Virus record (IMG/VR): IMGVR_UViG_3300042863_001365
Coordinates: 1 to 59,114 of that record
DNA from: a virus
Strand: one strand, 5' to 3'
DNA: 59,114 bases
Every line of letters starts with the position of its first letter. Position 1 is the stretch's first letter. Position numbers and translations under genes: made by a program. The notes under the pieces are model-generated. The model ran no database searches and had not been told where the DNA came from. It saw nothing but the letters and a program-made list of their open reading frames with translations. Shown here one piece after another: positions 1-59,114 of this stretch.

Positions 1-1
1 T

Positions 2-397
2 TATGTTCTTGAAGATTTAACATGGTATACAAATAATTCAACAGGTATTATTCCACCAGCAGTAAAACAATACTTCAAAATGAAAACAATAAAGTATTAT
101 GAAGAAAAAACAAAACCACTTAAAACAAAAAATAAATTAAATCAATACATAGAAAAATACAAACAAGAATATAGTGAAATCTTACAAAACTTTTTAGATG
201 CAAATCAACGTCGCATTGCAGATATTAATACATACGGTGCAGCAAGTGGCATAGTCAATAAGTTAATGGATAATAATCCAGACTTCTTTTATACTAAAAA
301 TAAAGCAATGTATGAAATCTCTCATGAAATTAACAAACATTATTACAAACAAACCGTAGACTATATCAAGTGGTTAAAGGAAATACAAACAAAATGA
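2..397 (+). CDS. C-terminal part of an unidentified protein (5' end outside window)
   Basis: The reading frame is open from base 2 of the window, so the ATG at 80 is probably internal and only the last 131 residues are visible. The visible part is lysine-, tyrosine- and asparagine-rich and mostly helical in character, with no recognisable catalytic motif. Its TGA overlaps the ATG of the downstream Nudix gene (ATGA), which implies translational coupling. Since the neighbours carry capsid-targeting-like leaders, this may be another internal-protein gene, but its N-terminus is not in view, so that is only inference from context. Confidence 0.6.
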   Translation, partial: YVLEDLTWYTNNSTGIIPPAVKQYFKMKTIKYYEEKTKPLKTKNKLNQYIEKYKQEYSEILQNFLDANQRRIADINTYGAASGIVNKLMDNNPDFFYTKNKAMYEISHEINKHYYKQTVDYIKWLKEIQTK

Positions 398-894
398 GAT
401 ACTATGAAATTATAAAAGAAAACGATAGCGAACATGGCGAAGCACTACGCGACACTGGATTTTGGGGTCGGGCTGGTGCAGGATGTATTTTTATCTCACG
501 TGATACCGGAAAAATATTACTTAATCATAGATCAAACTATGTAGAACAACCAAATACTTGGGGAGTATGGGGTGGTGCTATTGATGGCAGAGAAAGTCCA
601 CTACAAGCAGTTAAACGAGAAGCATATGAAGAAAGTGGACAACGTATCAGTGATAATCAAATCATTCCGATATATGTATTCCATGATGCTAGAAGTGGTT
701 TCAAATATTATAATTTTATCGTAGTGGTTGAAAGTGAATTTAATCCTAAAATACCAGCCGAATCACAATGGGAAACACGTGGATGGCGTTGGGTAGAGTT
801 TGGTGATTGGCCTACACCACTACATTTTGGCGTCACTGCAATACTAAATGATGCAAATAGTGTTAAAATAATAAAAAATTTAATAGAAAATTAA
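394..894 (+). CDS. Nudix hydrolase with capsid-targeting-like N-terminus
   Basis: This 166-residue protein has a complete Nudix box: GAIDGRE, seven residues, then REAYEESG at about residues 58-80. This motif binds metal and hydrolyses nucleoside diphosphate-X substrates such as NADH, ADP-ribose, dinucleoside polyphosphates or capped RNA. The ATG at 394 is preferred to an in-frame upstream codon because it overlaps the previous stop as ATGA. It also gives the N-terminus MRYYEIIKEN, the same leader found on many proteins in this window and similar to T4 internal-protein targeting sequences. The inference is a head-packaged, injected Nudix enzyme. The substrate cannot be read from the sequence. 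Confidence 0.85.
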   Translation: MRYYEIIKENDSEHGEALRDTGFWGRAGAGCIFISRDTGKILLNHRSNYVEQPNTWGVWGGAIDGRESPLQAVKREAYEESGQRISDNQIIPIYVFHDARSGFKYYNFIVVVESEFNPKIPAESQWETRGWRWVEFGDWPTPLHFGVTAILNDANSVKIIKNLIEN

Positions 895-2435
895 ATTTTT
901 CCTATATCGTCAACTGAAATATTAAATTCATTTGCATAACTGTCTAATATCCAACTACCACGTTGTGGATCAATCTTAGCTAATACACGCTCACCTTCAG
1001 GCCAACGATTGCGTAATACCTTTTCACTATAATAAGGAATACTACTTGGTTGCTTTAATATAATAAATTCAGCTTCGGGCCAAGGCTTTTTACGAACACG
1101 ATAACAATATTCTATTATCAATATTGCATTATTATCGTTATAAGATTTGTTCAATATAGCACGTTCACCAGCAGGCCAATTTGCACCAGCATGAAATCTA
1201 TTAAAATAATTTAATATTAATATAAAATTTCTATTTTCCATTTCGCTAGTGGGAATATTATGAATCTTTTTAATCATATAATTATCCATGATCGGAATAG
1301 TATCACGATTTATAGTCTTAAAATAATCTTCAAAGTTTGCATCATTTAATAATAATTGTGCTTGCAACTTACTACTGTTAACAACAACATGTCCCATAAA
1401 CTTAATAGGAATTTGACTAGAAATATTATATACTTTGTTCTTTAATAGTTTCCTAAACATAGTTTCAATTACACTTGGTTCAATACGCTCAACTTCCTCT
1501 GGTGTTTTACTATGAGAAAATATATTACTAATATTTACATCAGTATCGCTATTTGGATTGTCAATCTTTGAAACTACGTTAATAACACTACTGTTAAAAA
1601 ATACTGCTTGTGCAGGCTCATTCGCATGTATTAATCCAGTTCCGCTACTATCGTCAACATAATCATAACCCAATACACTATACAACAAATATGTCCAAAA
1701 AACCGCATCACGATAAGCACGTTTGCTACCACTTTGATATTCTAATACAACACTTTCATTATTAACTGGTTCAACTTCATCAAACTTAACAATAAAGGTG
1801 TCGCCATCAGGATACTCAATTTCATATTCTTTACTATCAGAAAATACATCAATAATCTTTACAACCGTAGTTTTATTAAGTTCAGTAACATTATCACCAA
1901 TATTCAATACTGTACCAACATAACTAGAAAGACTTTCACTACCAGTTAATAAATTAGCCAATACTCGCGTAAAGTTCCATATATTTCCAGCAGGAGATTG
2001 TTTTCTAGATTCGTTTTCAGCCCTATTTTGAACCTCGTCAAACGCACTAGCTATACGCACATTCTTTGTTCTAATATACTTGAATAACTTCGATACATCA
2101 TCGCTATAATCGCTATCGGTATACTCACTAATTATCAATCCACGATCACGATTCTTTGGTTCAAATATCCAAACATACGGAGTTTCACCCATATAAGGAA
2201 CACGACTCATATCTTTACTAGTAATAATTCCACTAATAATACGGTCAATAATAGGATAAGAATAAATTCCAATAGGAGTATGGTAGCCACTACGAGGATT
2301 AATACCTAACTTGTCAATAGCAGTGTAACTCATATAATAACCACTGTTGTTATATTTCTCTACTGCAGCAACAGGATCAAGCTTTGGATTTTGATCTGGA
2401 TTTTTTCTGGCTTCATTGATTTCATGATAACGCAT
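891..2435 (-). CDS. Large putative internal virion protein, paralogue of 3239..4648
   Basis: This 514-residue protein starts MRYHEINEAR, with an I-N-E site like that cut by T4 gp21 protease. The first half shares blocks with the protein at 3239..4648: KLGINPRSGYHTPIGIYSYP near residues 43-62, an ETPYVWIF stretch, ETDYSDD-like acidic residues, NIWNFTR, and an IHANEPAQAVFF block near 270. The C-terminus has repeated helical units containing WPAGE, WPEAE and WPEGE. The family recurs in phage genomes, but I know no assigned function. A GATAAATA late promoter lies about 30 bases upstream. The 3' end overlaps the convergent Nudix gene by four bases. Confidence 0.7.
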   Translation of the reverse strand: MRYHEINEARKNPDQNPKLDPVAAVEKYNNSGYYMSYTAIDKLGINPRSGYHTPIGIYSYPIIDRIISGIITSKDMSRVPYMGETPYVWIFEPKNRDRGLIISEYTDSDYSDDVSKLFKYIRTKNVRIASAFDEVQNRAENESRKQSPAGNIWNFTRVLANLLTGSESLSSYVGTVLNIGDNVTELNKTTVVKIIDVFSDSKEYEIEYPDGDTFIVKFDEVEPVNNESVVLEYQSGSKRAYRDAVFWTYLLYSVLGYDYVDDSSGTGLIHANEPAQAVFFNSSVINVVSKIDNPNSDTDVNISNIFSHSKTPEEVERIEPSVIETMFRKLLKNKVYNISSQIPIKFMGHVVVNSSKLQAQLLLNDANFEDYFKTINRDTIPIMDNYMIKKIHNIPTSEMENRNFILILNYFNRFHAGANWPAGERAILNKSYNDNNAILIIEYCYRVRKKPWPEAEFIILKQPSSIPYYSEKVLRNRWPEGERVLAKIDPQRGSWILDSYANEFNISVDDIGKI

Positions 2436-2462
2436 TATAACAATTCCTTAGTAATATAAAGC

Positions 2463-2645
2463 TTATTTATCGCCATAAATCAAAGATAACCTATCCCGCT
2501 CACTATCCGAAATATTAGCTGCACGACACCAACCTTCAAATGAATAAAGTTTTCCACAATACCACCACTCATTCGTAGTAGCATAAACTATAGCAGGACC
2601 ATTACTACAATGATAGCCAATAACCCCAACATCACGATTGTTCAT
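2463..2645 (-). CDS. Small hypothetical protein with a GPA...NEWWY repeat unit
   Basis: A 60-residue protein whose start lies inside the end of the upstream gene (14-base overlap), so it is probably coupled to it. The block NGPAIVY..TNEWWYCGKLY resembles one unit of the aromatic repeats of the type GPA...NGxxxWYxxGK that occur in phage and bacterial hypothetical proteins. It may be a single leftover unit of a longer repeat protein. No function can be assigned. Confidence 0.55.
   Translation of the reverse strand: MNNRDVGVIGYHCSNGPAIVYATTNEWWYCGKLYSFEGWCRAANISDSERDRLSLIYGDK
2464..2471 (-). promoter_or_regulatory. T4-type late promoter GATAAATA
   Basis: GATAAATA on the minus strand, 29 bases before the ATG of the 891..2435 gene. 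It matches the T4 late -10 box TATAAATA except for the first base. It overlaps the stop region of the 60-residue gene. Confidence 0.5.
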
Positions 2646-3099
2646 TATCTTTATCTTTCTTTATTAACACAAATCTATCAAAGTGACCCTGATCTTGAAA
2701 ATCATATGAATATCCTGAATTATCAGCAAATCTAATAATCATACGCTTATATAAGTTTGAACGAGTAGTATATTCATCATCATTAGCAGCAGTATTACCA
2801 ACCTTAATAGCAGTAAACGCAACAAAATTAGGATTTACTTTACTAATAAATTGTTTCATATTATTAATAACTGCACCAAATATTCGCATAGCACTGCCAG
2901 TACCAGTTACGTCCCATTCGCCATCTACCGTAAATGAAACAGATACCTTGCTAAAATTATCGTCGATAGAATGATATTCTATCTCTACATCTTTGCCATC
3001 AATGGTGCTAACAAATATCATGTTGCGTTTGTCTTGTTTCGATATATTCCATTTAACATTAGTGTCAAATAACTCAGTAATAATTTCACGATATCTCAT
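2632..3099 (-). CDS. Putative internal protein, GNAT-like phage family
   Basis: A 155-residue protein beginning MRYREIITEL, with an I-T-E motif at residues 7-9 that fits a gp21-type cleavage site. The body reads as a compact alpha/beta domain: VSFTVDGEWDVTGTGSAMRIF, then a helix, VAFTA, and a conserved R-S-N-LYKRMI segment with an F..SGYSY block after it. That layout is shared with a common phage protein family that I associate loosely with an N-acetyltransferase-like fold. No acetyl-CoA loop is evident, so enzymatic activity is unproven. A GATAAATA late promoter lies about 20 bases upstream. Confidence 0.65.
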   Translation of the reverse strand: MRYREIITELFDTNVKWNISKQDKRNMIFVSTIDGKDVEIEYHSIDDNFSKVSVSFTVDGEWDVTGTGSAMRIFGAVINNMKQFISKVNPNFVAFTAIKVGNTAANDDEYTTRSNLYKRMIIRFADNSGYSYDFQDQGHFDRFVLIKKDKDNEQS

Positions 3100-3118
3100 A
3101 GTAAACCCCTATTATAAA

Positions 3119-3126
3119 TATTTATC
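3119..3126 (-). promoter_or_regulatory. T4-type late promoter GATAAATA
   Basis: Minus-strand GATAAATA, 20 bases upstream of the start at 3099. A GGGG purine tract lies between it and the ATG. Confidence 0.5.
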
Positions 3127-3238
3127 ACAGTGTAAAGAAAATTTTTCTATAGGTAATTCCCAGAGAAAAAAAATTCCCCAAAAATTTTTTGACATACCGT
3201 TTGCTTATGTGTTTAAGATTTCATTATCCGTAAAAAAA

Positions 3239-4648
3239 CTAACCAACTAACTTATCATAAGATATTGTTCCACGACGACCATCATCTGTCCTAATTACAA
3301 TTCTATCTAAATTAGTGTTTTTAACAACAGTTACTACTATACCGTTCTGCAATGTAAACACAGAACCAACTGACACTTTTCTTTGCTTTGCAGCTATATT
3401 ATTAAGTTCATCAGGACGATAAGTAGATAAGTATCTATTATAAATGTCTCTGTCACTCTTTAATTTATTTTCCGCTTCGGGCCAAGCATTTTTCAGAATC
3501 CTATTGATATACTGATATATCAAATTAGGTTTTCCATCTGATAGTAACATATCTTCATAATGTTTAATTCTTTTATTTTTTAGTTTTTCAATAAAATAAA
3601 ACATTGAAATATACTTTATATTCGCGTTGTGATCATCACCCCAATCATAAGTTTTAATATCTGTACCTATATCAGATAACAAATAATTTTCTATTTCATC
3701 TAACTTTCCATCCGTTACAGATTTTATATTAGTAAGCCAAAATGGATCAGATTTAATAAGATTTAAAATTATGTCAGATGGAAATTCAAAATAACCAGTA
3801 GGGAAATACAAACTAGTAGTATTTTTATAATTATCTAATACATATTGATGAACTGCCTTTTTATCAAGTTTAGAAACTTCATATTTATCTTTCTTTATTC
3901 TGGCAAGTAATCCAGCATTAGATTCCTTATTATCTATAACCTCAACAAGATTAAATGAATCTTTTTTCAAAAATACCGCCTGATTAGGCTCATTCTCATG
4001 AATAATACTTTTACCACTATCATATACTAAATCGTATCGTAATACCACTCGTAAAAGATAATTCCATAATACACTTGATGGGTGTGCTTTATTATTTGTA
4101 GACGTTCTATTTCGTCTTTTTGTATTAGCAGCAATATCTTTACTTAATTTTCTGGTTACATTCCATATGTTCTTACCCCAATCAGTTCCATGTTCAGCAG
4201 CATCCGCAACAATAAGTTCAAACATTCGCTCATCATTATATACTTTAATATAATAATCTCGTAATGCAGCAATGTCGTCACTATAATCCGTTTCATCATA
4301 AGAATCAAAGTTTAATACTCGCTGGCCTTTTTTCATTATTAAAACATTTATATAAGGGGCATCCCCAACAAACGGAACAAGAATTTTATTAAGTTTTTCA
4401 AAACTAGCAGAATAATCACTAAGAGGATAACAATAAATTCCTACAGGAGTATAGTAAATACTACTAGGATTAATTCCTATTTTAGATATACTTGTAAAAC
4501 TAATATAAACATTTTCTGGATAAGAACCATACTTAGATTTTAACCAAGACGCATCCCAATACTTTTTTAACTTATCTATATTACTAGAACGTTGTTGTGA
4601 CGGATGCTCGCTATTTCTACGTGCCTCATGTAATTCATAATATCTCAT
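3239..4648 (-). CDS. Large putative internal virion protein, paralogue of 891..2435
   Basis: A 469-residue protein starting MRYYELHEAR, a leader with an L-H-E site. Shared blocks with the 891..2435 product: KIGINPSSIYYTPVGIYCYP, GDAPYINVL, DETDYSDDI, GKNIWNVTRK and IIHENEPNQAVFL, in the same order. The C-terminus ends in an SH3-like stretch, VGSVFTLQNGIVVTVVKN. Between the shared blocks the two proteins have diverged a great deal, and one WPEAE unit remains. The function is unknown. Late expression and packaging in the head are inferred from the leader and the AATAAATA box 25 bases upstream. Confidence 0.7.
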   Translation of the reverse strand: MRYYELHEARRNSEHPSQQRSSNIDKLKKYWDASWLKSKYGSYPENVYISFTSISKIGINPSSIYYTPVGIYCYPLSDYSASFEKLNKILVPFVGDAPYINVLIMKKGQRVLNFDSYDETDYSDDIAALRDYYIKVYNDERMFELIVADAAEHGTDWGKNIWNVTRKLSKDIAANTKRRNRTSTNNKAHPSSVLWNYLLRVVLRYDLVYDSGKSIIHENEPNQAVFLKKDSFNLVEVIDNKESNAGLLARIKKDKYEVSKLDKKAVHQYVLDNYKNTTSLYFPTGYFEFPSDIILNLIKSDPFWLTNIKSVTDGKLDEIENYLLSDIGTDIKTYDWGDDHNANIKYISMFYFIEKLKNKRIKHYEDMLLSDGKPNLIYQYINRILKNAWPEAENKLKSDRDIYNRYLSTYRPDELNNIAAKQRKVSVGSVFTLQNGIVVTVVKNTNLDRIVIRTDDGRRGTISYDKLVG

Positions 4649-4672
4649 AGTTAATCCTACTGTAATTTTAAT

Positions 4673-4680
4673 TATTTATT
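4673..4680 (-). promoter_or_regulatory. T4-type late promoter AATAAATA
   Basis: Minus-strand AATAAATA, 25 bases before the start at 4648 and immediately next to the tandem repeat block that begins at 4681. Confidence 0.4.
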
Positions 4681-4802
4681 CTATCGTGGAAACTATCGTA
4701 GAAACTATCGTGGAAACTATCGTGGAAACTATCGTAGAAACTATCGTAGAAACTATCGTAGAATAATATAATGTAAACTATCGTAGAATAATATAATGTA
4801 AA
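4681..4802. repeat. Tandem repeat: six 12-bp units followed by two 25-bp units
   Basis: Six consecutive units of CTATCGTRGAAA (R is A or G) run from 4681 to 4752. Two perfect 25-base units follow, beginning CTATCGTAGAATAATATAAT, at 4753-4777 and 4778-4802. The 25-base unit starts with the same CTATCGTAGAA and then carries a TATAAT-like stretch. The block lies just upstream of the late promoter of the 3239..4648 gene. It could be an iteron-like protein-binding array, an origin element or a slippage product. No gene crosses it. Confidence 0.9.
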
Positions 4803-5200
4803 ATATTTTAAGAAAAAATCCAGGAGGGTTTTGGGGCGAAAAATTTGGGAAAATTTGTTACCCCGGAATCAAAAAATAAAAAATTTTTTTGTGTGCCTAC
4901 GGACCCTGGACAACATTTGGAGTCAATGATTCTTTTTAATTATTTTTTAATTATTTTTTTATTTTTTTTTATTTTATTTTTTATCTTGACAAACATTTTT
5001 ACCACACATCGTAACTACCATCGGTGATTCGCTATCATGTGACATATACACCACACCATCATAGACCTCATAGGCGGGGCGTGGCATGGGGTCCACGGTG
5101 TTTAGCTACCCTACCCTACCTTAGCATCACAATGCCCTTCTACGGTCAGCCTATGGCTTGCCAGCATCATGTTACTATCGTATGGTATACAGTCAAAATA
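4803..5200. other. Gene-free stretch with a sharp base-composition step
   Basis: No convincing gene is present. The first 190 bases are extremely AT-rich with T runs (about 4925-4985). From about 5020 the composition becomes GC-richer, like the early block that follows. A TGATTCG motif lies at 5025-5031, followed at once by TATCAT, which could be a -10 box of a rightward promoter, although no good -35 is visible. The sequence GTTTAGCTACCCTACCC near 5100-5116 is partly repeated near 6518-6535 (GGTTAGCTACCCTGCCC), flanking the intervening gene. Confidence 0.5.
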
Positions 5201-5202
5201 AA

Positions 5203-5224
5203 AGGCAGGGTATTATCCCTGCCT
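5203..5224 (-). terminator. Rho-independent terminator of the 5249..6403 gene
   Basis: Perfect 8-bp stem AGGCAGGG/CCCTGCCT with a six-base loop. On the minus strand it is followed by TTTTATTTT, and it sits 25 bases beyond the stop codon. Confidence 0.85.
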
Positions 5225-5248
5225 CAATTCAATTCATATTATTGGGGC

Positions 5249-6403
5249 TTATTTGATCTTAGCCCGCGTCACGATTGTTTGCTTAATACCATTATACTCT
5301 TTCAATTCTTTGATAGTGGCCGACATGGTATAAGCATTGCCGATCACATAATCACGCTTATCAGTGAACCAATTCACCGAATTGCCATTGTGCTGGAAGC
5401 AATACAGATACTTGTCACCGAATTGAGTGGTGCCGATAAAGATTTCTTTTTCAAAGATAACGGCAATATCTTTCAGCTTATCGCCTTCATTGCCGATATA
5501 ATCCGACACGATTGCTTTAGCTTTATTGGCAACAATCTGCCCCATTTCGCGGATAATATGCTGGACACCGCTTGCCACCAATGCGAGGTGACGATAAGCA
5601 ACAATATCGCTTTTCAGAATGACGCGGATATTGTCGAGATAATTGTTGTCGAATTGATTGCCAGCACGGAAATAATCCATTGTGGATTGAGCCAATGCTT
5701 TATCAGCATCACAAATTTCAACAGCAACCCACTGCCCTTTAATCTTGATCAAATCATTGATAACATATTGAGCCGTTGGCATGGTTTCCAATTCCATCGC
5801 TTTAGCTTTGCTGATCCAGCCATATTGACGGATATTTGCAGCAGCAGATTCCAGAATTGCCATTGCCGAAAAAATATATTCGCCAGCACCGCCCCAATAT
5901 TCTTTTTCTTCTTCTTCACAAATTGCAGCCAAATCGCCAATGATCGTTGCACGATTAACGATTTCTTCAGGATTATCGCACCCGGTAAAATCACGCAGGC
6001 AGGTTTGACCGACAGCCATTTGTTTGCCATTGGCATCGACAAAAACATAAACATTATTGCGATTACGGTGATGGCCGCAATGATCACATTCATTTTTCAT
6101 GGTGCGGAAACGTGCATCCAATTCGATATTGGCGACATTGTGAACAATGTTTTCTTCACCAATCAATTCCACCTTGGCGGCAAACGTATAGTCGCCAAAC
6201 TTGGGTGCATCGCCAGCGACAGTGACAGTCACCAATTCAATCGCAAAAGTTTTGCCACCTTGCACAATATCTTGCATGAACGGTTTGGTGATCGTGAATT
6301 GAATATCGGCATTGCCATAACGCTTGGCTTTTTTTGCAAGTTTGGCGATACGAGCGGTCAGAGTTTCAGCACGGTGAGCGGGAACGTTGAAGGTGGCGAA
6401 CAT
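5249..6403 (-). CDS. Zinc-motif protein of unknown function (early)
   Basis: A 384-residue protein. The start is placed at the ATG preceded by GGAGACCATC (6403), not at an upstream in-frame ATG. Residues about 105-145 hold CDHCGHHRNR ... GQTCLRDFTGC, a likely zinc-binding cluster. The middle is helical. The last roughly 80 residues form a predicted beta-rich module ending ATIKELKEYNGIKQTIVTR, which resembles the end of the 39181..39957 product. Proteins of this type occur in alphaproteobacterial phages and mobile elements without a known role. It has its own promoter (6451..6479) and terminator, and is GC-richer than the late genes. Confidence 0.7.
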   Translation of the reverse strand: MFATFNVPAHRAETLTARIAKLAKKAKRYGNADIQFTITKPFMQDIVQGGKTFAIELVTVTVAGDAPKFGDYTFAAKVELIGEENIVHNVANIELDARFRTMKNECDHCGHHRNRNNVYVFVDANGKQMAVGQTCLRDFTGCDNPEEIVNRATIIGDLAAICEEEEKEYWGGAGEYIFSAMAILESAAANIRQYGWISKAKAMELETMPTAQYVINDLIKIKGQWVAVEICDADKALAQSTMDYFRAGNQFDNNYLDNIRVILKSDIVAYRHLALVASGVQHIIREMGQIVANKAKAIVSDYIGNEGDKLKDIAVIFEKEIFIGTTQFGDKYLYCFQHNGNSVNWFTDKRDYVIGNAYTMSATIKELKEYNGIKQTIVTRAKIK

Positions 6404-6450
6404 GATGGTCTCCGAATCGGTTAAGGGCCAATGCCCGTTGGACATGACCC

Positions 6451-6479
6451 TATGTAGTGTTATTTTGTAAGTATCGCAA
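6451..6479 (-). promoter_or_regulatory. Sigma70-type promoter TTGCGA-17-TACATA
   Basis: Minus-strand -35 TTGCGA and -10 TACATA with a 17-base spacer, ending 48 bases before the start of the zinc-motif gene. A CGATTCG (GANTC) motif lies downstream in the leader, next to the ribosome-binding site. Confidence 0.55.
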
Positions 6480-6580
6480 CACCTATTTTTTGCCCGCTAA
6501 CGTGGGTCTAAGGTGGTTAGCTACCCTGCCCCACAATATGCGGGGAAGGGCATTCTATGGCGTTTTTACGAGGTGTCAGG

Positions 6581-6745
6581 CTATGCCAGCACTTTGTCCA
6601 GCATTGTGAAAGCATCGCAATATGCTTTCAACCGTGTTTCATAGAATGACCGTGACCGTTTGCCGATCAGCGTATCATATTTTTCCATTGTATCGCGTTT
6701 GGCTTTTTCTTTTGCCAATTTGATTTGATCATCAGACAGTTTCAT
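6581..6745 (-). CDS. 54-residue hypothetical protein
   Basis: A short gene starting MKLSDDQIKLAKEK and ending DAFTMLDKVLA. It is supported by a good ribosome-binding site (AGGAG, eight bases before the ATG) and by tight packing: the upstream stop codon TAG is part of that AGGAG. The product is helical and strongly charged (Lys/Arg/Asp). It is the last gene of a three-gene run 7454-6581. No function recognised. Confidence 0.65.
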   Translation of the reverse strand: MKLSDDQIKLAKEKAKRDTMEKYDTLIGKRSRSFYETRLKAYCDAFTMLDKVLA

Positions 6746-6756
6746 TGCAGATTCTC

Positions 6757-6939
6757 CTAGTTTGCAATTTTGACATCGCCAATGGCGATAACGCAGAAAC
6801 CATATTTGTCACTCAAATAGTCGGCGGTTTCCATAAACACATCGCTTTCAAGATCAATATCAATCGTGGTTTCATGTGGAAGTTTAACCGATTCATCACC
6901 ATCGGTATCCCACAAGATATTAGAAACATGGACTTTCAT
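6757..6939 (-). CDS. 60-residue hypothetical protein
   Basis: Starts MKVHVSNILWDTDGDE after the ribosome-binding site AAAGGGAAATAAA, 11 bases downstream of the preceding gene. Acidic N-terminal half with alternating hydrophobic residues, followed by YLSDKYGFCVIAIGDVKI. The layout is that of a small alpha/beta protein. Part of the same transcript as its neighbours. Unknown role. Confidence 0.6.
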   Translation of the reverse strand: MKVHVSNILWDTDGDESVKLPHETTIDIDLESDVFMETADYLSDKYGFCVIAIGDVKIAN

Positions 6940-6950
6940 TTTATTTCCCT

Positions 6951-7454
6951 TTACAGAGTGCTACGATATTTGCGAAGAGTTTTGTTCATTTCGGCAATGC
7001 AGAAATATTTCATCTGCAAATATGCCAGCAGGTTTTTGCGTTCTTTTTTCATAGTGCGACCAGTGATATTGAAAAGAATTTCATCAATAATCGGATCAAG
7101 TTCAAATTCAATATAAGCATTCAGTTTGGCCCGAGCATGATAAGACATTTTAATTTCTTTGCTCAGACCACGGGTATTTCCAGTATATTTTTCAGTACGA
7201 TGCTTATACGCATCATGCGGAATATAATATTCTGCCGAGATAGGATTACCATGATATTTTTTATTGTTGCCAGACACCATGATAACCATACGCCAGATAT
7301 ATGCGGCAATACCGTTTTCAGGTTTGACCGTGCGGATATACGTTCCGCTTTTATTCTTTGAAACAATTTGCGAAACGATTTCGCTTTGTTTGGTAGTCAA
7401 TGCCATTGCGTCGATATTGACAGTTGGCATTTTATTGAAGATATTCGGATTCAT
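6951..7454 (-). CDS. Early protein, paralogue of 20784..21242
   Basis: The start is set at the ATG after CAGGAAAACAAG (167 residues). It aligns by eye with the 20784..21242 product: MPTVN versus MPAVN, SQIVSK versus SKVVAK, RTVKPENGIAAYIWRMV versus RASKPADGPAAYVWRMV, Y-KHRTEK versus Y-AHRTDK, and ELDPIIDEI versus ELDPIVDKI. The shared WRMV block and ELDPI block define an unnamed family with two copies in this genome, one in each early region. No catalytic motif is evident. It begins a three-gene run with 6757..6939 and 6581..6745. Confidence 0.7.
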   Translation of the reverse strand: MNPNIFNKMPTVNIDAMALTTKQSEIVSQIVSKNKSGTYIRTVKPENGIAAYIWRMVIMVSGNNKKYHGNPISAEYYIPHDAYKHRTEKYTGNTRGLSKEIKMSYHARAKLNAYIEFELDPIIDEILFNITGRTMKKERKNLLAYLQMKYFCIAEMNKTLRKYRSTL

Positions 7455-7495
7455 TCTTGTTTTCCTGTTTTGCGGATTGCTGCACGACAAAGTAA

Positions 7496-7547
7496 CAAAC
7501 AAATAAATTTTATAGTATTATGGGGGGATTTAATTATTCCCCCCATA
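7496..7547. repeat. 52-bp perfect direct repeat, copy 1 (contains terminator)
   Basis: Identical to 7903..7954. It starts CAAACAAATAAATTTTATAG and ends with the hairpin ATGGGGGGA/TCCCCCCAT. The two copies lie at the 3' ends of two neighbouring minus-strand genes, so a gene plus terminator may have been duplicated. Confidence 0.9.
7520..7546 (-). terminator. Terminator of 7552..7863
   Basis: Nine-bp stem ATGGGGGGA/TCCCCCCAT with a nine-base loop, five bases after the stop codon. On the minus strand it is followed by an AT-rich tract. Confidence 0.75.
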
Positions 7548-7551
7548 ATTA

Positions 7552-7863
7552 TTACATATCTTCGTCTTCGTCTTCGTCGTCCCAATCAATACATTCTTCG
7601 GCAATATCAGCAAGACGCCGAAGCATTTCGGGATTCATGATCAGATATTGATAATCATCTTCATCTGGCATGGTAATATTTCCATCAAGGTCAATTTTGA
7701 CAGCAATAGGATCATATTCCACATCCATAAAGAAAACAACGTAGCTTTCCACTTCGTTTTCATCATCATATTGCGGATGGGCTACCCATTGTTCTTTTCC
7801 ATCGAAAAGAAAATTTTCGAAACCAGCCAGTGTTTTTTCATCGGTGTCATCGGTCGCGTTCAT
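7552..7863 (-). CDS. Acidic early hypothetical protein
   Basis: A 103-residue protein starting MNATDDTDEKTLAGF. A longer in-frame reading would run back through the terminator repeat at 7903-7954 and is rejected. The protein is strongly acidic: DDENEVES, MPDEDD, and a C-terminal tail WDDEDEDEDM. Such a charge pattern suits a DNA mimic or a binder of basic host proteins, but that is only a possibility. Each end is marked by an identical 52-bp terminator repeat, so it appears to be a self-contained expression unit. Confidence 0.65.
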   Translation of the reverse strand: MNATDDTDEKTLAGFENFLFDGKEQWVAHPQYDDENEVESYVVFFMDVEYDPIAVKIDLDGNITMPDEDDYQYLIMNPEMLRRLADIAEECIDWDDEDEDEDM

Positions 7864-7902
7864 CGTGTTTGTTCCACTTTGTGATAGGATAGGCAAAATT
7901 GC

Positions 7903-7954
7903 CAAACAAATAAATTTTATAGTATTATGGGGGGATTTAATTATTCCCCCCATA
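7903..7954. repeat. 52-bp perfect direct repeat, copy 2 (contains terminator)
   Basis: Second copy of the sequence at 7496..7547, 407 bases away. Its hairpin terminates the 7965..8411 gene on the minus strand. Confidence 0.9.
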
Positions 7955-7964
7955 TTGTTTTGCA

Positions 7965-8411
7965 TTATTGCGGCTGTTTTTTCCACAAGTTCGAATTACG
8001 GCGATATTCCTTGCCCTTAACAGTCAGGCGATAGAACATCTTTGCCCGCCCCGGACCTGCCGTCACCTTGGTTTTGTGCGTTTCCACCAGACCGCGTTCC
8101 ACCAGTTGCAGAGTCAGAACACGCGAAACAGCCGCCCCGACATCATCATAATGATAAAAACCATCTTTTGCAGCGATGAGTTTCAGCCCTTCCGCAATGC
8201 CCCATTTGTCATCGAAAGTGCCAGTGTTTTCGGGGCGACCCACGGCTTTCAATTCGCCACGTTCTGCCATTTCGGCACGTTCAGCAGCATGGACAGCCTT
8301 GCGTTCTGCAGCCCGCTTGAGGCCGATCATTTCGGCAATCTGTTCTTTCAGATCGACAAGAGCCGCAATCGACATCTCTTCAAAGTTCATGATCTCTGCA
8401 ACGTCCGACAT
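7965..8411 (-). CDS. Putative winged-helix early regulator
   Basis: 148 residues. The start is placed at the ATG after GGAGAAAAAA. The N-terminal third is an Ala/Glu/Arg-rich coiled coil (about residues 15-60). The C-terminal half looks like a winged helix: a helix ending VLTLQLVERGLVETHK, then a beta wing with AGPGRAKMFYRLTVKGKEY. The 28930..29343 product has the same helix-plus-wing pattern. A DNA-binding transcription role is inferred, not shown. A promoter with an internal TGATTCG motif lies 46 bases upstream, and the leader contains the hairpin GGGCAATGTTGCCC. Confidence 0.6.
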   Translation of the reverse strand: MSDVAEIMNFEEMSIAALVDLKEQIAEMIGLKRAAERKAVHAAERAEMAERGELKAVGRPENTGTFDDKWGIAEGLKLIAAKDGFYHYDDVGAAVSRVLTLQLVERGLVETHKTKVTAGPGRAKMFYRLTVKGKEYRRNSNLWKKQPQ

Positions 8412-8456
8412 TTTTTTCTCCATCCTTGGGCAACATTGCCCGTTTCCATAAACAAA

Positions 8457-8485
8457 CATTTAAGGCATGATTCGCGAGTCGTCAA
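8457..8485 (-). promoter_or_regulatory. GcrA-motif promoter TTGACG-17-TAAATG
   Basis: Minus strand. The 17-base spacer contains GCGAATCA, the complement of TGATTCGC, which includes a GANTC methylation site. It drives 7965..8411. Confidence 0.75.
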
Positions 8486-8593
8486 GTAAAAAATAATGAC
8501 AAGTCGAAGATTCTTGCACATCATTAGACCCACAAAATAGCCTCGCACAGTGCATCTAGTGTGTTTGGCTAGGGTATCCAACAAAATGAGTGA

Positions 8594-8611
8594 AAGCCCC
8601 CGTAGGGGCTT
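8594..8611 (-). terminator. Terminator of 8645..8983
   Basis: Stem AAGCCCC/GGGGCTT with a CGTA loop, 33 bases after the stop. The same hairpin with the same flank (CAAAATGAGTG) recurs at 12065..12086. Confidence 0.75.
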
Positions 8612-8644
8612 CACATCGCTTGTGTGACGATGATCAAGTGATGA

Positions 8645-8983
8645 TCAGAGATATTCGGGGCCAGTCCAGCGAACCCATGAAAAATCTTGATCAATGATAT
8701 TGCCACGGGCTTTATTTTTCGCAGGTGCGGCGAACGATGCAGCCTTGAGGATGTCGCCACGTTTGAATTTATCATCGGTATCTTTGACGATGAATCCCCA
8801 GACAGAGTTTTCCCGAATAATTTTGATATATTTTTTGCCATCGGTGTATGACAATGAATTATTAAATTCACTGATCATCTTGCGATTAACTTCGCTCAAA
8901 TCGGATTCATTCCGACCCAGCAGAGTCATTGCATAATAATCAGCACGGATTTTGTCCAACAGTGTATTGAGTTCGGTTTCCAT
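8645..8983 (-). CDS. Early protein, possible paralogue of 21288..21686
   Basis: A 112-residue protein starting METELNTLLDKI after the site GGAGCGAATC. Its C-terminal half (GKKYIKIIREN, FKRGDILKAA, ARGNIIDQDFSWVRWTGP) matches the spacing of SKKYTKIITLN, FKEGDILLPE and YGNVILKNYVANWHRP in the 21288..21686 product. I therefore treat the two as diverged copies of one early-gene family. The function is unknown. The promoter at 9015..9043 lies directly upstream. Confidence 0.65.
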   Translation of the reverse strand: METELNTLLDKIRADYYAMTLLGRNESDLSEVNRKMISEFNNSLSYTDGKKYIKIIRENSVWGFIVKDTDDKFKRGDILKAASFAAPAKNKARGNIIDQDFSWVRWTGPEYL

Positions 8984-9014
8984 GATTCGCTCCATTGTGT
9001 TTCAACTTGACCGA

Positions 9015-9043
9015 CATTTATGCAGTATAATGGGGGCTGTCAA
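9015..9043 (-). promoter_or_regulatory. Sigma70-type promoter TTGACA-17-TAAATG
   Basis: Minus strand, consensus -35 with a 17-base spacer, 32 bases before the start at 8983. It lacks an internal GANTC, but the leader carries CGAATC inside the ribosome-binding site. Confidence 0.75.
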
Positions 9044-9056
9044 CCCCCCATCTTGA

Positions 9057-9299
9057 TCAGATATGATAATCGTCAATATAAATTTTAGCATCGTCGTCGT
9101 GAAATTCATTCGACTCGTTCGAAAGTTTATCATAAAATTCTTCCACGATTTCTGACAAATATTCCGCGATTTTTGTTTCAATGTCTTCGCATTGCTTATC
9201 TTTAATTGCATCAGCAATCGTTTGTGTAAAATTAATATCCTTGATCGGGATCATCTTGCCGTCAATAATTGCGACCATTTGCAGGGAAACATTTTTCAT
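9057..9299 (-). CDS. 80-residue early hypothetical protein
   Basis: Starts MKNVSLQMVAIIDGKMIP after AAGGTGAAAATAAA. Short beta-rich N-terminus, then an acidic helix and a DDDAKIYIDDY tail. It follows 9314..9580 by 14 bases and shares its promoter. No function recognised. Confidence 0.6.
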   Translation of the reverse strand: MKNVSLQMVAIIDGKMIPIKDINFTQTIADAIKDKQCEDIETKIAEYLSEIVEEFYDKLSNESNEFHDDDAKIYIDDYHI

Positions 9300-9313
9300 T
9301 TTATTTTCACCTT

Positions 9314-9580
9314 TCAGAGATTGTAAGCGATTGCAGATTGTTCCGAGTAGTCTTCCTCATAGCTTGCCGAACCATCTGCACCAAGTGTCAGTACAGGTTC
9401 AACCCAATTAGTGCGGCGATCAAGATAAGAAACCTTGATCGTATCGTATCCGCCAAAGCCGCAGCGAACATATTGCATTGCCCAACGAATAGCCTCATTC
9501 TGCGATTCGCTAGAAAACAATGCAATATCATCGCCAAGTGATTTAGTATTAGTCACACCCCACACAGTAAACATTGTCAT
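9314..9580 (-). CDS. 88-residue early hypothetical protein
   Basis: The start is placed at the ATG after GGAGCGAATC, giving MTMFTVWGVTNTKSLGDD. It includes a Trp-Gly-Val segment and SQNEAIRWAMQYVR, a helix typical of small phage adapter-like proteins. The leader is the same CACAATGGAGCGAATCATG as in 8645..8983 and 11741..11992. It is transcribed from 9611..9639, with 9057..9299 downstream. Confidence 0.6.
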   Translation of the reverse strand: MTMFTVWGVTNTKSLGDDIALFSSESQNEAIRWAMQYVRCGFGGYDTIKVSYLDRRTNWVEPVLTLGADGSASYEEDYSEQSAIAYNL

Positions 9581-9610
9581 GATTCGCTCCATTGTGATCC
9601 GTTGCACTAA

Positions 9611-9639
9611 TCATTAAAGTTTTCACAACACACTGTCAA
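9611..9639 (-). promoter_or_regulatory. Sigma70-type promoter TTGACA-17-TAATGA
   Basis: Minus strand. A second TTGACA lies 11 bases further upstream. It overlaps the 3' end of the 9636..9887 gene and drives 9314..9580 and 9057..9299. Confidence 0.7.
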
Positions 9640-9887
9640 CCCCCTGTCAACAAAAATTCTTTTATTGATACCTCATAACTAGCAGAATCATATGACAATG
9701 TTAACTTAAACTCTATCAGATTAGTATCATTACCTAATACCATACATTCTCCCAGATGAATAAAACCACAGCGAGTTAGAGTAGGTGCTATATTATTACG
9801 CCATAATGACATTGACATTATATAATAAACTGGAAGATATGGTGCCGTTGCACCCTTTAGCATTACACCTATAACATAATGGGTCAT
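9636..9887 (-). CDS. Member of the small 'EF-LT' paralogue family (divergent)
   Basis: An 83-residue protein starting MTHYVIGVMLKG, with the family pattern in its second half: a cysteine/glycine segment CGFIHLGECMVLGNDTNLIEFKLTLSYDS and a final VSIKEFL. The block G-N-D-T-N-L-I-E-F-K-L-T corresponds to YGSDDILAEFLLT in the upstream neighbour. Its ATG overlaps that gene's TGA (ATGA). Role unknown. Family members also lie at 14179..15098. Confidence 0.6.
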   Translation of the reverse strand: MTHYVIGVMLKGATAPYLPVYYIMSMSLWRNNIAPTLTRCGFIHLGECMVLGNDTNLIEFKLTLSYDSASYEVSIKEFLLTGG

Positions 9888-10105
9888 TTTATCTCAACAA
9901 ATCTAACATTCAGGTGTTGCGTATAAGTTAATAGAAATTCTGCTAATATATCATCGCTACCATAATAGTAATCAAAATATGGGTGATCATTATATCCACC
10001 ACAATTAATCCAATGTTGTGATATATGATCTAAAAATAATGGACCCATATCTAATCGAATAAAACTATATTTTTTACTATATTGTTGTCTGATATGGCGT
10101 TTCAT
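9884..10105 (-). CDS. Member of the small 'EF-LT' paralogue family
   Basis: 73 residues starting MKRHIRQQYSKKY. The family signature is clear: HWINCGG, then YYYGSDDILAEFLLTYTQ, then a C-terminal VRFVEIK. HWINCGG is identical to the segment in 14179..14424, 4 kb away. The ribosome-binding site (GGATGAATT) is weak. It lies four bases from the end of 10109..10396, so the genes are probably cotranscribed. Confidence 0.65.
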   Translation of the reverse strand: MKRHIRQQYSKKYSFIRLDMGPLFLDHISQHWINCGGYNDHPYFDYYYGSDDILAEFLLTYTQHLNVRFVEIK

Positions 10106-10108
10106 AAT

Positions 10109-10396
10109 TCATCCAACATATCCATCAATATAGGGAACCAATCCATCACAAAACACCATTGGCAATTCGTAATCAATAATCCATTCACCCTTACGAATCC
10201 GAGCAAATTGAATATTATAAAGATCAAGTCCCATATCATATTGAATATAAACATAACATTTACGTTTAACCAATCCGCTAGATTTGAATTTCAATCCATC
10301 ACTCATATAAACAATATCTTTCGCACCCCATGCCGCCATAGCACGACGATCAAGTGTATTAATCTGCCCTAAGATAGTCGCACCGATAGTGTTCAT
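10109..10396 (-). CDS. 95-residue early hypothetical protein
   Basis: Start set at the ATG after GGAGAATATC, giving MNTIGATILGQINTLDRRAM. The body alternates short beta strands (KRKCYVYIQYDM, IQFARIRKGEWIIDYELP). No family recognised. A 9-bp hairpin lies in the leader (10418..10442). Confidence 0.6.
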   Translation of the reverse strand: MNTIGATILGQINTLDRRAMAAWGAKDIVYMSDGLKFKSSGLVKRKCYVYIQYDMGLDLYNIQFARIRKGEWIIDYELPMVFCDGLVPYIDGYVG

Positions 10397-10417
10397 GATA
10401 TTCTCCATATGATGAAT

Positions 10418-10442
10418 AGCCACAATCATTATAATTGTGGCT
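10418..10442 (-). terminator. Hairpin between 10452..10658 and 10109..10396
   Basis: Perfect 9-bp stem AGCCACAAT/ATTGTGGCT with a seven-base loop, placed 10 bases after a stop codon and 22 before the next start. It has no T run, so it may be a weak terminator or a leader structure. Confidence 0.5.
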
Positions 10443-10451
10443 ATAATAAGA

Positions 10452-10658
10452 TCAGATTGTCAAATAAGGATGACCAATATCCAGAACATCGGTTTCATCC
10501 GCTTCACACATCGGATAAAGCATATCATTGGCATCAGGATCAACCAACGAATAAAATTCTGCAACACCCGACACATAAATTGTTACATCGCAATTCTTTT
10601 GCCTGTCAGACATAGTTGCAATGAACTTTTCCAAGTCACGATACGTTACGTTAGCCAT
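10452..10658 (-). CDS. 68-residue early hypothetical protein
   Basis: Starts MANVTYRDLEKFIATMSDRQ after GGAGCGAATC. The sequence NCDVTIYVSGVAEFYSL followed by an acidic tail with GHPYLTI resembles small phage proteins of unknown role. It is preceded by the promoter 10688..10715. Confidence 0.65.
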   Translation of the reverse strand: MANVTYRDLEKFIATMSDRQKNCDVTIYVSGVAEFYSLVDPDANDMLYPMCEADETDVLDIGHPYLTI

Positions 10659-10687
10659 GATTCGCTCCTATGATCATCACTAAGTGG

Positions 10688-10715
10688 AATCTATCATATC
10701 ATGTGTTACTGTCAA
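10688..10715 (-). promoter_or_regulatory. Sigma70-type promoter TTGACA-16-TAGATT
   Basis: Minus strand, 30 bases upstream of the gene starting at 10658. A GANTC (GATTC) overlaps the -10 region. Confidence 0.55.
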
Positions 10716-11554
10716 GATGTCTTGTCAAAAATTCTCTATCCATATGATGAACATTATGATACTAGAATCATGATGATACTTGATTTCGTGTTACTCAATC
10801 AAGTATTGATATTAGATAATATACTTCGGAATAAATCCTCAGTATATTATCAATATCTATTTTTTAAGATTCTAATACTCTATCTTCTTTTAACATCATT
10901 ACAGAGGAAGACATACTTAGCCCGCTAAGGCCAAGTATATCCCCCAACTATAATAATAAATTATTACGTCGTGTGACACCTAATACAGATCAACCTTGTA
11001 ATGTCAGGTTAGGGCGGTCATGCTGTACCCCTTTATGATCTACTTTTTGACGCAAGCGTAATATACCGTATTAGGAAGCATATAACACTTTGTTGGTTGC
11101 AACTTGTGAACAGAGCCAACTCATTTTGTAGGTTAGTCAATCCCACTACTAAACTAACTTTTAATAAATTAAAAGCGTAGCACAACAACTTCCATCCACC
11201 ATAGCAATTCAATGTATCTGTAGATTCGTCGCGGATATATTCCTATATCATATCGCTACTATGCAGTAAACTTATGACAGCCCAATGATTCGAAATCATT
11301 CTCCTGACTCAATCAGTATGACATAAAATATACCCAAAATCAAGTGAAAAAATAATCAAAAATAATCCAATCTTTTTGTAACCCATTGATTTCATTATAT
11401 AATTTATTTTAGAAATAATAAAAATTATTGTTTAGAATCAATGAGTTACAAGGTTTTTATTAAAATGTATGAATCTTACTGTGTATATACCCATCAAAAT
11501 GAGCAAAAATGTTAAAAAATGAAAATTCGCAATATTTTGGCATAATTTATCCAC
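10716..11554. other. Gene-free stretch of about 840 bases
   Basis: No reading frame with a credible start and ribosome-binding site was found on either strand. The stretch holds a perfect inverted repeat AATGATT-TCG-AATCATT at about 11289-11306 (with TGATTCG) and an AGATTCG near 11223. Promoters point into the region from the right (11684..11713) and away from it (11555..11582). I looked for tRNA T-arm and acceptor patterns and could not complete one. It may encode untranslated RNA. Confidence 0.45.
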
Positions 11555-11582
11555 TTGACAGCATAATGCGAATCAGTATAGA
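11555..11582 (+). promoter_or_regulatory. GcrA-motif promoter TTGACA-16-TATAGA
   Basis: Plus strand, with GCGAATCA at the promoter-proximal end of the spacer. It points toward a short frame at 11586 and then to the 3' end of a convergent gene. Confidence 0.65.
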
Positions 11583-11585
11583 GTT

Positions 11586-11657
11586 ATGATAGAAACCGCA
11601 CAGATGATCATCGACGCGATAGGAGCATGGCTTCGGGGGAATCTGTCCAAAAAATAA
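11586..11657 (+). CDS. Possible 23-residue peptide
   Basis: A short frame, MIETAQMIIDAIGAWLRG..., begins within a few bases of the predicted transcription start of promoter 11555..11582 and would be amphipathic. There is no ribosome-binding site, so it would be translated as a leaderless or near-leaderless message. The transcript may equally be an untranslated RNA. Confidence 0.25.
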   Translation: MIETAQMIIDAIGAWLRGNLSKK

Positions 11658-11683
11658 AATAAAGAATAGAATTCCCCATCACC

Positions 11684-11713
11684 TCAATACACTATCGAAT
11701 CATAGTGTGTCAA
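11684..11713 (-). promoter_or_regulatory. GcrA-motif promoter TTGACA-18-TATTGA
   Basis: Minus strand, with TGATTCG inside the spacer. It lies 27 bases after the stop of 11741..11992 and points leftward into the gene-free region. The -10 is imperfect (TGTATT with a 16-base spacer is an alternative). Confidence 0.55.
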
Positions 11714-11740
11714 GCAGAATAATAAAAATAGTATGCTGCC

Positions 11741-11992
11741 CTATTGGGCAACACACTCACCCGACATTTTTGTATCACTATACAATTCATTCACTTTATC
11801 ATCAGTCAGATCAATCCATGCCACCTTGTTTTTGAAATATGTTTTCGTATATGTTTTATCATTTTCCAAATCAACTACAATCGCCATATAATAATCATTG
11901 TAAATGTAAAGACCCATTGACTTAGATGCATCGCCATCATGATAAAACATATAAACCATATTCGGAAAAATTGTCACTGACTTGATCTGCAT
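11741..11992 (-). CDS. 83-residue early hypothetical protein
   Basis: Starts MQIKSVTIFPNMVYMFYHDG at the ATG of the repeated leader CACAATGGAGCGAATCATG. A longer frame passing through the upstream terminator is rejected. Beta-rich body (MGLYIYNDYYMAIVVDLEN) and an acidic end. No function recognised. Confidence 0.65.
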   Translation of the reverse strand: MQIKSVTIFPNMVYMFYHDGDASKSMGLYIYNDYYMAIVVDLENDKTYTKTYFKNKVAWIDLTDDKVNELYSDTKMSGECVAQ

Positions 11993-12064
11993 GATTCGCT
12001 CCATTGTGTCTAGCCTGTTACCCTTATAGTCAAAAGATTCTACCATGTAAACCCCCAAAATGAG

Positions 12065-12086
12065 TGGAAGCCCCCGTAGGGGCTTC
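12065..12086 (-). terminator. Terminator of the DUF2786 gene
   Basis: Nine-bp stem GGAAGCCCC/GGGGCTTCC with a CGTA loop, 12 bases after the stop. Nearly identical to the hairpin at 8594..8611. Confidence 0.8.
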
Positions 12087-12098
12087 CATAGTGTGATA

Positions 12099-12824
12099 TC
12101 AGTATGCGGCAATCTGCCTTGCACCTTGCGAAGTTTCTGCACGGGAAAGTGAAACCTTGCTGCCTGCATTTTGACCAGCACGATATGCCGAACCATCGTT
12201 GATCACAATTTTCGTCGCCGTTCCCTTTTTAAGATGAATATTCACTTGACGCTGATATTCTTCCGTAACCATCTGATTCTTCAAGATAATCAGCGATGTG
12301 CCGCCACTTGCACGAGTCTCGCTTTTAAGATCACGCAAACGCTGATTGATACGATTTGCCATGCCAACCATAAAAGATTTGCGAATAGTCCGCTTATGGC
12401 CCACATCAGTCAACGAATTGGAATAAACAGCCCATTCCCATTCCATCGCACGAAACAAAACTTCACGAATAAACTTTGCCGTTTCAACATCGGCGGCATA
12501 TCCAAAGAAATTGATATTCACGCCCGTCTTGATCGAACCAGCATACTCTTTATTCTGCCACACTTTGACGCCGCAAAATTCTGCAACAGTGGCGATGCAA
12601 TACAAATCAGCTTCATGCAGATTCTTGCGACCATCACGCACAACTTCACGCAAGAAATCTTTGGCTGCAGCGGTGTTTGCCAGAATGTCGGCTTCAGTAA
12701 CACCATGTTCATCCATCAGCTTTTGAGCAATACGCAATGCTGCCATTGCTTCCGCTTCAGTAGCACCGTTGGAAGTCTTTTTGTTCAACAATGCTGCAAT
12801 CTTGGCCTTGATAGCTTCCGACAT
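12099..12824 (-). CDS. DUF2786 domain protein
   Basis: A 241-residue protein. Residues 1-45 (IAALLNKKT, NGATEAEAMAALRIAQKLMDEHG) match the DUF2786 domain, which is common in bacteria, plasmids and phages and has no established activity. The remainder contains CIATVAEFCGVKVW, a GYAADVETAKFI segment and a basic R-S-F-M-GMANRI helix, as in the C-terminal domain that usually accompanies DUF2786. The start at 12824 follows GGAGATCGCAAA, where the GGAG could sit in the loop of a GCGA/TCGC hairpin. A GcrA-motif promoter lies upstream. Confidence 0.8.
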   Translation of the reverse strand: MSEAIKAKIAALLNKKTSNGATEAEAMAALRIAQKLMDEHGVTEADILANTAAAKDFLREVVRDGRKNLHEADLYCIATVAEFCGVKVWQNKEYAGSIKTGVNINFFGYAADVETAKFIREVLFRAMEWEWAVYSNSLTDVGHKRTIRKSFMVGMANRINQRLRDLKSETRASGGTSLIILKNQMVTEEYQRQVNIHLKKGTATKIVINDGSAYRAGQNAGSKVSLSRAETSQGARQIAAY

Positions 12825-12860
12825 TTTGCGATCTCCATGTTTCGCGTTTCCTTAGACATA

Positions 12861-12889
12861 GAACTACAGCATGATTCGCATAGTGTCAA
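12861..12889 (-). promoter_or_regulatory. GcrA-motif promoter TTGACA-17-TAGTTC
   Basis: Minus strand, perfect -35, with GCGAATCA in the spacer and a weak -10. Thirty-seven bases upstream of the DUF2786 gene. Confidence 0.7.
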
Positions 12890-12909
12890 GCGTTGTTTTG
12901 CTTTTTCAC

Positions 12910-13080
12910 CTATGCACTCGCACGGCCCATAACATACACTTTATACATATCTTGCCGTTCCATCGTATTAGACAAAAACAAATCATAATGAGGATGATTG
13001 CGAAAGTTTGAACGAATCATAGCATCAAAATCAGCCAATACAATGGCAGAATAAAACAAATCACGATAACGCTGGTTCAT
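12910..13080 (-). CDS. 56-residue early hypothetical protein
   Basis: Starts MNQRYRDLFYSAIVLADFDAM after the strong site TTGGAGGCAACT. Aromatic and Arg-rich, with no recognised domain. The leader contains TGATTCG, and a TTGACA-17-TAGACT promoter precedes it. Confidence 0.6.
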   Translation of the reverse strand: MNQRYRDLFYSAIVLADFDAMIRSNFRNHPHYDLFLSNTMERQDMYKVYVMGRASA

Positions 13081-13107
13081 AGTTGCCTCCAATATCGAAT
13101 CATTGTC

Positions 13108-13136
13108 AGTCTATCAATATAAATAAGGGTTGTCAA
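13108..13136 (-). promoter_or_regulatory. Sigma70-type promoter TTGACA-17-TAGACT
   Basis: Minus strand, 28 bases before the start at 13080. A TGATTCGATATT segment downstream could serve as a second initiation element. Confidence 0.65.
13118..13125 (+). promoter_or_regulatory. T4-type late promoter TATAAATA
   Basis: Exact T4 late -10 box on the plus strand, 60 bases before the GIY-YIG gene. It overlaps the minus-strand sigma70 promoter, so early and late transcription diverge from the same bases. Confidence 0.5.
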
Positions 13137-13184
13137 TCGCGGACCCGCATCCCATTGACTCTATATTTGTAAGGAAATACAGCA

Positions 13185-13673
13185 ATGAATATTTATTATG
13201 ATACTACTCCATATTTTTATGTCATAGAAGATGTAAGAAATGGTAAAAAGTATGCAGGAAGTAGATGGAGAAAAGGATGCCATCCTTCTGAATTATTAAG
13301 AGAGAAAAATGGATACTATACATCATCTAAAGAAGTTAATAAAATTATCAAAGAACACGGATTACTCGTCTTTAGAATAGTTAAAATAAAAGAATGCAAA
13401 AACAAAGATGCGGTTTATGCATATGAAACTGATTATCTTACAGAAAAAGATGCCGCTACTAATAATCTCTATTACAACAAACATAATAACGATTACTCAA
13501 CGTTGCAATATAAGGGGAACCGTAAAGTTGTAAACGATATAAACAAGTATAAAGACCACTTTAACCTAAAACTTAATAAGTTCGGATTAAAAGGCGGATG
13601 GTGGCAAAAGACTGATGAAGATTTATTATATGTATTAGAACGTATTATACTTGCATTCGGTGAAATCAAATGA
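13185..13673 (+). CDS. GIY-YIG-like endonuclease
   Basis: 162 residues. The N-terminus FYVIEDVRNGKKYAGSRW fits the GIY-YIG fold, with YVI and YAG at the two signature positions. NGYYTSSKEVNKIIKEHG, a basic segment and an E-T-D-Y-L block then fit the catalytic arginine/glutamate region. The element YYNKHNN resembles the usual end of the domain in phage Seg-type homing enzymes. Free-standing homing nucleases are common in T4-type phages. The stop overlaps the convergent 13666..14049 gene. The ribosome-binding site is AAGGAAATACAGC. Confidence 0.7.
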   Translation: MNIYYDTTPYFYVIEDVRNGKKYAGSRWRKGCHPSELLREKNGYYTSSKEVNKIIKEHGLLVFRIVKIKECKNKDAVYAYETDYLTEKDAATNNLYYNKHNNDYSTLQYKGNRKVVNDINKYKDHFNLKLNKFGLKGGWWQKTDEDLLYVLERIILAFGEIK

Positions 13674-14049
13674 TAATTCCATAAAAATCATTGTCGTCAT
13701 ATATGGTTTCGACTTCTTCAACAATTTCTGCGACCCTAAATTTGGTTCTAAGGTATTCTTTTAACTTAACTTCAGCTTCTTCTAATACATATATTTTATC
13801 ATCATGTATTCCACCGAATGTATTATTTGTTTCTTTATACTTTTTAAGGTGTTTTCTAACAAAAATTAAAAAATTTACCGATGCATCTATACTTAAATCT
13901 AAATTTTGACGTTTTTGCTGCCCATAATAACTTTTAGATTTCCCTAAATAAATTTGAGAAAAATCGTTTGTGCTAGTTACTAAACCTACATCTAAAAAAT
14001 TTTGGGCTAAATAATACATTAAACGCTGCTTAAATTCTTCCGCTGCCAT
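13666..14049 (-). CDS. Conserved phage hypothetical protein
   Basis: A 127-residue protein starting MAAEEFKQRLMYYLAQNFLD, with IYLGKSKSYYGQQKRQ in the middle, a motif I associate with a small protein family in T4-like phages. The second half is a charged helix followed by an acidic tail. A GATAAATA late box lies 82 bases upstream. Role unknown. Confidence 0.6.
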   Translation of the reverse strand: MAAEEFKQRLMYYLAQNFLDVGLVTSTNDFSQIYLGKSKSYYGQQKRQNLDLSIDASVNFLIFVRKHLKKYKETNNTFGGIHDDKIYVLEEAEVKLKEYLRTKFRVAEIVEEVETIYDDNDFYGIII

Positions 14050-14130
14050 AGTGCCTCACATCCTGAAAAATACCGTTTTTTGAACGGGGTAAATCATACG
14101 ATTCAATATATTTTAATCATATGACCATAA

Positions 14131-14138
14131 TATTTATC
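14131..14138 (-). promoter_or_regulatory. T4-type late promoter GATAAATA
   Basis: Minus strand, upstream of 13666..14049 and directly after the terminator of the early operon that ends at 14179. Confidence 0.4.
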
Positions 14139-14140
14139 AT

Positions 14141-14175
14141 AATTCCTACACGTTTATTATTATTGTGTAGGAATT
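14141..14175 (-). terminator. Terminator of the 15265-14179 operon
   Basis: Perfect 11-bp stem AATTCCTACAC/GTGTAGGAATT with a 13-base AT loop, starting four bases after the last stop codon of the array. Confidence 0.75.
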
Positions 14176-14178
14176 ACA

Positions 14179-14424
14179 TTAACGAGGTATTTGTTCACTG
14201 AATTCTATTATATTATAATTGGGTTGTGTAAGTTTGAATTGTGTTAATATGTAATCATTTCCCTGCCATATAAATGGATACGGTTGATTCATAAATGAAA
14301 GACTTATATCTCCACCACAATTAATCCAGTGTTTTGCCATAGTATCATACATATCTCTATAGTGGTGTCTTGATAGTTGATATGTATGAAAACTTACATA
14401 ATATGTTTTTAATTTATTATTCAT
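14179..14424 (-). CDS. Small 'EF-LT' family paralogue, array member 1
   Basis: 81 residues starting MNNKLKTYYVSFHTYQ. It carries KHWINCGG, then IWQGNDYILTQFKLTQP and IIEFSEQ. This is the shared pattern: aromatic residue, W-I/E-x-C/L-G-G, about 15 variable residues, G-S/N/T-D-x-I-L/M-x-E/Q-F-x-L-T, short gap, I-x-E. It ends a compact operon of four paralogues. No catalytic residues are conserved across the family, so a binding role is more likely than an enzymatic one (inference). Confidence 0.65.
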   Translation of the reverse strand: MNNKLKTYYVSFHTYQLSRHHYRDMYDTMAKHWINCGGDISLSFMNQPYPFIWQGNDYILTQFKLTQPNYNIIEFSEQIPR

Positions 14425-14660
14425 TGTATTATTTCTTTAATGGTTAAGCAATATGAGTATTGATAAGTTAATATAAACTCTGTCATGATTTCATTTGATC
14501 CGGCAAGATACAGTCCATGTGTTTCTGGTATTATTCCGCCTAGTTCTTTCCAATAGTCTATTATATGATCTTCTTGTGCCCATGATTTAATATATGTAAA
14601 ATTATTTTTTATATCTGGTAAGAAGTCTTGTATTATTGTTACATAATATATTTTGTTCAT
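14421..14660 (-). CDS. Small 'EF-LT' family paralogue, array member 2
   Basis: 79 residues starting MNKIYYVTIIQDFLPD. Signature: DYWKELGGI, YLAGSNEIMTEFILTYQ, LTIKEI. It overlaps the next gene by four bases (ATGA). Closest in layout to array member 3, with the same MNK-x-Y N-terminus and IKEI C-terminus. Confidence 0.65.
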   Translation of the reverse strand: MNKIYYVTIIQDFLPDIKNNFTYIKSWAQEDHIIDYWKELGGIIPETHGLYLAGSNEIMTEFILTYQYSYCLTIKEIIQ

Positions 14661-14884
14661 TATGTGATTTCTTTAATATTAACATATTGTGCGTAAGTGT
14701 ATGTTAGCATAAACTCTATTAGGATTTCATCACTTCCGTATATATAATGGAATGCGTTATCATATATTCCACCCAATGATTCCCAATGTTCGACTGCATG
14801 ATAGTATGGTTTATATTGATTACGATAATTTATCTGCATTGGCAGGAAGAATTTTGTTGTTATGAGTTCATATGTTTTATTCAT
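14660..14884 (-). CDS. Small 'EF-LT' family paralogue, array member 3
   Basis: 74 residues starting MNKTYELITTKFFLPMQ. Signature: EHWESLGGI, YIYGSDEILIEFMLTYTY, VNIKEI. Its stop shares a base with the start of the following gene. Confidence 0.65.
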   Translation of the reverse strand: MNKTYELITTKFFLPMQINYRNQYKPYYHAVEHWESLGGIYDNAFHYIYGSDEILIEFMLTYTYAQYVNIKEIT

Positions 14885-15098
14885 TTACTTCACTTATTGA
14901 CAGATGTGGTGATATTGGGTATATTAATAAAAATTCCATTAGTATATCATCGGTTCCATATAAGTGTGAGCAATCGTTGTTTTCTCTAATACCTCCTAAG
15001 TGTTCCCAACATATTTGTATTGTGATCATATCTGATACTAGTTCGAGGTAATCTATTATTGGTAAATATTTATTTCGATAAATTTTATATTTTTTCAT
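14877..15098 (-). CDS. Small 'EF-LT' family paralogue, array member 4
   Basis: Start set at the ATG after GGGAATA, giving MKKYKIYRNKYLPIID (73 residues). Signature: CWEHLGGI, LYGTDDILMEFLLIYP, LSISEV. Its ATG overlaps the stop of the 55-residue gene upstream (TAATG). It is first of the four tandem paralogues in the transcript. Confidence 0.65.
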   Translation of the reverse strand: MKKYKIYRNKYLPIIDYLELVSDMITIQICWEHLGGIRENNDCSHLYGTDDILMEFLLIYPISPHLSISEVNE

Positions 15099-15265
15099 TA
15101 TTCCCACACGGTTTTATTAACATTGGGCCATTTGTTTTTGATACGGGTCATATTATCATCATACCAAGTAGTATCACGATTAAGTTTTTGGATGAGTTCT
15201 TTCATTTTTTTAGTATTATGGTAGCTTTGGATATCATATTTCCAAGCGGTCATTTTCATATCCAT
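15098..15265 (-). CDS. 55-residue hypothetical protein leading the array
   Basis: Starts MDMKMTAWKYDIQSYHNTKK and ends NKWPNVNKTVWE, charged and Trp-rich. It lacks the family signature of the genes behind it. The start is supported by GGATAATACAAA upstream and by the one-base stop/start overlap with the next gene. It is first in the operon, 30 bases from the predicted transcription start. Confidence 0.55.
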   Translation of the reverse strand: MDMKMTAWKYDIQSYHNTKKMKELIQKLNRDTTWYDDNMTRIKNKWPNVNKTVWE

Positions 15266-15301
15266 TTTGTATTATCCAATTAATGATGTGTTGTTACTAC
15301 T

Positions 15302-15330
15302 GGTGTATCAGGTTTCTTTCTGATTGGCAA
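15302..15330 (-). promoter_or_regulatory. Promoter TTGCCA-17-TACACC, repeated at 18125..18153
   Basis: Minus strand. The surrounding bases (about 15284-15340) match 18103-18165 over most positions, including the spacer end ATCA..AA..AAA.CTGA. That conservation between unrelated genes supports a promoter element. It drives the 15265-14179 array. Confidence 0.55.
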
Positions 15331-15348
15331 GGGTTTTGTTTAGTAGTA

Positions 15349-15357
15349 TGGTATAAT
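15349..15357 (+). promoter_or_regulatory. Extended -10 promoter TGG-TATAAT
   Basis: Perfect TATAAT preceded by TGn, without a clear -35. It lies 17 bases before the start of 15375..15596. Confidence 0.45.
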
Positions 15358-15374
15358 TTTATGGAGTTTGATTC

Positions 15375-15596
15375 ATGTATTATTTGGTTTCTTATGATTC
15401 AGATCGGTGGAAGCATATGCTTGGAATGCGATATTATCACAACAGACTATTAATTGAAGCAGTTATAAAATATGAAATTTATTATGAATATGATAATGAT
15501 GAATTAACGCTTATTGGTTCTGTTAGTGAGATTGCTGAATTTTTGTTATTAGTAGTGATGCCGTTTGAATTTAGATTATGTTGTGTTATTGATTAA
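15375..15596 (+). CDS. 73-residue protein, possible distant 'EF-LT' relative
   Basis: Starts MYYLVSYDSDRWKHMLGMRY. The middle holds a Tyr/Asp-rich stretch, then LIGSVSEIAEFLLLVVMP, which resembles the G-S-x-x-I-x-E-F-L-L core of the tandem array on the other strand. The W-x-x-LGG segment is missing, so the relationship is tentative. The leader has TATGGAG. Confidence 0.5.
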   Translation: MYYLVSYDSDRWKHMLGMRYYHNRLLIEAVIKYEIYYEYDNDELTLIGSVSEIAEFLLLVVMPFEFRLCCVID

Positions 15597-15599
15597 GAT

Positions 15600-17576
15600 T
15601 TATTTTATTCCACTAAGTGTTTTTAATCTAGATATGTTGAGCGATTCTGTTTTTTTAACATTATTATCTTCCAAATAACCATCAAATATATCTTTTTGAT
15701 ATTGATCGGATTTTATACTATCTAGTATTATTTTTGGAACAATTGTTAAATCAAAATTATTATTTGACATAATATATTGAGCATACAATCTGGAATATTT
15801 TTCGCTCGTTGAAATTCCATTAGTTATTTCTTCTGGAACTATTGACGGATCATATTTGTTATTATCTAATATATCATTTATTGCATAATCGTATGCATCA
15901 TAATAATTCTGTCCTATCATTTCATGTAAAATATTTGGAACAGTTGATGGATTATATTTGGTATTTTTTAATATATATCTGGCATAGTCTGATGCTTCCA
16001 GAGAATTGGGTAATAGTGCTTTTGGTACATAAGAAGCATCGTAATTATATTTTTTTAATATACGAATAAAAAGTTTAGTAGCACTATCAGTATTAAAATT
16101 ACTTTTAGATTTTATTCTGTTAATTATATCTATTGGAATATCATTTGGATTAGTATCAGATTCGTCTATAATGATATATGCATATTTGTTTGAACTATCA
16201 AAATTCGTTGCTATGCTTTTAATAATAATGTCTGGAATAATATTTTGATCATAATTATTACGGAGTAAAAGATATTCTGCAAAATCCAATGACGTATCAT
16301 GATCTTGTGCTATTCCGTTTAATATAACATCTGGGACAGATTTAATATTATGAGATTGTACTATGTTTCTTGCATAATTGTGTGAACGTGTATAACTTTG
16401 TGTAATAATATTATGAACTTTGTCTACTATTTCTTTTGGTAAATTTAATAAATGCCAAGGGGATTTTAATACCTTTGCAGAAAAATAAGCTACATCTAAA
16501 TTATTACTTTCATCGACTACATCACCAATGATTTTTCTTTTGTCTCCGCTTTTTAATCTGTTCCAAGTATCATTGTTTATTTCAGTTGGCATAAATTTAG
16601 CATAAACACCAATTAAATCATCTGGTGTTAAATCTTGTTGTTTATCACTTAACTTATTTCCAAATTTGAAATACTTATATTTTTCTTCTAAACTATAATT
16701 CTCATATGTCGCATCAGATGCACTTTTTCTATATTTTAGATAATCTGCTCTTTCTTCTGGAGTCAATGGTTTATGCTTGAATATACCTTCCAATCCCGTT
16801 AGCTTTGGTTGCTTTTCAATTATTTCATCCCAATCCATTTGTTCATCACCTAGATTATTGGCATTAGCCACATGAAATATATTTTGGTTATCTACATATA
16901 TAACTATTGCATGATAGGTGTCATTTTTTGTACGATCTTTATCAAATACGAAATAAAACATAGGTTCATTTTTACGCATACGATATGAGAAAAACATATT
17001 TTGTGCATCTTTTCTACTAATGCACCAAGAATATCCGCTTCCGTATGCAATGCATTTTTCTTGCAAATCTCCTTTCATAATAACAAGATTATTACTATTA
17101 TAAAGTGTATCTAGTTCTGCATTTGGTCCTTCATCTGTGAAAAATTTATTTGATTTTCCACTAATATATTTTTTGAAATCGGCATCTCGCGTAAGACGAA
17201 TTATTTGATTCAATGATAATTTTGTTATATCTTTGAATTGTGTTGGAAATCCTTGACTATATTCATCCCATAAATTAATATACATGATGATTTTTTCATC
17301 TGGGACTATATTCATTTTTTCTTTTTCTATTTCGTTTCTTATGCGATCCATTTCTTGATACACTGGATCGTCGAAATCTATGAAATCAAAATCATCATCT
17401 TCGTCAGATTTTTTTGGTTGTATTGTATTATACATTGTATTATACTGTAGAATTAATTGATCAAGTTTTGCATTATTTTCTTTTTTTAACCGCACAAATT
17501 GCTGTTGCTTAACTTTATCAGTTAATTCGGTCAGAATAATATTTTCAAATAAATTTGTTATTTCGGATATCTGCAT
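15600..17576 (-). CDS. Putative internal virion protein: WCI domain plus helical repeats
   Basis: 658 residues, with the start at the ATG after GGAGTATACTATT. The N-terminus MQISEITNLFENIILTEL contains L-F-E and L-T-E, possible gp21-type cleavage sites. Around residue 180 lies CIAYGSGYSWCISRKDAQNMF, then YFVFDKDRTKND and HVANANN, a module repeatedly seen in phage internal-type proteins. The second half (from about 380) consists of about eight units of 33-36 residues with the pattern Y-A-x-x-I/L-x-x-x-N-x-x-D...VPxxII. The end LKTLSGIK matches C-termini elsewhere in the window. Late promoter 30 bases upstream. Confidence 0.7.
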   Translation of the reverse strand: MQISEITNLFENIILTELTDKVKQQQFVRLKKENNAKLDQLILQYNTMYNTIQPKKSDEDDDFDFIDFDDPVYQEMDRIRNEIEKEKMNIVPDEKIIMYINLWDEYSQGFPTQFKDITKLSLNQIIRLTRDADFKKYISGKSNKFFTDEGPNAELDTLYNSNNLVIMKGDLQEKCIAYGSGYSWCISRKDAQNMFFSYRMRKNEPMFYFVFDKDRTKNDTYHAIVIYVDNQNIFHVANANNLGDEQMDWDEIIEKQPKLTGLEGIFKHKPLTPEERADYLKYRKSASDATYENYSLEEKYKYFKFGNKLSDKQQDLTPDDLIGVYAKFMPTEINNDTWNRLKSGDKRKIIGDVVDESNNLDVAYFSAKVLKSPWHLLNLPKEIVDKVHNIITQSYTRSHNYARNIVQSHNIKSVPDVILNGIAQDHDTSLDFAEYLLLRNNYDQNIIPDIIIKSIATNFDSSNKYAYIIIDESDTNPNDIPIDIINRIKSKSNFNTDSATKLFIRILKKYNYDASYVPKALLPNSLEASDYARYILKNTKYNPSTVPNILHEMIGQNYYDAYDYAINDILDNNKYDPSIVPEEITNGISTSEKYSRLYAQYIMSNNNFDLTIVPKIILDSIKSDQYQKDIFDGYLEDNNVKKTESLNISRLKTLSGIK

Positions 17577-17605
17577 AATAGTATACTCCACTTATATATT
17601 TGCTA

Positions 17606-17613
17606 TATTTATC
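17606..17613 (-). promoter_or_regulatory. T4-type late promoter GATAAATA
   Basis: Minus strand, 30 bases before the start at 17576. Confidence 0.5.
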
Positions 17614-17632
17614 CAGAAATCAGAAGTGGATG

Positions 17633-18082
17633 CTACACAGTAATATATCTTTCACGATTTGTATCACTTGAATGTTTTGTTTTTACGAATTGTTCATATC
17701 CAGTGAAGTCTATAATTTCACCATTATACGTATTCCAATAATGTGGGATATGTTTCAGTTCATCAATTAGATTATTTTTTTCTGCGAATGATTTTCTATC
17801 ATCTTTATTGCGTGGGTCAAAGCCTTGTTTTTTCATTTTATCAATTTCATCTTTAGTGAAATCTTTAATAGAAAGTTGTGGTATATCAACCTTAAAAAAT
17901 CCATATACTCTGGGAATATCAAATCCGTATTTTTTACCATACATCTGCAATTCTCCTGCTGGCACTCCGCAGTTATCTCTTTTACATCCATATTTGATAA
18001 TTGCAGAATATTCACGTTTGAAATTATCAAGCAGATTATCAATCGTAGTTATATTTTCTGATATTAGGTCAGTGTATTTCAT
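17633..18082 (-). CDS. Putative internal protein with capsid-targeting-like leader
   Basis: 149 residues starting MKYTDLISEN, with an I-S-E site. The body has GCKRDNCGVPAGELQMYGKKYGF, followed by FKVD and a charged helix, and ends HSSDTNRERYITV. The two cysteines are only six residues apart. No family recognised. Unlike its neighbours it is preceded by a sigma70-like element (18125..18153), not NATAAATA, and its ribosome-binding site is poor. Confidence 0.6.
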   Translation of the reverse strand: MKYTDLISENITTIDNLLDNFKREYSAIIKYGCKRDNCGVPAGELQMYGKKYGFDIPRVYGFFKVDIPQLSIKDFTKDEIDKMKKQGFDPRNKDDRKSFAEKNNLIDELKHIPHYWNTYNGEIIDFTGYEQFVKTKHSSDTNRERYITV

Positions 18083-18124
18083 TGCATTTTTCTATTATTC
18101 CAAGGATGATGTGTTCTTATTACT

Positions 18125-18153
18125 GGTATATCAGATTTATTTATGATTGACAA
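18125..18153 (-). promoter_or_regulatory. Promoter TTGTCA-17-TATACC, repeated at 15302..15330
   Basis: Minus strand, 43 bases before the start at 18082. It shares the promoter-wide similarity described for 15302..15330. Confidence 0.55.
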
Positions 18154-18205
18154 GATTTTTGTTGTGTTATTGATTAAATAGTATTATTGATTTGGAGATT
18201 TGTTT

Positions 18206-19069
18206 ATGCGTATTAGTAGTATTATTTGCGAGGGATTAAGTAGTGTATTATATCATTCAACTGGGATATACACTGTATTGAATATATTGAGTAGCGATAG
18301 ATTTCGTTTAACTCCTGATCTTGGTTCTAGTGTTGAAGCTGGATTGCGTAGTTCTAATAAGAAAAAGATTTATTATATGAGTTTTGCTCGTAGTAAAATG
18401 GGCGAGTATCATAGTTCTATAAATGCATTATTAGTCCTAGATGGTTCAAAGTTATCTAATTTGTATAGTGGTGGTCCGGTTGATTATTGGGGCAGATCAT
18501 TTGACAAAGATGAAATGGAAGATCGGTTATATTCGACTAAGCCTTATATTAGTGATGCTACTCAATATATTCGTGCTGTTCATGTATATTATAATGCATC
18601 TAGTGATGATTATACCAATGCTAAAAAAGTTCGTGTATTGCGTAAGTGTTGGATATTATGCAAGCGTAATAACATTCCGATGTATGTTTACACTGATCCT
18701 GCTGCATATCGTTTATTAGATGTTCGCAAATCTGTTCCTGTATCATCATTAGTATATGATCGTAGTATTGTGTTAGACAAGCCTTATAGTGGCAGTATGC
18801 GAAATTATTATAGCGGATACAGTGAATTATTATCGGTTAATGATATTAGTAAATTAAGTCCTGATGCGGCAAAATTATTAGATAAAATTAAATATGATAA
18901 TTATTATGGTGACGTTAAACGTAGTTTATCTGCTGACATACATAATGATAAATCTAATGATCGCAATCGGGCTAATTTGGATAAATTTTTAGCGAAAGTA
19001 TTATCACTTAATTTGCATAGTGTTAGTGATATTTTGAAACATATTCGTGAAAAGTTTAAGTTAGATTAA
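18206..19069 (+). CDS. ADP-ribosyltransferase-like protein with capsid-targeting-like leader
   Basis: 287 residues. The start is the ATG after GGAGATTTGTTT, giving MRISSIICEGL (I-C-E site). The next part reads like an ART fold: LYHST at residues 15-19 followed by a helix TVLNILSSDRF, then KKIYYMSFARS at about 55-64 (the Y/S strand), a beta strand LLVLDGSKL, and DKDEMEDRL near 101, where a glutamate could be catalytic. T4 packages and injects the ADP-ribosyltransferase Alt, so an analogous injected effector is plausible. The order H, Y/S, E is seen. NAD binding is inferred. Confidence 0.65.
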   Translation: MRISSIICEGLSSVLYHSTGIYTVLNILSSDRFRLTPDLGSSVEAGLRSSNKKKIYYMSFARSKMGEYHSSINALLVLDGSKLSNLYSGGPVDYWGRSFDKDEMEDRLYSTKPYISDATQYIRAVHVYYNASSDDYTNAKKVRVLRKCWILCKRNNIPMYVYTDPAAYRLLDVRKSVPVSSLVYDRSIVLDKPYSGSMRNYYSGYSELLSVNDISKLSPDAAKLLDKIKYDNYYGDVKRSLSADIHNDKSNDRNRANLDKFLAKVLSLNLHSVSDILKHIREKFKLD

Positions 19070-19462
19070 TTTATCAATGTTTTGGATAATATCTGTATTA
19101 ATGATTACATATTCTGTATATCCGCGTGGGTCGTTTCCGCTGATAATATCGTATCCGCTGCTTAGATATTGATTAATTGTATCACTTGATAATCTTGTAA
19201 TATCGCCATCTTTTTTTATAATTTTTGCATTTGGATTTATGAATATTTTATACACTGATCCAGTAGGTGTTGCGTATTTTTTTGCTTGATTTATATCGTT
19301 TGGATGTGTTGTATAGAAGCCGCCGTATATTCTGCCTTTTTTATTTTGTTTTGCATTTGGATTGAATACTTGTATTTGATTTTGTGTTAGATTATTATTC
19401 GGGTCTCCGTGCAGCAAATATTGTAAATTATTATTTTCTGTGATGATTTGATTTATTTTCAT
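19061..19462 (-). CDS. Second ADP-ribosyltransferase-like protein with targeting-like leader
   Basis: 133 residues starting MKINQIITEN (I-T-E site). The ATG overlaps the previous TGA. Motifs in order: LLHGD at residues 20-24, GRIYGGFYTTHPNDINQAKK near 48-67 (the G-x-F/Y-x-T-T...A..YA strand-helix of small ART domains), GSVYKIFINPNAKI near 73-86, and RGYTEYVIIN near 115-124 with a candidate catalytic glutamate. The same block order occurs in ART domains of phage polyvalent proteins. It ends convergently inside the 18206..19069 gene (9-base overlap). Confidence 0.65.
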   Translation of the reverse strand: MKINQIITENNNLQYLLHGDPNNNLTQNQIQVFNPNAKQNKKGRIYGGFYTTHPNDINQAKKYATPTGSVYKIFINPNAKIIKKDGDITRLSSDTINQYLSSGYDIISGNDPRGYTEYVIINTDIIQNIDKLI

Positions 19463-19713
19463 TGTGTAATTATCCATGTATCAGGAATTTGGTTATATTT
19501 GGCAACCCACATATTGTGCATTTGTTTTGGTGTTAAACTATGAGATTTAGCAACAGTAGTCATCATGGTATCAATTAATTTATATAATTTATCACTATTG
19601 TTTTTATTTTTTTGTAATTCTGATTTGTTTGATAACAATGCTGCCTTAAGTTCTTCTACGGCTTGGGCATCTTTATTATGATCCATATTTTCAATTAATT
19701 GACTGTAACGCAT
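19459..19713 (-). CDS. Putative internal protein with capsid-targeting-like leader
   Basis: 84 residues starting MRYSQLIENM (L-I-E site), followed by a helical, Lys/Asn-rich body ending MWVAKYNQIPDTWIITQ. It resembles the short MRYxxLIE proteins of marine T4-like phages. An AATAAATA box lies 20 bases upstream, and the gene is translationally coupled to the ART-like gene behind it. Confidence 0.65.
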   Translation of the reverse strand: MRYSQLIENMDHNKDAQAVEELKAALLSNKSELQKNKNNSDKLYKLIDTMMTTVAKSHSLTPKQMHNMWVAKYNQIPDTWIITQ

Positions 19714-19732
19714 GTGTATAATCCTTTTAGCA

Positions 19733-19740
19733 TATTTATT
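19733..19740 (-). promoter_or_regulatory. T4-type late promoter AATAAATA
   Basis: Minus strand, 20 bases upstream of the start at 19713. Confidence 0.45.
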
Positions 19741-19786
19741 ATGGTTATGGAATTTTTGCGATTAAATGTTATCAGAGATAATGCTG

Positions 19787-19815
19787 TTGACACTTGAATA
19801 GCGTTATGCTAATGT
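19787..19815 (+). promoter_or_regulatory. Sigma70-type promoter TTGACA-17-TAATGT
   Basis: Plus strand, with an extended TGC before the -10 (ATGCTAATGT). It lies 43 bases before 19858..20193 and starts a three-gene early transcript. Confidence 0.75.
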
Positions 19816-19857
19816 GTTATTGTATAGCCTTGTAATGATCTGTGGGGAGAGTATAAC

Positions 19858-20193
19858 ATGTATAATATACGACAGGCAGCAAAGTATAGTGGACATTGTA
19901 TTGAATTTTTAAGTAAGAGAAAGTTCAATCATATTCATCGTTGTAATATTAAATCACATTATATTGAAGTTTTTATTAGTGATGATATAAAGTATTTGAT
20001 TCGAATCAGTAATCATGCAAATTTAACGGTATTATCGGATAAGCTTGTTCCGAATTTTAATATTGTGAACAGTGCTGATTTCTATAGTATGAAAAAGTAT
20101 TTTAAGCGTGTTTATGGTTATGGTGATAATAATATAATTTATAGGAAAGATAGGCAAAGTAATGATAGTACCAGAGAAACGATCAACATTTAG
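19858..20193 (+). CDS. 111-residue early hypothetical protein
   Basis: Starts MYNIRQAAKYSGHCIEFLSK after GGGGAGAGTATAAC. Basic, with a central beta-rich segment IEVFISDDIKYLIRI and YSMKKYFKRVYGYG near the end. Its last 32 bases overlap the next gene in another frame. No function recognised. Confidence 0.6.
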   Translation: MYNIRQAAKYSGHCIEFLSKRKFNHIHRCNIKSHYIEVFISDDIKYLIRISNHANLTVLSDKLVPNFNIVNSADFYSMKKYFKRVYGYGDNNIIYRKDRQSNDSTRETINI

Positions 20194-20449
20194 TCATGCA
20201 TGGCGTGGATTGTTTAATCTGCCGCATGTAGGACCACATCCGGGTATATTTTGGGTTATATTTATTATATTTTTGACAGGATTAGCTGGTATTATTCGTG
20301 GTGGTATTATTGGTTTTATTGGTGCAATTATGCTTGGGTGTTTAATTTATATTCCAATGTTGATAATTGGAAGTATTGATCGCAGTAAAACAAGTGATCG
20401 CATTGAGCGTAGGCGTTATGAGCGATTTGAAGGGGCATTGTTTGAATGA
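20162..20449 (+). CDS. Small membrane protein, two transmembrane segments
   Basis: 95 residues: a cytoplasmic-type N-terminus containing a WRGLFNLPHVGPHPG segment, then hydrophobic stretches FWVIFIIFLTGLAGII and FIGAIMLGCLIYIPMLII separated by a short RGG turn, and a charged tail RRRYERFEG. The layout could suit an early membrane-acting protein such as a superinfection-exclusion factor. That is a guess from topology. It is overlapped by both neighbours. Confidence 0.65.
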   Translation: MIVPEKRSTFSHAWRGLFNLPHVGPHPGIFWVIFIIFLTGLAGIIRGGIIGFIGAIMLGCLIYIPMLIIGSIDRSKTSDRIERRRYERFEGALFE

Positions 20450-20754
20450 TGAGTAGTAAATTTATTATCAAAGAATATAGTATTGTTCTTTATCCTAAGA
20501 CTAATAACTTTAATAATATAAAAAATGCAGTTGATTATAGTAAATTTTTGTTAGAGCGTGAACTGTATATTATTGATTTGCGTAGTGTATTGTGTGAATG
20601 CGGATTTGAGCATATATCAACTACGCTGAGTGATTTATATTATCGTGGCACCGATAGTGCGGTTGCACTATTTTGGTTAACTTATAGTAGTCCGTTATTA
20701 GATCACATGGAAATACAGTTTGAATCATTCTTGCGTAGCTATAATGTAAAATAA
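20446..20754 (+). CDS. 102-residue early protein, possibly 'EF-LT'-related
   Basis: Starts MMSSKFIIKEYSIVLY, with an ATGA overlap to the membrane-protein gene. The end has LYYRGTDSAVALFWLTYSSP followed by MEIQFESFL, comparable in place and spacing to YGSDDI..EF-LTY...I-E of the small paralogue family, but with F-W in place of E-F. The N-terminal half is longer than in that family. Terminated by 20756..20779. Confidence 0.55.
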   Translation: MMSSKFIIKEYSIVLYPKTNNFNNIKNAVDYSKFLLERELYIIDLRSVLCECGFEHISTTLSDLYYRGTDSAVALFWLTYSSPLLDHMEIQFESFLRSYNVK

Positions 20755-20755
20755 A

Positions 20756-20779
20756 AAAGGGGGAAATTAATCCCCCTTT
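20756..20779. terminator. Bidirectional terminator
   Basis: Stem AAAGGGGG/CCCCCTTT with an eight-base loop and T/A runs on both sides, lying between convergent genes that end at 20754 (+) and 20784 (-). Confidence 0.85.
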
Positions 20780-20783
20780 CTTT

Positions 20784-21242
20784 TTATCCATAGATTGCTT
20801 GTTTCCAACGTTGGGCACCACGCCATTGTTCTTTTGGAATGGTGTCGATGATTTTATCAACGATTGGATCAAGTTCTTGTTTCATGTATTGGCGGCGGCA
20901 TTCGCTGTTATTCATCATGGCAATACGATCAGGAGTCAGATTTGCCACATAATCTTTATCATTTTGTGTTTCACAACTCCACACAAATTTGTCGGTGCGA
21001 TGAGCATAGTCGGTTTTGTTGACATAAAAATCTGCCCCAACAGGCATACAATGATGCTGCGAATGTGGGCTAACAATAAATGCAACCATCCGCCACACAT
21101 ATGCAGCAGGACCATCAGCAGGCTTGCTAGCACGAAGTCGGTTCACGCCGCCACGTTTTGCGACGACTTTTGAAACAATGTCCATATCGTTGACCGACAA
21201 GACTGTTTTCAAGATTTCAAGGTTGACAGCAGGCATTTCCAT
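20784..21242 (-). CDS. Early protein, paralogue of 6951..7454
   Basis: 152 residues starting MEMPAVNLEILKTVLSVND. It shares MP-x-VN, KP-x-x-G-x-AAY-V/I-WRMV, Y-x-HRT-x-K and ELDPI-x-D with the 6951..7454 product, but has a different C-terminus (EQWRGAQRWKQAIYG). A GcrA-motif promoter lies 40 bases upstream, whereas its paralogue lies inside a run without that element nearby. Confidence 0.7.
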   Translation of the reverse strand: MEMPAVNLEILKTVLSVNDMDIVSKVVAKRGGVNRLRASKPADGPAAYVWRMVAFIVSPHSQHHCMPVGADFYVNKTDYAHRTDKFVWSCETQNDKDYVANLTPDRIAMMNNSECRRQYMKQELDPIVDKIIDTIPKEQWRGAQRWKQAIYG

Positions 21243-21281
21243 CGCACGATATTCCTTTGTGACGTGTGATCCTATATATGC

Positions 21282-21310
21282 TTCATATCAGTGATTCGCT
21301 GGCAGGTCAA
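21282..21310 (-). promoter_or_regulatory. GcrA-motif promoter TTGACC-17-TATGAA
   Basis: Minus strand, with GCGAATCA in the spacer. It overlaps the last codons of the 21288..21686 gene and drives 20784..21242. Confidence 0.75.
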
Positions 21311-21686
21311 GTGGCCTATGCCAGTTTGCCACATAATTTTTCAATATGACATTTCCGTATGTTTTGTCGTAATATGGTTGTCTATGAAATTCTGGTAAAA
21401 GTATATCACCTTCTTTGAAATCTTTTCCAAACCGATCACAATCATAATTTAATATAAAACTATGAACAATAGGTATTCGGAATAGTTTATTCAGTGTAAT
21501 AATTTTTGTATATTTTTTGGATGATGTTCTGTCTATTTTTAATGATTTTTCAAACCGCTGTTTCATTCTTTCCAGATTGGCAGTAGGTAAGTGATCAACC
21601 GGAGTATTTTCAATATAATTATAAAAATCTTTTTTAATGTATTCTACATAATCTTTAATATAATATGATATATGTTTGTCGTTCAT
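21288..21686 (-). CDS. Early protein, possible paralogue of 8645..8983
   Basis: 132 residues starting MNDKHISYYIKDYVEYIKKD. The ATG follows GGGAATAATA. The pattern SKKYTKIITLN, FKEGDILLPEF, YGNVILKNYVANWHRPLDL corresponds in order and spacing to the C-terminal half of 8645..8983. The similarity is modest and rests on about 12 aligned positions. The function is unknown. Confidence 0.6.
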   Translation of the reverse strand: MNDKHISYYIKDYVEYIKKDFYNYIENTPVDHLPTANLERMKQRFEKSLKIDRTSSKKYTKIITLNKLFRIPIVHSFILNYDCDRFGKDFKEGDILLPEFHRQPYYDKTYGNVILKNYVANWHRPLDLPANH

Positions 21687-21688
21687 TA

Positions 21689-22090
21689 TTATTCCCAAAA
21701 TTGAATACTTGCAAAGAAGTCTGCTTCACTATATAGCTGATTCAATTCTTTGTCACCTTCATTTATACTTTCTCTTATGACATTTACTGTTACACGGTTG
21801 TTTGTATCTGCATGTATCCTGACATACCCATAACGAGCAATAAGAACACCACCAACCACATTTTTGTTGGGATATTCTATATCAATGTGAGCCATTTGTG
21901 GTTTTTTCAAATTAATGACTCGTAGTAACTTGTCAGCATCTTTTATTGGTTTTTTAGTATATGGTTTGCCTACGCTGTTGTTTATTATTCGCGTAACTGT
22001 ATATCCTTTATCAAATATCAATTTGAAAAAAGCTATTGTTTTTGGATCAATAGCGTATGAGTTCTTTGAATATTTATTTTTATATGCCAT
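21689..22090 (-). CDS. 'EA-F' array family member
   Basis: 133 residues. Start set at the ATG after GGAGAATATA (MAYKNKYSKNSYAID). The C-terminus LNQLYSEADFFASIQFWE shows the family pattern L-x-x-E-A-x-F-F/L-x-x-I. The N-terminal helix, KGYTVTRIIN strand and a glycine-turn-strand segment (NVVGGVLIARYGYVRIH) recur in looser form in four genes at 22.8-24.1 kb. No known domain. Confidence 0.6.
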   Translation of the reverse strand: MAYKNKYSKNSYAIDPKTIAFFKLIFDKGYTVTRIINNSVGKPYTKKPIKDADKLLRVINLKKPQMAHIDIEYPNKNVVGGVLIARYGYVRIHADTNNRVTVNVIRESINEGDKELNQLYSEADFFASIQFWE

Positions 22091-22119
22091 TATATTCTCC
22101 ATTATTATTTTAATAGATT

Positions 22120-22143
22120 AAAGCGGGGATTGCTCCCCGCTTT
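22120..22143. terminator. Terminator of 22151..22720
   Basis: Perfect 10-bp stem AAAGCGGGGA/TCCCCGCTTT with a TTGC loop, seven bases from the stop codon. Confidence 0.85.
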
Positions 22144-22150
22144 GTGTGGA

Positions 22151-22720
22151 TCATTCTGTATACACAGAAACATCTTCATTTTCAAAGAAACTGAAAATGC
22201 TAATGTCTGCCATATCCCAGACATAATGACGTTTATAGTAGTCATCTTTAATTTTGTTGATGAAGTTATGAGTTACCGCAGGAAAAATAACATCACTAAA
22301 GAAATAGCGGCGAGAACCATGCCCGCTAGTGATCCAATCATATTCGCGGGCCAGTTCGCCACGATATGCAATGTCTTTCCCAAAGGTGGGAAAAGCACGA
22401 TCATTCACCAGAAACCAGATATGCCCGCCACGGTCATACCAAATATGAAAGTAAAATTCATCTTCACGATTTTCTTCATAGGTGAGCGGATTGCCATCAT
22501 CATCCATGTCTTCGACCATAACAAATTCGTTATAGGTAAGACTGATCCGAACCTGATGGTGAAGAATTTTGTGGACGGAAGCGTTTTCTGTTGCAAAATT
22601 GAAGTGATGCCGAGAATTATAAAAATCCTCAATTACTTTCAAGACTTGCTTGAGATCATGTAGTGCAAGATTTTGCTCTGGTGTTGCATTATCCAGATGA
22701 GTAACATGAAGACGACCCAT
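22151..22720 (-). CDS. 189-residue early hypothetical protein
   Basis: Starts MGRLHVTHLDNATPEQNLAL after TTGGAGAATCACT. It contains EENREDEFYFHIWYDRGGHIW and RRYFFSDVIFPAVTHNFINK, many aromatic and acidic residues, and an acidic C-terminus FFENEDVSVYTE. GC-richer codons than the array beside it. It has its own promoter and terminator, so it is an independent unit. No domain recognised. Confidence 0.65.
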   Translation of the reverse strand: MGRLHVTHLDNATPEQNLALHDLKQVLKVIEDFYNSRHHFNFATENASVHKILHHQVRISLTYNEFVMVEDMDDDGNPLTYEENREDEFYFHIWYDRGGHIWFLVNDRAFPTFGKDIAYRGELAREYDWITSGHGSRRYFFSDVIFPAVTHNFINKIKDDYYKRHYVWDMADISIFSFFENEDVSVYTE

Positions 22721-22752
22721 AGTGATTCTCCAACTGTTGCGAGTATAATCAT

Positions 22753-22781
22753 AAATTACACCAACTAGATCACTGTGTCAA
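22753..22781 (-). promoter_or_regulatory. Sigma70-type promoter TTGACA-17-TAATTT
   Basis: Minus strand, 32 bases before the start at 22720. It overlaps the 3' end of 22770..23147. Confidence 0.7.
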
Positions 22782-23147
22782 TCCATTATTTTCAACATCA
22801 TATAGTTCAATATTAAGTAAGAACTCTGCCTCGCAAAATAATTCTAATGCATCTGTTCGTGCATCGGCTGGAATCTGGTGTGGCGTATATGCAACACAAT
22901 CGGGTTCAAATGAATAGATAAATTCAAATTTTCTATAATGAACTCCACAACAAAATTTAATTATACCAGATTTGAATTTATTAGTTGAACCAATAAATGT
23001 ATTAAAATTATCTAGTGTTACTTTATGGTTTATTGTGGTAGACTTATATATTGTATTAATAATAACAGCATTTTTTACTGATTTATTCAAGAATAATTTA
23101 ACCATCGCCCACATTTGTCGTTGTATTGGTTCAACTTGATTATTCAT
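22770..23147 (-). CDS. 'EA-F' array family member
   Basis: 125 residues starting MNNQVEPIQRQMWAMVKLFL. C-terminal LELFCEAEFLLNIELYDV is the family signature. The central part IIKFCCGVHYRKFEFIYSFEPD is the variable beta region. Last gene of the 24331-22770 transcript. Confidence 0.6.
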   Translation of the reverse strand: MNNQVEPIQRQMWAMVKLFLNKSVKNAVIINTIYKSTTINHKVTLDNFNTFIGSTNKFKSGIIKFCCGVHYRKFEFIYSFEPDCVAYTPHQIPADARTDALELFCEAEFLLNIELYDVENNGLTQ

Positions 23148-23149
23148 AT

Positions 23150-23452
23150 TTAATATCCAATATCTGTAAGAAATTGTGCTTCTGTAAGTAATTCCGCACC
23201 TTTGTAAGGTTTAATAGTATTTTTAGAAATATCATATTCATAATATCCAACACGGGTTTTTTTATCAGGCTCAATTAAAAAAACAATTGAATGGGAATAT
23301 GATTTGTAATTTTCACGAATATATTGATAGTCGGTTGTTTCTTCGATTTGCATACGATAATTTCTTCCTGATCTGAACTCAATAGCGTATTGTTTATCTA
23401 CTGCGAGCCGCAATAGATTTTTCAATACTTTTTGTGTATTATTTTGTGCCAT
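23150..23452 (-). CDS. 'EA-F' array family member
   Basis: 100 residues starting MAQNNTQKVLKNLLRLAVDK. The ATG overlaps the end of the upstream gene by 14 bases and follows AGGATTTTTTGAAA. Signature at the very end: AELLTEAQFLTDIGY. Central strands RVGYYEYDI match RIGSVAFDYRV-type strands in the next gene. Confidence 0.6.
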   Translation of the reverse strand: MAQNNTQKVLKNLLRLAVDKQYAIEFRSGRNYRMQIEETTDYQYIRENYKSYSHSIVFLIEPDKKTRVGYYEYDISKNTIKPYKGAELLTEAQFLTDIGY

Positions 23453-23792
23453 TTTCAAAAAATCCTATATTTTTGAAAAATAAAACTTCTTTATGTAATA
23501 ATTCCATTTTATCTTTTAAGTATGGATATGCGGTATTTGTGACCGGACGTACAGTAAATTCAGTACGCGACACACGATAATCAAATGCGACTGATCCTAT
23601 ACAATCTACTCTATTATAATAAATGCAAAATGATCCTGCCACACAATCGTTGATCATCTTTTTCATTAATTTAATATTTTCGGTGTATCGTTCTTTATTG
23701 GTAATGCTATTGACTACACTAACCCCATAGCGTTCACGTTTACACAATTCTGCATAGACATACAGCATTTTACGCACATCATTGAGTTGCAT
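23439..23792 (-). CDS. 'EA-F' array family member
   Basis: 117 residues starting MQLNDVRKMLYVYAELCK. It has ERYGVSVVN near residue 21, a central CIGSVAFDYRVSRTEFTV and the C-terminal signature MELLHKEVLFFKNIGFFENG. It overlaps both neighbours. No known domain. Confidence 0.6.
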   Translation of the reverse strand: MQLNDVRKMLYVYAELCKRERYGVSVVNSITNKERYTENIKLMKKMINDCVAGSFCIYYNRVDCIGSVAFDYRVSRTEFTVRPVTNTAYPYLKDKMELLHKEVLFFKNIGFFENGTK

Positions 23793-24141
23793 CAGCAAGC
23801 ATCCCCATATTATCCAAGTTTTCTATTTCTTCAAAAACTAAAAGTAATTCTTGATTAAATTCAATGATTGTATAATTTCCATCAATATGTTCGCCATAAT
23901 TAATTTCAGAACTTACATATTCTAGAATACCAATTTTATTAAATGGTATTCTTGGATTATAGATATTAATTGTGCAATATTCAATTGTATTCAAAATTTC
24001 AAATAAATCTTGATACGATATATCATACGAGAATAAAATTTGTTTATTATGGTTATTATTTTCTATTACTTCGATTATATATTTCTTTTGAATCAAAATA
24101 TAAACATACTTTTCAAAATGTTGATTATTATTCGTTGGCAT
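23779..24141 (-). CDS. 'EA-F' array family member (divergent)
   Basis: 120 residues starting MPTNNNQHFEKYVYILIQKK. The strand pattern KKYIIEVIENN, then FNKIGILEYV, is kept. The C-terminal signature is degraded to NQELLLVFEEIENLDNMGM. The ribosome-binding site GGTGGAATT lies inside the upstream gene. Confidence 0.55.
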   Translation of the reverse strand: MPTNNNQHFEKYVYILIQKKYIIEVIENNNHNKQILFSYDISYQDLFEILNTIEYCTINIYNPRIPFNKIGILEYVSSEINYGEHIDGNYTIIEFNQELLLVFEEIENLDNMGMLADATQ

Positions 24142-24331
24142 AATTCCACCCAGTATCTAAACCACTAAACCACCAGCCTGTTTCGCCTTCTAATAGTTTT
24201 TTTGCAGCAATACTATCAGTTAAAATACTTTCGGTATAAATGAGCATATCCCGCTCGAATTGATCGGCGGGAATATAATATACCATTTTATCAGCAGTTA
24301 TGAACCGCTTGTATAAATCTTTATCCATCAT
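24128..24331 (-). CDS. 67-residue early hypothetical protein heading the array
   Basis: Starts MMDKDLYKRFITADKMVYYI after GGATTAA. Contains IPADQFERDMLIY and a Trp-rich end GWWFSGLDTGWNYANE. It lacks the array signature. First gene after the promoter 24383..24411. Confidence 0.6.
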   Translation of the reverse strand: MMDKDLYKRFITADKMVYYIPADQFERDMLIYTESILTDSIAAKKLLEGETGWWFSGLDTGWNYANE

Positions 24332-24382
24332 TTAATCCATTCCAACTTGTAACGATAGCAATATAGTCGGTTGCCTTGCATG

Positions 24383-24411
24383 ATATTACATCACACAAGG
24401 CATTATGTCAA
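24383..24411 (-). promoter_or_regulatory. Sigma70-type promoter TTGACA-17-TAATAT
   Basis: Minus strand, strong match at both boxes, 52 bases before 24128..24331. It drives the 'EA-F' array. Confidence 0.8.
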
Positions 24412-24423
24412 CACATCAAATGA

Positions 24424-24714
24424 TCAGACTGGATCACCTTTTGCTTCATTTTGAATTTCTTCAATTTCTGTTGGAAGTTCAACACAGGTATAAAATACCT
24501 TTACCGAATCTTGTCCAGTAGATTGCAGAATGTCAACCAATAATTGACCGCCGTTATGACAATTTTTTTCCATTTCTGCAAGAGTATTGCCTTTTCCATT
24601 AGCCATAACACCAGACTGAATCACATCACCGGGAATATACTTTTCCCCTTCCCAGTCTGGTGGCGAATATGCAAGAGCAATAATTGTAATATAAACAAAC
24701 CAGCCAGTTTCCAT
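24424..24714 (-). CDS. 96-residue hypothetical protein with hydrophobic N-terminus
   Basis: Starts METGWFVYITIIALAYSPPD after AAAAGGAAAACAAAA. The first 17 residues are hydrophobic but lack a basic start, so this is not a clear signal peptide. Then GEKYIPGDVIQSG, NCHNGGQLLVDIL and a strand KVFYTCVELP, with an acidic tail. The HNGG-Q-L and FYTC-E blocks resemble small phage or host proteins of unknown role. Confidence 0.6.
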   Translation of the reverse strand: METGWFVYITIIALAYSPPDWEGEKYIPGDVIQSGVMANGKGNTLAEMEKNCHNGGQLLVDILQSTGQDSVKVFYTCVELPTEIEEIQNEAKGDPV

Positions 24715-24766
24715 TTTTGTTTTCCTTTTGTTGTGTTAAGTTAATACAGAACTACATCTGTATTAA

Positions 24767-25783
24767 CTATCTTGCCTTTATCAAAATATTGATGAACTGC
24801 TCGTAGCAATTCTCCCACGTCCATTTTCTTGATTTGTCATATATCACTTCTCGATCTAAGTAAAGACATTTGTTGACAGCCTCTGTCAAATCTTCCGACA
24901 TATAACCAGTGATTCCGTTTTCAATAATGTCTTTTGGTCCTGTTACTGGATATGCAGCAACAGGTGTTCCACAAGCAAGTGCTTCTATATTGACTACGCC
25001 GAAAGTGTCAGCCTTTGATGGAAAAACAAATACAGTTGCTTTCCTGTAGTAATCACCAAGCTCTTTTCCAGTTTTCTTACCGACAAATAAAACATCTGGA
25101 TATCTCTTTTTGAGTGTTTCAAGATACGGTCCATCACCCACAAGTACTTTTTTAGCATTAGGAATATAAATTGAGCAAAAATCATCAAGACCCTTTTCCT
25201 GACTTACTCTGCTTACGCATAGAAGCGTAATATTCTGATCAATATTTGTGCTGGTATTTGATGGATAGAAAATATCTCGGTCAACGCCACGAGTCCATGA
25301 TCTGATGTCTTGTGTAAAACCCTTATCTTTTAATTCCTGAACCATGCTATCAGTAGTTGTAAGAATAACAGAAGACCCCTGATATAATTTTCGTATTAAC
25401 TTCCATCCAAGATCAACAGGAATAAATGACCACTTAGCATTGATAAATTCGGGAAACTTTGTATGACACGATGTTGAAAACGGAATTCCTAATCTTATAC
25501 AAGTTCTAATAAAAGATATTCCAAGTGTGCCTTCTGGTGTTGCAATATGTATATGATCCCACTTTTGTTTTTTGAGAAGTTTTCGTATATGAAACGGATT
25601 TGGTAAACCAATTTCAATTTCTGGATAGAACCAAAGCGAAAATCTTATCTTGCAACGGCGAGGATGATAGACATGAATTGTATCACCATTTTTCCTTGCT
25701 TGATAAACTAAGTTGGAAAGGGTAGTTACAACTCCGTTTACTTGTGGATGCCAAGCATCAGTAATCAGTAGTATCTTGCTCAT
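24767..25783 (-). CDS. GT4-family glycosyltransferase
   Basis: 338 residues, GT-B fold of CAZy family GT4. N-terminal GVVTTLSNLV (the G-G/V-V-x-x-x-L loop), HIATPEGTLG, TTTDSMVQEL, then the C-terminal domain with LCVSRVSQEKGLDDF, VGDGPYLETL and SKADTFGVVNIEALACGTP, the E/D-x7-E region that binds the sugar nucleotide. Closest to bacterial mannosyl/glycosyltransferases acting on lipid or LPS acceptors. Its ATG lies inside the end of the LpxH-like gene (26-base overlap), so the pair is one unit. It might modify the host envelope or phage DNA. The substrate is not readable. Confidence 0.85.
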   Translation of the reverse strand: MSKILLITDAWHPQVNGVVTTLSNLVYQARKNGDTIHVYHPRRCKIRFSLWFYPEIEIGLPNPFHIRKLLKKQKWDHIHIATPEGTLGISFIRTCIRLGIPFSTSCHTKFPEFINAKWSFIPVDLGWKLIRKLYQGSSVILTTTDSMVQELKDKGFTQDIRSWTRGVDRDIFYPSNTSTNIDQNITLLCVSRVSQEKGLDDFCSIYIPNAKKVLVGDGPYLETLKKRYPDVLFVGKKTGKELGDYYRKATVFVFPSKADTFGVVNIEALACGTPVAAYPVTGPKDIIENGITGYMSEDLTEAVNKCLYLDREVIYDKSRKWTWENCYEQFINILIKAR

Positions 25784-26522
25784 ATTTTTCCATTCTATAT
25801 TCTAGTACTTCAAAGCTTCCATCTATATGTTCAAGTAGTGCTGTTCCAGATTCAACCCAATCTCCACAATTCATATATTCTATTCCATTGATGTCTTTTA
25901 TAGCTGCGACATGAATATGACCACATATAATTCCATCGTATTTTTCTTCAATGCAGTATTCGGAAAGTTTAACTTCAAAGTTATTGATGAAGTTCAACGC
26001 TTCTTTGGTATTCTGTTTAAGCCACTTACTAAGGCTCCAATATTCCATACCTAACATATTACGAACTTTATTAAAGTGAATGTTAACCCAAATCATAAAG
26101 TTGTATGCAACATCTCCTATGTGCATCAACCATTTATTATCAAGCATCAGCGAATCGAAGAAGTCTCCGTGTATGATTAGATATCTTTTTTCGTTTATTG
26201 CTTTATAGTCAATTCGATCAAGAAGTTGTATGTTTCCTATTTCAATGTCAAATTGAAGAAATTTACGAAATGCTTCGTCGTGGTTGCCAAGTATATAATA
26301 TACCTTCGTACCTCTTTTTGCAGCAGTCAATATACGTCTTATAACATTTGCATGACTTTGTGGGAAAAACCATCTTTTTCTTAGTTGCCATCCGTCTATA
26401 ACGTCACCAACAAGGAAAAGATTTTCGCATGTATTTGTCTTTAAAAAGGAACAGAGGGAATCTGCTTGACACCCTCTGGACCCTAAGTGTATATCGGAAA
26501 TGAAAATACTATTATAATGCAA
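25758..26522 (-). CDS. LpxH-like calcineurin-type phosphoesterase (TTG start)
   Basis: 254 residues. All metallophosphoesterase motifs are present: ISDIHLG (D10, H12), GDVIDGW near 39-45, GNHDEA near 88-93, IHGDFFD near 127-133, and CGHIHVAA near 200-207. The QSHANVIRRI segment is typical of UDP-2,3-diacylglucosamine pyrophosphatase-like proteins (lipid A pathway). No ATG is available near the N-terminus. The start is TTG at 26522, eight bases after AGAGG. In bacteria genes of this family are often paired with a GT4 glycosyltransferase, as here, suggesting joint transfer from a bacterial host. It is under a T4-type late promoter. Confidence 0.8.
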   Translation of the reverse strand: MHYNSIFISDIHLGSRGCQADSLCSFLKTNTCENLFLVGDVIDGWQLRKRWFFPQSHANVIRRILTAAKRGTKVYYILGNHDEAFRKFLQFDIEIGNIQLLDRIDYKAINEKRYLIIHGDFFDSLMLDNKWLMHIGDVAYNFMIWVNIHFNKVRNMLGMEYWSLSKWLKQNTKEALNFINNFEVKLSEYCIEEKYDGIICGHIHVAAIKDINGIEYMNCGDWVESGTALLEHIDGSFEVLEYRMEKYEQDTTDY

Positions 26523-26551
26523 GATATTACCTCTTGTTTTTACTCACTTGA

Positions 26552-26559
26552 TATTTATA
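26552..26559 (-). promoter_or_regulatory. T4-type late promoter TATAAATA
   Basis: Exact T4 late -10 box on the minus strand. Initiation would fall near 26545, leaving a leader of about 23 bases before the TTG start of the LpxH-like gene. Confidence 0.65.
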
Positions 26560-26613
26560 TAGTTACACGACAGAATCCAATAGACAATGGAATCATAGAC
26601 CAATATTAAGAAG

Positions 26614-26631
26614 AACGCAACACATTGCGTT
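26614..26631 (-). terminator. Terminator of the HNH transcript
   Basis: Seven-bp stem AACGCAA/TTGCGTT with a CACA loop, followed on the minus strand by CTTCTTAAT, 55 bases after the HNH gene stop. Confidence 0.55.
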
Positions 26632-26685
26632 TCGTGCATAGATAATTAATCCATGCACGATACAGGTCGCCATTTTTTCATTTTA

Positions 26686-27249
26686 TCAACACGGTTCAAG
26701 TTCCTTACCATATTTTTCAGTCAATTCCGCACGACATTCAGCAGAAATTGATCGGGTCAATGTATGCATCCATTGTGAAAAACTGTATTGATTTCCTTTT
26801 GAATCTTTCCATCCATTCTTTTCAAATTCTTCTGCACGTTTGCGATAACGCCGCTCTCTTGCCAACCGCTGCGATTCTCGCACACTCAGCTTTGTTCCTT
26901 CTGGATTTCCCTTGCCAGACATAAACACATCAATATCGGTGACGCCACGCCGTGTATTGCACCGCTCACAGGCCATTGCAAGGTTTTCCATATCATCGCT
27001 ACCGCCTTTTGAACGGGGAATAATATGTTCAACTGTTGCACTATTTGATTTGCCGCGAAGATGTGTAGCATCACAGCCACACCAACAACAATGCCAATTT
27101 TGTGCTTCTGCAAGTCGCGTCCGCACATAAATGCGAACAGACAATTCATATTTCAATTCACTATATTTTGGATTACGATACTTTTTCCAAAATGGATCAT
27201 CCAATGCTGGCGGCATTTCGTGGATGATAAGAGGAAGATTGATTTGCAT
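26686..27249 (-). CDS. HNH endonuclease
   Basis: 187 residues. The start is the ATG after GGAGCATGTAAA. The HNH core is complete: CCWCGC near residue 57, then [19 protein letters not shown] near 76-94 and CERCNTRRG near 99-107, giving a beta-beta-alpha metal site with two structural CxxC pairs. The C-terminal half is a basic helix ([20 protein letters not shown]) and a Trp-containing end. It could be a homing enzyme or a packaging-associated or host-DNA nuclease. The position in an early operon behind 27251..27529 favours an early role. Confidence 0.85.
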
Positions 27250-27250
27250 T

Positions 27251-27529
27251 TTACATGCTCCAATATGTTTCAGAAGCAGGCGACATATAGATGGGAGTAT
27301 TGACAGGTTCTTGATAGTCAAGCCCACTCATCAGATTTTTGCGAGTAACTTTCTTTTCCACATTGGCATAGAAATTGGTCGCATCAGTGATGGAATAGTC
27401 ATCCACATTGATAGCAATTTTTTTGCTATACCGTGTGAGTGCCGCCTTTGCTGCACCTTTGGTAGCATAGGTCTGGCTGTTACGTTCCAGCAAGATCGTG
27501 GTATCGGTGTTGTAAACTACAAAAGCCAT
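27251..27529 (-). CDS. 92-residue early hypothetical protein
   Basis: Starts [20 protein letters not shown] after AAGGAACGCAAA. The pattern [10 protein letters not shown]...[16 protein letters not shown] resembles small phage proteins with a strand-helix start that I cannot name. The stop TAA lies in the ribosome-binding region of the HNH gene, so the two are coupled. The promoter has a GcrA motif. Confidence 0.65.
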
Positions 27530-27555
27530 TTTGCGTTCCTTCGTTTCCATACACA

Positions 27556-27585
27556 TGCATAGCATGATTCGATATGACGTGTCAA
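27556..27585 (-). promoter_or_regulatory. GcrA-motif promoter TTGACA-18-TATGCA
   Basis: Minus strand, with TCGAATCA in the spacer, 27 bases before 27251..27529. Confidence 0.7.
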
Positions 27586-27587
27586 AC

Positions 27588-27615
27588 GAAAAAGGCGAGG
27601 TTTCCCCCGCCTTTT
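27588..27615 (-). terminator. Terminator downstream of the small membrane frame
   Basis: Stem AAAAGGCG/CGCCTTTT with a ten-base inner part (AGGTTTCCCC), T-rich on the minus strand, five bases after the stop at 27620. Confidence 0.75.
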
Positions 27616-27619
27616 CTTC

Positions 27620-27777
27620 TTATTTCAACCACGAAAGATGCAATGCAGTCAGCATAGAACCAAGGGTAAAAATAACCCCATACAATACTGTTTGTGCATT
27701 TACACCGCCAAAGACATGCTGCCGATGATAAATCCAACAGATATGACGGCAGAATGAATAATAAATTTCTTTTTCAT
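27620..27777 (-). pseudogene. Small two-helix membrane protein split by a frame change
   Basis: From the ATG at 27777 (after AAAGGAAAATGGA) the frame gives MKKKFIIHSAVISVGFIIGS and stops at 27700. The -1 frame continues without a break from there as NAQTVLYGVIFTLGSMLTAL, ending HLSWLK at 27620, immediately before a good terminator. Joined, the parts make a natural roughly 51-residue protein with two transmembrane helices. A one-base indel, a sequencing error or recoding would each explain it. No classical slippery heptamer is present at the junction. Confidence 0.45.
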
Positions 27778-27818
27778 TTCCATTTTCCTTTTTGTTGTGG
27801 TTGATATAACGTTATTAT

Positions 27819-27895
27819 TGGTAGACCCTTTCGGACTCGAACCGAAATATTCAATCTTATGAGGATTGTTCATTCACCAGTTATGATAAAGGTCC
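27819..27895 (-). tRNA. tRNA-Met (CAT)
   Basis: Full cloverleaf on the minus strand: acceptor GGACCTT/AGGGTCT with two G-T pairs, D-stem TCAT/ATGA with GG in the loop, anticodon stem CAATC/GATTG with loop CTCATAA, five-base variable loop, T-stem TTCGG/CCGAA with loop TTCGAGT, discriminator A and an encoded CCA. The CAT anticodon could read Met, or Ile if the wobble C is modified to lysidine. The paired first base is not typical of an initiator. Confidence 0.9.
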
Positions 27896-27921
27896 ACTAA
27901 TAATAACGGTATTAAGAGAAT

Positions 27922-28015
27922 TGGTAGGGATGGTGGGATTCGAACCCACAATGTGATCATTAATCAGTGAGGCATTTTAAGTGCCTTGCGTTTCAACCAG
28001 TTTCGCCACATCCCC
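27922..28015 (-). tRNA. tRNA-Leu (TAA)
   Basis: Class II tRNA on the minus strand: acceptor GGGGATG/CATCCCT, D-stem GCG/CGC, anticodon stem AGGCA/TGCCT with loop CTTAAAA, long variable arm, T-stem GTGGG/CCCAC with TTCGAAT loop, discriminator A and an encoded CCA. It reads TTA, a frequent codon in the AT-rich late genes and rare in GC-rich alphaproteobacteria. Confidence 0.93.
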
Positions 28016-28517
28016 GCACGATTTGAGTCTTTTTTATGGTCATACTCAGGACCGTCTACTCTATACTTAATTACATTCTATCTAAGGTGCTTACTTACTA
28101 CTATCGCGTTTCATCATGTCGTCACTATGGCACAGCATTTTGATTCGGTCAAGCTAGTTTTCAGGCATTGCAGGCTCACCCTGCTTAGATTAATCGCCAC
28201 GTCATGATTAGCATTCCTCTGGTTTATTTTCTAAGGATTGACCGATTGACGACTTCGGTATGTTTTCGTCTTTCTATGTGTTGCTATACTAATAATAAAA
28301 TTAGCGTTTTACGGTTGATCGCGAGATTTATACATGAACTTCATGGTAGTCTCCATAGCGTTGCGGTTGACTGATAGAAAACACTGTTATTTTGTTCGGG
28401 TGAGCCACGTCCCTACACTATAGGCTCTATTATGAGACAAATTATTAAAGATTACACTAGGGCGAGTCTCGAATTTTAATCATATTTAGTACACCTTGTT
28501 TTGCTTTCCGTAAGACA
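28016..28517. other. Gene-free leader region upstream of the tRNAs
   Basis: About 500 bases without a convincing gene on either strand. Two minus-strand promoters (28518..28546 and perhaps 28124..28152) point through it toward the tRNAs. It contains tRNA-like fragments such as CGAGTCTCGAATTTTAATC near 28463 but no complete cloverleaf. It may hold a processed precursor, decayed tRNAs or an untranslated RNA. Confidence 0.45.
28124..28152 (-). promoter_or_regulatory. Possible promoter TTGACC-17-CATAGT
   Basis: Minus strand. The GcrA motif (TGATTCG on the plus strand) abuts the -35 box here and is not central in the spacer, and the -10 is weak. It would drive the two tRNAs. Confidence 0.35.
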
Positions 28518-28546
28518 GTTTTAGTCGATTCGGCGGATAGTGTCAA
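28518..28546 (-). promoter_or_regulatory. GcrA-motif promoter TTGACA-17-TAAAAC
   Basis: Minus strand, with CGATTCG (plus strand) in the spacer. It overlaps the region just after the stop of 28567..28782 and points to the tRNA region. Confidence 0.65.
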
Positions 28547-28566
28547 CAAGTATTTTCGTTATCGTG

Positions 28567-28782
28567 TCAGCCCCACAGATAAATCCCAGATGCAACCCAG
28601 ACCACAATAAGAAAAAGCATACGCCCATTCATATATGCAGTACCGCGAGGATAACCAGATACACGATAAAGATCAGACATTCTTTTATTGTGTTTCCTAT
28701 TGACAATTGCATCAGCAATCAACAGCAGAAAAACAATAGAAGTAATAGTAAACCCAGAATACGCTACAACAGTTGAAAACAT
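28567..28782 (-). CDS. Small membrane protein with two transmembrane helices
   Basis: 71 residues starting MFSTVVAYSGFTITSIVFLL after AAAGGAAATAAA. First helix about residues 5-25, a polar loop with RKHNKRMSDLYRVSGYPRGT, second helix about 53-70 (MLFLIVVWVASGIYLW). The basic loop between helices suggests both termini outside. It may be a small early membrane effector or holin-like protein. There is no sequence evidence beyond topology. Confidence 0.65.
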   Translation of the reverse strand: MFSTVVAYSGFTITSIVFLLLIADAIVNRKHNKRMSDLYRVSGYPRGTAYMNGRMLFLIVVWVASGIYLWG

Positions 28783-28822
28783 TTTATTTCCTTTCAGATG
28801 TTAGAATCGCATGACTACATAC

Positions 28823-28851
28823 AATATATCATGACAGCGAGTGTGCCGCAA
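28823..28851 (-). promoter_or_regulatory. Sigma70-type promoter TTGCGG-17-TATATT
   Basis: Minus strand, 40 bases before the start at 28782. Imperfect -35. Confidence 0.45.
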
Positions 28852-28889
28852 CAGATTTTTTAGCATTGTCTTACAAAAAGAATATAAAA

Positions 28890-28909
28890 AAGGGGGCATA
28901 AGCCCCCTT
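28890..28909 (-). terminator. Terminator of 28930..29343
   Basis: Eight-bp stem AAGGGGGC/GCCCCCTT with an ATAA loop, followed by a T run on the minus strand, 20 bases after the stop. Confidence 0.85.
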
Positions 28910-28929
28910 GTGTTCTTGTGATTGTTAAC

Positions 28930-29343
28930 TTATTCGGTAACAAGTTCCCGATTTTCGATTTGTTCAGCTTCGGCTTGTTCAGCTTCCATTTCTTCCGCTT
29001 CCGCTTCTGCAATTTCTTCGGCTTCGGTCGGTTCACCGATCATCTTGCGACCCGCATCAGTCAGCATATAGCCTTTGGCTGGCCGTCCACGAGTTTCTGC
29101 CTTGATATCAAAGGTTTTCAGATAACCAAGTTGAACAAGTTGGTTCATCAACGGGCGAGAAGGAATTTCTTCCTTGTCATCAATAAAGATTGCAGTCAAA
29201 GCACGCACGATGTTCTTTTTTTCTGCAAAGAGTGCTTTTGGACCCCGCTTTGTGCCAGTTGCGGCAACTTTTGCATTCTTTTCGATTTCGGCAATCACAT
29301 TTTCGGTGACAGCATCAACCACGGATTCATCAACAGTGTTCAT
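28930..29343 (-). CDS. Putative winged-helix early regulator with acidic tail
   Basis: 137 residues. The start follows GAGGAAATAGAC. The core (about residues 35-95) contains KKNIVRALTAIFID, PLMNQLVQLGYLKTFDIKAE and TRGRPAKGYMLTDAGRKMIG, which reads as helix-turn-helix plus wing, matching the pattern in 7965..8411. The C-terminal 30 residues are an almost pure Glu/Ala helix. DNA binding is inferred. The promoter contains TGATTCG, and the leader has a GGGCGATGATGCCC hairpin like that before 7965..8411. Confidence 0.6.
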   Translation of the reverse strand: MNTVDESVVDAVTENVIAEIEKNAKVAATGTKRGPKALFAEKKNIVRALTAIFIDDKEEIPSRPLMNQLVQLGYLKTFDIKAETRGRPAKGYMLTDAGRKMIGEPTEAEEIAEAEAEEMEAEQAEAEQIENRELVTE

Positions 29344-29387
29344 GTCTATTTCCTCTATATGGGGCATCATCGCCCTTCGGTAACACT

Positions 29388-29416
29388 CTTTTAGCTCTCG
29401 AATCACCCCATGTCAA
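29388..29416 (-). promoter_or_regulatory. GcrA-motif promoter TTGACA-17-TAAAAG
   Basis: Minus strand, with TGATTCG centred in the spacer. Forty-five bases before the winged-helix gene. Confidence 0.75.
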
Positions 29417-29532
29417 TATGTATTTTCATTGTTAATGCAGATAGTGATACATAATGCAGAACCTAGTTTCGTCGGTATTGTATGAATAACCAACAAAATA
29501 TAATAAATCTAGTCTAAAAAACGCAAAAAAAA

Positions 29533-29540
29533 TATAAATA
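29533..29540 (+). promoter_or_regulatory. T4-type late promoter TATAAATA
   Basis: Exact consensus, 30 bases before the first tail-tube gene, at the switch from minus-strand early genes to the plus-strand late region. Confidence 0.75.
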
Positions 29541-29569
29541 AAGTAAAGCGAATTCCAAAGGAGAGACAG

Positions 29570-30220
29570 ATGGCTATTCAAAACTTAATTAATATGAGTG
29601 TTCCCACTGATGCAAGAACAGGTGCTTTATTAATGCCTAAATTACAAAATCGTTTTAGAGTTTCATTTGACTTTGATTCGGGTAGATATATTACTGGAAA
29701 CGCAGTTAGCGTTACTAGACCAACATTAGCATTTGATCCCATCACACTAGAAGTTTATAATTCAAGAGTATATATTCCCGGTAAACATACATGGAATACA
29801 GTTGATGTTGTTATACGCGATACAGTATCAAATAATACAATTAAACAAATTGAAGGTCAATTAACTCGTCAAATTGACATGGCTACACAAAGCGTTCAAC
29901 GTTCTGCATCTGCATTCAAATTTCAAACAACAATTGAAACATTAGATGGTTCTAATCCAATCGGCGGAAGTATTCCTACTACTAGTATTTTAGACACTTG
30001 GTCATTACTTGGATGTTATATTGAAAATGTTGCATACGGCAATAATGATTATGCATCGTCTGATCCAATTACAATTACGATAACTCTAAAATATGATAAT
30101 GCAATTCATGCTCATGCTGGCGTTCCTGATGGTCTTTCTGCGACTAACTTTACCCCAGATTTTGGAATTTTATCAACTGGTCAGGGTAATATACCGCAAG
30201 CTGGTAGAGCTGGTTTCTAA
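29570..30220 (+). CDS. 19: Tail tube protein (gp19-like), copy 1
   Basis: 216 residues. RNRFRVSFDF near 27, RVYIPGKHTW near 65, and the central VDVVIRDTVSNNT segment with PITITITLKYDNA near 182 follow the contractile-phage tail-tube fold, where subunits form the hollow inner tube through which DNA passes. T4 gp19 is 163 residues; this protein is larger, as in marine T4 relatives. Strong ribosome-binding site AAAGGAGAGACAG. First gene behind an exact late promoter. Confidence 0.8.
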   Translation: MAIQNLINMSVPTDARTGALLMPKLQNRFRVSFDFDSGRYITGNAVSVTRPTLAFDPITLEVYNSRVYIPGKHTWNTVDVVIRDTVSNNTIKQIEGQLTRQIDMATQSVQRSASAFKFQTTIETLDGSNPIGGSIPTTSILDTWSLLGCYIENVAYGNNDYASSDPITITITLKYDNAIHAHAGVPDGLSATNFTPDFGILSTGQGNIPQAGRAGF

Positions 30221-30241
30221 TATATTAGAAACTATTTAAAT

Positions 30242-30883
30242 ATGGGAATTAGCCTTTCAGAAATTTATGGAAATCTAGGAATTACGACAACTGATCCAGT
30301 TATGTCGAAAATTCCTAGATTTAAATTCAACTTTTTACTTGAAATACAATTAGGCAATAATTCAAGTGGCGTTATTAAATTTGAACGTGTTCGCACAGCA
30401 ACCTTACCTGAAGTTTCATTTGATACTAAAATTATGAATCAATATAATGTAAAGCGAGTAGTGCAATCAAAAATGAATTATGGAACATGCACCGTTGCAT
30501 TTTATGATACATATGATAATGATTTTTTAACAAAAATAGCAATTCCTTATTCTAAAAATTATTACAATAATGGCGACGGACTTAATAAAATTAGTGATAC
30601 ATTCGCGACTACTGATTCTATAACATCTAATGACAATGCAATTATTGGAAATTTCGGATTAACTACCACCACACCAGCAAATAGATATTTTATTCCTGAA
30701 ATTAGAATTAAAAAAGTAGGTCCAGATGCTAATATTTTTGATCATATCATGAAAAATTGTATGATAACCAGTATAGCAGGAGATACAATGGATTATGGTG
30801 ATAGTCAGCCTGTGCAATTTACCGTAACCTTTCAACCGGAAAGAATGGAATTAACTAGTAATCCAAATTCAACAACTAGATAA
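30242..30883 (+). CDS. Tail tube family protein, copy 2
   Basis: 213 residues. RFKFNFLLEIQLG, FERVRTATLPEVSFDTKIMN, NVKRVVQSKMNYGTCTVAFY and PVQFTVTFQPERMEL are hallmarks of the gp19 family. It is distinct from copy 1, with low identity. It may be the main tube protein, with copy 1 a paralogue, or a tube-initiator protein like gp54. Which copy builds the tube cannot be decided from sequence. A perfect inverted repeat (TTTCTAATATATTAGAAA) spans the preceding stop codon. Confidence 0.75.
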   Translation: MGISLSEIYGNLGITTTDPVMSKIPRFKFNFLLEIQLGNNSSGVIKFERVRTATLPEVSFDTKIMNQYNVKRVVQSKMNYGTCTVAFYDTYDNDFLTKIAIPYSKNYYNNGDGLNKISDTFATTDSITSNDNAIIGNFGLTTTTPANRYFIPEIRIKKVGPDANIFDHIMKNCMITSIAGDTMDYGDSQPVQFTVTFQPERMELTSNPNSTTR

Positions 30884-30887
30884 TAGC

Positions 30888-31322
30888 ATGGCTCGATTCC
30901 ATCAAGGCCAATACGAAATAAAAAATCCAAGCAAATATTTGGGAAAAAAAATACCATATGCAAGATCATCTTGGGAATTCAAAATGATGGATTTTTTTGA
31001 TAATAATCCGAGTATTATTGGTTGGGCAAGTGAATCACATCGTATCCCGTATGTTCATCCATTTACTAAAAAGATAACTACATATGTTCCTGACTTCTTT
31101 GTAGTATATAAAAATGCACAAGGAATCACCGTAGCTGAAATGCTAGAAGTAAAACCAAGTTCACAAATTTTAGAAAATGCAAAAAAGAAAAGTGATGTTA
31201 TTGCTGGAGTCATTAATCAAGAAAAATGGAAAATGGCAAAACAATGGTGTGATCAGCAAGGAATTGGATTTAGAGTTGTTACGGAACATGAAATTTACAG
31301 AAAGTCTGGAAAGAACAAATGA
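30888..31322 (+). CDS. 4: Head completion nuclease-like protein (gp4-like)
   Basis: 144 residues. ARSSWEFKMMDFFDNNPSI near 24, then RIPYVHPFTKKITTYVPDFFVVYKN and AEMLEVKPSSQI, which is the TnsA/PD-(D/E)xK pattern: Glu in the helix, D in PDFF, E-x-K in EVK. T4 gp4 (also known as gp50) has the same layout and is needed to finish filled heads. Next gene overlaps by four bases. Confidence 0.8.
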   Translation: MARFHQGQYEIKNPSKYLGKKIPYARSSWEFKMMDFFDNNPSIIGWASESHRIPYVHPFTKKITTYVPDFFVVYKNAQGITVAEMLEVKPSSQILENAKKKSDVIAGVINQEKWKMAKQWCDQQGIGFRVVTEHEIYRKSGKNK

Positions 31323-31867
31323 CAAAAAAATTAGAAGATTTCTTTAATTTAAGTAACGAAGAAGATGATATACATATATCAGATACGTTAGATATTGAAG
31401 TAGTGAATGAAAAAGAAAAAGAATTAATAACATACGATTTCACAGAATTATCTGGTGTATTGAGCGAAGTAGATAAAATTGATCAAGCATTGGGTCCAGT
31501 AAAAGGATTAGAAATATTAGATAGTGAAATGGATGCATTATCTAAACGAGCTATGGAAGTATTTGAATTATTGATTGATATAGGTCAAAATGTCGAAGAT
31601 AAAAATATTGCTCCTGTATTTGACGCTGCATCAAAAATGTTAAGTGGTGCAATTTCTGCAAGCCAAAGCAAGATGGATAGAAAATTAAAAGCAATTCAAT
31701 TGCAGTTACAGAAAGCAAAATTAGATCAAGATCAAGAAAAATTTGAATGGAAAGTAAAAGAACGTAAGAATAATGGCGATGATGCAGTTCCGATTGATGG
31801 CACATCAGAAAGAATTTCAATATCTCGTTCTGACCTAATTCGTGAAATTCTTGATAAAAAACAATAA
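31319..31867 (+). CDS. 16: Small terminase subunit (gp16-like)
   Basis: 182 residues. Acidic N-terminus (SNEEDDIHISDTLDIEV), a central coiled-coil region from about 45 to 140 (RAMEVFELLIDIGQNV, AASKMLSGAISASQSKMDRK) and a short C-terminal tail. This fits T4 gp16, which oligomerises through coiled coils and directs the large terminase to DNA. Sequence identity is low, so the call rests on length, coiled coil and position between gp4 and gp17. Confidence 0.65.
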   Translation: MTKKLEDFFNLSNEEDDIHISDTLDIEVVNEKEKELITYDFTELSGVLSEVDKIDQALGPVKGLEILDSEMDALSKRAMEVFELLIDIGQNVEDKNIAPVFDAASKMLSGAISASQSKMDRKLKAIQLQLQKAKLDQDQEKFEWKVKERKNNGDDAVPIDGTSERISISRSDLIREILDKKQ

Positions 31868-31870
31868 ATA
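31863..31870 (+). promoter_or_regulatory. T4-type late promoter AATAAATA
   Basis: Plus strand, overlapping the stop region of the small terminase gene and 23 bases before 31893. Confidence 0.4.
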
Positions 31871-31892
31871 AAAGAAAAGAGGATTTTACGCC

Positions 31893-32426
31893 ATGAAAAG
31901 ACTACAACAATATCTTATGGAATCGCAAAAAACATACGAATTTCGTATGAAAACTATTGTAGAACTTACAGATGATCAACTAGATAAACTTGAAAATCAT
32001 TTAAGAAAGTATGAAGCGTATGACATAGAAACACCTAAAAGAACTATTATGCAAAGTGCCCCACTAGATTTTTATAATAGTGGTGCATGTGAAGTTTATA
32101 TTATTGATTTCAAAACAAAACTACCAGTCAGTCCACAAATTTTACTTAATGAAATAGTTTCAAAATTGGGAATTGGCGAGGGAAATGTTCGCATTCGTAA
32201 TAGAGCAGAACCACTTGATGAAATAGATACAAAATATCTTGAAGATAATGGAAAAGATACTAGTAAAGAAAAAAAGAAAAAAGCCCTATTGACTGATCCA
32301 GACTATAAAGAAGTTAAAAATCCAAAAGCCGATGATTATCATGGTGAAAAACATAAAACAAAGTTTATGCGTGAACTAGAAAAAGCTAGAAAACCATTAA
32401 CAACTGAATACAAGATAAAGAAATAA
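31893..32426 (+). CDS. Conserved T4-like phage protein with MKRLQQYLMES leader
   Basis: 177 residues starting MKRLQQYLMES; the L-M-E at residues 8-10 fits a gp21-type site. The body is a ferredoxin-like strand-helix pattern: FRMKTIVELTDDQLDKLE, YDIETPKRTIMQSAPLDFY, VYIIDFKTKLPVSPQILLNE, then a Lys-rich tail. Proteins of this kind sit next to the terminase genes in marine T4-like phages. A head-internal or assembly role is inferred from leader and position. Confidence 0.65.
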   Translation: MKRLQQYLMESQKTYEFRMKTIVELTDDQLDKLENHLRKYEAYDIETPKRTIMQSAPLDFYNSGACEVYIIDFKTKLPVSPQILLNEIVSKLGIGEGNVRIRNRAEPLDEIDTKYLEDNGKDTSKEKKKKALLTDPDYKEVKNPKADDYHGEKHKTKFMRELEKARKPLTTEYKIKK

Positions 32427-32438
32427 TAGGAGATTATC

Positions 32439-33230
32439 ATGTCAATAGATATTGAATTAATAAAAAAATTAGCAGGACTATTGAATATGAATTCTGTTGT
32501 TGCTAATAATACACCTGCAGTAATTGAGCCAGAACAGTCTGCCCCATGCGGTTGTGATGCAGAAACAAGTGGTAGTAATATGCGTAAATTCATAGATGCT
32601 ACTACATTTGAAGAAATTGATGAAGAAGATGAAGATGGTGAATGGGCAAATAGCACTGATCATTTTGATGGTAAACGTCGCGATCATGGACAACCAACTG
32701 GTGCAGTAGTAGATACTAGCCTTCGTAGGCATTTAGGGGCAAAAGCAATGCCTGTAAGAATTGAAGAATCGGATGAAAATTCAGAAGAAGATGAAGAAAA
32801 ATCTGCGGAAGAAGAATTAGATGAAGCCTTTGTTAATGAAGATATCAAAGATAAATTAAAAATAATGACATTGCACGGTATGCATACTACTGAGAGCATG
32901 ATAGAATCATACAAAAGACACAAAGACAGAACCAAAGAGCGTCAGAAACAACGTATTAAAAATAAAGCAAAAGATAAAGTAATAGCAACTGTTGGTGGTG
33001 GAAACCTTAAAGGAATGGCATCGGTTGAAGAAGCTTCTGTTCCCGTTCAAAAAGTTGCAAAACTTCCATCATTGCCAAATAAAAAAGCATATGATATTGA
33101 AAAAGCAAGCGAAACCAAGAAAAAAGTATCGTTGAAACCAGAACCTTGGAAAAATAAAAAAGAAACTAAAGAAATGGTAAAAGAAAGTGTCGATCTTATC
33201 AAGTTGAAAAAGAATGCTGGACTCCTTTAA
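32439..33230 (+). CDS. Probable head-associated, low-complexity charged protein
   Basis: 263 residues. N-terminal IELIKKLAGLLNMN and C-terminal VDLIKLKKNAGLL are similar short helices. Between them are an acidic region (EEIDEEDEDGEW, ESDENSEEDEEKSAEEELDEA) and a basic, Lys-rich second half (RTKERQKQRIKNKAKDK). The charge layout recalls scaffold or core proteins such as T4 gp67/gp68/gp22. No enzymatic motif. Ribosome-binding site AGGAGATTATC. Confidence 0.55.
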   Translation: MSIDIELIKKLAGLLNMNSVVANNTPAVIEPEQSAPCGCDAETSGSNMRKFIDATTFEEIDEEDEDGEWANSTDHFDGKRRDHGQPTGAVVDTSLRRHLGAKAMPVRIEESDENSEEDEEKSAEEELDEAFVNEDIKDKLKIMTLHGMHTTESMIESYKRHKDRTKERQKQRIKNKAKDKVIATVGGGNLKGMASVEEASVPVQKVAKLPSLPNKKAYDIEKASETKKKVSLKPEPWKNKKETKEMVKESVDLIKLKKNAGLL

Positions 33231-33255
33231 GGGGTTCAGTTTCTAAAGGAACAAC

Positions 33256-34812
33256 ATGCCATTAGTCAATGATATAGTAAAACAGCCAAATCGTGAGGAA
33301 TTATTAAGTGCAGCAGAAATAAGAGAAATCGCATTATGCACAATGGACCCAAAATATTTCATAAAAAATTACTGTTATTTACAACACCCTACTAAGGGCA
33401 AAATGAGATTCTTATTATTTGAATATCAAGAAAGATTAATTGATGTGTATCATGGATATAGAAACAATATATCCATGCTTCCACGTCAAAGTGGCAAATC
33501 ACAATGTGCGGCTGCATATCTATTATGGTATGCTATGTTTAATCCTGATAGCACAGTATTAATTGCAGCACACGTTTTCCGTGGTGCCCAAGAGATTATG
33601 AGCAGAATAAGATTTATGTATGAAAATATACCAAATTTTATTCGTGCAGGTGTCAAAGCATATAATCGTGGTAGTATTGAATTTGATAACGATAGCAGAA
33701 TAGTTGCACAAGCCACGACTGAAAATACTGGCCGTGGTATGTCAATTTCATTAGTTTATCTAGATGAATTTGCATTCGTTCCGCCTAACATTGCAAGTGA
33801 ATTTTGGACTTCTCTTTCTCCAACACTATCAACTGGTGGTAAATGTATCATTACTAGCACCCCAAACCAAGATAATGATCAATTTGCACAAATTTGGAAA
33901 CAAGCAAATAAAACATTAGATCAATATGGAAATGATAGCGGAATTGGTGTAAATGGATTTAAACATTATATTGCTCATTGGAATGAACATCCAGATCGTG
34001 ATGAAAAATGGGCAGAAGTTGAACGTGGAAAAATTGGCGATGAAAGATTTATGCGTGAGTTTGAATTAAAGTTCGTTGCATATGATGAAACATTAATCAA
34101 TAGTATATATTTAAGTAATATGAATACACAACGTGATCCTTACATGAAATTAGGCGAAGTTCGATTTTATGAACCAATAATAGATGGTCATATGTATTTG
34201 GTAGCATTGGACCCAAGTTTGGGAACAGGCGGGGATAATGCAGCAATACAAGTATTATCGTTGCCAGATTTGAAACAGGTAGCAGAGTGGCAACATAATT
34301 TGACACCAATAAAAGGTCAAATTATTGCATTGAAAACAATATGTGATTACATTTATAATAAAGCACCAAAAAGTGAATTATATTATAGTGTAGAAAATAA
34401 TACAATTGGTGAAGCAGCTTTGGTTACTATATCTGAAATGGGTGAAGAAAATATACCCGGCGTATTTTTAAGTGAACCTAAGAAAAAGCAGAGTGTTCGC
34501 AAATATAGAAAAGGTTTTACAACAACTCATAGTTCAAAAATATCAGCATGTGCTAAATTAAAACAATGGATTGAAACAGACAAAATGAATGTATCTAGTA
34601 AAAATTTAATAAATGAATTAAAAACATTTGTGGCTAGTGGAACATCATATAAAGCAAAACAAGGCGAAACTGATGATCTTGTAATGTCACTAGTATTAGC
34701 TATTCGTATGGTATTAATTGTTAGCAAATATGAAGAAGATACTTTTGAACAAGTGAGAGAAACATTTGATGATGAAGATTATGATACACCAATGCCTATG
34801 GCATTTCTATAA
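33256..34812 (+). CDS. 17: Large terminase subunit (gp17)
   Basis: 518 residues. The packaging ATPase has a P-loop variant PRQSGKS near 76-82, Walker B SLVYLDEFAF near 165-174 with catalytic Glu, and a coupling motif CIITSTPNQ. The RNase H-like nuclease begins with LVALDPSLGTGGD near 317, and includes VENNTIGEA and a final D-D-L-V near 475. It pumps DNA into the prohead and cuts the concatemer. Somewhat shorter than T4 gp17 (610). Follows 31319..31867 after two intervening genes, unlike T4 where 16 and 17 are adjacent. Confidence 0.95.
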   Translation: MPLVNDIVKQPNREELLSAAEIREIALCTMDPKYFIKNYCYLQHPTKGKMRFLLFEYQERLIDVYHGYRNNISMLPRQSGKSQCAAAYLLWYAMFNPDSTVLIAAHVFRGAQEIMSRIRFMYENIPNFIRAGVKAYNRGSIEFDNDSRIVAQATTENTGRGMSISLVYLDEFAFVPPNIASEFWTSLSPTLSTGGKCIITSTPNQDNDQFAQIWKQANKTLDQYGNDSGIGVNGFKHYIAHWNEHPDRDEKWAEVERGKIGDERFMREFELKFVAYDETLINSIYLSNMNTQRDPYMKLGEVRFYEPIIDGHMYLVALDPSLGTGGDNAAIQVLSLPDLKQVAEWQHNLTPIKGQIIALKTICDYIYNKAPKSELYYSVENNTIGEAALVTISEMGEENIPGVFLSEPKKKQSVRKYRKGFTTTHSSKISACAKLKQWIETDKMNVSSKNLINELKTFVASGTSYKAKQGETDDLVMSLVLAIRMVLIVSKYEEDTFEQVRETFDDEDYDTPMPMAFL

Positions 34813-34815
34813 ATA
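34808..34815 (+). promoter_or_regulatory. T4-type late promoter TATAAATA
   Basis: Exact consensus spanning the stop codon of the large terminase gene, 22 bases before 34837. Confidence 0.6.
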
Positions 34816-34836
34816 ATACCAAATAAGGATAAAATT

Positions 34837-36129
34837 ATGGCTATAGATGTTGCAAAAATTTCTGAAAAGATTTTCAAAATAATGAAAGCATACGGACATC
34901 AATTATCTCTTTTCACAGATGATGGAAAAGATACACTTGATCCAACTGAGGCAAGAAGATTTTATTCAAAAGATAAAAATATTATGATAAATTTTGAAAC
35001 TAGTGCTGAAAAACATATTATTAAAGTTAATGTAGGTGGTAATATTGATTTACAAGATTTAAAGCCGTTACTGGGTAGTGTCCGTAATTTAGCCAATCAA
35101 CAGGCATTGACATATTCTTTAAGAAAATTTGGTCACAATATTAAACCAAAAGATTTTGTCTATCAAGCTGAACAAGAAAAACAAATTTCTGAATCATTTT
35201 CTAAGCCATATGGAACAATAAAAACTTCAAGACAAAAATTTGAAAATGCAACATTATATATTAGACACAGTAAAAAAGTTGATGAAGAAATAAGAGGAAG
35301 TCGTTCCCGTAATATACATGCAATATTTGTAGAAAATTCAAGTGGAGAACGCTTTAAGTTTCCATTCAATAATATTAATGCAGCAAGAGCAATGACAGTT
35401 CATGTTAGCGAAGGTGGTACACCGTATGATAATATTGGTAAAGGAATTATCCATCTGTCAGAAGAAATTGAAACACTAAAAAAATTCAAAAAGAAAAATA
35501 AAACTTTACAAGAAACATCAGATGAATTTATTCAATATGTTTCTGAAAGAATAAACACAATTGGACGCCAATTTACTCAAATGAATAATCATAAAGGATA
35601 TAGTAGAAATATCGAAACATTTATGACAGAAAATAATATTGATGAAGTTGATGATTCTATATTTGAAGAATTTGGTATAACTTTTAACGAAGATGAAAAT
35701 AAATCATTTGTATTTAATATAGCAAAAAAACTTAAAGAAGATAAAAAAACAAGTTCGCGAATAGAAGAATTTGTAAGAGATATATTAAATGGAAAAAAGA
35801 TAGAATTCGCCCGATCATCATTTGATTCTGATCCAAGAAATCCAGATAATTTTGAATATAAAACAGAAGAGGCAAGACTTTCTGCATGGTTTGGATATTT
35901 TTCAAAAAATGCAAAAGATGAACAAATAGCTGATATTATGGCACAACTTAGTGATGACGTATATCAGTTAAATAAAAAACATCTAGACCTTGCAAAAAAA
36001 CTATTGACATCACTGATGAATGGTGCTATAGTTACATCACAATCAAACAAACAAGATGGTTTGTTAGAAAGCATTTCCCAAGAACTCGATGATAAGTTAT
36101 CCACTATTTGTGGAATTTATTTAGACTAA
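34837..36129 (+). CDS. Conserved T4-like phage protein of unknown role
   Basis: 430 residues. Highly characteristic centre: SKPYGTIKTSRQKFENATLY, VDEEIRGSRSRNIHAIFVEN, GERFKFPFNNINAARAM and HVSEGGTPYDNIGKGI. This block order is widespread in T4-like cyanophages and their relatives, always annotated as hypothetical. The remainder is helical and charged. The late promoter argues for a virion or assembly protein. No transmembrane or enzyme motif is visible. Confidence 0.65.
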   Translation: MAIDVAKISEKIFKIMKAYGHQLSLFTDDGKDTLDPTEARRFYSKDKNIMINFETSAEKHIIKVNVGGNIDLQDLKPLLGSVRNLANQQALTYSLRKFGHNIKPKDFVYQAEQEKQISESFSKPYGTIKTSRQKFENATLYIRHSKKVDEEIRGSRSRNIHAIFVENSSGERFKFPFNNINAARAMTVHVSEGGTPYDNIGKGIIHLSEEIETLKKFKKKNKTLQETSDEFIQYVSERINTIGRQFTQMNNHKGYSRNIETFMTENNIDEVDDSIFEEFGITFNEDENKSFVFNIAKKLKEDKKTSSRIEEFVRDILNGKKIEFARSSFDSDPRNPDNFEYKTEEARLSAWFGYFSKNAKDEQIADIMAQLSDDVYQLNKKHLDLAKKLLTSLMNGAIVTSQSNKQDGLLESISQELDDKLSTICGIYLD

Positions 36130-36149
36130 TCTTGGTAAACCGATTTTAT

Positions 36150-36177
36150 TAGTTGTTCGGAGAATACAACTATTTTT
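36150..36177 (+). terminator. Terminator between 34837..36129 and gene 32
   Basis: Seven-bp stem TAGTTGT/ACAACTA followed by five T residues, 21 bases after the stop. Confidence 0.75.
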
Positions 36178-36211
36178 ATCTAACACTTGACTAACACTTA
36201 GGAGAATAATT

Positions 36212-37183
36212 ATGTCAACATTAGCAGAAATCAGAAAAAAATTACTAGAACAAGAGAACCGTTCAAAAGGAAATAATAGTGGATATGCAGATACTACACT
36301 ATATCCATTTTGGAATACAGATGTAGGAACAACAACTACAACTAGATTCCTACCAGATGGAGACGATTCAAACGTATACTTCTGGAAAGAACGTCAAATG
36401 ATCAAGATTCCTTTCAGTGGAATTAAAGGTGGAGACGAACACAAGCAAGTAAAAATTACTGTTCCTTGTGTTGAAATGTGGGGAGATCGTTGCCCAATTC
36501 ATGACGAAATCCGTCCTTGGTTTAAAGACTCGGCTATGGAAGAAATGGCAAAAACTTATTGGAAAAAGCGTAGCTTTGTGTTCCAAGGTTTTGTAGTAGA
36601 TTCTTCTTTAAAAGAAGAAAATATTCCAGAGAATCCTATTCGCCGCTTCTTGTTTACTTCTGAAATATTTAATATTGTCAAAGCAGCACTGATGGACCCA
36701 GATTTTCCTGAAATTCCAACAGATTATGAAGCTGGAACCGATTTCAAACTAGCCAAAACTACAAAAGGCCAATATGCAAATTGGACAACATCTTCATGGG
36801 CGAGACGTGAACGTAGCTTAACTGATGTAGAACGTGATGCAATTCAAACTCACGGTCTATTCAATCTTTCCGAATTCTTGCCAAAGAAACCCGGTGAAAA
36901 AGAACTTCAAGCAATCTTTGATATGTTTGAAGCAAGCGTTGATGGTCAACTTTATGATCCTGAACGTTTTGGTGAATTTTATCGCCCCGCTGGCATGGCA
37001 GGAATGACAGACAATCCAAATAATAGTGAGGAAGCTGGAGATGAGCAATTGTCAAAAGTAAAACCATCACAAAAACCTGCTGCAAAAGTTGTAGAAAAGC
37101 CAGTTGAACAACCAGTTGACAATTCTACAAAGCAAAGTGCCCAAGATATTCTTGCAGCAATTCGTAACCGTAAATCTTCATAA
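36212..37183 (+). CDS. 32: Single-stranded DNA-binding protein (gp32)
   Basis: 323 residues. Basic N-terminus AEIRKKLLEQENRSKG (cooperativity region), then the OB-fold core with KIPFSG, a zinc site from H77, C86, C94 and H97 (VPCVEMWGDRCPIHDEIRPW), and aromatic strands RSFVFQGFVVDS and FLFTSEIFNIV. It coats single-stranded DNA for replication and recombination and works with UvsX, UvsY and gp61/gp41 encoded nearby. The C-terminus is Pro/Lys/Gln-rich and ends AAIRNRKSS, without the long acidic tail of T4 gp32. Ribosome-binding site TTAGGAGAATAATT. Confidence 0.92.
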   Translation: MSTLAEIRKKLLEQENRSKGNNSGYADTTLYPFWNTDVGTTTTTRFLPDGDDSNVYFWKERQMIKIPFSGIKGGDEHKQVKITVPCVEMWGDRCPIHDEIRPWFKDSAMEEMAKTYWKKRSFVFQGFVVDSSLKEENIPENPIRRFLFTSEIFNIVKAALMDPDFPEIPTDYEAGTDFKLAKTTKGQYANWTTSSWARRERSLTDVERDAIQTHGLFNLSEFLPKKPGEKELQAIFDMFEASVDGQLYDPERFGEFYRPAGMAGMTDNPNNSEEAGDEQLSKVKPSQKPAAKVVEKPVEQPVDNSTKQSAQDILAAIRNRKSS

Positions 37184-37199
37184 ATTGTAGATTTCTTAT

Positions 37200-37223
37200 A
37201 GTCAAGGGGTAATTCCCTTGACT
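37200..37223 (+). terminator. Hairpin between gene 32 and uvsX
   Basis: Perfect 9-bp stem AGTCAAGGG/CCCTTGACT. The following tract (ATCTTAATTATT) is only moderately T-rich, so termination may be partial. Confidence 0.6.
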
Positions 37224-37249
37224 ATCTTAATTATTAAATAGGAGAAAAT

Positions 37250-38353
37250 ATGGTAAAACCATTTGATATTTCGCGGTTGCGAAAAAGTTTAACTAAAAGT
37301 GTTCCGGGAATGAGTGTTGGGTTTCGTGATCCAGATACATGGATTTCAACAGGTAACTACACACTAAACAAACTTATTAGCGGAGACTGGCATAAAGGTG
37401 TTCCTCTTGGTAAAGTTACAGTTTTTGCAGGCGAAAGTGGTAGCGGTAAATCATTTCTTGCAAGTGGTAATATTGTAAAAAATGCACAAGAACAAGGTAT
37501 TTTTGTTATATTAATTGACAGTGAAAATGCACTAGATAAAACTTGGTTAAATGCGTTAGACGTTGATACATCAGAAGATAAATTGCTAAAATTGAATGTA
37601 GCAATGATTGATGATGTTGCAAAGATAATCTACGATTTCATAAAAGAATATAAAGCAGACTACGCAGATAAACCTGATGCAGAACGACCAAAAGTATTAT
37701 TTGTTATAGATAGTCTTGGTATGTTGCTAACTCCAACCGATATAGATCAGTTCTCAAAAGGTGATCTAAAAGGTGATATGGGTAGAAAACCAAAAGCATT
37801 AAAGGCATTGGTGACAAATTGTGTCAATATGTTTGGCGATTATAATATTGGATTGGTTGCGACTAATCACGTTTACGCATCACAAAATATGTTTGATCCT
37901 GACCCAGTAGTATCTGGTGGTAGTGGATTTATTTTTGCATCTAGTATTCTAGTTGCTATTAATAAATTAAAACTTAAAACTGACGAAAATGGGGCTAAAA
38001 CTACAGACGTTCAAGGTATTCGTGCAGTATGTAAAGTAATGAAAACTAGATATGCTAAACCATTTGAAAAAGTTGAATTAGAAATTCCATATAGTACAGG
38101 ACTTGATCCATATAGCGGAATGTTTGACTTTTTTCAAAAAGCTGAATTACTTAAAAAAAGCGGAAACAGATGGGAATACATCAGTGAAAGCACTGGAGAA
38201 GTAATAAAGTTATATGAAAAAGAATGGAATAGAAATACTAATTCTTGTTTAGATACAGTTATGTCAGAATTTGACCAACTTATTACTCTTTCATTGGGCA
38301 ACAATGTCGAAACAGTTTCAGAAGAAATTGATGTAGAAAATCAATCTGAATAA
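37250..38353 (+). CDS. uvsX: RecA-like recombinase UvsX
   Basis: 367 residues. Walker A GESGSGKS at 61-68, Walker B VLFVIDSLGMLL near 150-161, and LVATNHVYASQN followed by GGSGFIFASS, the DNA-binding loop region of RecA/UvsX. It forms filaments on single-stranded DNA and drives strand exchange and recombination-dependent replication. It follows gene 32 and precedes a probable uvsY, so the recombination genes are clustered. The C-terminus is acidic. Ribosome-binding site AGGAGAAAAT. Confidence 0.95.
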   Translation: MVKPFDISRLRKSLTKSVPGMSVGFRDPDTWISTGNYTLNKLISGDWHKGVPLGKVTVFAGESGSGKSFLASGNIVKNAQEQGIFVILIDSENALDKTWLNALDVDTSEDKLLKLNVAMIDDVAKIIYDFIKEYKADYADKPDAERPKVLFVIDSLGMLLTPTDIDQFSKGDLKGDMGRKPKALKALVTNCVNMFGDYNIGLVATNHVYASQNMFDPDPVVSGGSGFIFASSILVAINKLKLKTDENGAKTTDVQGIRAVCKVMKTRYAKPFEKVELEIPYSTGLDPYSGMFDFFQKAELLKKSGNRWEYISESTGEVIKLYEKEWNRNTNSCLDTVMSEFDQLITLSLGNNVETVSEEIDVENQSE

Positions 38354-38377
38354 AAAAACAACAAAAACATATATAGA

Positions 38378-38400
38378 TGAACGGGATTTATTCCCGTTCA
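38378..38400 (+). terminator. Terminator after uvsX
   Basis: Nine-bp stem TGAACGGGA/TCCCGTTCA with a five-base loop and a short T tract, 24 bases after the stop. Confidence 0.7.
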
Positions 38401-38425
38401 TTTGTATTATAAAGGAATAAATATT

Positions 38426-38656
38426 ATGATTGATAAAGAAATTAGTCTGTTCTTGGAAATATGGGATACTGTAAAAGTTTATATTCCAATTAAAGAAAAA
38501 CAAGAAGCAGCACAACATGTTTTGCAAATGTTAGATGAATATGGAATAGATATAGAAGAACATAAAATTGAAATGTCAGATCACTGTTCTATTTTGGAGA
38601 GTGCAATTAAAGATATTTTAGCTGGATATGATGATATAGAAGACGATATGGAATAA
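38426..38656 (+). CDS. 76-residue acidic protein next to uvsX
   Basis: Start set at the ATG after AAAGGAATAAATATT, giving MIDKEISLFLEIWDTVKVYI. The sequence EKQEAAQHVLQMLDEYGIDI and the acidic end GYDDIEDDME match a small conserved protein found beside uvsX/uvsY in T4-like marine phages. Function not known. Confidence 0.65.
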   Translation: MIDKEISLFLEIWDTVKVYIPIKEKQEAAQHVLQMLDEYGIDIEEHKIEMSDHCSILESAIKDILAGYDDIEDDME

Positions 38657-38659
38657 AAA

Positions 38660-39118
38660 ATGAGTGGATGGCTACAAAAAGTTAGAAATAATATGAATAC
38701 CATCGTAGATGCAATTTCATATTATGAAAAAGAAATCTCAGAAGCAAGAAAAGATATTAGTTTAGCAGGAAATGTTGAAAGAAATGCCAGAGACATGCCC
38801 GGAATAGTTGAATATAGATTTTATCAATTACAAGAGATAGAATCTATACTAGAATATCTAAATATTGAATTGAGAAAAATGCGTAGTCATTCATTTAAAA
38901 AATTCTTGGAACATTATAATAAACAATTATCAAGCCGTGATGCTGAAAAATATATTGATGGTGAACCAAATATTGTAGACATGACACACCTAATAAATGA
39001 ATTTGCATTAGTGCGTAATAGTATGCAGGGAATTATAAAAGCACTTGAACAGAAATCATTTTCTATTAATAACATTATAAAATTACGAGCAGCAGGTCTC
39101 GAAAACATAGAACTATAA
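38660..39118 (+). CDS. uvsY: Recombination mediator UvsY
   Basis: 152 residues (T4 UvsY is 137). Mostly helical, with RFYQLQEIESILEYLNIEL in the middle and the C-terminal block VRNSMQGIIKALEQKSFSIN followed by IIKLRAAGLE, which matches the end of UvsY in T4 relatives. UvsY loads UvsX onto gp32-covered single-stranded DNA. Position between uvsX and other replication genes supports the call, though identity to T4 is low. Confidence 0.7.
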   Translation: MSGWLQKVRNNMNTIVDAISYYEKEISEARKDISLAGNVERNARDMPGIVEYRFYQLQEIESILEYLNIELRKMRSHSFKKFLEHYNKQLSSRDAEKYIDGEPNIVDMTHLINEFALVRNSMQGIIKALEQKSFSINNIIKLRAAGLENIEL

Positions 39119-39123
39119 ACTAG

Positions 39124-39153
39124 TTGACAACATACTCAGAATCGGTTTACAAT
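39124..39153 (+). promoter_or_regulatory. Sigma70-type promoter TTGACA-18-TACAAT
   Basis: Plus strand. The spacer contains GAATC (a GANTC site) but not the full YGAKTCG motif. It drives 39181..39957. Confidence 0.75.
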
Positions 39154-39180
39154 GTGTTAAGCCTGATTCTGGAGTATACT

Positions 39181-39957
39181 ATGACCTGCAAGACACCAAA
39201 CATCCCACATACGTTAAAAATGCCAATGCCGAATAACCCATTTCGGGTTATGGATCATGTTGGCGTTTTGGGACTGGATTATGTTCTTGGTATTTCTGAT
39301 GCAATTTATACGGTGCATGGATACAAACAGTTTGTAGATAATGCATCAGAAGTTATATCAGTAATATCTTCCCTTGTTAATAACAGAGGTACTTCTTATT
39401 GTGTCACTGATCCTGCTATCATGAAAGAACGTAGAGAATTCTTATCAAACGAATATGTGATGAAAACAATGGAAGGAAAACTATCACAGTTTGACTTATC
39501 ATTCATCAACATTTTGTCTGATGAAAAGTTTGACGAAATGATGCGAGCAAATCCGAATAAAATAACTTTGTCTAATAATAGTTTCAAATCATTGGCCGCA
39601 GCATTTCCAAAAGTATATAAAGAAACAAAAGAACGCACATATTTCAATGATGTGATCAGTGAGGTTGCATCAAAAAGTTCATATGTAGGCGACTTGAAAA
39701 GTCGTTATAATTTTAAACTTAAACTTTTATCAAAACGATTTGTGTCTGATAAGGGATTTTGGGTTGTCAATGCTCTTAACGAAGAAAAAGATATTGTTAC
39801 ATTTTTTGATGCAAAGGCAACATCTGATCCAACATGCGATTTATACAAAATTAAAGTAGGTGACATGTTTAAACTTAGAGGAACTGTAGTTAAGCACAAT
39901 TTCTCAACTTACACCAAATGTAAAGAAACACGGCTGTCTAGGATTGTTTATTCTTGA
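39181..39957 (+). CDS. Early protein sharing a C-terminal module with 5249..6403
   Basis: 258 residues. The start is the ATG after GGAGTATACT; an upstream in-frame reading runs through the promoter and is rejected. The helical N-terminal two thirds has no known motif. The last roughly 75 residues (RFVSDKGFWVVNALN, FFDAKATSD, VGDMFKLRGTVVKHNF, ETRLSRIVY) parallel the C-terminal module of the zinc-motif protein at 5249..6403. Early expression from a consensus promoter inside the otherwise late/replication strand is notable. Confidence 0.6.
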   Translation: MTCKTPNIPHTLKMPMPNNPFRVMDHVGVLGLDYVLGISDAIYTVHGYKQFVDNASEVISVISSLVNNRGTSYCVTDPAIMKERREFLSNEYVMKTMEGKLSQFDLSFINILSDEKFDEMMRANPNKITLSNNSFKSLAAAFPKVYKETKERTYFNDVISEVASKSSYVGDLKSRYNFKLKLLSKRFVSDKGFWVVNALNEEKDIVTFFDAKATSDPTCDLYKIKVGDMFKLRGTVVKHNFSTYTKCKETRLSRIVYS

Positions 39958-39982
39958 CATCCCACGATGATTCGCGTAATGT
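39954..39982 (+). promoter_or_regulatory. GcrA-motif promoter TTGACA-17-TAATGT
   Basis: Plus strand, with TGATTCGC in the spacer. It starts inside the stop region of 39181..39957 and drives the AAA+ gene. Confidence 0.8.
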
Positions 39983-40015
39983 CACTTCATGACCAAATGA
40001 AAGGGACACTACACT

Positions 40016-41050
40016 ATGACTAACAAAGTTCGAATCCATGATGGCCGTGTTCGTAACATCACCATCAAAAACATGACGTTTGGCCTGATCCAAGGTCTTA
40101 AGACTGGCAATTCTGGTTCGTGGATCACGGTTGACCCGCGTTCTGCTGAAGGAACTGGTTCTGATGCGATCAAGGCTCTTGGTGCAACGGTAATTCGTGT
40201 CAAGGTTGATACCAATACTTGTTTTGAAATCTTCGATACTGGTTCTACGCCTTCCGCAGAATCTGCGTTTGTCGAAGAAATCGAAGAAACTGATGATGAA
40301 ATCATGGAACGTCTTCGTGAACGGTTTGCAATCCTTGAAGAAATGACTGGTGCATGTGTTGATGGTACGATTCGCGGCATGGTTGTTGCAGGTCCGCCCG
40401 GTGTTGGCAAATCCTATGGCATTGAAAAAGTCATTGATATGGCCCATGTGTGCAGCACTATCGGAAACGGTGAAGCAAAGTTTGGCATGGAAAAGGGTGC
40501 GGCAACTCCGATTGGCCTTTACAAGATGATGTTTGAATATTCTTCTCCCGGTTCTGTCTTGGTTCTGGATGATTCGGATACCATCCTGTTCGATGATACG
40601 TCGTTGAACTTGCTGAAGGCTGCACTGGATAGTGGCAAGCGTCGTCGAATTTCGTGGCGGTCTGAAAGCCGTGCATTGGAAAATGCTGGTGTTCCCGATA
40701 GTTATGATTTTGAAGGATCGGTGATTTTTGTTACCAACCTCAAACTTGAAGCTGCACGGGGCAAGATTGGTGATCACATGCAAGCCCTTTTGTCTCGCTG
40801 CCATTATCTTGATCTGACTATCAATACTACCCGTGAAAAATTCCTTCGTTGTAAGCAAATCATTCAAGATGGTATGCTTGCTCGCTACGGGTTCAATGAA
40901 GAACAAAAAGATGAAATCTTGAATTATGTTTATGATAATCAGGATCGTCTGCGGGAATTGTCGCTTCGCATGGTTTCCAAGATTGCCGACCTGTATAAGA
41001 TGTCTCCTAAGCGGTGGAAGCAATTGGCGGAAAATACCTGCATCCGCTAA
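40016..41050 (+). CDS. AAA+ ATPase of alphaproteobacterial-phage type
   Basis: 344 residues. Walker A AGPPGVGKS near 125-133, Walker B SVLVLDDSDTILF near 180-192, and a sensor-like VIFVTNLKLEAA segment near 240. The first 100 residues are a beta-rich domain and an acidic linker. It is too unlike gp44 to be called clamp loader. The codons are GC-richer (GTT/CTT/CGT, many C-ending) than those of uvsX or uvsW on either side, consistent with later acquisition. Its promoter has the GcrA motif, so it is probably an early gene of unknown target. Confidence 0.8.
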   Translation: MTNKVRIHDGRVRNITIKNMTFGLIQGLKTGNSGSWITVDPRSAEGTGSDAIKALGATVIRVKVDTNTCFEIFDTGSTPSAESAFVEEIEETDDEIMERLRERFAILEEMTGACVDGTIRGMVVAGPPGVGKSYGIEKVIDMAHVCSTIGNGEAKFGMEKGAATPIGLYKMMFEYSSPGSVLVLDDSDTILFDDTSLNLLKAALDSGKRRRISWRSESRALENAGVPDSYDFEGSVIFVTNLKLEAARGKIGDHMQALLSRCHYLDLTINTTREKFLRCKQIIQDGMLARYGFNEEQKDEILNYVYDNQDRLRELSLRMVSKIADLYKMSPKRWKQLAENTCIR

Positions 41051-41056
41051 TACCGC

Positions 41057-41085
41057 TTGACTTCTGGCAAAACTAATGCTAATAT
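41057..41085 (+). promoter_or_regulatory. Sigma70-type promoter TTGACT-17-TAATAT
   Basis: Plus strand with extended ATGC before the -10. Transcription would start near 41092, inside the following hairpin, so the uvsW message may begin with part of that stem. Confidence 0.6.
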
Positions 41086-41086
41086 G

Positions 41087-41118
41087 TGGGGTAGCAAATA
41101 ACTGCTACCCCATTTTTT
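41087..41118 (+). terminator. Terminator of the AAA+ gene
   Basis: Perfect 9-bp stem TGGGGTAGC/GCTACCCCA followed by six T residues. It directly follows a promoter -10 box. Confidence 0.85.
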
Positions 41119-41160
41119 ATTTACAAATATGTGGCAAGGACAGGAATAACGAAAGTAATA

Positions 41161-42615
41161 ATGACAATAGCAAAAATAATATTAAAAAATGAAGTTGCTT
41201 GTAGTATAAATGGTTTAGACTTGGACACTAGAAAAAAATTATCAGAGAAATATAGTTTTTTTGTTCCTCATGCCAGATATTCCCCAAGTTTCAAATTAGG
41301 ACGTTGGGACGGTAAGATAAATTTCTTTTCTATAGGTGGAAGCACATATAATAATTTATTAGAAGAAATAGTTCCTGATCTGATCCAGAGCGGATACGAG
41401 GTAGACATAGAAGACAATCGGGTTGCCGCCAATATAGGCACACTAGAACCAGTTGAACGAAACACATTTGCCCATATAATTTGGCCCGAGGGACATCCCT
41501 TTGAAGGCAAACCAGTAGAACTACATGATCATCAGATAAATGCGATCAATCAATATCTAGAAAATCCACAATGTATTCAAGAATTAAGTACTAGTGCGGG
41601 AAAAACTATTATTACTGCTGCATTAAGTCAACGTATTGAGAAATATGGCAGAAGCATTGTAATTGTTCCCAACAAAAGTTTAGTTGAACAAACGTTGGCA
41701 GATTATGAAAACTTTGAATTAGATGTTGGTGTTTATTATGGCGACAGAAAAGATTTAGACAAAACTCATACGATATGCACTTGGCAAAGTCTAGAATCAC
41801 TTGAACGGCAGAAGCGGGATGAAAAGCGATCAGATGCAGTTGAAGAATTTGTTTCTGGTGTATGTTGCGTGATTGTGGATGAGGTTCACGGTGCTGATGC
41901 AGCGGCATTGAAGCGGTTATTATCTGGTCCTATGGCTAACATTCCGCTGCGATGGGGTTTAACTGGTACTATACCTAAAGACCAAGGATCACAAATGTCA
42001 ATCAAGGTAAATCTTGGTCCGATAGTAAACAAAGTAAAAGCATCTGATTTGCAAGAATTAGGAATTCTTTCTAGTTGTAATATAAATGTATTACAGACAC
42101 AAGAAAATATTATTTACAGTAATTACCAAAGTGAATTAAGCTTTTTGGTTACTGATCCTGTTCGACTAGATTGGATGGCAGAAAAGATCAAAGAAATATC
42201 ATGTAGTGGTAACACATTAGTTTTAGTTGATCGTATAAAAACTGGTGAAGAACTGGTTGCTAGAATAGAAGATAGTGTTTTCGTCAGTGGCGAGGTAAAG
42301 CAGAAGAAAAGAAAAGAAGAATATAAAGACATTAATTTAGGTGAAGGCAAAATATTAGTTGCAACATTCGGCGTAGCCGCAGTTGGCATTTCTATAACAA
42401 GATTACACAATGTAGTTTTGATAGAACCGGGAAAAAGTTTTGTAAGAGTAATTCAAAGTATTGGCAGAGGATTACGAAAAGGATTTGACAAAGATCATGT
42501 TAATATATGGGATGTTTGTGCAAATGCGAAATACAGTAAAAAACACCTTACTGAACGTAAAAGATTCTATTCAGACGCAGAATATCCTTTTACTATAAAG
42601 AAAATTTACAGATAA
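41161..42615 (+). CDS. uvsW: DNA helicase UvsW
   Basis: 484 residues (T4 UvsW is about 500). Superfamily 2 motifs: SAGKT near 145-149, the variant Walker B VDEVHGAD near 240, LTGT near 265, ATFGVAAVG near 412-420 and the arginine-finger motif QSIGRGLRK near 443. It reannealing-type remodels branched DNA and controls origin R-loops. A GTG at 41131 is possible as an alternative start, since the ribosome-binding site before 41161 is weak. Confidence 0.92.
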   Translation: MTIAKIILKNEVACSINGLDLDTRKKLSEKYSFFVPHARYSPSFKLGRWDGKINFFSIGGSTYNNLLEEIVPDLIQSGYEVDIEDNRVAANIGTLEPVERNTFAHIIWPEGHPFEGKPVELHDHQINAINQYLENPQCIQELSTSAGKTIITAALSQRIEKYGRSIVIVPNKSLVEQTLADYENFELDVGVYYGDRKDLDKTHTICTWQSLESLERQKRDEKRSDAVEEFVSGVCCVIVDEVHGADAAALKRLLSGPMANIPLRWGLTGTIPKDQGSQMSIKVNLGPIVNKVKASDLQELGILSSCNINVLQTQENIIYSNYQSELSFLVTDPVRLDWMAEKIKEISCSGNTLVLVDRIKTGEELVARIEDSVFVSGEVKQKKRKEEYKDINLGEGKILVATFGVAAVGISITRLHNVVLIEPGKSFVRVIQSIGRGLRKGFDKDHVNIWDVCANAKYSKKHLTERKRFYSDAEYPFTIKKIYR

Positions 42616-42630
42616 CAAAGGAGAAATAAA

Positions 42631-43131
42631 ATTAAAGTATTAACTTTAGAAAACACCACATTAGAAATAGATTATGTTCCTGAGCAAATAGATGATATAA
42701 GATATAGTGTGCTAGATTATAGCGATAAAAAGAATGCTGATTACATTTTTCAACCATTAGTATTCTTAGAAATATTTACATCACCAGCCGCAGTAATAAG
42801 TATTGGTCCACATGTAATAAAAGTTCCACTTGACTGGAGCATAATTATATGCGAAAGTGATGCAGGCGATCCAGAAGTAGTTCCTATTACTTCATTAAAT
42901 GATCGTGGTTTTAGTGCATTTTGCTTTAATCCGTTAACCGGATTTTTGCCAGACTTCATGGAAATCAAAATTCTAAACATATATAACGAAGTAAAATGGT
43001 ATATGCCGAAACTAAAACAAGGACATTTTTTATCAGTTCCGCTACAAGATAAAAATAATCCAATATGTGCATTTTTTATAAAAGAAACAGCAAAAGTTCC
43101 AGACGTATTGGACATAAGGGATTTATGGTGA
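42631..43131 (+). CDS. Conserved T4-like phage protein with an apparent ATT start codon
   Basis: The frame extends upstream of the first ATG (42709) and encodes KVLTLENTTLEIDYVPEQID, which looks fully protein-like. AAAGGAG stands seven bases before an ATT at 42631. Relatives in marine T4-like phages, as I remember them, begin MKVxTLxxxTLE. So the true start is most likely ATT, giving 166 residues. The body has FQPLVFLEIFTSPAAV, PLDWSIIICES and LTSLNDRGF-like blocks ending KETAKVPDVLDIRDLW. The function is unknown. Downstream gene overlaps. Confidence 0.75.
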   Translation: MKVLTLENTTLEIDYVPEQIDDIRYSVLDYSDKKNADYIFQPLVFLEIFTSPAAVISIGPHVIKVPLDWSIIICESDAGDPEVVPITSLNDRGFSAFCFNPLTGFLPDFMEIKILNIYNEVKWYMPKLKQGHFLSVPLQDKNNPICAFFIKETAKVPDVLDIRDLW

Positions 43132-43598
43132 CAATAGATAAATTAGATATTAAACAAGTATTGGGTGCAGTAGACAATAGAGATTTTGAATGGATCAATA
43201 CATTGTCTGATGAAGATAAAAAGAAATTATCAGTATGGCAAATAATGAGATTTGTTAGCAGTTGCGACTCTTCTAATAAAGAAATAACTCGCCATTATCT
43301 TCAAATGACTAATGATATTGTTAATACTCATTTCAATTCGTTGAGACTACATCCAGAGTTGCAATTTAGATTATTGCAAGTGTGTGGTATTGGATCAAAA
43401 CAATACCACGCATGGATTGCACCAACTAAAAAAGAAAAAAGTAACAAAGTAAAAAATTGGCTAGAAAGTCAGTTTCCAGAATATAACGATGATGAGATTG
43501 ATTTGTTGTTTAGAAATAATACAACAAATGAACTCAAATCATTTGCTATGGAAAAAGGACTACAAGATAAAGAAATATTAGATATATTTGGAAAGTAA
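43125..43598 (+). CDS. Possible clamp-loader small subunit (gp62-like)
   Basis: 157 residues starting MVTIDKLDIKQVLGAVDNRD, with ATG overlapping the previous TGA and AAGGGATTT before it. Blocks VWQIMRFVSSC, HYLQMTNDIVNTHFN, HPELQFRLLQVCGIGSKQYH and AWIAPTKK agree in order with proteins annotated as gp62 in T4-like marine phages, and loosely with T4 gp62 (187 residues). gp44 is not in the window, so the partner is elsewhere. It could be an unrelated conserved protein. Confidence 0.5.
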   Translation: MVTIDKLDIKQVLGAVDNRDFEWINTLSDEDKKKLSVWQIMRFVSSCDSSNKEITRHYLQMTNDIVNTHFNSLRLHPELQFRLLQVCGIGSKQYHAWIAPTKKEKSNKVKNWLESQFPEYNDDEIDLLFRNNTTNELKSFAMEKGLQDKEILDIFGK

Positions 43599-43599
43599 T

Positions 43600-44370
43600 A
43601 TGTATACCTGTGATAAATGTAGTAAATCTTTTACAAGAGAAGGATGGTTTAAGAAACATGTATGTGGTGATACCATTAAAGTCTCTAAAAAAATATCAGT
43701 TGAAACAGAAACGTTTGTGTGTGAATATTGTGATAAATCATTCACTCGTGAAGGATGGCTAGAACGCCATATGTGTGACAAGAAAAAAAGATTTTTTGAA
43801 AAAAATGATAAAAGTGTAATAGCTGGATTTGCTGCATTTAATTATTGGTATAAAATAGCAATGAATGCAAAAAAAGATAAAACATTTGAACAGTTCAACA
43901 GTAGCAGATACTACAAATCTTTTGTTAAGTTTGGAGAATACATAGTCACGTCTAAGATAACTGATTGGGAATCATATGTTAGATGGTTATCGCAAAATAA
44001 TACAAAATTGGAAGATTGGGCTAAAGATTCTATAGTAAACCAATTTTATATTATGCTAAACAAAATAGAATCTCCTGATCGTGCAGTTGAAAAATTTATA
44101 TTAGTTGCAGAAGATTGGGGAGATAAGACTGGATATCATTGGAGTGATTTCTGGGAGAAAGCAAATCCATATCTTATACTTGACTATATAAAAGAAGGAA
44201 AGATAAGTCCATGGATATTATTCTCATCAATTACTGCACAAGAATTCGTAGATAATTTACCAGACGAAATGGTTCATATTATTATAGAAAATGTAGACGT
44301 TGATTTTTGGAAAAAGAAAACTAAAAATAACAAGGAAGATGTAGAATGGATAAACCAATTACTGCCATAA
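43600..44370 (+). CDS. Protein with two C2H2 zinc fingers
   Basis: 256 residues. The start is the ATG after GGAAAGTAAT. Two near-identical fingers: YTCDKCSKSFTREGWFKKH (residues 2-20) and FVCEYCDKSFTREGWLERH (about 39-57), each closed by a Cys instead of the second His (CCHC). A helical domain follows (FAAFNYWYKIAMNA, YKSFVKFGEYIVTSKITDW, WSDFWEKANPYLILDYIKEG). The same architecture is conserved in T4-like cyanophages, where it is unassigned. DNA binding is likely from the fingers. A transcription or replication accessory role is inferred. Confidence 0.75.
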   Translation: MYTCDKCSKSFTREGWFKKHVCGDTIKVSKKISVETETFVCEYCDKSFTREGWLERHMCDKKKRFFEKNDKSVIAGFAAFNYWYKIAMNAKKDKTFEQFNSSRYYKSFVKFGEYIVTSKITDWESYVRWLSQNNTKLEDWAKDSIVNQFYIMLNKIESPDRAVEKFILVAEDWGDKTGYHWSDFWEKANPYLILDYIKEGKISPWILFSSITAQEFVDNLPDEMVHIIIENVDVDFWKKKTKNNKEDVEWINQLLP

Positions 44371-44939
44371 TATCAACTGATATTGATATTGATACACCAG
44401 ATAGAAATAGTTTACTAAATCTGTTTCCTCATACTCCTGCTATGATTATTCGTAACAATAGAAAGGTTAAACACAACACTGGTGTTTACTTTCATAAAGT
44501 TCCGGTTGATCCATATACCGGATATTGCAATGTGGACTATGAAACTGCAGAAGATTTAGGATTTTTTAAGTTAGATATTTTGAATTTGAATATTTATAAA
44601 TCAGTAAAAAATGAAGAACATCTATTAAAATTAATGAATACAGAACCAGTATGGGAACTATTATCTAGTGAAGAATTTTGTGATATGTTATTTCAATTAA
44701 AAGGACATCATGGCGTATGTGCAACAATGAAACCAAACTCCATAGAGCAGTTAGCTGCAGTTTTAGCCATGATACGACCATCAAAAAATTATTTAATTGG
44801 CAAAGATTGGGATACCATATTTGCAGAAGTATGGGTTCCACCAGAAGATGGAAGCTATTATTTTAAAGCATCCCATTCTATAAGTTATGCAATGACAGTG
44901 GTTGTTCATATGAATTTAATTTGCGAAGAAGTTATGTAG
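44346..44939 (+). CDS. Miniature DnaE-like protein (DNA polymerase III alpha relative)
   Basis: 197 residues. DLGFFKLDILNLNIYKSV resembles the LGLLKMDFLGLRTL segment of bacterial DnaE; MKPNSIEQLAAVLAMIRP resembles CKPTSIEDLAALNALYRP; FKASHSISYAMTVVVHMN resembles the DnaE block F-NKSHS-x-SYA. These lie in the same order but are far closer together than in the roughly 1,100-residue enzyme, and the catalytic PDxDxD aspartates are absent. It is therefore not a polymerase. It may mimic or bind host replisome parts, but that is inference. It overlaps its neighbours at both ends. Confidence 0.65.
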   Translation: MDKPITAIISTDIDIDTPDRNSLLNLFPHTPAMIIRNNRKVKHNTGVYFHKVPVDPYTGYCNVDYETAEDLGFFKLDILNLNIYKSVKNEEHLLKLMNTEPVWELLSSEEFCDMLFQLKGHHGVCATMKPNSIEQLAAVLAMIRPSKNYLIGKDWDTIFAEVWVPPEDGSYYFKASHSISYAMTVVVHMNLICEEVM

Positions 44940-45318
44940 TAGGTAATCTTCGTATAAGTTGTATGTTTCTTTTTTTACTTCTTTTAATCAATAAATTTCT
45001 TAAAGAAACTGAAGGACCATATAATATTTCAAAGTCCTTATTAGAAAAACTCATCAATGAATATTTAAATAATTCAAATCTTTTGCCCATTATAATATTA
45101 ATTGGTAAAAGTCGGTTGGTTTCCCACCACCATTCGCTTCCCAATTCTATGAACTTTAGTTTTTCTTCTTCTGTTTTAATTAAATGATAAACGTATATAC
45201 TTGTTACAGTTATATCAGTATTTTGTATAATACCGATATATTCATTTTTTCCACATTGGGCTACGCTTAGAAACGGAAATTTATCCGACAAAATTTTATA
45301 TTGTTCAATGTTAGACAT
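44932..45318 (-). CDS. Conserved T4-like phage hypothetical protein
   Basis: 128 residues on the minus strand among plus-strand genes. CGKNEYIGIIQNTDITVTSI, FIELGSEWWWETNRLLPINI and YGPSVSLRNLLIKRSKKRNI form a pattern known to me from cyanophage T4-like genomes, without a function. The end overlaps the mini-DnaE gene by eight bases. No clear own promoter was found. Confidence 0.65.
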   Translation of the reverse strand: MSNIEQYKILSDKFPFLSVAQCGKNEYIGIIQNTDITVTSIYVYHLIKTEEEKLKFIELGSEWWWETNRLLPINIIMGKRFELFKYSLMSFSNKDFEILYGPSVSLRNLLIKRSKKRNIQLIRRLPTT

Positions 45319-45338
45319 TATTGTTTTAAATTCCTTTT

Positions 45339-45346
45339 AATAAATA
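45339..45346 (+). promoter_or_regulatory. T4-type late promoter AATAAATA
   Basis: Plus strand, 21 bases before the virion protein gene at 45367. Confidence 0.5.
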
Positions 45347-45366
45347 TATCTTATAGGAGTATGCAC

Positions 45367-46140
45367 ATGGCACAACGAGAGATCGCATCTGGATTTATTT
45401 ATCCACAAACCGCAACTGTCTTAACTGGGACTACTAGATTTGGAAAAGATGCACATACACCTTTCCGCATATTGAAAGGTGTCGATACTAGTATTCAATT
45501 TTTTATAAAAAGCCAAAACGGTAAAAGTGTAAAGTTAAGAAATAAAACTTTTTTTGCAACTATAATCAAGGCAACCGATAAAGATATATTAGTTTCAAAA
45601 GAAATGAAAGTTGTCGATACAGAAAATGGAATAGCAAAATTAGTAATAACTGCAAATGATACTATACTATTTAACGTAGGATATTACGATCTTGTAATTC
45701 AGGTCAGAGAAGATTCTGGTGAAATAACACCTCTATATAATAATAGTACTTATCAACAAAAATATTCATTAGAATTGATGGATAATTATATAGATATTTC
45801 GCCAAATGTATATGAAGTAACTAATTTTTCATTGGATAATACATTCTATTATAGTGATAAAATCGCAGGAACTGCACAAAATCAAAGTACGTTTGGTGTT
45901 TCGACTATCGCAATATATGGAAATAATTATGTTGGTAAAGTTGGAGTAGAAGCTACACTTGAAAGCACTCCAACATATCGAAGCTGGTTCCCAATTGACT
46001 TGGACAGAGTTAAAGGAAAAGTAGAATATAACGGATTAACTGGCATTGAACCATATGTATTTGAAGGTAAGTTTTTTTGGATAAGATTTGTACTAAGCAA
46101 GACATCAGGAAGCATTGACAAAATTCTCTATTCATGCTAA
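45367..46140 (+). CDS. Probable virion structural protein (fibre/baseplate-upper type)
   Basis: 257 residues. Start set at the ATG after TAGGAGTATGCAC. Beta-rich throughout: SIQFFIKSQNGKSVKLRNKT, TIIKATDKDILVSKEMKVVD, VGYYDLVIQVREDSGEITPL, the pattern of Ig-like or BppU-like N-terminal modules in phage fibres and baseplates. A late promoter lies 21 bases upstream. The 3' end contains the promoter of the primase gene. The exact structure it belongs to is not readable. Confidence 0.6.
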   Translation: MAQREIASGFIYPQTATVLTGTTRFGKDAHTPFRILKGVDTSIQFFIKSQNGKSVKLRNKTFFATIIKATDKDILVSKEMKVVDTENGIAKLVITANDTILFNVGYYDLVIQVREDSGEITPLYNNSTYQQKYSLELMDNYIDISPNVYEVTNFSLDNTFYYSDKIAGTAQNQSTFGVSTIAIYGNNYVGKVGVEATLESTPTYRSWFPIDLDRVKGKVEYNGLTGIEPYVFEGKFFWIRFVLSKTSGSIDKILYSC

Positions 46141-46143
46141 TAT
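46115..46143 (+). promoter_or_regulatory. Sigma70-type promoter TTGACA-17-TAATAT
   Basis: Plus strand, extended ATGC before the -10. The box ends six bases before the primase ATG, so the predicted transcript starts at or next to the start codon. Located inside the end of the preceding gene. Confidence 0.8.
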
Positions 46144-46149
46144 CAGCCT

Positions 46150-47169
46150 ATGAATCATCCTTTTACTCAATTTATAATCAAAACGATTCCATATGGATGG
46201 AAACCGACTTCTGGCGGATGGGTAAGTGGCAACTGTCCTGTATGTGTATTCAATGGTGAACCACGTCCTGATACAAAAAGACGTGGTGGATTCCATATTG
46301 AAAATGATATAGTTGCATATCATTGCTTTAATTGTAATTATCATTGTGGATGGAATCCAACAACTGCTATTCATAAAAAACTAGAAAACTTATTAGTATA
46401 TCTTGGTGCAGATAGAAATGAAATTAAAAAATATGCACTTATGATATTTGCCAACAAAGGCGAAGCTACTGTTGAAAAATATGTAAAGCCAGAGTGGCAA
46501 AAAATAATAAAAACATGGACTCCAATAGAATTACCCAATAATTCGAAAAAGCTATTTGAGATTGAAGATATAGAAATTGACTCTCAACCATACAATTCTA
46601 TATTATATCTAAATGATAGAGAGTTATGTTTTCATCAAGACTGGTATTATAGTGATTACAAAAGTATAGGAAAAGATTTTTCCAAACGAGTTATCTTGCC
46701 ATTGAGATATAAGAAACAAATAGTTGGATATGCGGCGAGAGTAGTAGGAAATAAAAAACCATCTGAACCAAAATATTTGATAAATGTTCCCAAAGATTAT
46801 GTGTTTAATTTGGATAATCAAACATATAATAAAAAGTATGTGTTTGTAACCGAAGGATATTTTGATGCATTGATGGTAGATGGTGTTGCGATAGGAAGTA
46901 ATGCATTAAGTGATATACAAGCAGATATCATTGAATCTTTGGGTAAAAATATAATAGTAATACCAGATAAGAACGAAGCTGGAAAAAAATTAGTAAATGC
47001 TGCGATTGAACGAGGATGGGGAATATCTTTCCCACCATGGGAAAACGACATAATAGATGTAAACGATTCAGTTAACAGATATGGTAGACTTTTCACTGTT
47101 CGTACAGCCTTGCAATTCGCAGTAGAAAATAGATTAGAATCAAAAATAAAAGCACAACTATGGTGCTAA
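46150..47169 (+). CDS. 61: DNA primase (gp61), apparently leaderless
   Basis: 339 residues, like T4 gp61 (342). N-terminal zinc finger CPVC (29-32) and CFNC (59-62), then the TOPRIM domain with FVTEGYFDAL near 234 and VIPDKNEAGKKL near 273. It makes RNA primers for the lagging strand together with the helicase encoded next (10-base gap). The ATG lies exactly seven bases after the -10 box and has no Shine-Dalgarno sequence, so translation of a leaderless message is likely. The nearest in-frame ATG alternative is far inside the zinc finger. Confidence 0.93.
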   Translation: MNHPFTQFIIKTIPYGWKPTSGGWVSGNCPVCVFNGEPRPDTKRRGGFHIENDIVAYHCFNCNYHCGWNPTTAIHKKLENLLVYLGADRNEIKKYALMIFANKGEATVEKYVKPEWQKIIKTWTPIELPNNSKKLFEIEDIEIDSQPYNSILYLNDRELCFHQDWYYSDYKSIGKDFSKRVILPLRYKKQIVGYAARVVGNKKPSEPKYLINVPKDYVFNLDNQTYNKKYVFVTEGYFDALMVDGVAIGSNALSDIQADIIESLGKNIIVIPDKNEAGKKLVNAAIERGWGISFPPWENDIIDVNDSVNRYGRLFTVRTALQFAVENRLESKIKAQLWC

Positions 47170-47178
47170 AGGAAAAAA

Positions 47179-48558
47179 ATGTCAGAAGAATACTCACTAG
47201 ATTTACAAAAGCTTTTTATAGAGTTTATGCAAAATGACCATGATCTTTTTGTAAGATGTAATAATATTACACGTCCTAGCTTTTTTGATAGACAACTAAG
47301 ATCAGCAGTTCGGTTTATTCAAGAACATTCGCAAGAATATAGTAGTATGCCTTCTTCACAACAAATAAAGGCAAAAACAGGATTGGAGTTGTCAGGTATT
47401 ACTGATGATATTGAATCACATAAAAAATGGTTTCTTGATGAATATGAAAAATTTTGCAGACATAAAGCTCTCGAAGAAGCAATCATTGAAAGTATGGAAA
47501 AACTTAAAAAGCACGAATATGGTGCAGTTGAACACCTTATAAAAGAAGCGGTGTCAATCGGTTTGGCGAAACAAATCGGGATGGATTATTGGAGCAACCC
47601 ATTGGAAAGACTTAAAGATATACAAAATAATAAGCCTGCTATCTCAACAGGATGGAAATCTATCGACGCAATTTTATATGGTGGCTTTGAACGTGGAACA
47701 TTGAATATTTTTGCAGCACCATCTGGACATGGTAAAAGCCTTTTCTTGCAAAACATATCACTAAACTGGGCATTAGATGGATATAATGTAATATATGTTA
47801 GCTTAGAACTTAGTGAAAAGTTGTGTTCAATGCGTTTCGATAGTATGCTAACAGGATACGGAACCAGAGAATTATTCAAAAACATTGATGACGTTACATT
47901 GAAATTAGGAATGATTTCAAAAAAGGCAGGAAGTTTGCAAATTGTGCAATTGCCTAATGGCATTACTGTTAACGACATTAGAGCATATGTAAAAGAATAT
48001 ACTATTCAAACTGGCAAAAAAGTAGATGCATTGGTGATAGATTATCTTGATCTTATGATGCCAGCTAAACAAAAAGTTTCATTAAGTGATGTATCACTAA
48101 AAGATAAATTAGTTAGTGAAGAATTAAGAAACTTGTTTATTGAAGGTGATTATCTTAGTGCTACTGCATCACAAATTAATCGTCAAGGTTTAGATGAGCC
48201 AGAATATGGAATGGGAACTATTGCTGGTGGTTTGACTAAAATTTATACCAGTGACAATGCTATTGGTATTCATGCTAATAGAGCGATGAAAGAGCGTGGT
48301 CGTATTCAAATTGAATTCATGAAAACTCGTAGTAGTGGCGGCGAAGGTAAAAAAGTTGATTTGGCATATGATATTCAATGTATGCGTATTTTAGATTTAC
48401 CTGATGATCAAGCCGATGTTGATATTAGTAATAACAGTGGAATTTATCAAAAGATAAAAGAAAAGCAAAGCGGATCATTGTCTGACCAAGCTGCTGCAAA
48501 AATTCCTCAACGAATTGATGCAGATAGACTCCGTAATATATTGAAAAGAGCAGAATAA
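47179..48558 (+). CDS. 41: Replicative DNA helicase (gp41, DnaB-like)
   Basis: 459 residues (T4 gp41 is 475). Walker A APSGHGKS near 180-187, VIYVSLELSE near 206-215, DALVIDYLDLMMP near 285-297 and SQINRQGLDEPEYGMG near 334, the standard DnaB-family order. N-terminal domain is helical. It encircles the lagging strand and interacts with gp61 primase. Ribosome-binding site AAAGGAAAAAA. It shares the primase transcript. Confidence 0.95.
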   Translation: MSEEYSLDLQKLFIEFMQNDHDLFVRCNNITRPSFFDRQLRSAVRFIQEHSQEYSSMPSSQQIKAKTGLELSGITDDIESHKKWFLDEYEKFCRHKALEEAIIESMEKLKKHEYGAVEHLIKEAVSIGLAKQIGMDYWSNPLERLKDIQNNKPAISTGWKSIDAILYGGFERGTLNIFAAPSGHGKSLFLQNISLNWALDGYNVIYVSLELSEKLCSMRFDSMLTGYGTRELFKNIDDVTLKLGMISKKAGSLQIVQLPNGITVNDIRAYVKEYTIQTGKKVDALVIDYLDLMMPAKQKVSLSDVSLKDKLVSEELRNLFIEGDYLSATASQINRQGLDEPEYGMGTIAGGLTKIYTSDNAIGIHANRAMKERGRIQIEFMKTRSSGGEGKKVDLAYDIQCMRILDLPDDQADVDISNNSGIYQKIKEKQSGSLSDQAAAKIPQRIDADRLRNILKRAE

Positions 48559-48560
48559 TC

Positions 48561-48589
48561 TTGACACGGATAAATAGATATGCTATATA
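48561..48589 (+). promoter_or_regulatory. Overlapping sigma70 and late promoters
   Basis: TTGACA-17-TATATA with extended ATGC, and within the same spacer GATAAATA (48569-48576), a T4-type late box. One site could serve both phases. The sigma70 start would lie about six bases before the ATG at 48602. Confidence 0.6.
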
Positions 48590-48601
48590 TGGGGTAATGT
48601 T

Positions 48602-48880
48602 ATGAGAAAAAAGACTCGATCAATATTAGAAGAGTTAGACAGTATTGGAAAATACTATGACAAAAAACAAATAATTGAAAATACTGCAAAAAATCTTATA
48701 GCAAGTGCTACGAATTTAATATCTTTGATAAAAGAAACTTATGGAGAAGAAACTTCTTCTGATCTTGAAAAACGTTTTTTTAGTAGTATAAGAACTGGCG
48801 ATGAAAAGAAATTTATTAGAGGCATAAGAAAAGTAGATGAAGACCCAGACGATAGCAAAACAACCAACGTGGAAACTTGA
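48602..48880 (+). CDS. 92-residue conserved hypothetical protein
   Basis: Starts MRKKTRSILEELDSIGKYYD. Helical and charged, with LISLIKETYGEETSSDLEKR and an acidic end. Such small proteins follow gp41 in T4-like marine phages. It overlaps the next gene by 44 bases in a different frame. GGGGTAATGTT precedes the ATG. Confidence 0.6.
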   Translation: MRKKTRSILEELDSIGKYYDKKQIIENTAKNLIASATNLISLIKETYGEETSSDLEKRFFSSIRTGDEKKFIRGIRKVDEDPDDSKTTNVET

Positions 48881-49724
48881 AAATGGGTCTATGCCCAATG
48901 CTGGCGTAATACACATAAGCGACATAAATTCAACTCTACAAATGCTTGAGACATATTTAAAAATTGACTTAATTAATAATACAATTGGTAGTGTGGGAAA
49001 AAGAATATATTCTGGTGACATAGATATTGCGTTAGAAAATACCGATCCTAACTTTATTGACGACATGATAGCCAAACTAAAAACAATCCCTGAAGTAATT
49101 AATGTTAAAAAAACATCTGTCATTATGACAACTATAAAAATACCTAATTGGAATTCAAAAAAATATATAGGTGTTAATGGGACAGGATTTGTTCAAGTAG
49201 ATTTTATGTTTGGACATGATGTAGATTTATTAAAGCTATTTTATCATAGCCCATTAGAAAGCGAAAGCAAGTATAAAGGCGTTTATAGAAATATCCTTTT
49301 AGGTGCTATTGCTCATTTCTATAATAGAAAATTTAGTGAAGAACTTATAATTAAAGATATACCAACATACGAAGAAAGATACTTTTGGTCTGCACAACTT
49401 GGATTATATAGAGGAAGATCATACGCAATATTATCAAGTGATAAAAATAATGTATTAAAGAAAAAGATCAATTCATCAATGCAAAATTATCTCGATTGTA
49501 GTAATACAGCAATAAAAGTGGCAAAAGAATTAAAACTTTCTGGTCCAGATAGTCTTTATAGCTTTGAAACTTTGTATAATGATATAAATACAAGATATAA
49601 TAGTGAACTATTATTTCTAATATATGATGAATTTATTAATAATAGATATGTCAAGGAAATGGGAATACCAGTTGAACTACAAGATTTTATAAGGACCAAA
49701 CATCATGGATTTGTCATTCGTTAA
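48837..49724 (+). CDS. Nucleotidyltransferase-like protein
   Basis: 295 residues. IGSVGKRIYSGDIDIALENT near 48-67 and GFVQVDFMFGHDVDLLK near 117-133 give the polymerase-beta-type catalytic pattern: G-S, then D-x-D, then a third Asp on the next strand. A conserved R-S-YAIL segment follows. Related phage proteins are annotated as nucleotidyltransferases with unknown acceptor; tRNA end repair, protein AMPylation or an antitoxin-type role are all possible. The start overlaps the previous gene; an ATG at 48891 is a weaker alternative. Confidence 0.7.
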   Translation: MKTQTIAKQPTWKLENGSMPNAGVIHISDINSTLQMLETYLKIDLINNTIGSVGKRIYSGDIDIALENTDPNFIDDMIAKLKTIPEVINVKKTSVIMTTIKIPNWNSKKYIGVNGTGFVQVDFMFGHDVDLLKLFYHSPLESESKYKGVYRNILLGAIAHFYNRKFSEELIIKDIPTYEERYFWSAQLGLYRGRSYAILSSDKNNVLKKKINSSMQNYLDCSNTAIKVAKELKLSGPDSLYSFETLYNDINTRYNSELLFLIYDEFINNRYVKEMGIPVELQDFIRTKHHGFVIR

Positions 49725-50394
49725 AGACTTAAATGAAAGCAGCCAATACAGAACTAGATTTTCTCTTGCAAATGTAACCCCACGGGTAATTGCAGACCAT
49801 GCATTTATTGATATGATAACCTTATGGATATTATATAATGAATATGATTATGCACCAACCTCAGTTGAATACGCAAGAAAAACACTAATGTTTGGAAACT
49901 TTGATATGTATCGTCAGAGTTCTACTGATTTATACATGACCCTTCATATATTAATTTCAAAAAATTTATCTCTTGTTAAGCATGATGAATCAGCTAAACT
50001 GTTTTTTCAAAGAATATATTTAAATCCTACTATAATTAATGTATTTTTGAAGAAAATAACAAATAACTCATTGGTTTCATTATCCGCTAGACAAGTATTA
50101 CAAAAATTAGAACGTGAATTAAAAATTGAAGATAGTAATTATAGAAGCATAAGACGACTTGCACAAAATTGGGGATTTTTAACAAATATTCAAAAATCAT
50201 TGGTAATTACAAAAATACTTCAATTTTACAATGCTCATGCAAGCAGAAGCGAACTTATGTCAGTTTTAAGTGACTTGGCAGAAGTAAAAGGATTTATAAT
50301 TGATGATGCAGATATACAAATGAATCAAAATAATGATATAACTTCTGTATCCAAATTAGCTACATTAGGTGTAACAAAATACAATAAGGAATAA
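49705..50394 (+). CDS. 229-residue hypothetical protein
   Basis: Starts MDLSFVKDLNESSQYRTRFS, overlapping the nucleotidyltransferase gene by 20 bases. Predominantly helical: IDMITLWILYNEYDYAPTSV, QVLQKLERELKI, RSIRRLAQNWGFLTNIQKSL. No catalytic motif. Tight coupling to the preceding gene suggests a shared task. Ribosome-binding site within TATAAGGACC. Confidence 0.6.
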   Translation: MDLSFVKDLNESSQYRTRFSLANVTPRVIADHAFIDMITLWILYNEYDYAPTSVEYARKTLMFGNFDMYRQSSTDLYMTLHILISKNLSLVKHDESAKLFFQRIYLNPTIINVFLKKITNNSLVSLSARQVLQKLERELKIEDSNYRSIRRLAQNWGFLTNIQKSLVITKILQFYNAHASRSELMSVLSDLAEVKGFIIDDADIQMNQNNDITSVSKLATLGVTKYNKE

Positions 50395-50398
50395 CTTT

Positions 50399-50875
50399 AT
50401 GCCATTGCCTACCTCTAGAGGTGAATGGACTACCGATATTACATCTACAGAAGAACTAGACAACTTTACTGTATATACATTGGTAGACATAACCAATACT
50501 GAAATCACAGACCCAGACTTATTCGATACATTAGAATACAACCAATATCAAAATTTAAATACTATATTACAAGTTGTTGGAATGAGAACGCAGCCAATAG
50601 TTATTAGCGTAATTGCTAAAAAATCTGCAAATCTAAAAAACTTTAAATTTGGCTCACAATATTCTGGAAAACATAGTGTATGGATTATAAAATTTTCAAG
50701 CGAATATAAAGATGCATGGCTAAAAGAAAATGATCCAAGCTTCTTTTTAAAAAAAGACATTGATGGAATTGCATATATTTCTTCATTAGAAGAAACTGTA
50801 AAATTCGATGTTGATATATTTAATACTAGTTCAGTTAAATATAAAAATATATACTTTGAAAACAACAACATATAA
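50399..50875 (+). CDS. 158-residue conserved hypothetical protein
   Basis: Starts MPLPTSRGEWTTDITSTEEL. The centre LVDITNTEITDPDLFDTLEY and QNLNTILQVVGMRTQPIVI, then HSVWIIKFSSEYKDAW, belong to a small protein kept in many T4-like cyanophages. Possibly a virion protein. Unknown role. Confidence 0.6.
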   Translation: MPLPTSRGEWTTDITSTEELDNFTVYTLVDITNTEITDPDLFDTLEYNQYQNLNTILQVVGMRTQPIVISVIAKKSANLKNFKFGSQYSGKHSVWIIKFSSEYKDAWLKENDPSFFLKKDIDGIAYISSLEETVKFDVDIFNTSSVKYKNIYFENNNI

Positions 50876-50963
50876 TATATAAAGTTTATTTTTGTATTAA
50901 TACAAGTAAATAATGGTGGATAGATTTATTCACCATAAAATAACCGTTACTTGGAGAGGCATT

Positions 50964-51215
50964 ATGGAATTTGATTATAAGGAATTGTCTGAGTTAAAAA
51001 CAGAAATCGCTGTTATAAAAGAAAGACAAAAAACAATTGATGAACGTCTTATTGAATTACTGACTCAAAATAAAACGATGACAGATGAATTAAAAGCATA
51101 TAGAGAAGAAGCGACTAGACCCAGTAAGGAATTAACGACAACATTAATTCGATCATCTGCTATGGTTATTGCTTCATTGTTTGCAGCATTGATGTCAATT
51201 ATTTTTATGCAATAA
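50964..51215 (+). CDS. XhlA-like coiled-coil, tail-anchored membrane protein 1
   Basis: 83 residues. The start is the ATG after GGAGAGGCATT. Coiled coil ELKTEIAVIKERQKTIDERL, then a C-terminal membrane helix SAMVIASLFAALMSIIFM. This is the layout of XhlA-type phage lysis-associated proteins. The next gene is a paralogue. A near-perfect hairpin (GGTGGATA/TATTCACC) lies at 50913-50932 in the leader. Lysis is suggested by topology, not proven. Confidence 0.6.
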   Translation: MEFDYKELSELKTEIAVIKERQKTIDERLIELLTQNKTMTDELKAYREEATRPSKELTTTLIRSSAMVIASLFAALMSIIFMQ

Positions 51216-51229
51216 CTTGGAGAAATAAA

Positions 51230-51523
51230 ATGGGAAATTTGGAAGATATCGTAGAGCTAAAAGATCAGGCTAGTGAATTTCAAAAAAATATTCATGACAT
51301 AAAAGTAGATGTAGCAATAATAAAAGAAAAATACAATCATATGAATGACCGAGTTTTAAAGATTGATGAAAATTTTTCCGAATTAGTATCTACTGTATAT
51401 ACTATGCGGAATGAAAATACAGAACAGCATAAGTCTATGATTAAGGCTTTAATTGCAGCATCTGCAACTATTAGTGCAAGTTTTATCGGAGCAATTGGAT
51501 TAATAATTTCTGTATTGTTGTGA
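51230..51523 (+). CDS. XhlA-like coiled-coil, tail-anchored membrane protein 2
   Basis: 97 residues. The start follows TTGGAGAAATAAA. Coiled coil DIKVDVAIIKEKYNHMNDRV, then a C-terminal membrane helix ATISASFIGAIGLIISVLL. It parallels 50964..51215 in length, order and the V/A-x-I-K-E core, so the pair probably arose by tandem duplication. They may form a hetero-oligomer in the inner membrane. Confidence 0.6.
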   Translation: MGNLEDIVELKDQASEFQKNIHDIKVDVAIIKEKYNHMNDRVLKIDENFSELVSTVYTMRNENTEQHKSMIKALIAASATISASFIGAIGLIISVLL

Positions 51524-51529
51524 TAAATA
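51522..51529 (+). promoter_or_regulatory. T4-type late promoter GATAAATA
   Basis: Plus strand, spanning the stop of the preceding gene, 33 bases before 51562. Confidence 0.5.
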
Positions 51530-51561
51530 AACTTATATAAGCATAGGAACGGTAATAGAAG

Positions 51562-52002
51562 ATGAAAAAACCAACGAAAAAAAATAAACCAAGTGCTTCT
51601 TCGAAATTTTCTTACATTTTGAAGAAGCACTTTAATCTTGACTATACCGATAATGATTTAAAAAATGCATTAGAAAATATGGGTATTTCTGATATAGTTT
51701 CACTAGACATTGCTATCGAAAATAAAGATATAAATTCTATAAAAGAAATATTCAATAAGACTATTCAGCTAGAATATACTATACCTAATAGAGCAAATTT
51801 ACCATCGGCTGCACAGAATAGACCATCTGTTTCAACTTCAAAAACTACAACTAAACCAATCGGTAGTTTGAATTCTACAGAATTCAATGCACAACAAAAA
51901 TTAGATACCGAAAAAGAAAAAAAAGATCAAGAATTACAAAATGAAATAAAATCTAAAGAAGAAGAATTAGAAACTATTAAAAGATTAGCAGGAATAAAAT
52001 GA
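51562..52002 (+). CDS. Probable late protein with LAGIK C-terminus
   Basis: 146 residues. Basic N-terminus MKKPTKKNKPSASSKFSYIL, helical domain to about 75, a Ser/Thr/Asn/Pro-rich linker, then a charged coiled coil ending ELETIKRLAGIK. The last eight residues resemble ends of other probable head proteins here (LKTLSGIK, LIKKLAGLL). Possible core or scaffold function. The stop overlaps the next ATG (ATGA). Confidence 0.55.
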   Translation: MKKPTKKNKPSASSKFSYILKKHFNLDYTDNDLKNALENMGISDIVSLDIAIENKDINSIKEIFNKTIQLEYTIPNRANLPSAAQNRPSVSTSKTTTKPIGSLNSTEFNAQQKLDTEKEKKDQELQNEIKSKEEELETIKRLAGIK

Positions 52003-52202
52003 GAACAATAACTGGAATCGGTGGTATTTCTTTATTTTTAAACAATAAAGAATGGGATTTGATACAAGATAAATCAGAAGTATTCTTGCGTTCATCTTTG
52101 AAAGATGATCAAAAATATCTGGCTAGTCAAATGCATAGACGAGGAATATTAACTGCGTCTAGAGTAGATGGCGATATTAAATACAAATTGAATAAAAATT
52201 AA
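51999..52202 (+). CDS. 67-residue hypothetical protein
   Basis: Starts MRTITGIGGISLFLNNKEWD. The part ...LASQMHRRGILTASRVDGDI reads like a short winged-helix end: helix, R-R-G-I-L, then a strand. Too short to classify. Coupled to its neighbours through ATGA and a one-base gap. Confidence 0.6.
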   Translation: MRTITGIGGISLFLNNKEWDLIQDKSEVFLRSSLKDDQKYLASQMHRRGILTASRVDGDIKYKLNKN

Positions 52203-52203
52203 T

Positions 52204-52686
52204 ATGATTAACATAACATATAATATATTTGAAGAATTGGTAGAAAATGCCATAAATGATATAGTTTCAGAAAGTAACTATAACAATAATTTAAAATTAG
52301 CTTCATTAACCAAAATTGAAAATGGAAATATTACAGTTGGTGACTATACTATTAATAAAAAAATTATTAGTTTATGGGGAGTAAAAAAATCATTTTATGA
52401 TGTCTCCTGCGATAATAGATTAGAAGTAGAAAATATTGGTTCTAGTCTATTATTATTTAAAATATTATTAAAATTATTAGACAATCGAACAATAACTGAA
52501 AATGATCCATTGCCAATACTTAATGCAAGATATGTAGGAATTATATCAGATGCCTTATATTATAAATCAAGATTATTAAGTAATGGTTACAAAAGTGATA
52601 CTACTAAAAATGTGTATCAAGCAAAATATGAAGGTTGTATAGATGCACTTCATCGAGTCAACGAACAAATTAATAAAATTTCATAA
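52204..52686 (+). CDS. 160-residue hypothetical protein
   Basis: Starts MINITYNIFEELVENAINDI. Central strands ITVGDYTINKKIISLWGVKK and helices LLLFKILLKLLDN and YVGIISDALYYKSRLLSNGY. No family recognised. Late operon context. Confidence 0.55.
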   Translation: MINITYNIFEELVENAINDIVSESNYNNNLKLASLTKIENGNITVGDYTINKKIISLWGVKKSFYDVSCDNRLEVENIGSSLLLFKILLKLLDNRTITENDPLPILNARYVGIISDALYYKSRLLSNGYKSDTTKNVYQAKYEGCIDALHRVNEQINKIS

Positions 52687-52689
52687 ATA
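52682..52689 (+). promoter_or_regulatory. T4-type late promoter CATAAATA
   Basis: Plus strand, overlapping a stop codon, 29 bases before 52718. First base differs from the T4 consensus. Confidence 0.4.
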
Positions 52690-52717
52690 ATAGAAATAAA
52701 CATATTGGAGAACAGAA

Positions 52718-53512
52718 ATGTTTTTAGAAGATTTTGACACCCCCGCACAACGTTTTGGAAAAATCCAAAACTATTTGAGAGAAAATTATAATTGTGAAAT
52801 TGCACCCGACACTTTGACATATTCTCGCGTAAATCATTTACTAAAAGAAACGAAAGAAAAACTTTCGAAGTTAGATGAAAAGAAAAATGCAAAAGAATAT
52901 GCAAAATTACAAATAATCTCAGAAGGTTTAAAGCTTTGGAAACTTGCCCCAGTGCAAACTGAATTGACTAGTCCTGCTATTAGAGAAGCATTAGATGATA
53001 GCAATATGGAAGAAGCAAAAGTTATTATTGCTGCTGAAGAAATGACAGATAAACTACAAAAAATGATTGAAGACTTGGCAGAAATGCAAGTTCAGCAATT
53101 AATTCCAATTATAGATGCAATGAAAGCAGAAATTGGAAATGCAGAAGCCAGCCAATTTAATGACGTTGTTGATGGTTCATTGGGTGAATTGTTAGATTTG
53201 GCTAAGTCAACAAAAGACAAGCTAACAACTGCTATACAAGTAGCAAGCGGTCAGCAATCAGGCAACGACATGGGTGCAGACATTAACCCAGAAGATGAAT
53301 TTGGAATGCCAAGTGATATCGAATTAGGTGGCGAACCAGATCAATTCGCAGGTGACGATGCTGCAGCGGGCGATATGGGTCCAGAAGGCAGAACAATGAA
53401 AGGCGAAAGCATTAATTACATGAGTGCATTGTCTGAAGTAAAATCTGCAATGAAAAATGGAAAAATTTCTAAAGTTGCATTAGAAAATGTAATAAGCAGA
53501 ATTAAAAAGTAA
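52718..53512 (+). CDS. Probable prohead core/structural protein
   Basis: 264 residues. Helical N-terminal half (EKLSKLDEKKNAKEYAKLQI, EEMTDKLQKMIEDLAEMQVQ), then a Gly/Asp/Ala-rich acidic linker (PEDEFGMPSDIELGGEPDQF, GDDAAAGDMGPEGR) and a short helical C-terminus. This composition and order are common to a structural protein of marine T4-like phages. No catalytic motif. Ribosome-binding site TTGGAGAACAGAA and a late-type box upstream. Confidence 0.6.
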   Translation: MFLEDFDTPAQRFGKIQNYLRENYNCEIAPDTLTYSRVNHLLKETKEKLSKLDEKKNAKEYAKLQIISEGLKLWKLAPVQTELTSPAIREALDDSNMEEAKVIIAAEEMTDKLQKMIEDLAEMQVQQLIPIIDAMKAEIGNAEASQFNDVVDGSLGELLDLAKSTKDKLTTAIQVASGQQSGNDMGADINPEDEFGMPSDIELGGEPDQFAGDDAAAGDMGPEGRTMKGESINYMSALSEVKSAMKNGKISKVALENVISRIKK

Positions 53513-53521
53513 GAGAAATAT

Positions 53522-53896
53522 ATGCGTTATCAACAGTTAGTTATCGAATCAGACTATATAGAAAATCTAAAAAGTGAAATAATTAATTTATTAACTATTG
53601 CATCTTCTAGAGATATTAAAAGTTTGCGAACCAGCTTTTTGGTTAAAGATTTGCAAAATATGGGATTTGATGTTAATATAAATACTATACTTTCTATAAT
53701 GAATGATTTAGATATAGTATCTACTGCTGACAACAAAAAAATAGAAATAGCAACAAAAGATAAAGAGAATGATCAAGAAGAAATTGATGTTCCTGATTTC
53801 GGAGAAAATAAACCATTTGGCGGGTTTGAAGATAATACAACTGACCCAATAGATGCTGCAGCTAAACGCCAAGCAACAAAGGATATAAAATTATGA
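53522..53896 (+). CDS. Late protein with MRYQQLVIES leader
   Basis: 124 residues. The N-terminus MRYQQLVIES resembles the capsid-targeting-like leaders of the left part of the window (V-I-E site). Residues 15-70 form a small helical domain (EIINLLTIASSRDIKSLRTS, MGFDVNINTILSIMNDLDIV), and the rest is acidic. Ten bases after the probable core gene. Confidence 0.6.
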   Translation: MRYQQLVIESDYIENLKSEIINLLTIASSRDIKSLRTSFLVKDLQNMGFDVNINTILSIMNDLDIVSTADNKKIEIATKDKENDQEEIDVPDFGENKPFGGFEDNTTDPIDAAAKRQATKDIKL

Positions 53897-54210
53897 TTCC
53901 TTTATTCACCGCAGAAAATGCAAGAGTAAACTCGAAAAATGATTTAATAATATTTGATGAAATCGTATATATTTCTAGAGTTATAATAAATCAAAGTTTA
54001 GATGGAACTTATCAAGCCACTGTATCTAGTGGAACTACTATGACAACCACATCAGTATATTACCAATCATGGATTGGGACATCTCCTGATCGTCAAATAT
54101 ATGAACAAATGGCATCAGTTATACAATATTTTGAAAAACTAGGATATACTATTACTCGTAAAACAAATGCGATAACAGGTAATACTATATCTTGGTTTGT
54201 TCAATGGTAA
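53893..54210 (+). CDS. 105-residue hypothetical protein
   Basis: Starts MIPLFTAENARVNSKNDLII with an ATGA overlap. Beta-rich, with YYQSWIGTSPDRQIYEQMAS and a C-terminal GNTISWFVQW. Resembles small virion proteins; not identifiable. Followed by the exonuclease promoter. Confidence 0.55.
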   Translation: MIPLFTAENARVNSKNDLIIFDEIVYISRVIINQSLDGTYQATVSSGTTMTTTSVYYQSWIGTSPDRQIYEQMASVIQYFEKLGYTITRKTNAITGNTISWFVQW

Positions 54211-54217
54211 AAAGTTC

Positions 54218-54246
54218 TTGACAATCTAATCAAAATCTAGTAGTAT
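54218..54246 (+). promoter_or_regulatory. Sigma70-type promoter TTGACA-17-TAGTAT
   Basis: Plus strand. The -10 ends six bases before the exonuclease ATG, so the predicted transcript begins at the start codon. Confidence 0.75.
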
Positions 54247-54252
54247 ACTAAT

Positions 54253-54936
54253 ATGATAACATATAATCCACAATATAATTACACACCATTGAATCGTATA
54301 GATTCTGATAACGGCAGGAAGTATAATACTCCTACTGGAAACTTACCAAGTGTTACCACTATTCTTAGTGCAACAAAATCTCAAGAAAGTAAACAAAAAC
54401 TCCAACAATGGAGAAATAGAGTAGGTGATGCCGAAGCTACGAAAATTACTAATGAAGCAGCTAATGTTGGAACAATAATGCATGGAATTCTAGAACATTG
54501 GGTTCTAGGCAAAGAACACGATCCGGGAAATAATGTAATTCATCGCCAAGCCAAAATGATGGCAGAAAAAGTAAAAGAAAATATATCACCATATATTTCT
54601 GAAATATGGGGCAGTGAAGTAAATTTATATTATCCAGATTTATATGCAGGAACCGCAGACTTAGTAGGAATGTGGAAAGGAAAACCAGCTATATTGGATT
54701 TCAAACAAACAAACAAACCGAAAAAGATAGAATATGTCACTGACTATTATCTGCAGCTTACTGCATATGCGTTGGCTCACAATGAATTATATGGGACTAA
54801 TATTAAAGAAGGACATATATTAATGTGTAGTAGAGATTTAGATTATCAACAATTTGATTTATTGCCAGATGATTTTAGTTATTGGGAAGATCAATTTCTT
54901 TCAAAACTTGAAGAATATTACAATTTAACAAAATAA
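54253..54936 (+). CDS. RecB/Cas4-like PD-(D/E)xK exonuclease, apparently leaderless
   Basis: 227 residues. LPSVTTILSATKSQESKQKL, GTIMHGILEHWVLG (the conserved His/Glu helix), YAGTADLVGMWKGKPAILDF and KQTNKPK give the exonuclease core: G-T-x-H, then D in TADLVG and D-F-K-Q. YLQLTAYALAHNE is the usual Q-x-x-x-Y helix. It probably processes DNA ends in recombination. No Shine-Dalgarno precedes the ATG. The promoter -10 is at the leaderless distance. Confidence 0.85.
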   Translation: MITYNPQYNYTPLNRIDSDNGRKYNTPTGNLPSVTTILSATKSQESKQKLQQWRNRVGDAEATKITNEAANVGTIMHGILEHWVLGKEHDPGNNVIHRQAKMMAEKVKENISPYISEIWGSEVNLYYPDLYAGTADLVGMWKGKPAILDFKQTNKPKKIEYVTDYYLQLTAYALAHNELYGTNIKEGHILMCSRDLDYQQFDLLPDDFSYWEDQFLSKLEEYYNLTK

Positions 54937-54940
54937 GATA

Positions 54941-55765
54941 TCATAATTTTTGTGGTTTATTGCATTGTGATAGATGATATCGAGTAAACACCCTCTTATT
55001 AATTTCATTTCCGCAATGTAAACAACATAACATCGGCAAATTAGTTTGCATTTGTGATAATTTAATTTTATGATCTTCTGATTTGGGTTTACCTTCATGT
55101 AATAACTTTAATTTATGTTTTGTTTCTAAAGAAACTGGAGGACGATTTAATGCACTGTCTGATTGTTTTTTTCTGGTTTCTGAAGATGCAGATTTTCCGA
55201 GTTTTGAAGCTCTTAGCTTATTTCTGGTTTCTTCTGTTATTTCTCTGCCCTTCATATTTTCTTTATGGCTATCTGATTTTGGTTTTCTCATATTTTGTTT
55301 ATGTATTTCACTAAAAGGTTTTCCGAGTTTTGCGGCACTAATTTTCTTTCTAGTGGATTCGGACATTTCTTTTGTAGTTTTAACTCCTTTTTGTATCAGA
55401 CTAATAGCTTCTGAATGCATAGTTTTTATGTTGGCGTATGATCTTGCCGTTATAAATTTATTATATTTTTTTGAATAAACAAATCTTATTAATGCACAAA
55501 CCATCTTTGCTTTTGGGATTCCAGTTAACATTTTTGGAAGCAATAAGTGACATATGAAATGTTCTTTTGCCGTTAGTTTCACTATATTTTTTGCATCATT
55601 GGGGTTGCCCTCTAACCAACCAATTGGTCCTTTTCTAAATCTAGAAATATAAAAACATTCTGGAATTATATGGTGTTTTTCTGTATACCCGATATTAACT
55701 CTATCAGATGCTTTTTTTATTATGGAATAATACCATTTAGTATATTTGTTATCTATAAATACCAT
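54941..55765 (-). CDS. HNH homing endonuclease with NUMOD3 repeats
   Basis: 274 residues. EKHHIIPECF near 29 (H-H-I-I-P), DAKNIVKLTAKEHFICHLLL near 57-76 (N and H of the HNH motif), followed by at least four NUMOD3-type units such as STRKKISAAKLGKPFSE, ETRNKLRASKLGKSASSE and HKLKLLHEGKPKSEDH, which bind DNA. The C-terminus CCLHCGNEINKRVF..YHLSQC is a CxxC...HxxxC zinc finger. It is a free-standing mobile gene, inserted against the direction of its neighbours. Ribosome-binding site TAAGGAACAACAGC. Confidence 0.9.
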   Translation of the reverse strand: MVFIDNKYTKWYYSIIKKASDRVNIGYTEKHHIIPECFYISRFRKGPIGWLEGNPNDAKNIVKLTAKEHFICHLLLPKMLTGIPKAKMVCALIRFVYSKKYNKFITARSYANIKTMHSEAISLIQKGVKTTKEMSESTRKKISAAKLGKPFSEIHKQNMRKPKSDSHKENMKGREITEETRNKLRASKLGKSASSETRKKQSDSALNRPPVSLETKHKLKLLHEGKPKSEDHKIKLSQMQTNLPMLCCLHCGNEINKRVFTRYHLSQCNKPQKL

Positions 55766-55843
55766 TGCTGTTGTTCCTTATGACAATAGAATAGTTGGGA
55801 TGACTGCCAAGAAAATCCGCGAACTATATTATTTATCTTTCGC

Positions 55844-55872
55844 TTGACATTTATTATTGGGCGTGCTATAAT
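55844..55872 (+). promoter_or_regulatory. Consensus sigma70 promoter TTGACA-17-TATAAT
   Basis: Plus strand, perfect at both boxes with TGC before the -10. It drives the tail-fibre-like gene, which would then be transcribed early as well as late. Confidence 0.9.
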
Positions 55873-55906
55873 TGGTAAATAATAAAAAGATATAAAGGAA
55901 ACTCAT

Positions 55907-56590
55907 ATGGCGACAACTAGAATTTCAAAAATAAAAGTAAGAAGTGGTCAATTAAGCGATTTGCCTGTTCTTGATCCTAGTGAATTTGGCTATTCGACTG
56001 ACGAACATCGTCTTTTTATTGGTAATACAGAACTAACAGTAGGAACAGGCAATGGAACTAATAGAATATTTAATATTCCAATATCAAGCAATTTTCCACT
56101 ACCAACCAATAATTTAGAAAATCCAAAGTTTTTTGTGAATGGTAGTCAACGTAGTGATATTGTTATTGGTGGAACAACTGTAACTTTTGCCACCGCACCT
56201 GTACTAAATGCAATAGTAACTATAAAATTCAATAGCGAAATAGCATTAGTAAATTCTACTGAAACCCCAAGTTCATTAGTATTTAATGCTGCTACTCCAT
56301 TATTTTTAGACACTAATTTTACATTTAATTATACTATATATGATACATGTTATATAGATTATACTATTAGGTTAACAAATAATACTGGATTTAGAATGGG
56401 TAGAATTAGGTTGATGGTAGATAAAAACAATGCTGAATTTAAAATAGATGATGAATACAATTCATTAACAAATACAACAGAGATAGATTTTGATGCTAGA
56501 TTATCTGGAAATTATTGTTATCTTACTTATAAAAATAATACAGTATCTCCCGCAGTTTTTAAATATACGTTTAAACTATGGAAGATGTAA
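55907..56590 (+). CDS. Tail fibre/receptor-binding type protein
   Basis: 227 residues. N-terminus RISKIKVRSGQLSDLPVLDP and EFGYSTDEHRLFIGN match the N-terminal module found on many phage fibres and on the major tropism determinant (beta-prism anchor). It continues with beta-rich segments VTFATAPVLNAIVTIKFNS and YTIRLTNNTGFRMGRIRL. Strong site AAAGGAAACTCAT. Short for a fibre, so it may be a small adhesin or an assembly partner of a longer one. Confidence 0.7.
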   Translation: MATTRISKIKVRSGQLSDLPVLDPSEFGYSTDEHRLFIGNTELTVGTGNGTNRIFNIPISSNFPLPTNNLENPKFFVNGSQRSDIVIGGTTVTFATAPVLNAIVTIKFNSEIALVNSTETPSSLVFNAATPLFLDTNFTFNYTIYDTCYIDYTIRLTNNTGFRMGRIRLMVDKNNAEFKIDDEYNSLTNTTEIDFDARLSGNYCYLTYKNNTVSPAVFKYTFKLWKM

Positions 56591-57048
56591 AAATAAAAAA
56601 AATATATTGGCAAAGATCACCAGAACAAAGAATAGAACTATGGAGAAGATTTAGAAGAAGTTTTTCTTCTACTGATACAGCAGAAATTTGTAATGAAAGT
56701 TGGTCATGGTGGATAATGTCACCAGATGTAAATCGAACAATTGATCCATATAATCCAAATACATGGCTAACGTTTTGGGAAATGATTCAATTGGGAGAAA
56801 CATGCAAATATAGCAAAGCCGTGGGTGCGGCTTTTATGATACACTATCTAAATTCTAATCTAGATATTGTTATATCTAGGGTTTATGATAAAAATAAAAA
56901 CGATATATACATTACCACATTAGTAGAAAACAAATTTCTACTGCATCCTGAATATACCGAGGTAATGGAAATGAATAATGATTATGTAATTCAGGAAACG
57001 TGGTCAATTAAAAAAATATTAGAAATTATAAAATATAGGTCTGCGTAA
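56578..57048 (+). CDS. 156-residue hypothetical protein
   Basis: Starts MEDVKIKKIYWQRSPEQRIE inside the end of the fibre gene (13-base overlap, no separate ribosome-binding site, so coupled). WRRFRRSFSSTDTAEICNES, WSWWIMSPDV and RTIDPYNPNTWLTFWEMIQL show many Trp and Arg residues. VYDKNKNDIYITTLVENKF follows. It may be a fibre accessory or chaperone. No family recognised. Confidence 0.55.
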   Translation: MEDVKIKKIYWQRSPEQRIELWRRFRRSFSSTDTAEICNESWSWWIMSPDVNRTIDPYNPNTWLTFWEMIQLGETCKYSKAVGAAFMIHYLNSNLDIVISRVYDKNKNDIYITTLVENKFLLHPEYTEVMEMNNDYVIQETWSIKKILEIIKYRSA

Positions 57049-57173
57049 TAATATGGAAGTTTCTATTTTAATATTAGAAATATTCATCAATTACCTATAA
57101 TAATTAAACATACTCCTGCACATAATAATGATGTGGGCTATAACTTTTTGGTTTACGAATATAAGGATTAATA

Positions 57174-59114
57174 ATGTCAAATGTAATAGAATTTTCTCGC
57201 GATAAAGATACAAGGGATATCATGTCAGATGCCAAATTCTACGAGGGATACTCTCGGTGGAATGATGATAAAGGCAGATACGAAACATGGAATGAAGCTG
57301 TCGAACGTGTTATGAACACACACAGAGAATTTTACAAAAATAAGATGACTCCTGAATTGGAATCACTTATTAACGAAGCTGAAGAATTATACAAGCAAAA
57401 GTATTTCTTGGGTGCCCAAAGAGCGTTACAATTTGGTGGCGATCAGTTGTTAAAGAATCATATGAAACTATATAACTGCACAAGTTCATATGCAGACCGT
57501 ACAGAATTTTTTGGAGAATATTTTTGGATTCTATTAAGTGGTTGCGGTGCTGGTTTCTCTGTGCAACAGCATCATATTGCAAAACTTTCTAACATTCAAA
57601 ATAGAACTAAATCTTCAAAAATTCATGTAATCGAAGATTCTATAGAAGGATGGGCAGAAGCAGTTGATGTATTACTTTCGTCATATTTTGTTGGTGGTGG
57701 TAAGCATCCAGAATTTGAAGGACGTAGAGTATACTTTGATACATCTTCGATCCGTCCAAAAGGCTCAAAAATTAGTGGGGGATTTAAAGCACCGGGTCCA
57801 GAACCGCTACGCCGTGCATTAGATAAAATTGAATATTTGCTTCAAGGTCTAGTTCTAAAAGGTGAAACTAAATTAGCATCTATCAATGTATACGATATTT
57901 GTATGCATATCGCAGATGCAGTTATCAGTGGTGGTGTTCGTCGTGCAGCAACCATCTGTTTATTTTCAATTAACGATGAAGAAATGATGAGTGCGAAAAC
58001 CGGAAATTGGTTTGCAGAAAATCCACAACGTGCAAGATCAAATAACAGTGCAGTTATTGTTAAAAATACTGCAACATACGAACAGTTTGACTATATTATG
58101 CAAAAAGTTAAACAATTCGGTGAGCCAGGATTCGTTTTTGTCGAATCAACTGAACATGCAACCAATCCATGTGTTGAAATTGGTATGTTTCCACAATATA
58201 TTGATGAAAACAAAGTAAGTCATAGTGGATGGCAAGGTTGTAATCTTGCAGAAATAAATGGTGCAAAAGCTAATTCAAAGGAAGAATTCTATAAATCAAT
58301 TCGTGGTGCTGCCATTGTTGCAACTCTACAAGCTGGTTATACTAATTTTAAATTTGTCAGTGAAGTAACTAAAAAAATCTTTGAACGTGAAGCACTTCTT
58401 GGTGTTTCTATCACTGGATGGATGAATAATCCACATGTATTACTTAATGAAGTAGTGCTAAAAGAAGGTGCTGAACTTGTAAAAACTATAAACAAGCAAG
58501 TTGCAAAACTAATTGGCATTAATCCAGCAGCAAGAACTACTTGTGTTAAGCCAGCAGGAAACGCATCTGTTATTCTTAAAACTGCAAGCGGTGTTCATGG
58601 TGAACATTCACCCCGTTATATCCGTAACGTGCAAATGAATAAAGATACAGAAGTTGCACAGCTTATTCGCAAAACAAACCCCTACATGGTTGAAGAAAGT
58701 GTATGGAGTGCAGGAAGAACTGATTATGTTATTTCATTTCCAGTTATTGCACCAATGAGTTCTGTTTTCCGTAAAGATTTGTATGGTCTTAATCTACTTG
58801 AAAAAGTAAAACTAATTCAAAACTCTTGGGTAGAATTTGGAACAGACGAAGCATTATGTGTTGATCCAACGGTTCGTCATAATGTATCAAATACTATTTC
58901 AGTATTGCCAGATCAATGGGAAGAAGTTGGAAAATATATATTTGACAACCGTAAAAGTTTTGCTGGTGTTAGTCTAATGAGTGCATCTGGTGATCGTGAT
59001 TATAATCAAGCACCAAATACAGAAATTCTTACTGAGCAAGAAATTGTTAAAAAATATGGACGTGGTGCTATGTTTGCTTCTGGTTTGATTGTTGACACTT
59101 TTAAAGGTTTCAAT
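57174..59114 (+). CDS. Class II (B12-dependent) ribonucleoside-triphosphate reductase, 3' truncated by window
   Basis: The frame runs from the ATG at 57174 (after AAGGATTAATA) to the window end, 647 codons without a stop. Features of the monomeric adenosylcobalamin RTPR: FYEGYSRWNDDKGR-type start, GAQRALQFGGDQLL, LYNCTSS with the redox Cys, LLSGCGAGFSVQ, SGGVRRAATICLFS, NPCVEIGMFP with the catalytic Cys, and CVKPAGNASVIL. The enzyme makes deoxynucleotides without oxygen. Such class II enzymes are found in T4-like phages of alphaproteobacteria and cyanobacteria instead of T4's class I NrdAB. The C-terminal cysteines lie beyond the window. Confidence 0.93.
   Translation, partial: MSNVIEFSRDKDTRDIMSDAKFYEGYSRWNDDKGRYETWNEAVERVMNTHREFYKNKMTPELESLINEAEELYKQKYFLGAQRALQFGGDQLLKNHMKLYNCTSSYADRTEFFGEYFWILLSGCGAGFSVQQHHIAKLSNIQNRTKSSKIHVIEDSIEGWAEAVDVLLSSYFVGGGKHPEFEGRRVYFDTSSIRPKGSKISGGFKAPGPEPLRRALDKIEYLLQGLVLKGETKLASINVYDICMHIADAVISGGVRRAATICLFSINDEEMMSAKTGNWFAENPQRARSNNSAVIVKNTATYEQFDYIMQKVKQFGEPGFVFVESTEHATNPCVEIGMFPQYIDENKVSHSGWQGCNLAEINGAKANSKEEFYKSIRGAAIVATLQAGYTNFKFVSEVTKKIFEREALLGVSITGWMNNPHVLLNEVVLKEGAELVKTINKQVAKLIGINPAARTTCVKPAGNASVILKTASGVHGEHSPRYIRNVQMNKDTEVAQLIRKTNPYMVEESVWSAGRTDYVISFPVIAPMSSVFRKDLYGLNLLEKVKLIQNSWVEFGTDEALCVDPTVRHNVSNTISVLPDQWEEVGKYIFDNRKSFAGVSLMSASGDRDYNQAPNTEILTEQEIVKKYGRGAMFASGLIVDTFKGFN

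Follow-up and report, generated by a model that had tools for sequence, protein, structure and literature searches.

A family of small, diverged proteins with a predicted ferredoxin-like fold in the accessory region of a probable jumbo myovirus genome fragment

Seven small related proteins, about 73-102 amino acids (aa) in length, are identified here by profile comparison within a 59,114-base stretch of viral DNA, IMG/VR virus record IMGVR_UViG_3300042863_001365 (the entire stretch analyzed, termed here the window). The account that we favor, with a probability of roughly 0.4, is that these are small single-domain ferredoxin-like proteins, made mostly from operons of probably coupled genes and bearing copy-specific surfaces, which would bind other proteins stoichiometrically, plausibly host or defense targets. 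At minimum, they define a small-protein family that is new and whose predicted fold can be tested, and they show that one locus differs in copy content between related jumbo phages; the family is, moreover, a sensible starting point in a search for proteins that block host or defense functions.

The window divides into an accessory region with genes mostly on the minus strand (1 to ~29.4 kb) and a structural/replication block on the plus strand. Its terminase shares 54% identity with the terminase of PA5oct-type jumbo phages, 99-100% with those of several other IMG/VR fragments, and 74% with that of a related phage (IMG/VR contig IMGVR_UViG_3300037780_000034; 317,722 bases), termed here G006. 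Based on these identities, the window very probably represents part of a jumbo myovirus genome, the source phage being T4-like and a distant relative of PA5oct; hence, more family copies may exist outside of the window. The near-identical contigs L003-L007 are either short or (in the case of L004) apparently do not reach the array described below, as judged by position. Around the family genes are other small accessory genes of unknown function, several being paralogous, on the strand opposite to that of the structural block. The family genes and adjacent features are as follows, where each core member's E value is that at which it is recovered by a profile of the other four core members:

9636..9887, minus strand: 83-aa diverged member, CGF subtype; 4-nt overlap between its start and the end of the 9884 gene; G006 ortholog at L085:9939-10199
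9884..10105, minus strand: 73-aa core member, 3 nt past the ORF-B stop; E 9e-15
10109..10429, minus strand: ORF-B, 106 aa, conserved neighbor heading the 9884-9636 operon; 57-58% identity to G006 9580-9870
14141..14175, minus strand: 11-bp perfect hairpin (AATTCCTACAC/GTGTAGGAATT) directly past the last array gene, lacking a T-run; possibly a transcript-end element
14179..14424, minus strand: 81-aa core member that ends the array; E 6e-5
14421..14660, minus strand: 79-aa core member; E 2e-12
14660..14884, minus strand: 74-aa core member with a predicted ferredoxin-like fold (pLDDT 83.6); E 2e-16
14877..15098, minus strand: 73-aa core member, first family gene of the array (ATG at 15098); E 8e-11
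15098..15265, minus strand: ORF-A, 55-aa conserved neighbor heading the array; its stop overlaps the 14877 start (TAATG); 48% identity to G006 10626-10829
15375..15596, plus strand: 73-aa candidate, membership not established; GS-x5-EF-x-L motif only
20446..20754, plus strand: 102-aa distant member, CGF subtype; E 1e-4 with an enlarged profile

All six of the open reading frames (ORFs) from which a sequence-only reading of this DNA had proposed the family (9636, 9884, 14179, 14421, 14660 and 14877) are present, and for every member the codon score is positive in the gene's own frame alone, each of the other frames scoring negative. (The 14877 ORF has a length of 73 aa when counted from the ATG at 15098; an alternative GTG occurs at 15107.) Within the array the order is ORF-A, 14877, 14660, 14421 and 14179, with successive overlaps of 1, 8, 1 and 4 nt; the second operon consists of ORF-B followed by the 9884 gene (after a 3-nt gap) and by the 9636 gene (with a 4-nt overlap). 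The corresponding start/stop pairs are 15098/15098, 14877/14884, 14660/14660 and 14421/14424 in the array and 9884/9887 in the second operon. Start/stop overlaps between neighboring genes usually mean translational coupling and, because the array genes overlap by 1-8 nt, they are probably coupled in this way. ORF-B has weak PHROG matches only (phrog_9437, E 4e-4). Directly downstream of the array (13666-14049) is a DUF6626 protein (Pfam E 2e-6, above the curated cut-off), and at 12099-12824 is a DUF2786/DUF7168 protein (phrog_421) whose gene has a GC content of 0.46, versus about 0.36 around it, and whose G006 ortholog (44% identity) lies elsewhere, on L086.

That the 9884, 14179, 14421, 14660 and 14877 products form a homologous family is placed beyond doubt by profile comparison. 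Pairwise phmmer E values between these core members reach 8e-12 (2e-10 for the 9884 versus 14660 products). In a leave-one-out analysis, in which a profile built from four core members is used to search for the fifth, all five are recovered with E values from 6e-5 to 2e-16, whereas the best E value among five sets of shuffled decoys is 0.12. The proteins are short and the genome is AT-rich, properties that might suggest spurious ORFs or chance similarity, but for the core five this reading is already refuted by the leave-one-out E values, a conserved ortholog, synteny and coding scores.

The signature had been attributed to all six products, but the 9636 product has TLTRCGF instead of W-x-x-[CL]GG and matches the five-member core profile with an E value of only 0.004. 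In G006 its ortholog (41% identity, E 4e-17) has an E value of 0.014 with the core-five profile, improving to 3.5e-8 when the 9636 product is added to that profile, and both proteins have the G-x-D, EF-x-LT and V-x-IKE positions. The 9636 product is therefore classified as a diverged family member (termed the CGF subtype), a membership resting largely on the G006 ortholog. Two more distant candidates had been suggested, at 15375 and 20446, of which the second is upheld. The 20446 product, marginal with the first profiles, is found at E 1e-4 by a nine-member profile that excludes it and includes the G006 homologs, and it shares 48.6% identity across 35 aa with G006 9942-10205; these comparisons make it a distant member of the CGF subtype. 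The 15375 product has no significant match to either the core or the enlarged profiles (best E about 1) and has in common with the family only a G-S-x5-E-F-x-L motif, for which the chance expectation is 0.2-0.4 in window ORFs. Because, among 404 window ORFs, the motif G[STN]x5[EQL]FxL is limited to the seven members and the 15375 product (0.4 expected by chance), the latter is still a candidate. The reported identity of HWINCGG in the 9884 and 14179 products is borne out by the sequence; gene conversion was considered as a source of the corresponding DNA-level identity, which looks unremarkable given codon bias.

A syntenic locus in G006 provides a view of the family's history. There the order is: an ORF-A ortholog (10626-10829), a 63-aa gene, a core member (10159-10428), the 9636 ortholog (9939-10199), an ORF-B ortholog (9580-9870) and a further member (9305-9577). 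Thus, as in the window, the ORF-A ortholog is upstream of family members and the ORF-B ortholog adjoins them, so that three homologs lie beside orthologs of both genes; unlike the window, G006 lacks the four-gene tandem array and its members are placed around ORF-B. A fourth homolog, only a weak candidate (L085:15527-15790), has as its neighbor the ortholog of the membrane-protein gene that adjoins 20446, giving three or four copies in G006 versus seven in the window. By gene order, then, the locus is common to both phages, with differing copy content. On a gene tree no branch is supported and paralogs from both phages interleave; the tree neither establishes nor rejects that the four array genes arose from one ancestor after the phages diverged (p 0.116). 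Given the three G006 homologs in the syntenic locus and this interleaving on the unsupported tree, some of the duplications are judged to be older than the split. The sequence-only reading had described repeated duplication with fast divergence: the seven homologous copies agree with duplication, but the excess divergence is modest, inasmuch as the best family pairs between window and G006 share 33-43% identity, as compared with 26-69% for neighboring accessory genes and 74% for the terminase.

Other duplicated genes occur in both genomes. A second probable tandem family comprises five minus-strand genes of 102-137 aa at 21689-24141 (21689, 22770, 23150, 23439 and 23779); these have in common an L..EA.FL..I-like C-terminus, with mixed leave-one-out support (E 6e-5 to 0.5), and two of the five have G006 homologs. 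In G006, L085:1964-5646 contains about nine tandem genes of 'NG.VE.PDGTK.WY.NG..HR.DGPA' units (YPDGTK repeats), to which the window has one short relative (2463-2645). There are also three pairs of accessory paralogs in the window: 6951-7502 and 20784-21242 (E 3e-20), 8645-8995 and 21288-21698 (E 1e-5), and 891-2435 and 3239-4648 (E 2e-33).

Within the databases searched, and subject to the limits imposed on such searches by so short and divergent a family and by the possible absence of records very close to the window, the family is detected by sequence in these two phage lineages only. No convincing match was found in Pfam, PHROGs (best E 0.05), NCBIfam (two insignificant matches), PADLOC (which is a library of defense rather than of anti-defense systems) or PDB sequences, in agreement with the sequence-only reading, which knew of no described family with this signature. 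(A match of the 9884 product to PF10091, Glycoamylase, at E 0.005 is below the curated cut-off, is confined to that member and was taken as chance.) Single-member searches of INPHARED yielded no convincing relative; none of 31 pattern matches among GTDB species genomes was confirmed; and no family member was found by a sensitive HMM search covering most of each of 14 related jumbo contigs, or in the whole records of PA5oct, Phosso, Atu_ph07, Vibrio 2.275.O, CBB and BF, where a CBB match (E 0.036) is interrupted by three stops. Scans of IMG/VR contigs using family alignments, single members and a degenerate DNA motif confirmed only G006; motif matches in L104 and L105 belong to a 217-aa protein that is unrelated, and they gave no score.

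Early expression of the family genes is plausible but unproven. The -35-like hexamer TTGACA occurs within 70 nt upstream of 10 of the 54 gene starts in the accessory half, as compared with 2.2 for random positions, and one copy is 34 nt upstream of the ORF-B start. A fully specified sigma70 pattern, on the other hand, is not enriched over shuffles and also matches the structural half of the window, for which reason the timing is left at this strength. No enrichment of the late promoter TATAAATA was found.

The 14660 product, when modeled by AlphaFold2 together with ten family sequences (pLDDT 83.6, pTM 0.73; residues 31-60 averaging above 90), is predicted to be a ferredoxin-like β-α-β-β-α-β domain: strand 3-9, helix 25-36, strand 40-42, strand 47-50, helix 52-61 and strand 68-73. 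W34 is near the end of helix 1 and G38-G39 are in the next turn; G50-S51-D52 are at the start of helix 2, which contains F58, L60 and T61; and the I-x-E is in the last strand. Because the conserved residues of this model thus occupy helix ends, a turn, a helix cap and the last strand, the signature would be mostly explained by the fold. The members probably have one common compact fold. Structure prediction, one of the checks proposed for the family, gives a confident model for one core member; for the CGF subtype (9636 and 20446), a model from three sequences has a pLDDT of only 54.8 and a different, low-confidence topology that is not interpretable. Foldseek returned no PDB or viral match to the 14660 model at E 0.001 or better (all E values are above 0.1; the best matches include, weakly, Cas2). 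VIA-align yielded VapD (the top match, Z 6.6), S6, EF-G domains and designed ferredoxin folds at Z 5.5-6.6 over 62-72 residues, a level that, according to the tool's notes, may reflect only a common arrangement. Conserved alignment columns are for the most part glycine or hydrophobic; they include neither a shared set of catalytic-type residues nor an acidic residue conserved at strand 1; the pI varies from 4.7 to 9.1 among copies overall and from 4.7 to 7.9 (near neutral to acidic) among window members.

Stoichiometric protein binding is the most economical explanation because the proteins are small, lack a shared catalytic set, diverge outside of the fold core and vary in charge. The position of the genes amid small accessory genes and the detection of the family in two phage lineages only also speak for it. 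This explanation is grounded in homology, gene structure and G006 synteny and in the predicted fold; from these we infer coupling, protein binding and a class of target. Six copies would be made from two minus-strand operons of overlapping, probably translationally coupled genes and the seventh from the plus strand. The signature would hold the common fold together (W..[CL]G[GF] ending a helix, G-[STN]-D capping the next, EF.LT within helix 2, and I.E in the last strand), while the variable loop past strand 1 and the exposed faces would confer on each copy its specificity. Each copy may thus bind a protein of the host or of its defense systems, acting by occupancy rather than by catalysis; to call the family 'decoys', as in the sequence-only reading, is a guess. 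A recent review considers that many small uncharacterized jumbo-phage ORFs plausibly hide anti-defense proteins (PMC13282480); against the favored reading, tandem expansion here is not confined to this family, PADLOC and the other libraries contain no convincing match, and the fold prediction stems from one member. An extended version, in which the family is a diversified set of inhibitors, one ferredoxin-like scaffold having been copied and retargeted until every paralog blocks its own host defense or takeover target, with copies turning over between related jumbo phages, is unlikely as it stands; if the copies are indeed retargeted binders, then the array is a compact natural variant set on one scaffold.

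The strongest rival, because coupling would balance subunit amounts, is that the paralogs are subunits of one hetero-oligomer, pairing through edge strands or helices into a mixed ring or sheet. Both the overlapping starts and stops of the array and the predicted helix 2 (DEILIEFMLTY), which is hydrophobic on nearly all faces, fit this; the spread of copies over two operons and a plus-strand gene, and their unequal number in the two phages, do not, which leaves it a serious contender that we nevertheless doubt. That the copies are largely redundant duplicates, kept in a large genome and not diversified in their targets, accords with the multiplication of other small genes nearby, yet no copy is disrupted, all have positive coding scores, and G006 retains three to four lineages, so that we consider redundancy distinctly unlikely. 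Ferredoxin-like domains can also bind nucleic acid or small molecules, and S6 and other RNA-binding folds are among the middling structural matches (Z about 6). A role as small regulators that bind nucleic acid and act on phage or host transcripts is nonetheless improbable: such Z values are generic for so common a fold, the window members have the pI range given above, and no conserved basic patch was seen in the alignment. VapD- or Cas2-like RNases or toxins, suggested by the weak structural matches, are very improbable, as the acidic residue that ends strand 1 and defines these RNases (the D7N mutant is named in the structural match) is not conserved across the family and all Foldseek E values exceed 0.1.

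Among known systems, the favored reading of stoichiometric binding has its closest functional analogs in small phage anti-defense proteins such as Tad1, anti-CRISPRs and T4 internal proteins. These are likewise small, accessory and diverging; the analogy is one of function only, as no sequence relation was found and no N-terminal capsid-targeting peptide was recognized by eye in the family. VapD, Cas2 and ribosomal protein S6 share the β-α-β-β-α-β topology but show no significant Foldseek or sequence match, and the family lacks the conserved strand-1 acidic residue. For the jumbo phage group, a 2026 review counts a single described anti-defense protein (PMC13282480). The family itself appears to be undescribed in the sources searched, whereas lineage-specific expansion of small domains in jumbo phages is already known: Bacillus phage G has about 35 zinc-ribbon copies (PMC7824862), and arrays of more than 30 similar genes occur in jumbo phages (PMC13282480). 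As in those expansions, many copies of one small domain are found in one lineage and are taken to reflect growth by duplication; the domain here is a different one, its copies are far fewer, and they are strongly diverged rather than highly similar. In view of the zinc ribbons, of these arrays and of the other duplicated small genes nearby, the family is best regarded as another case of this known phenomenon.
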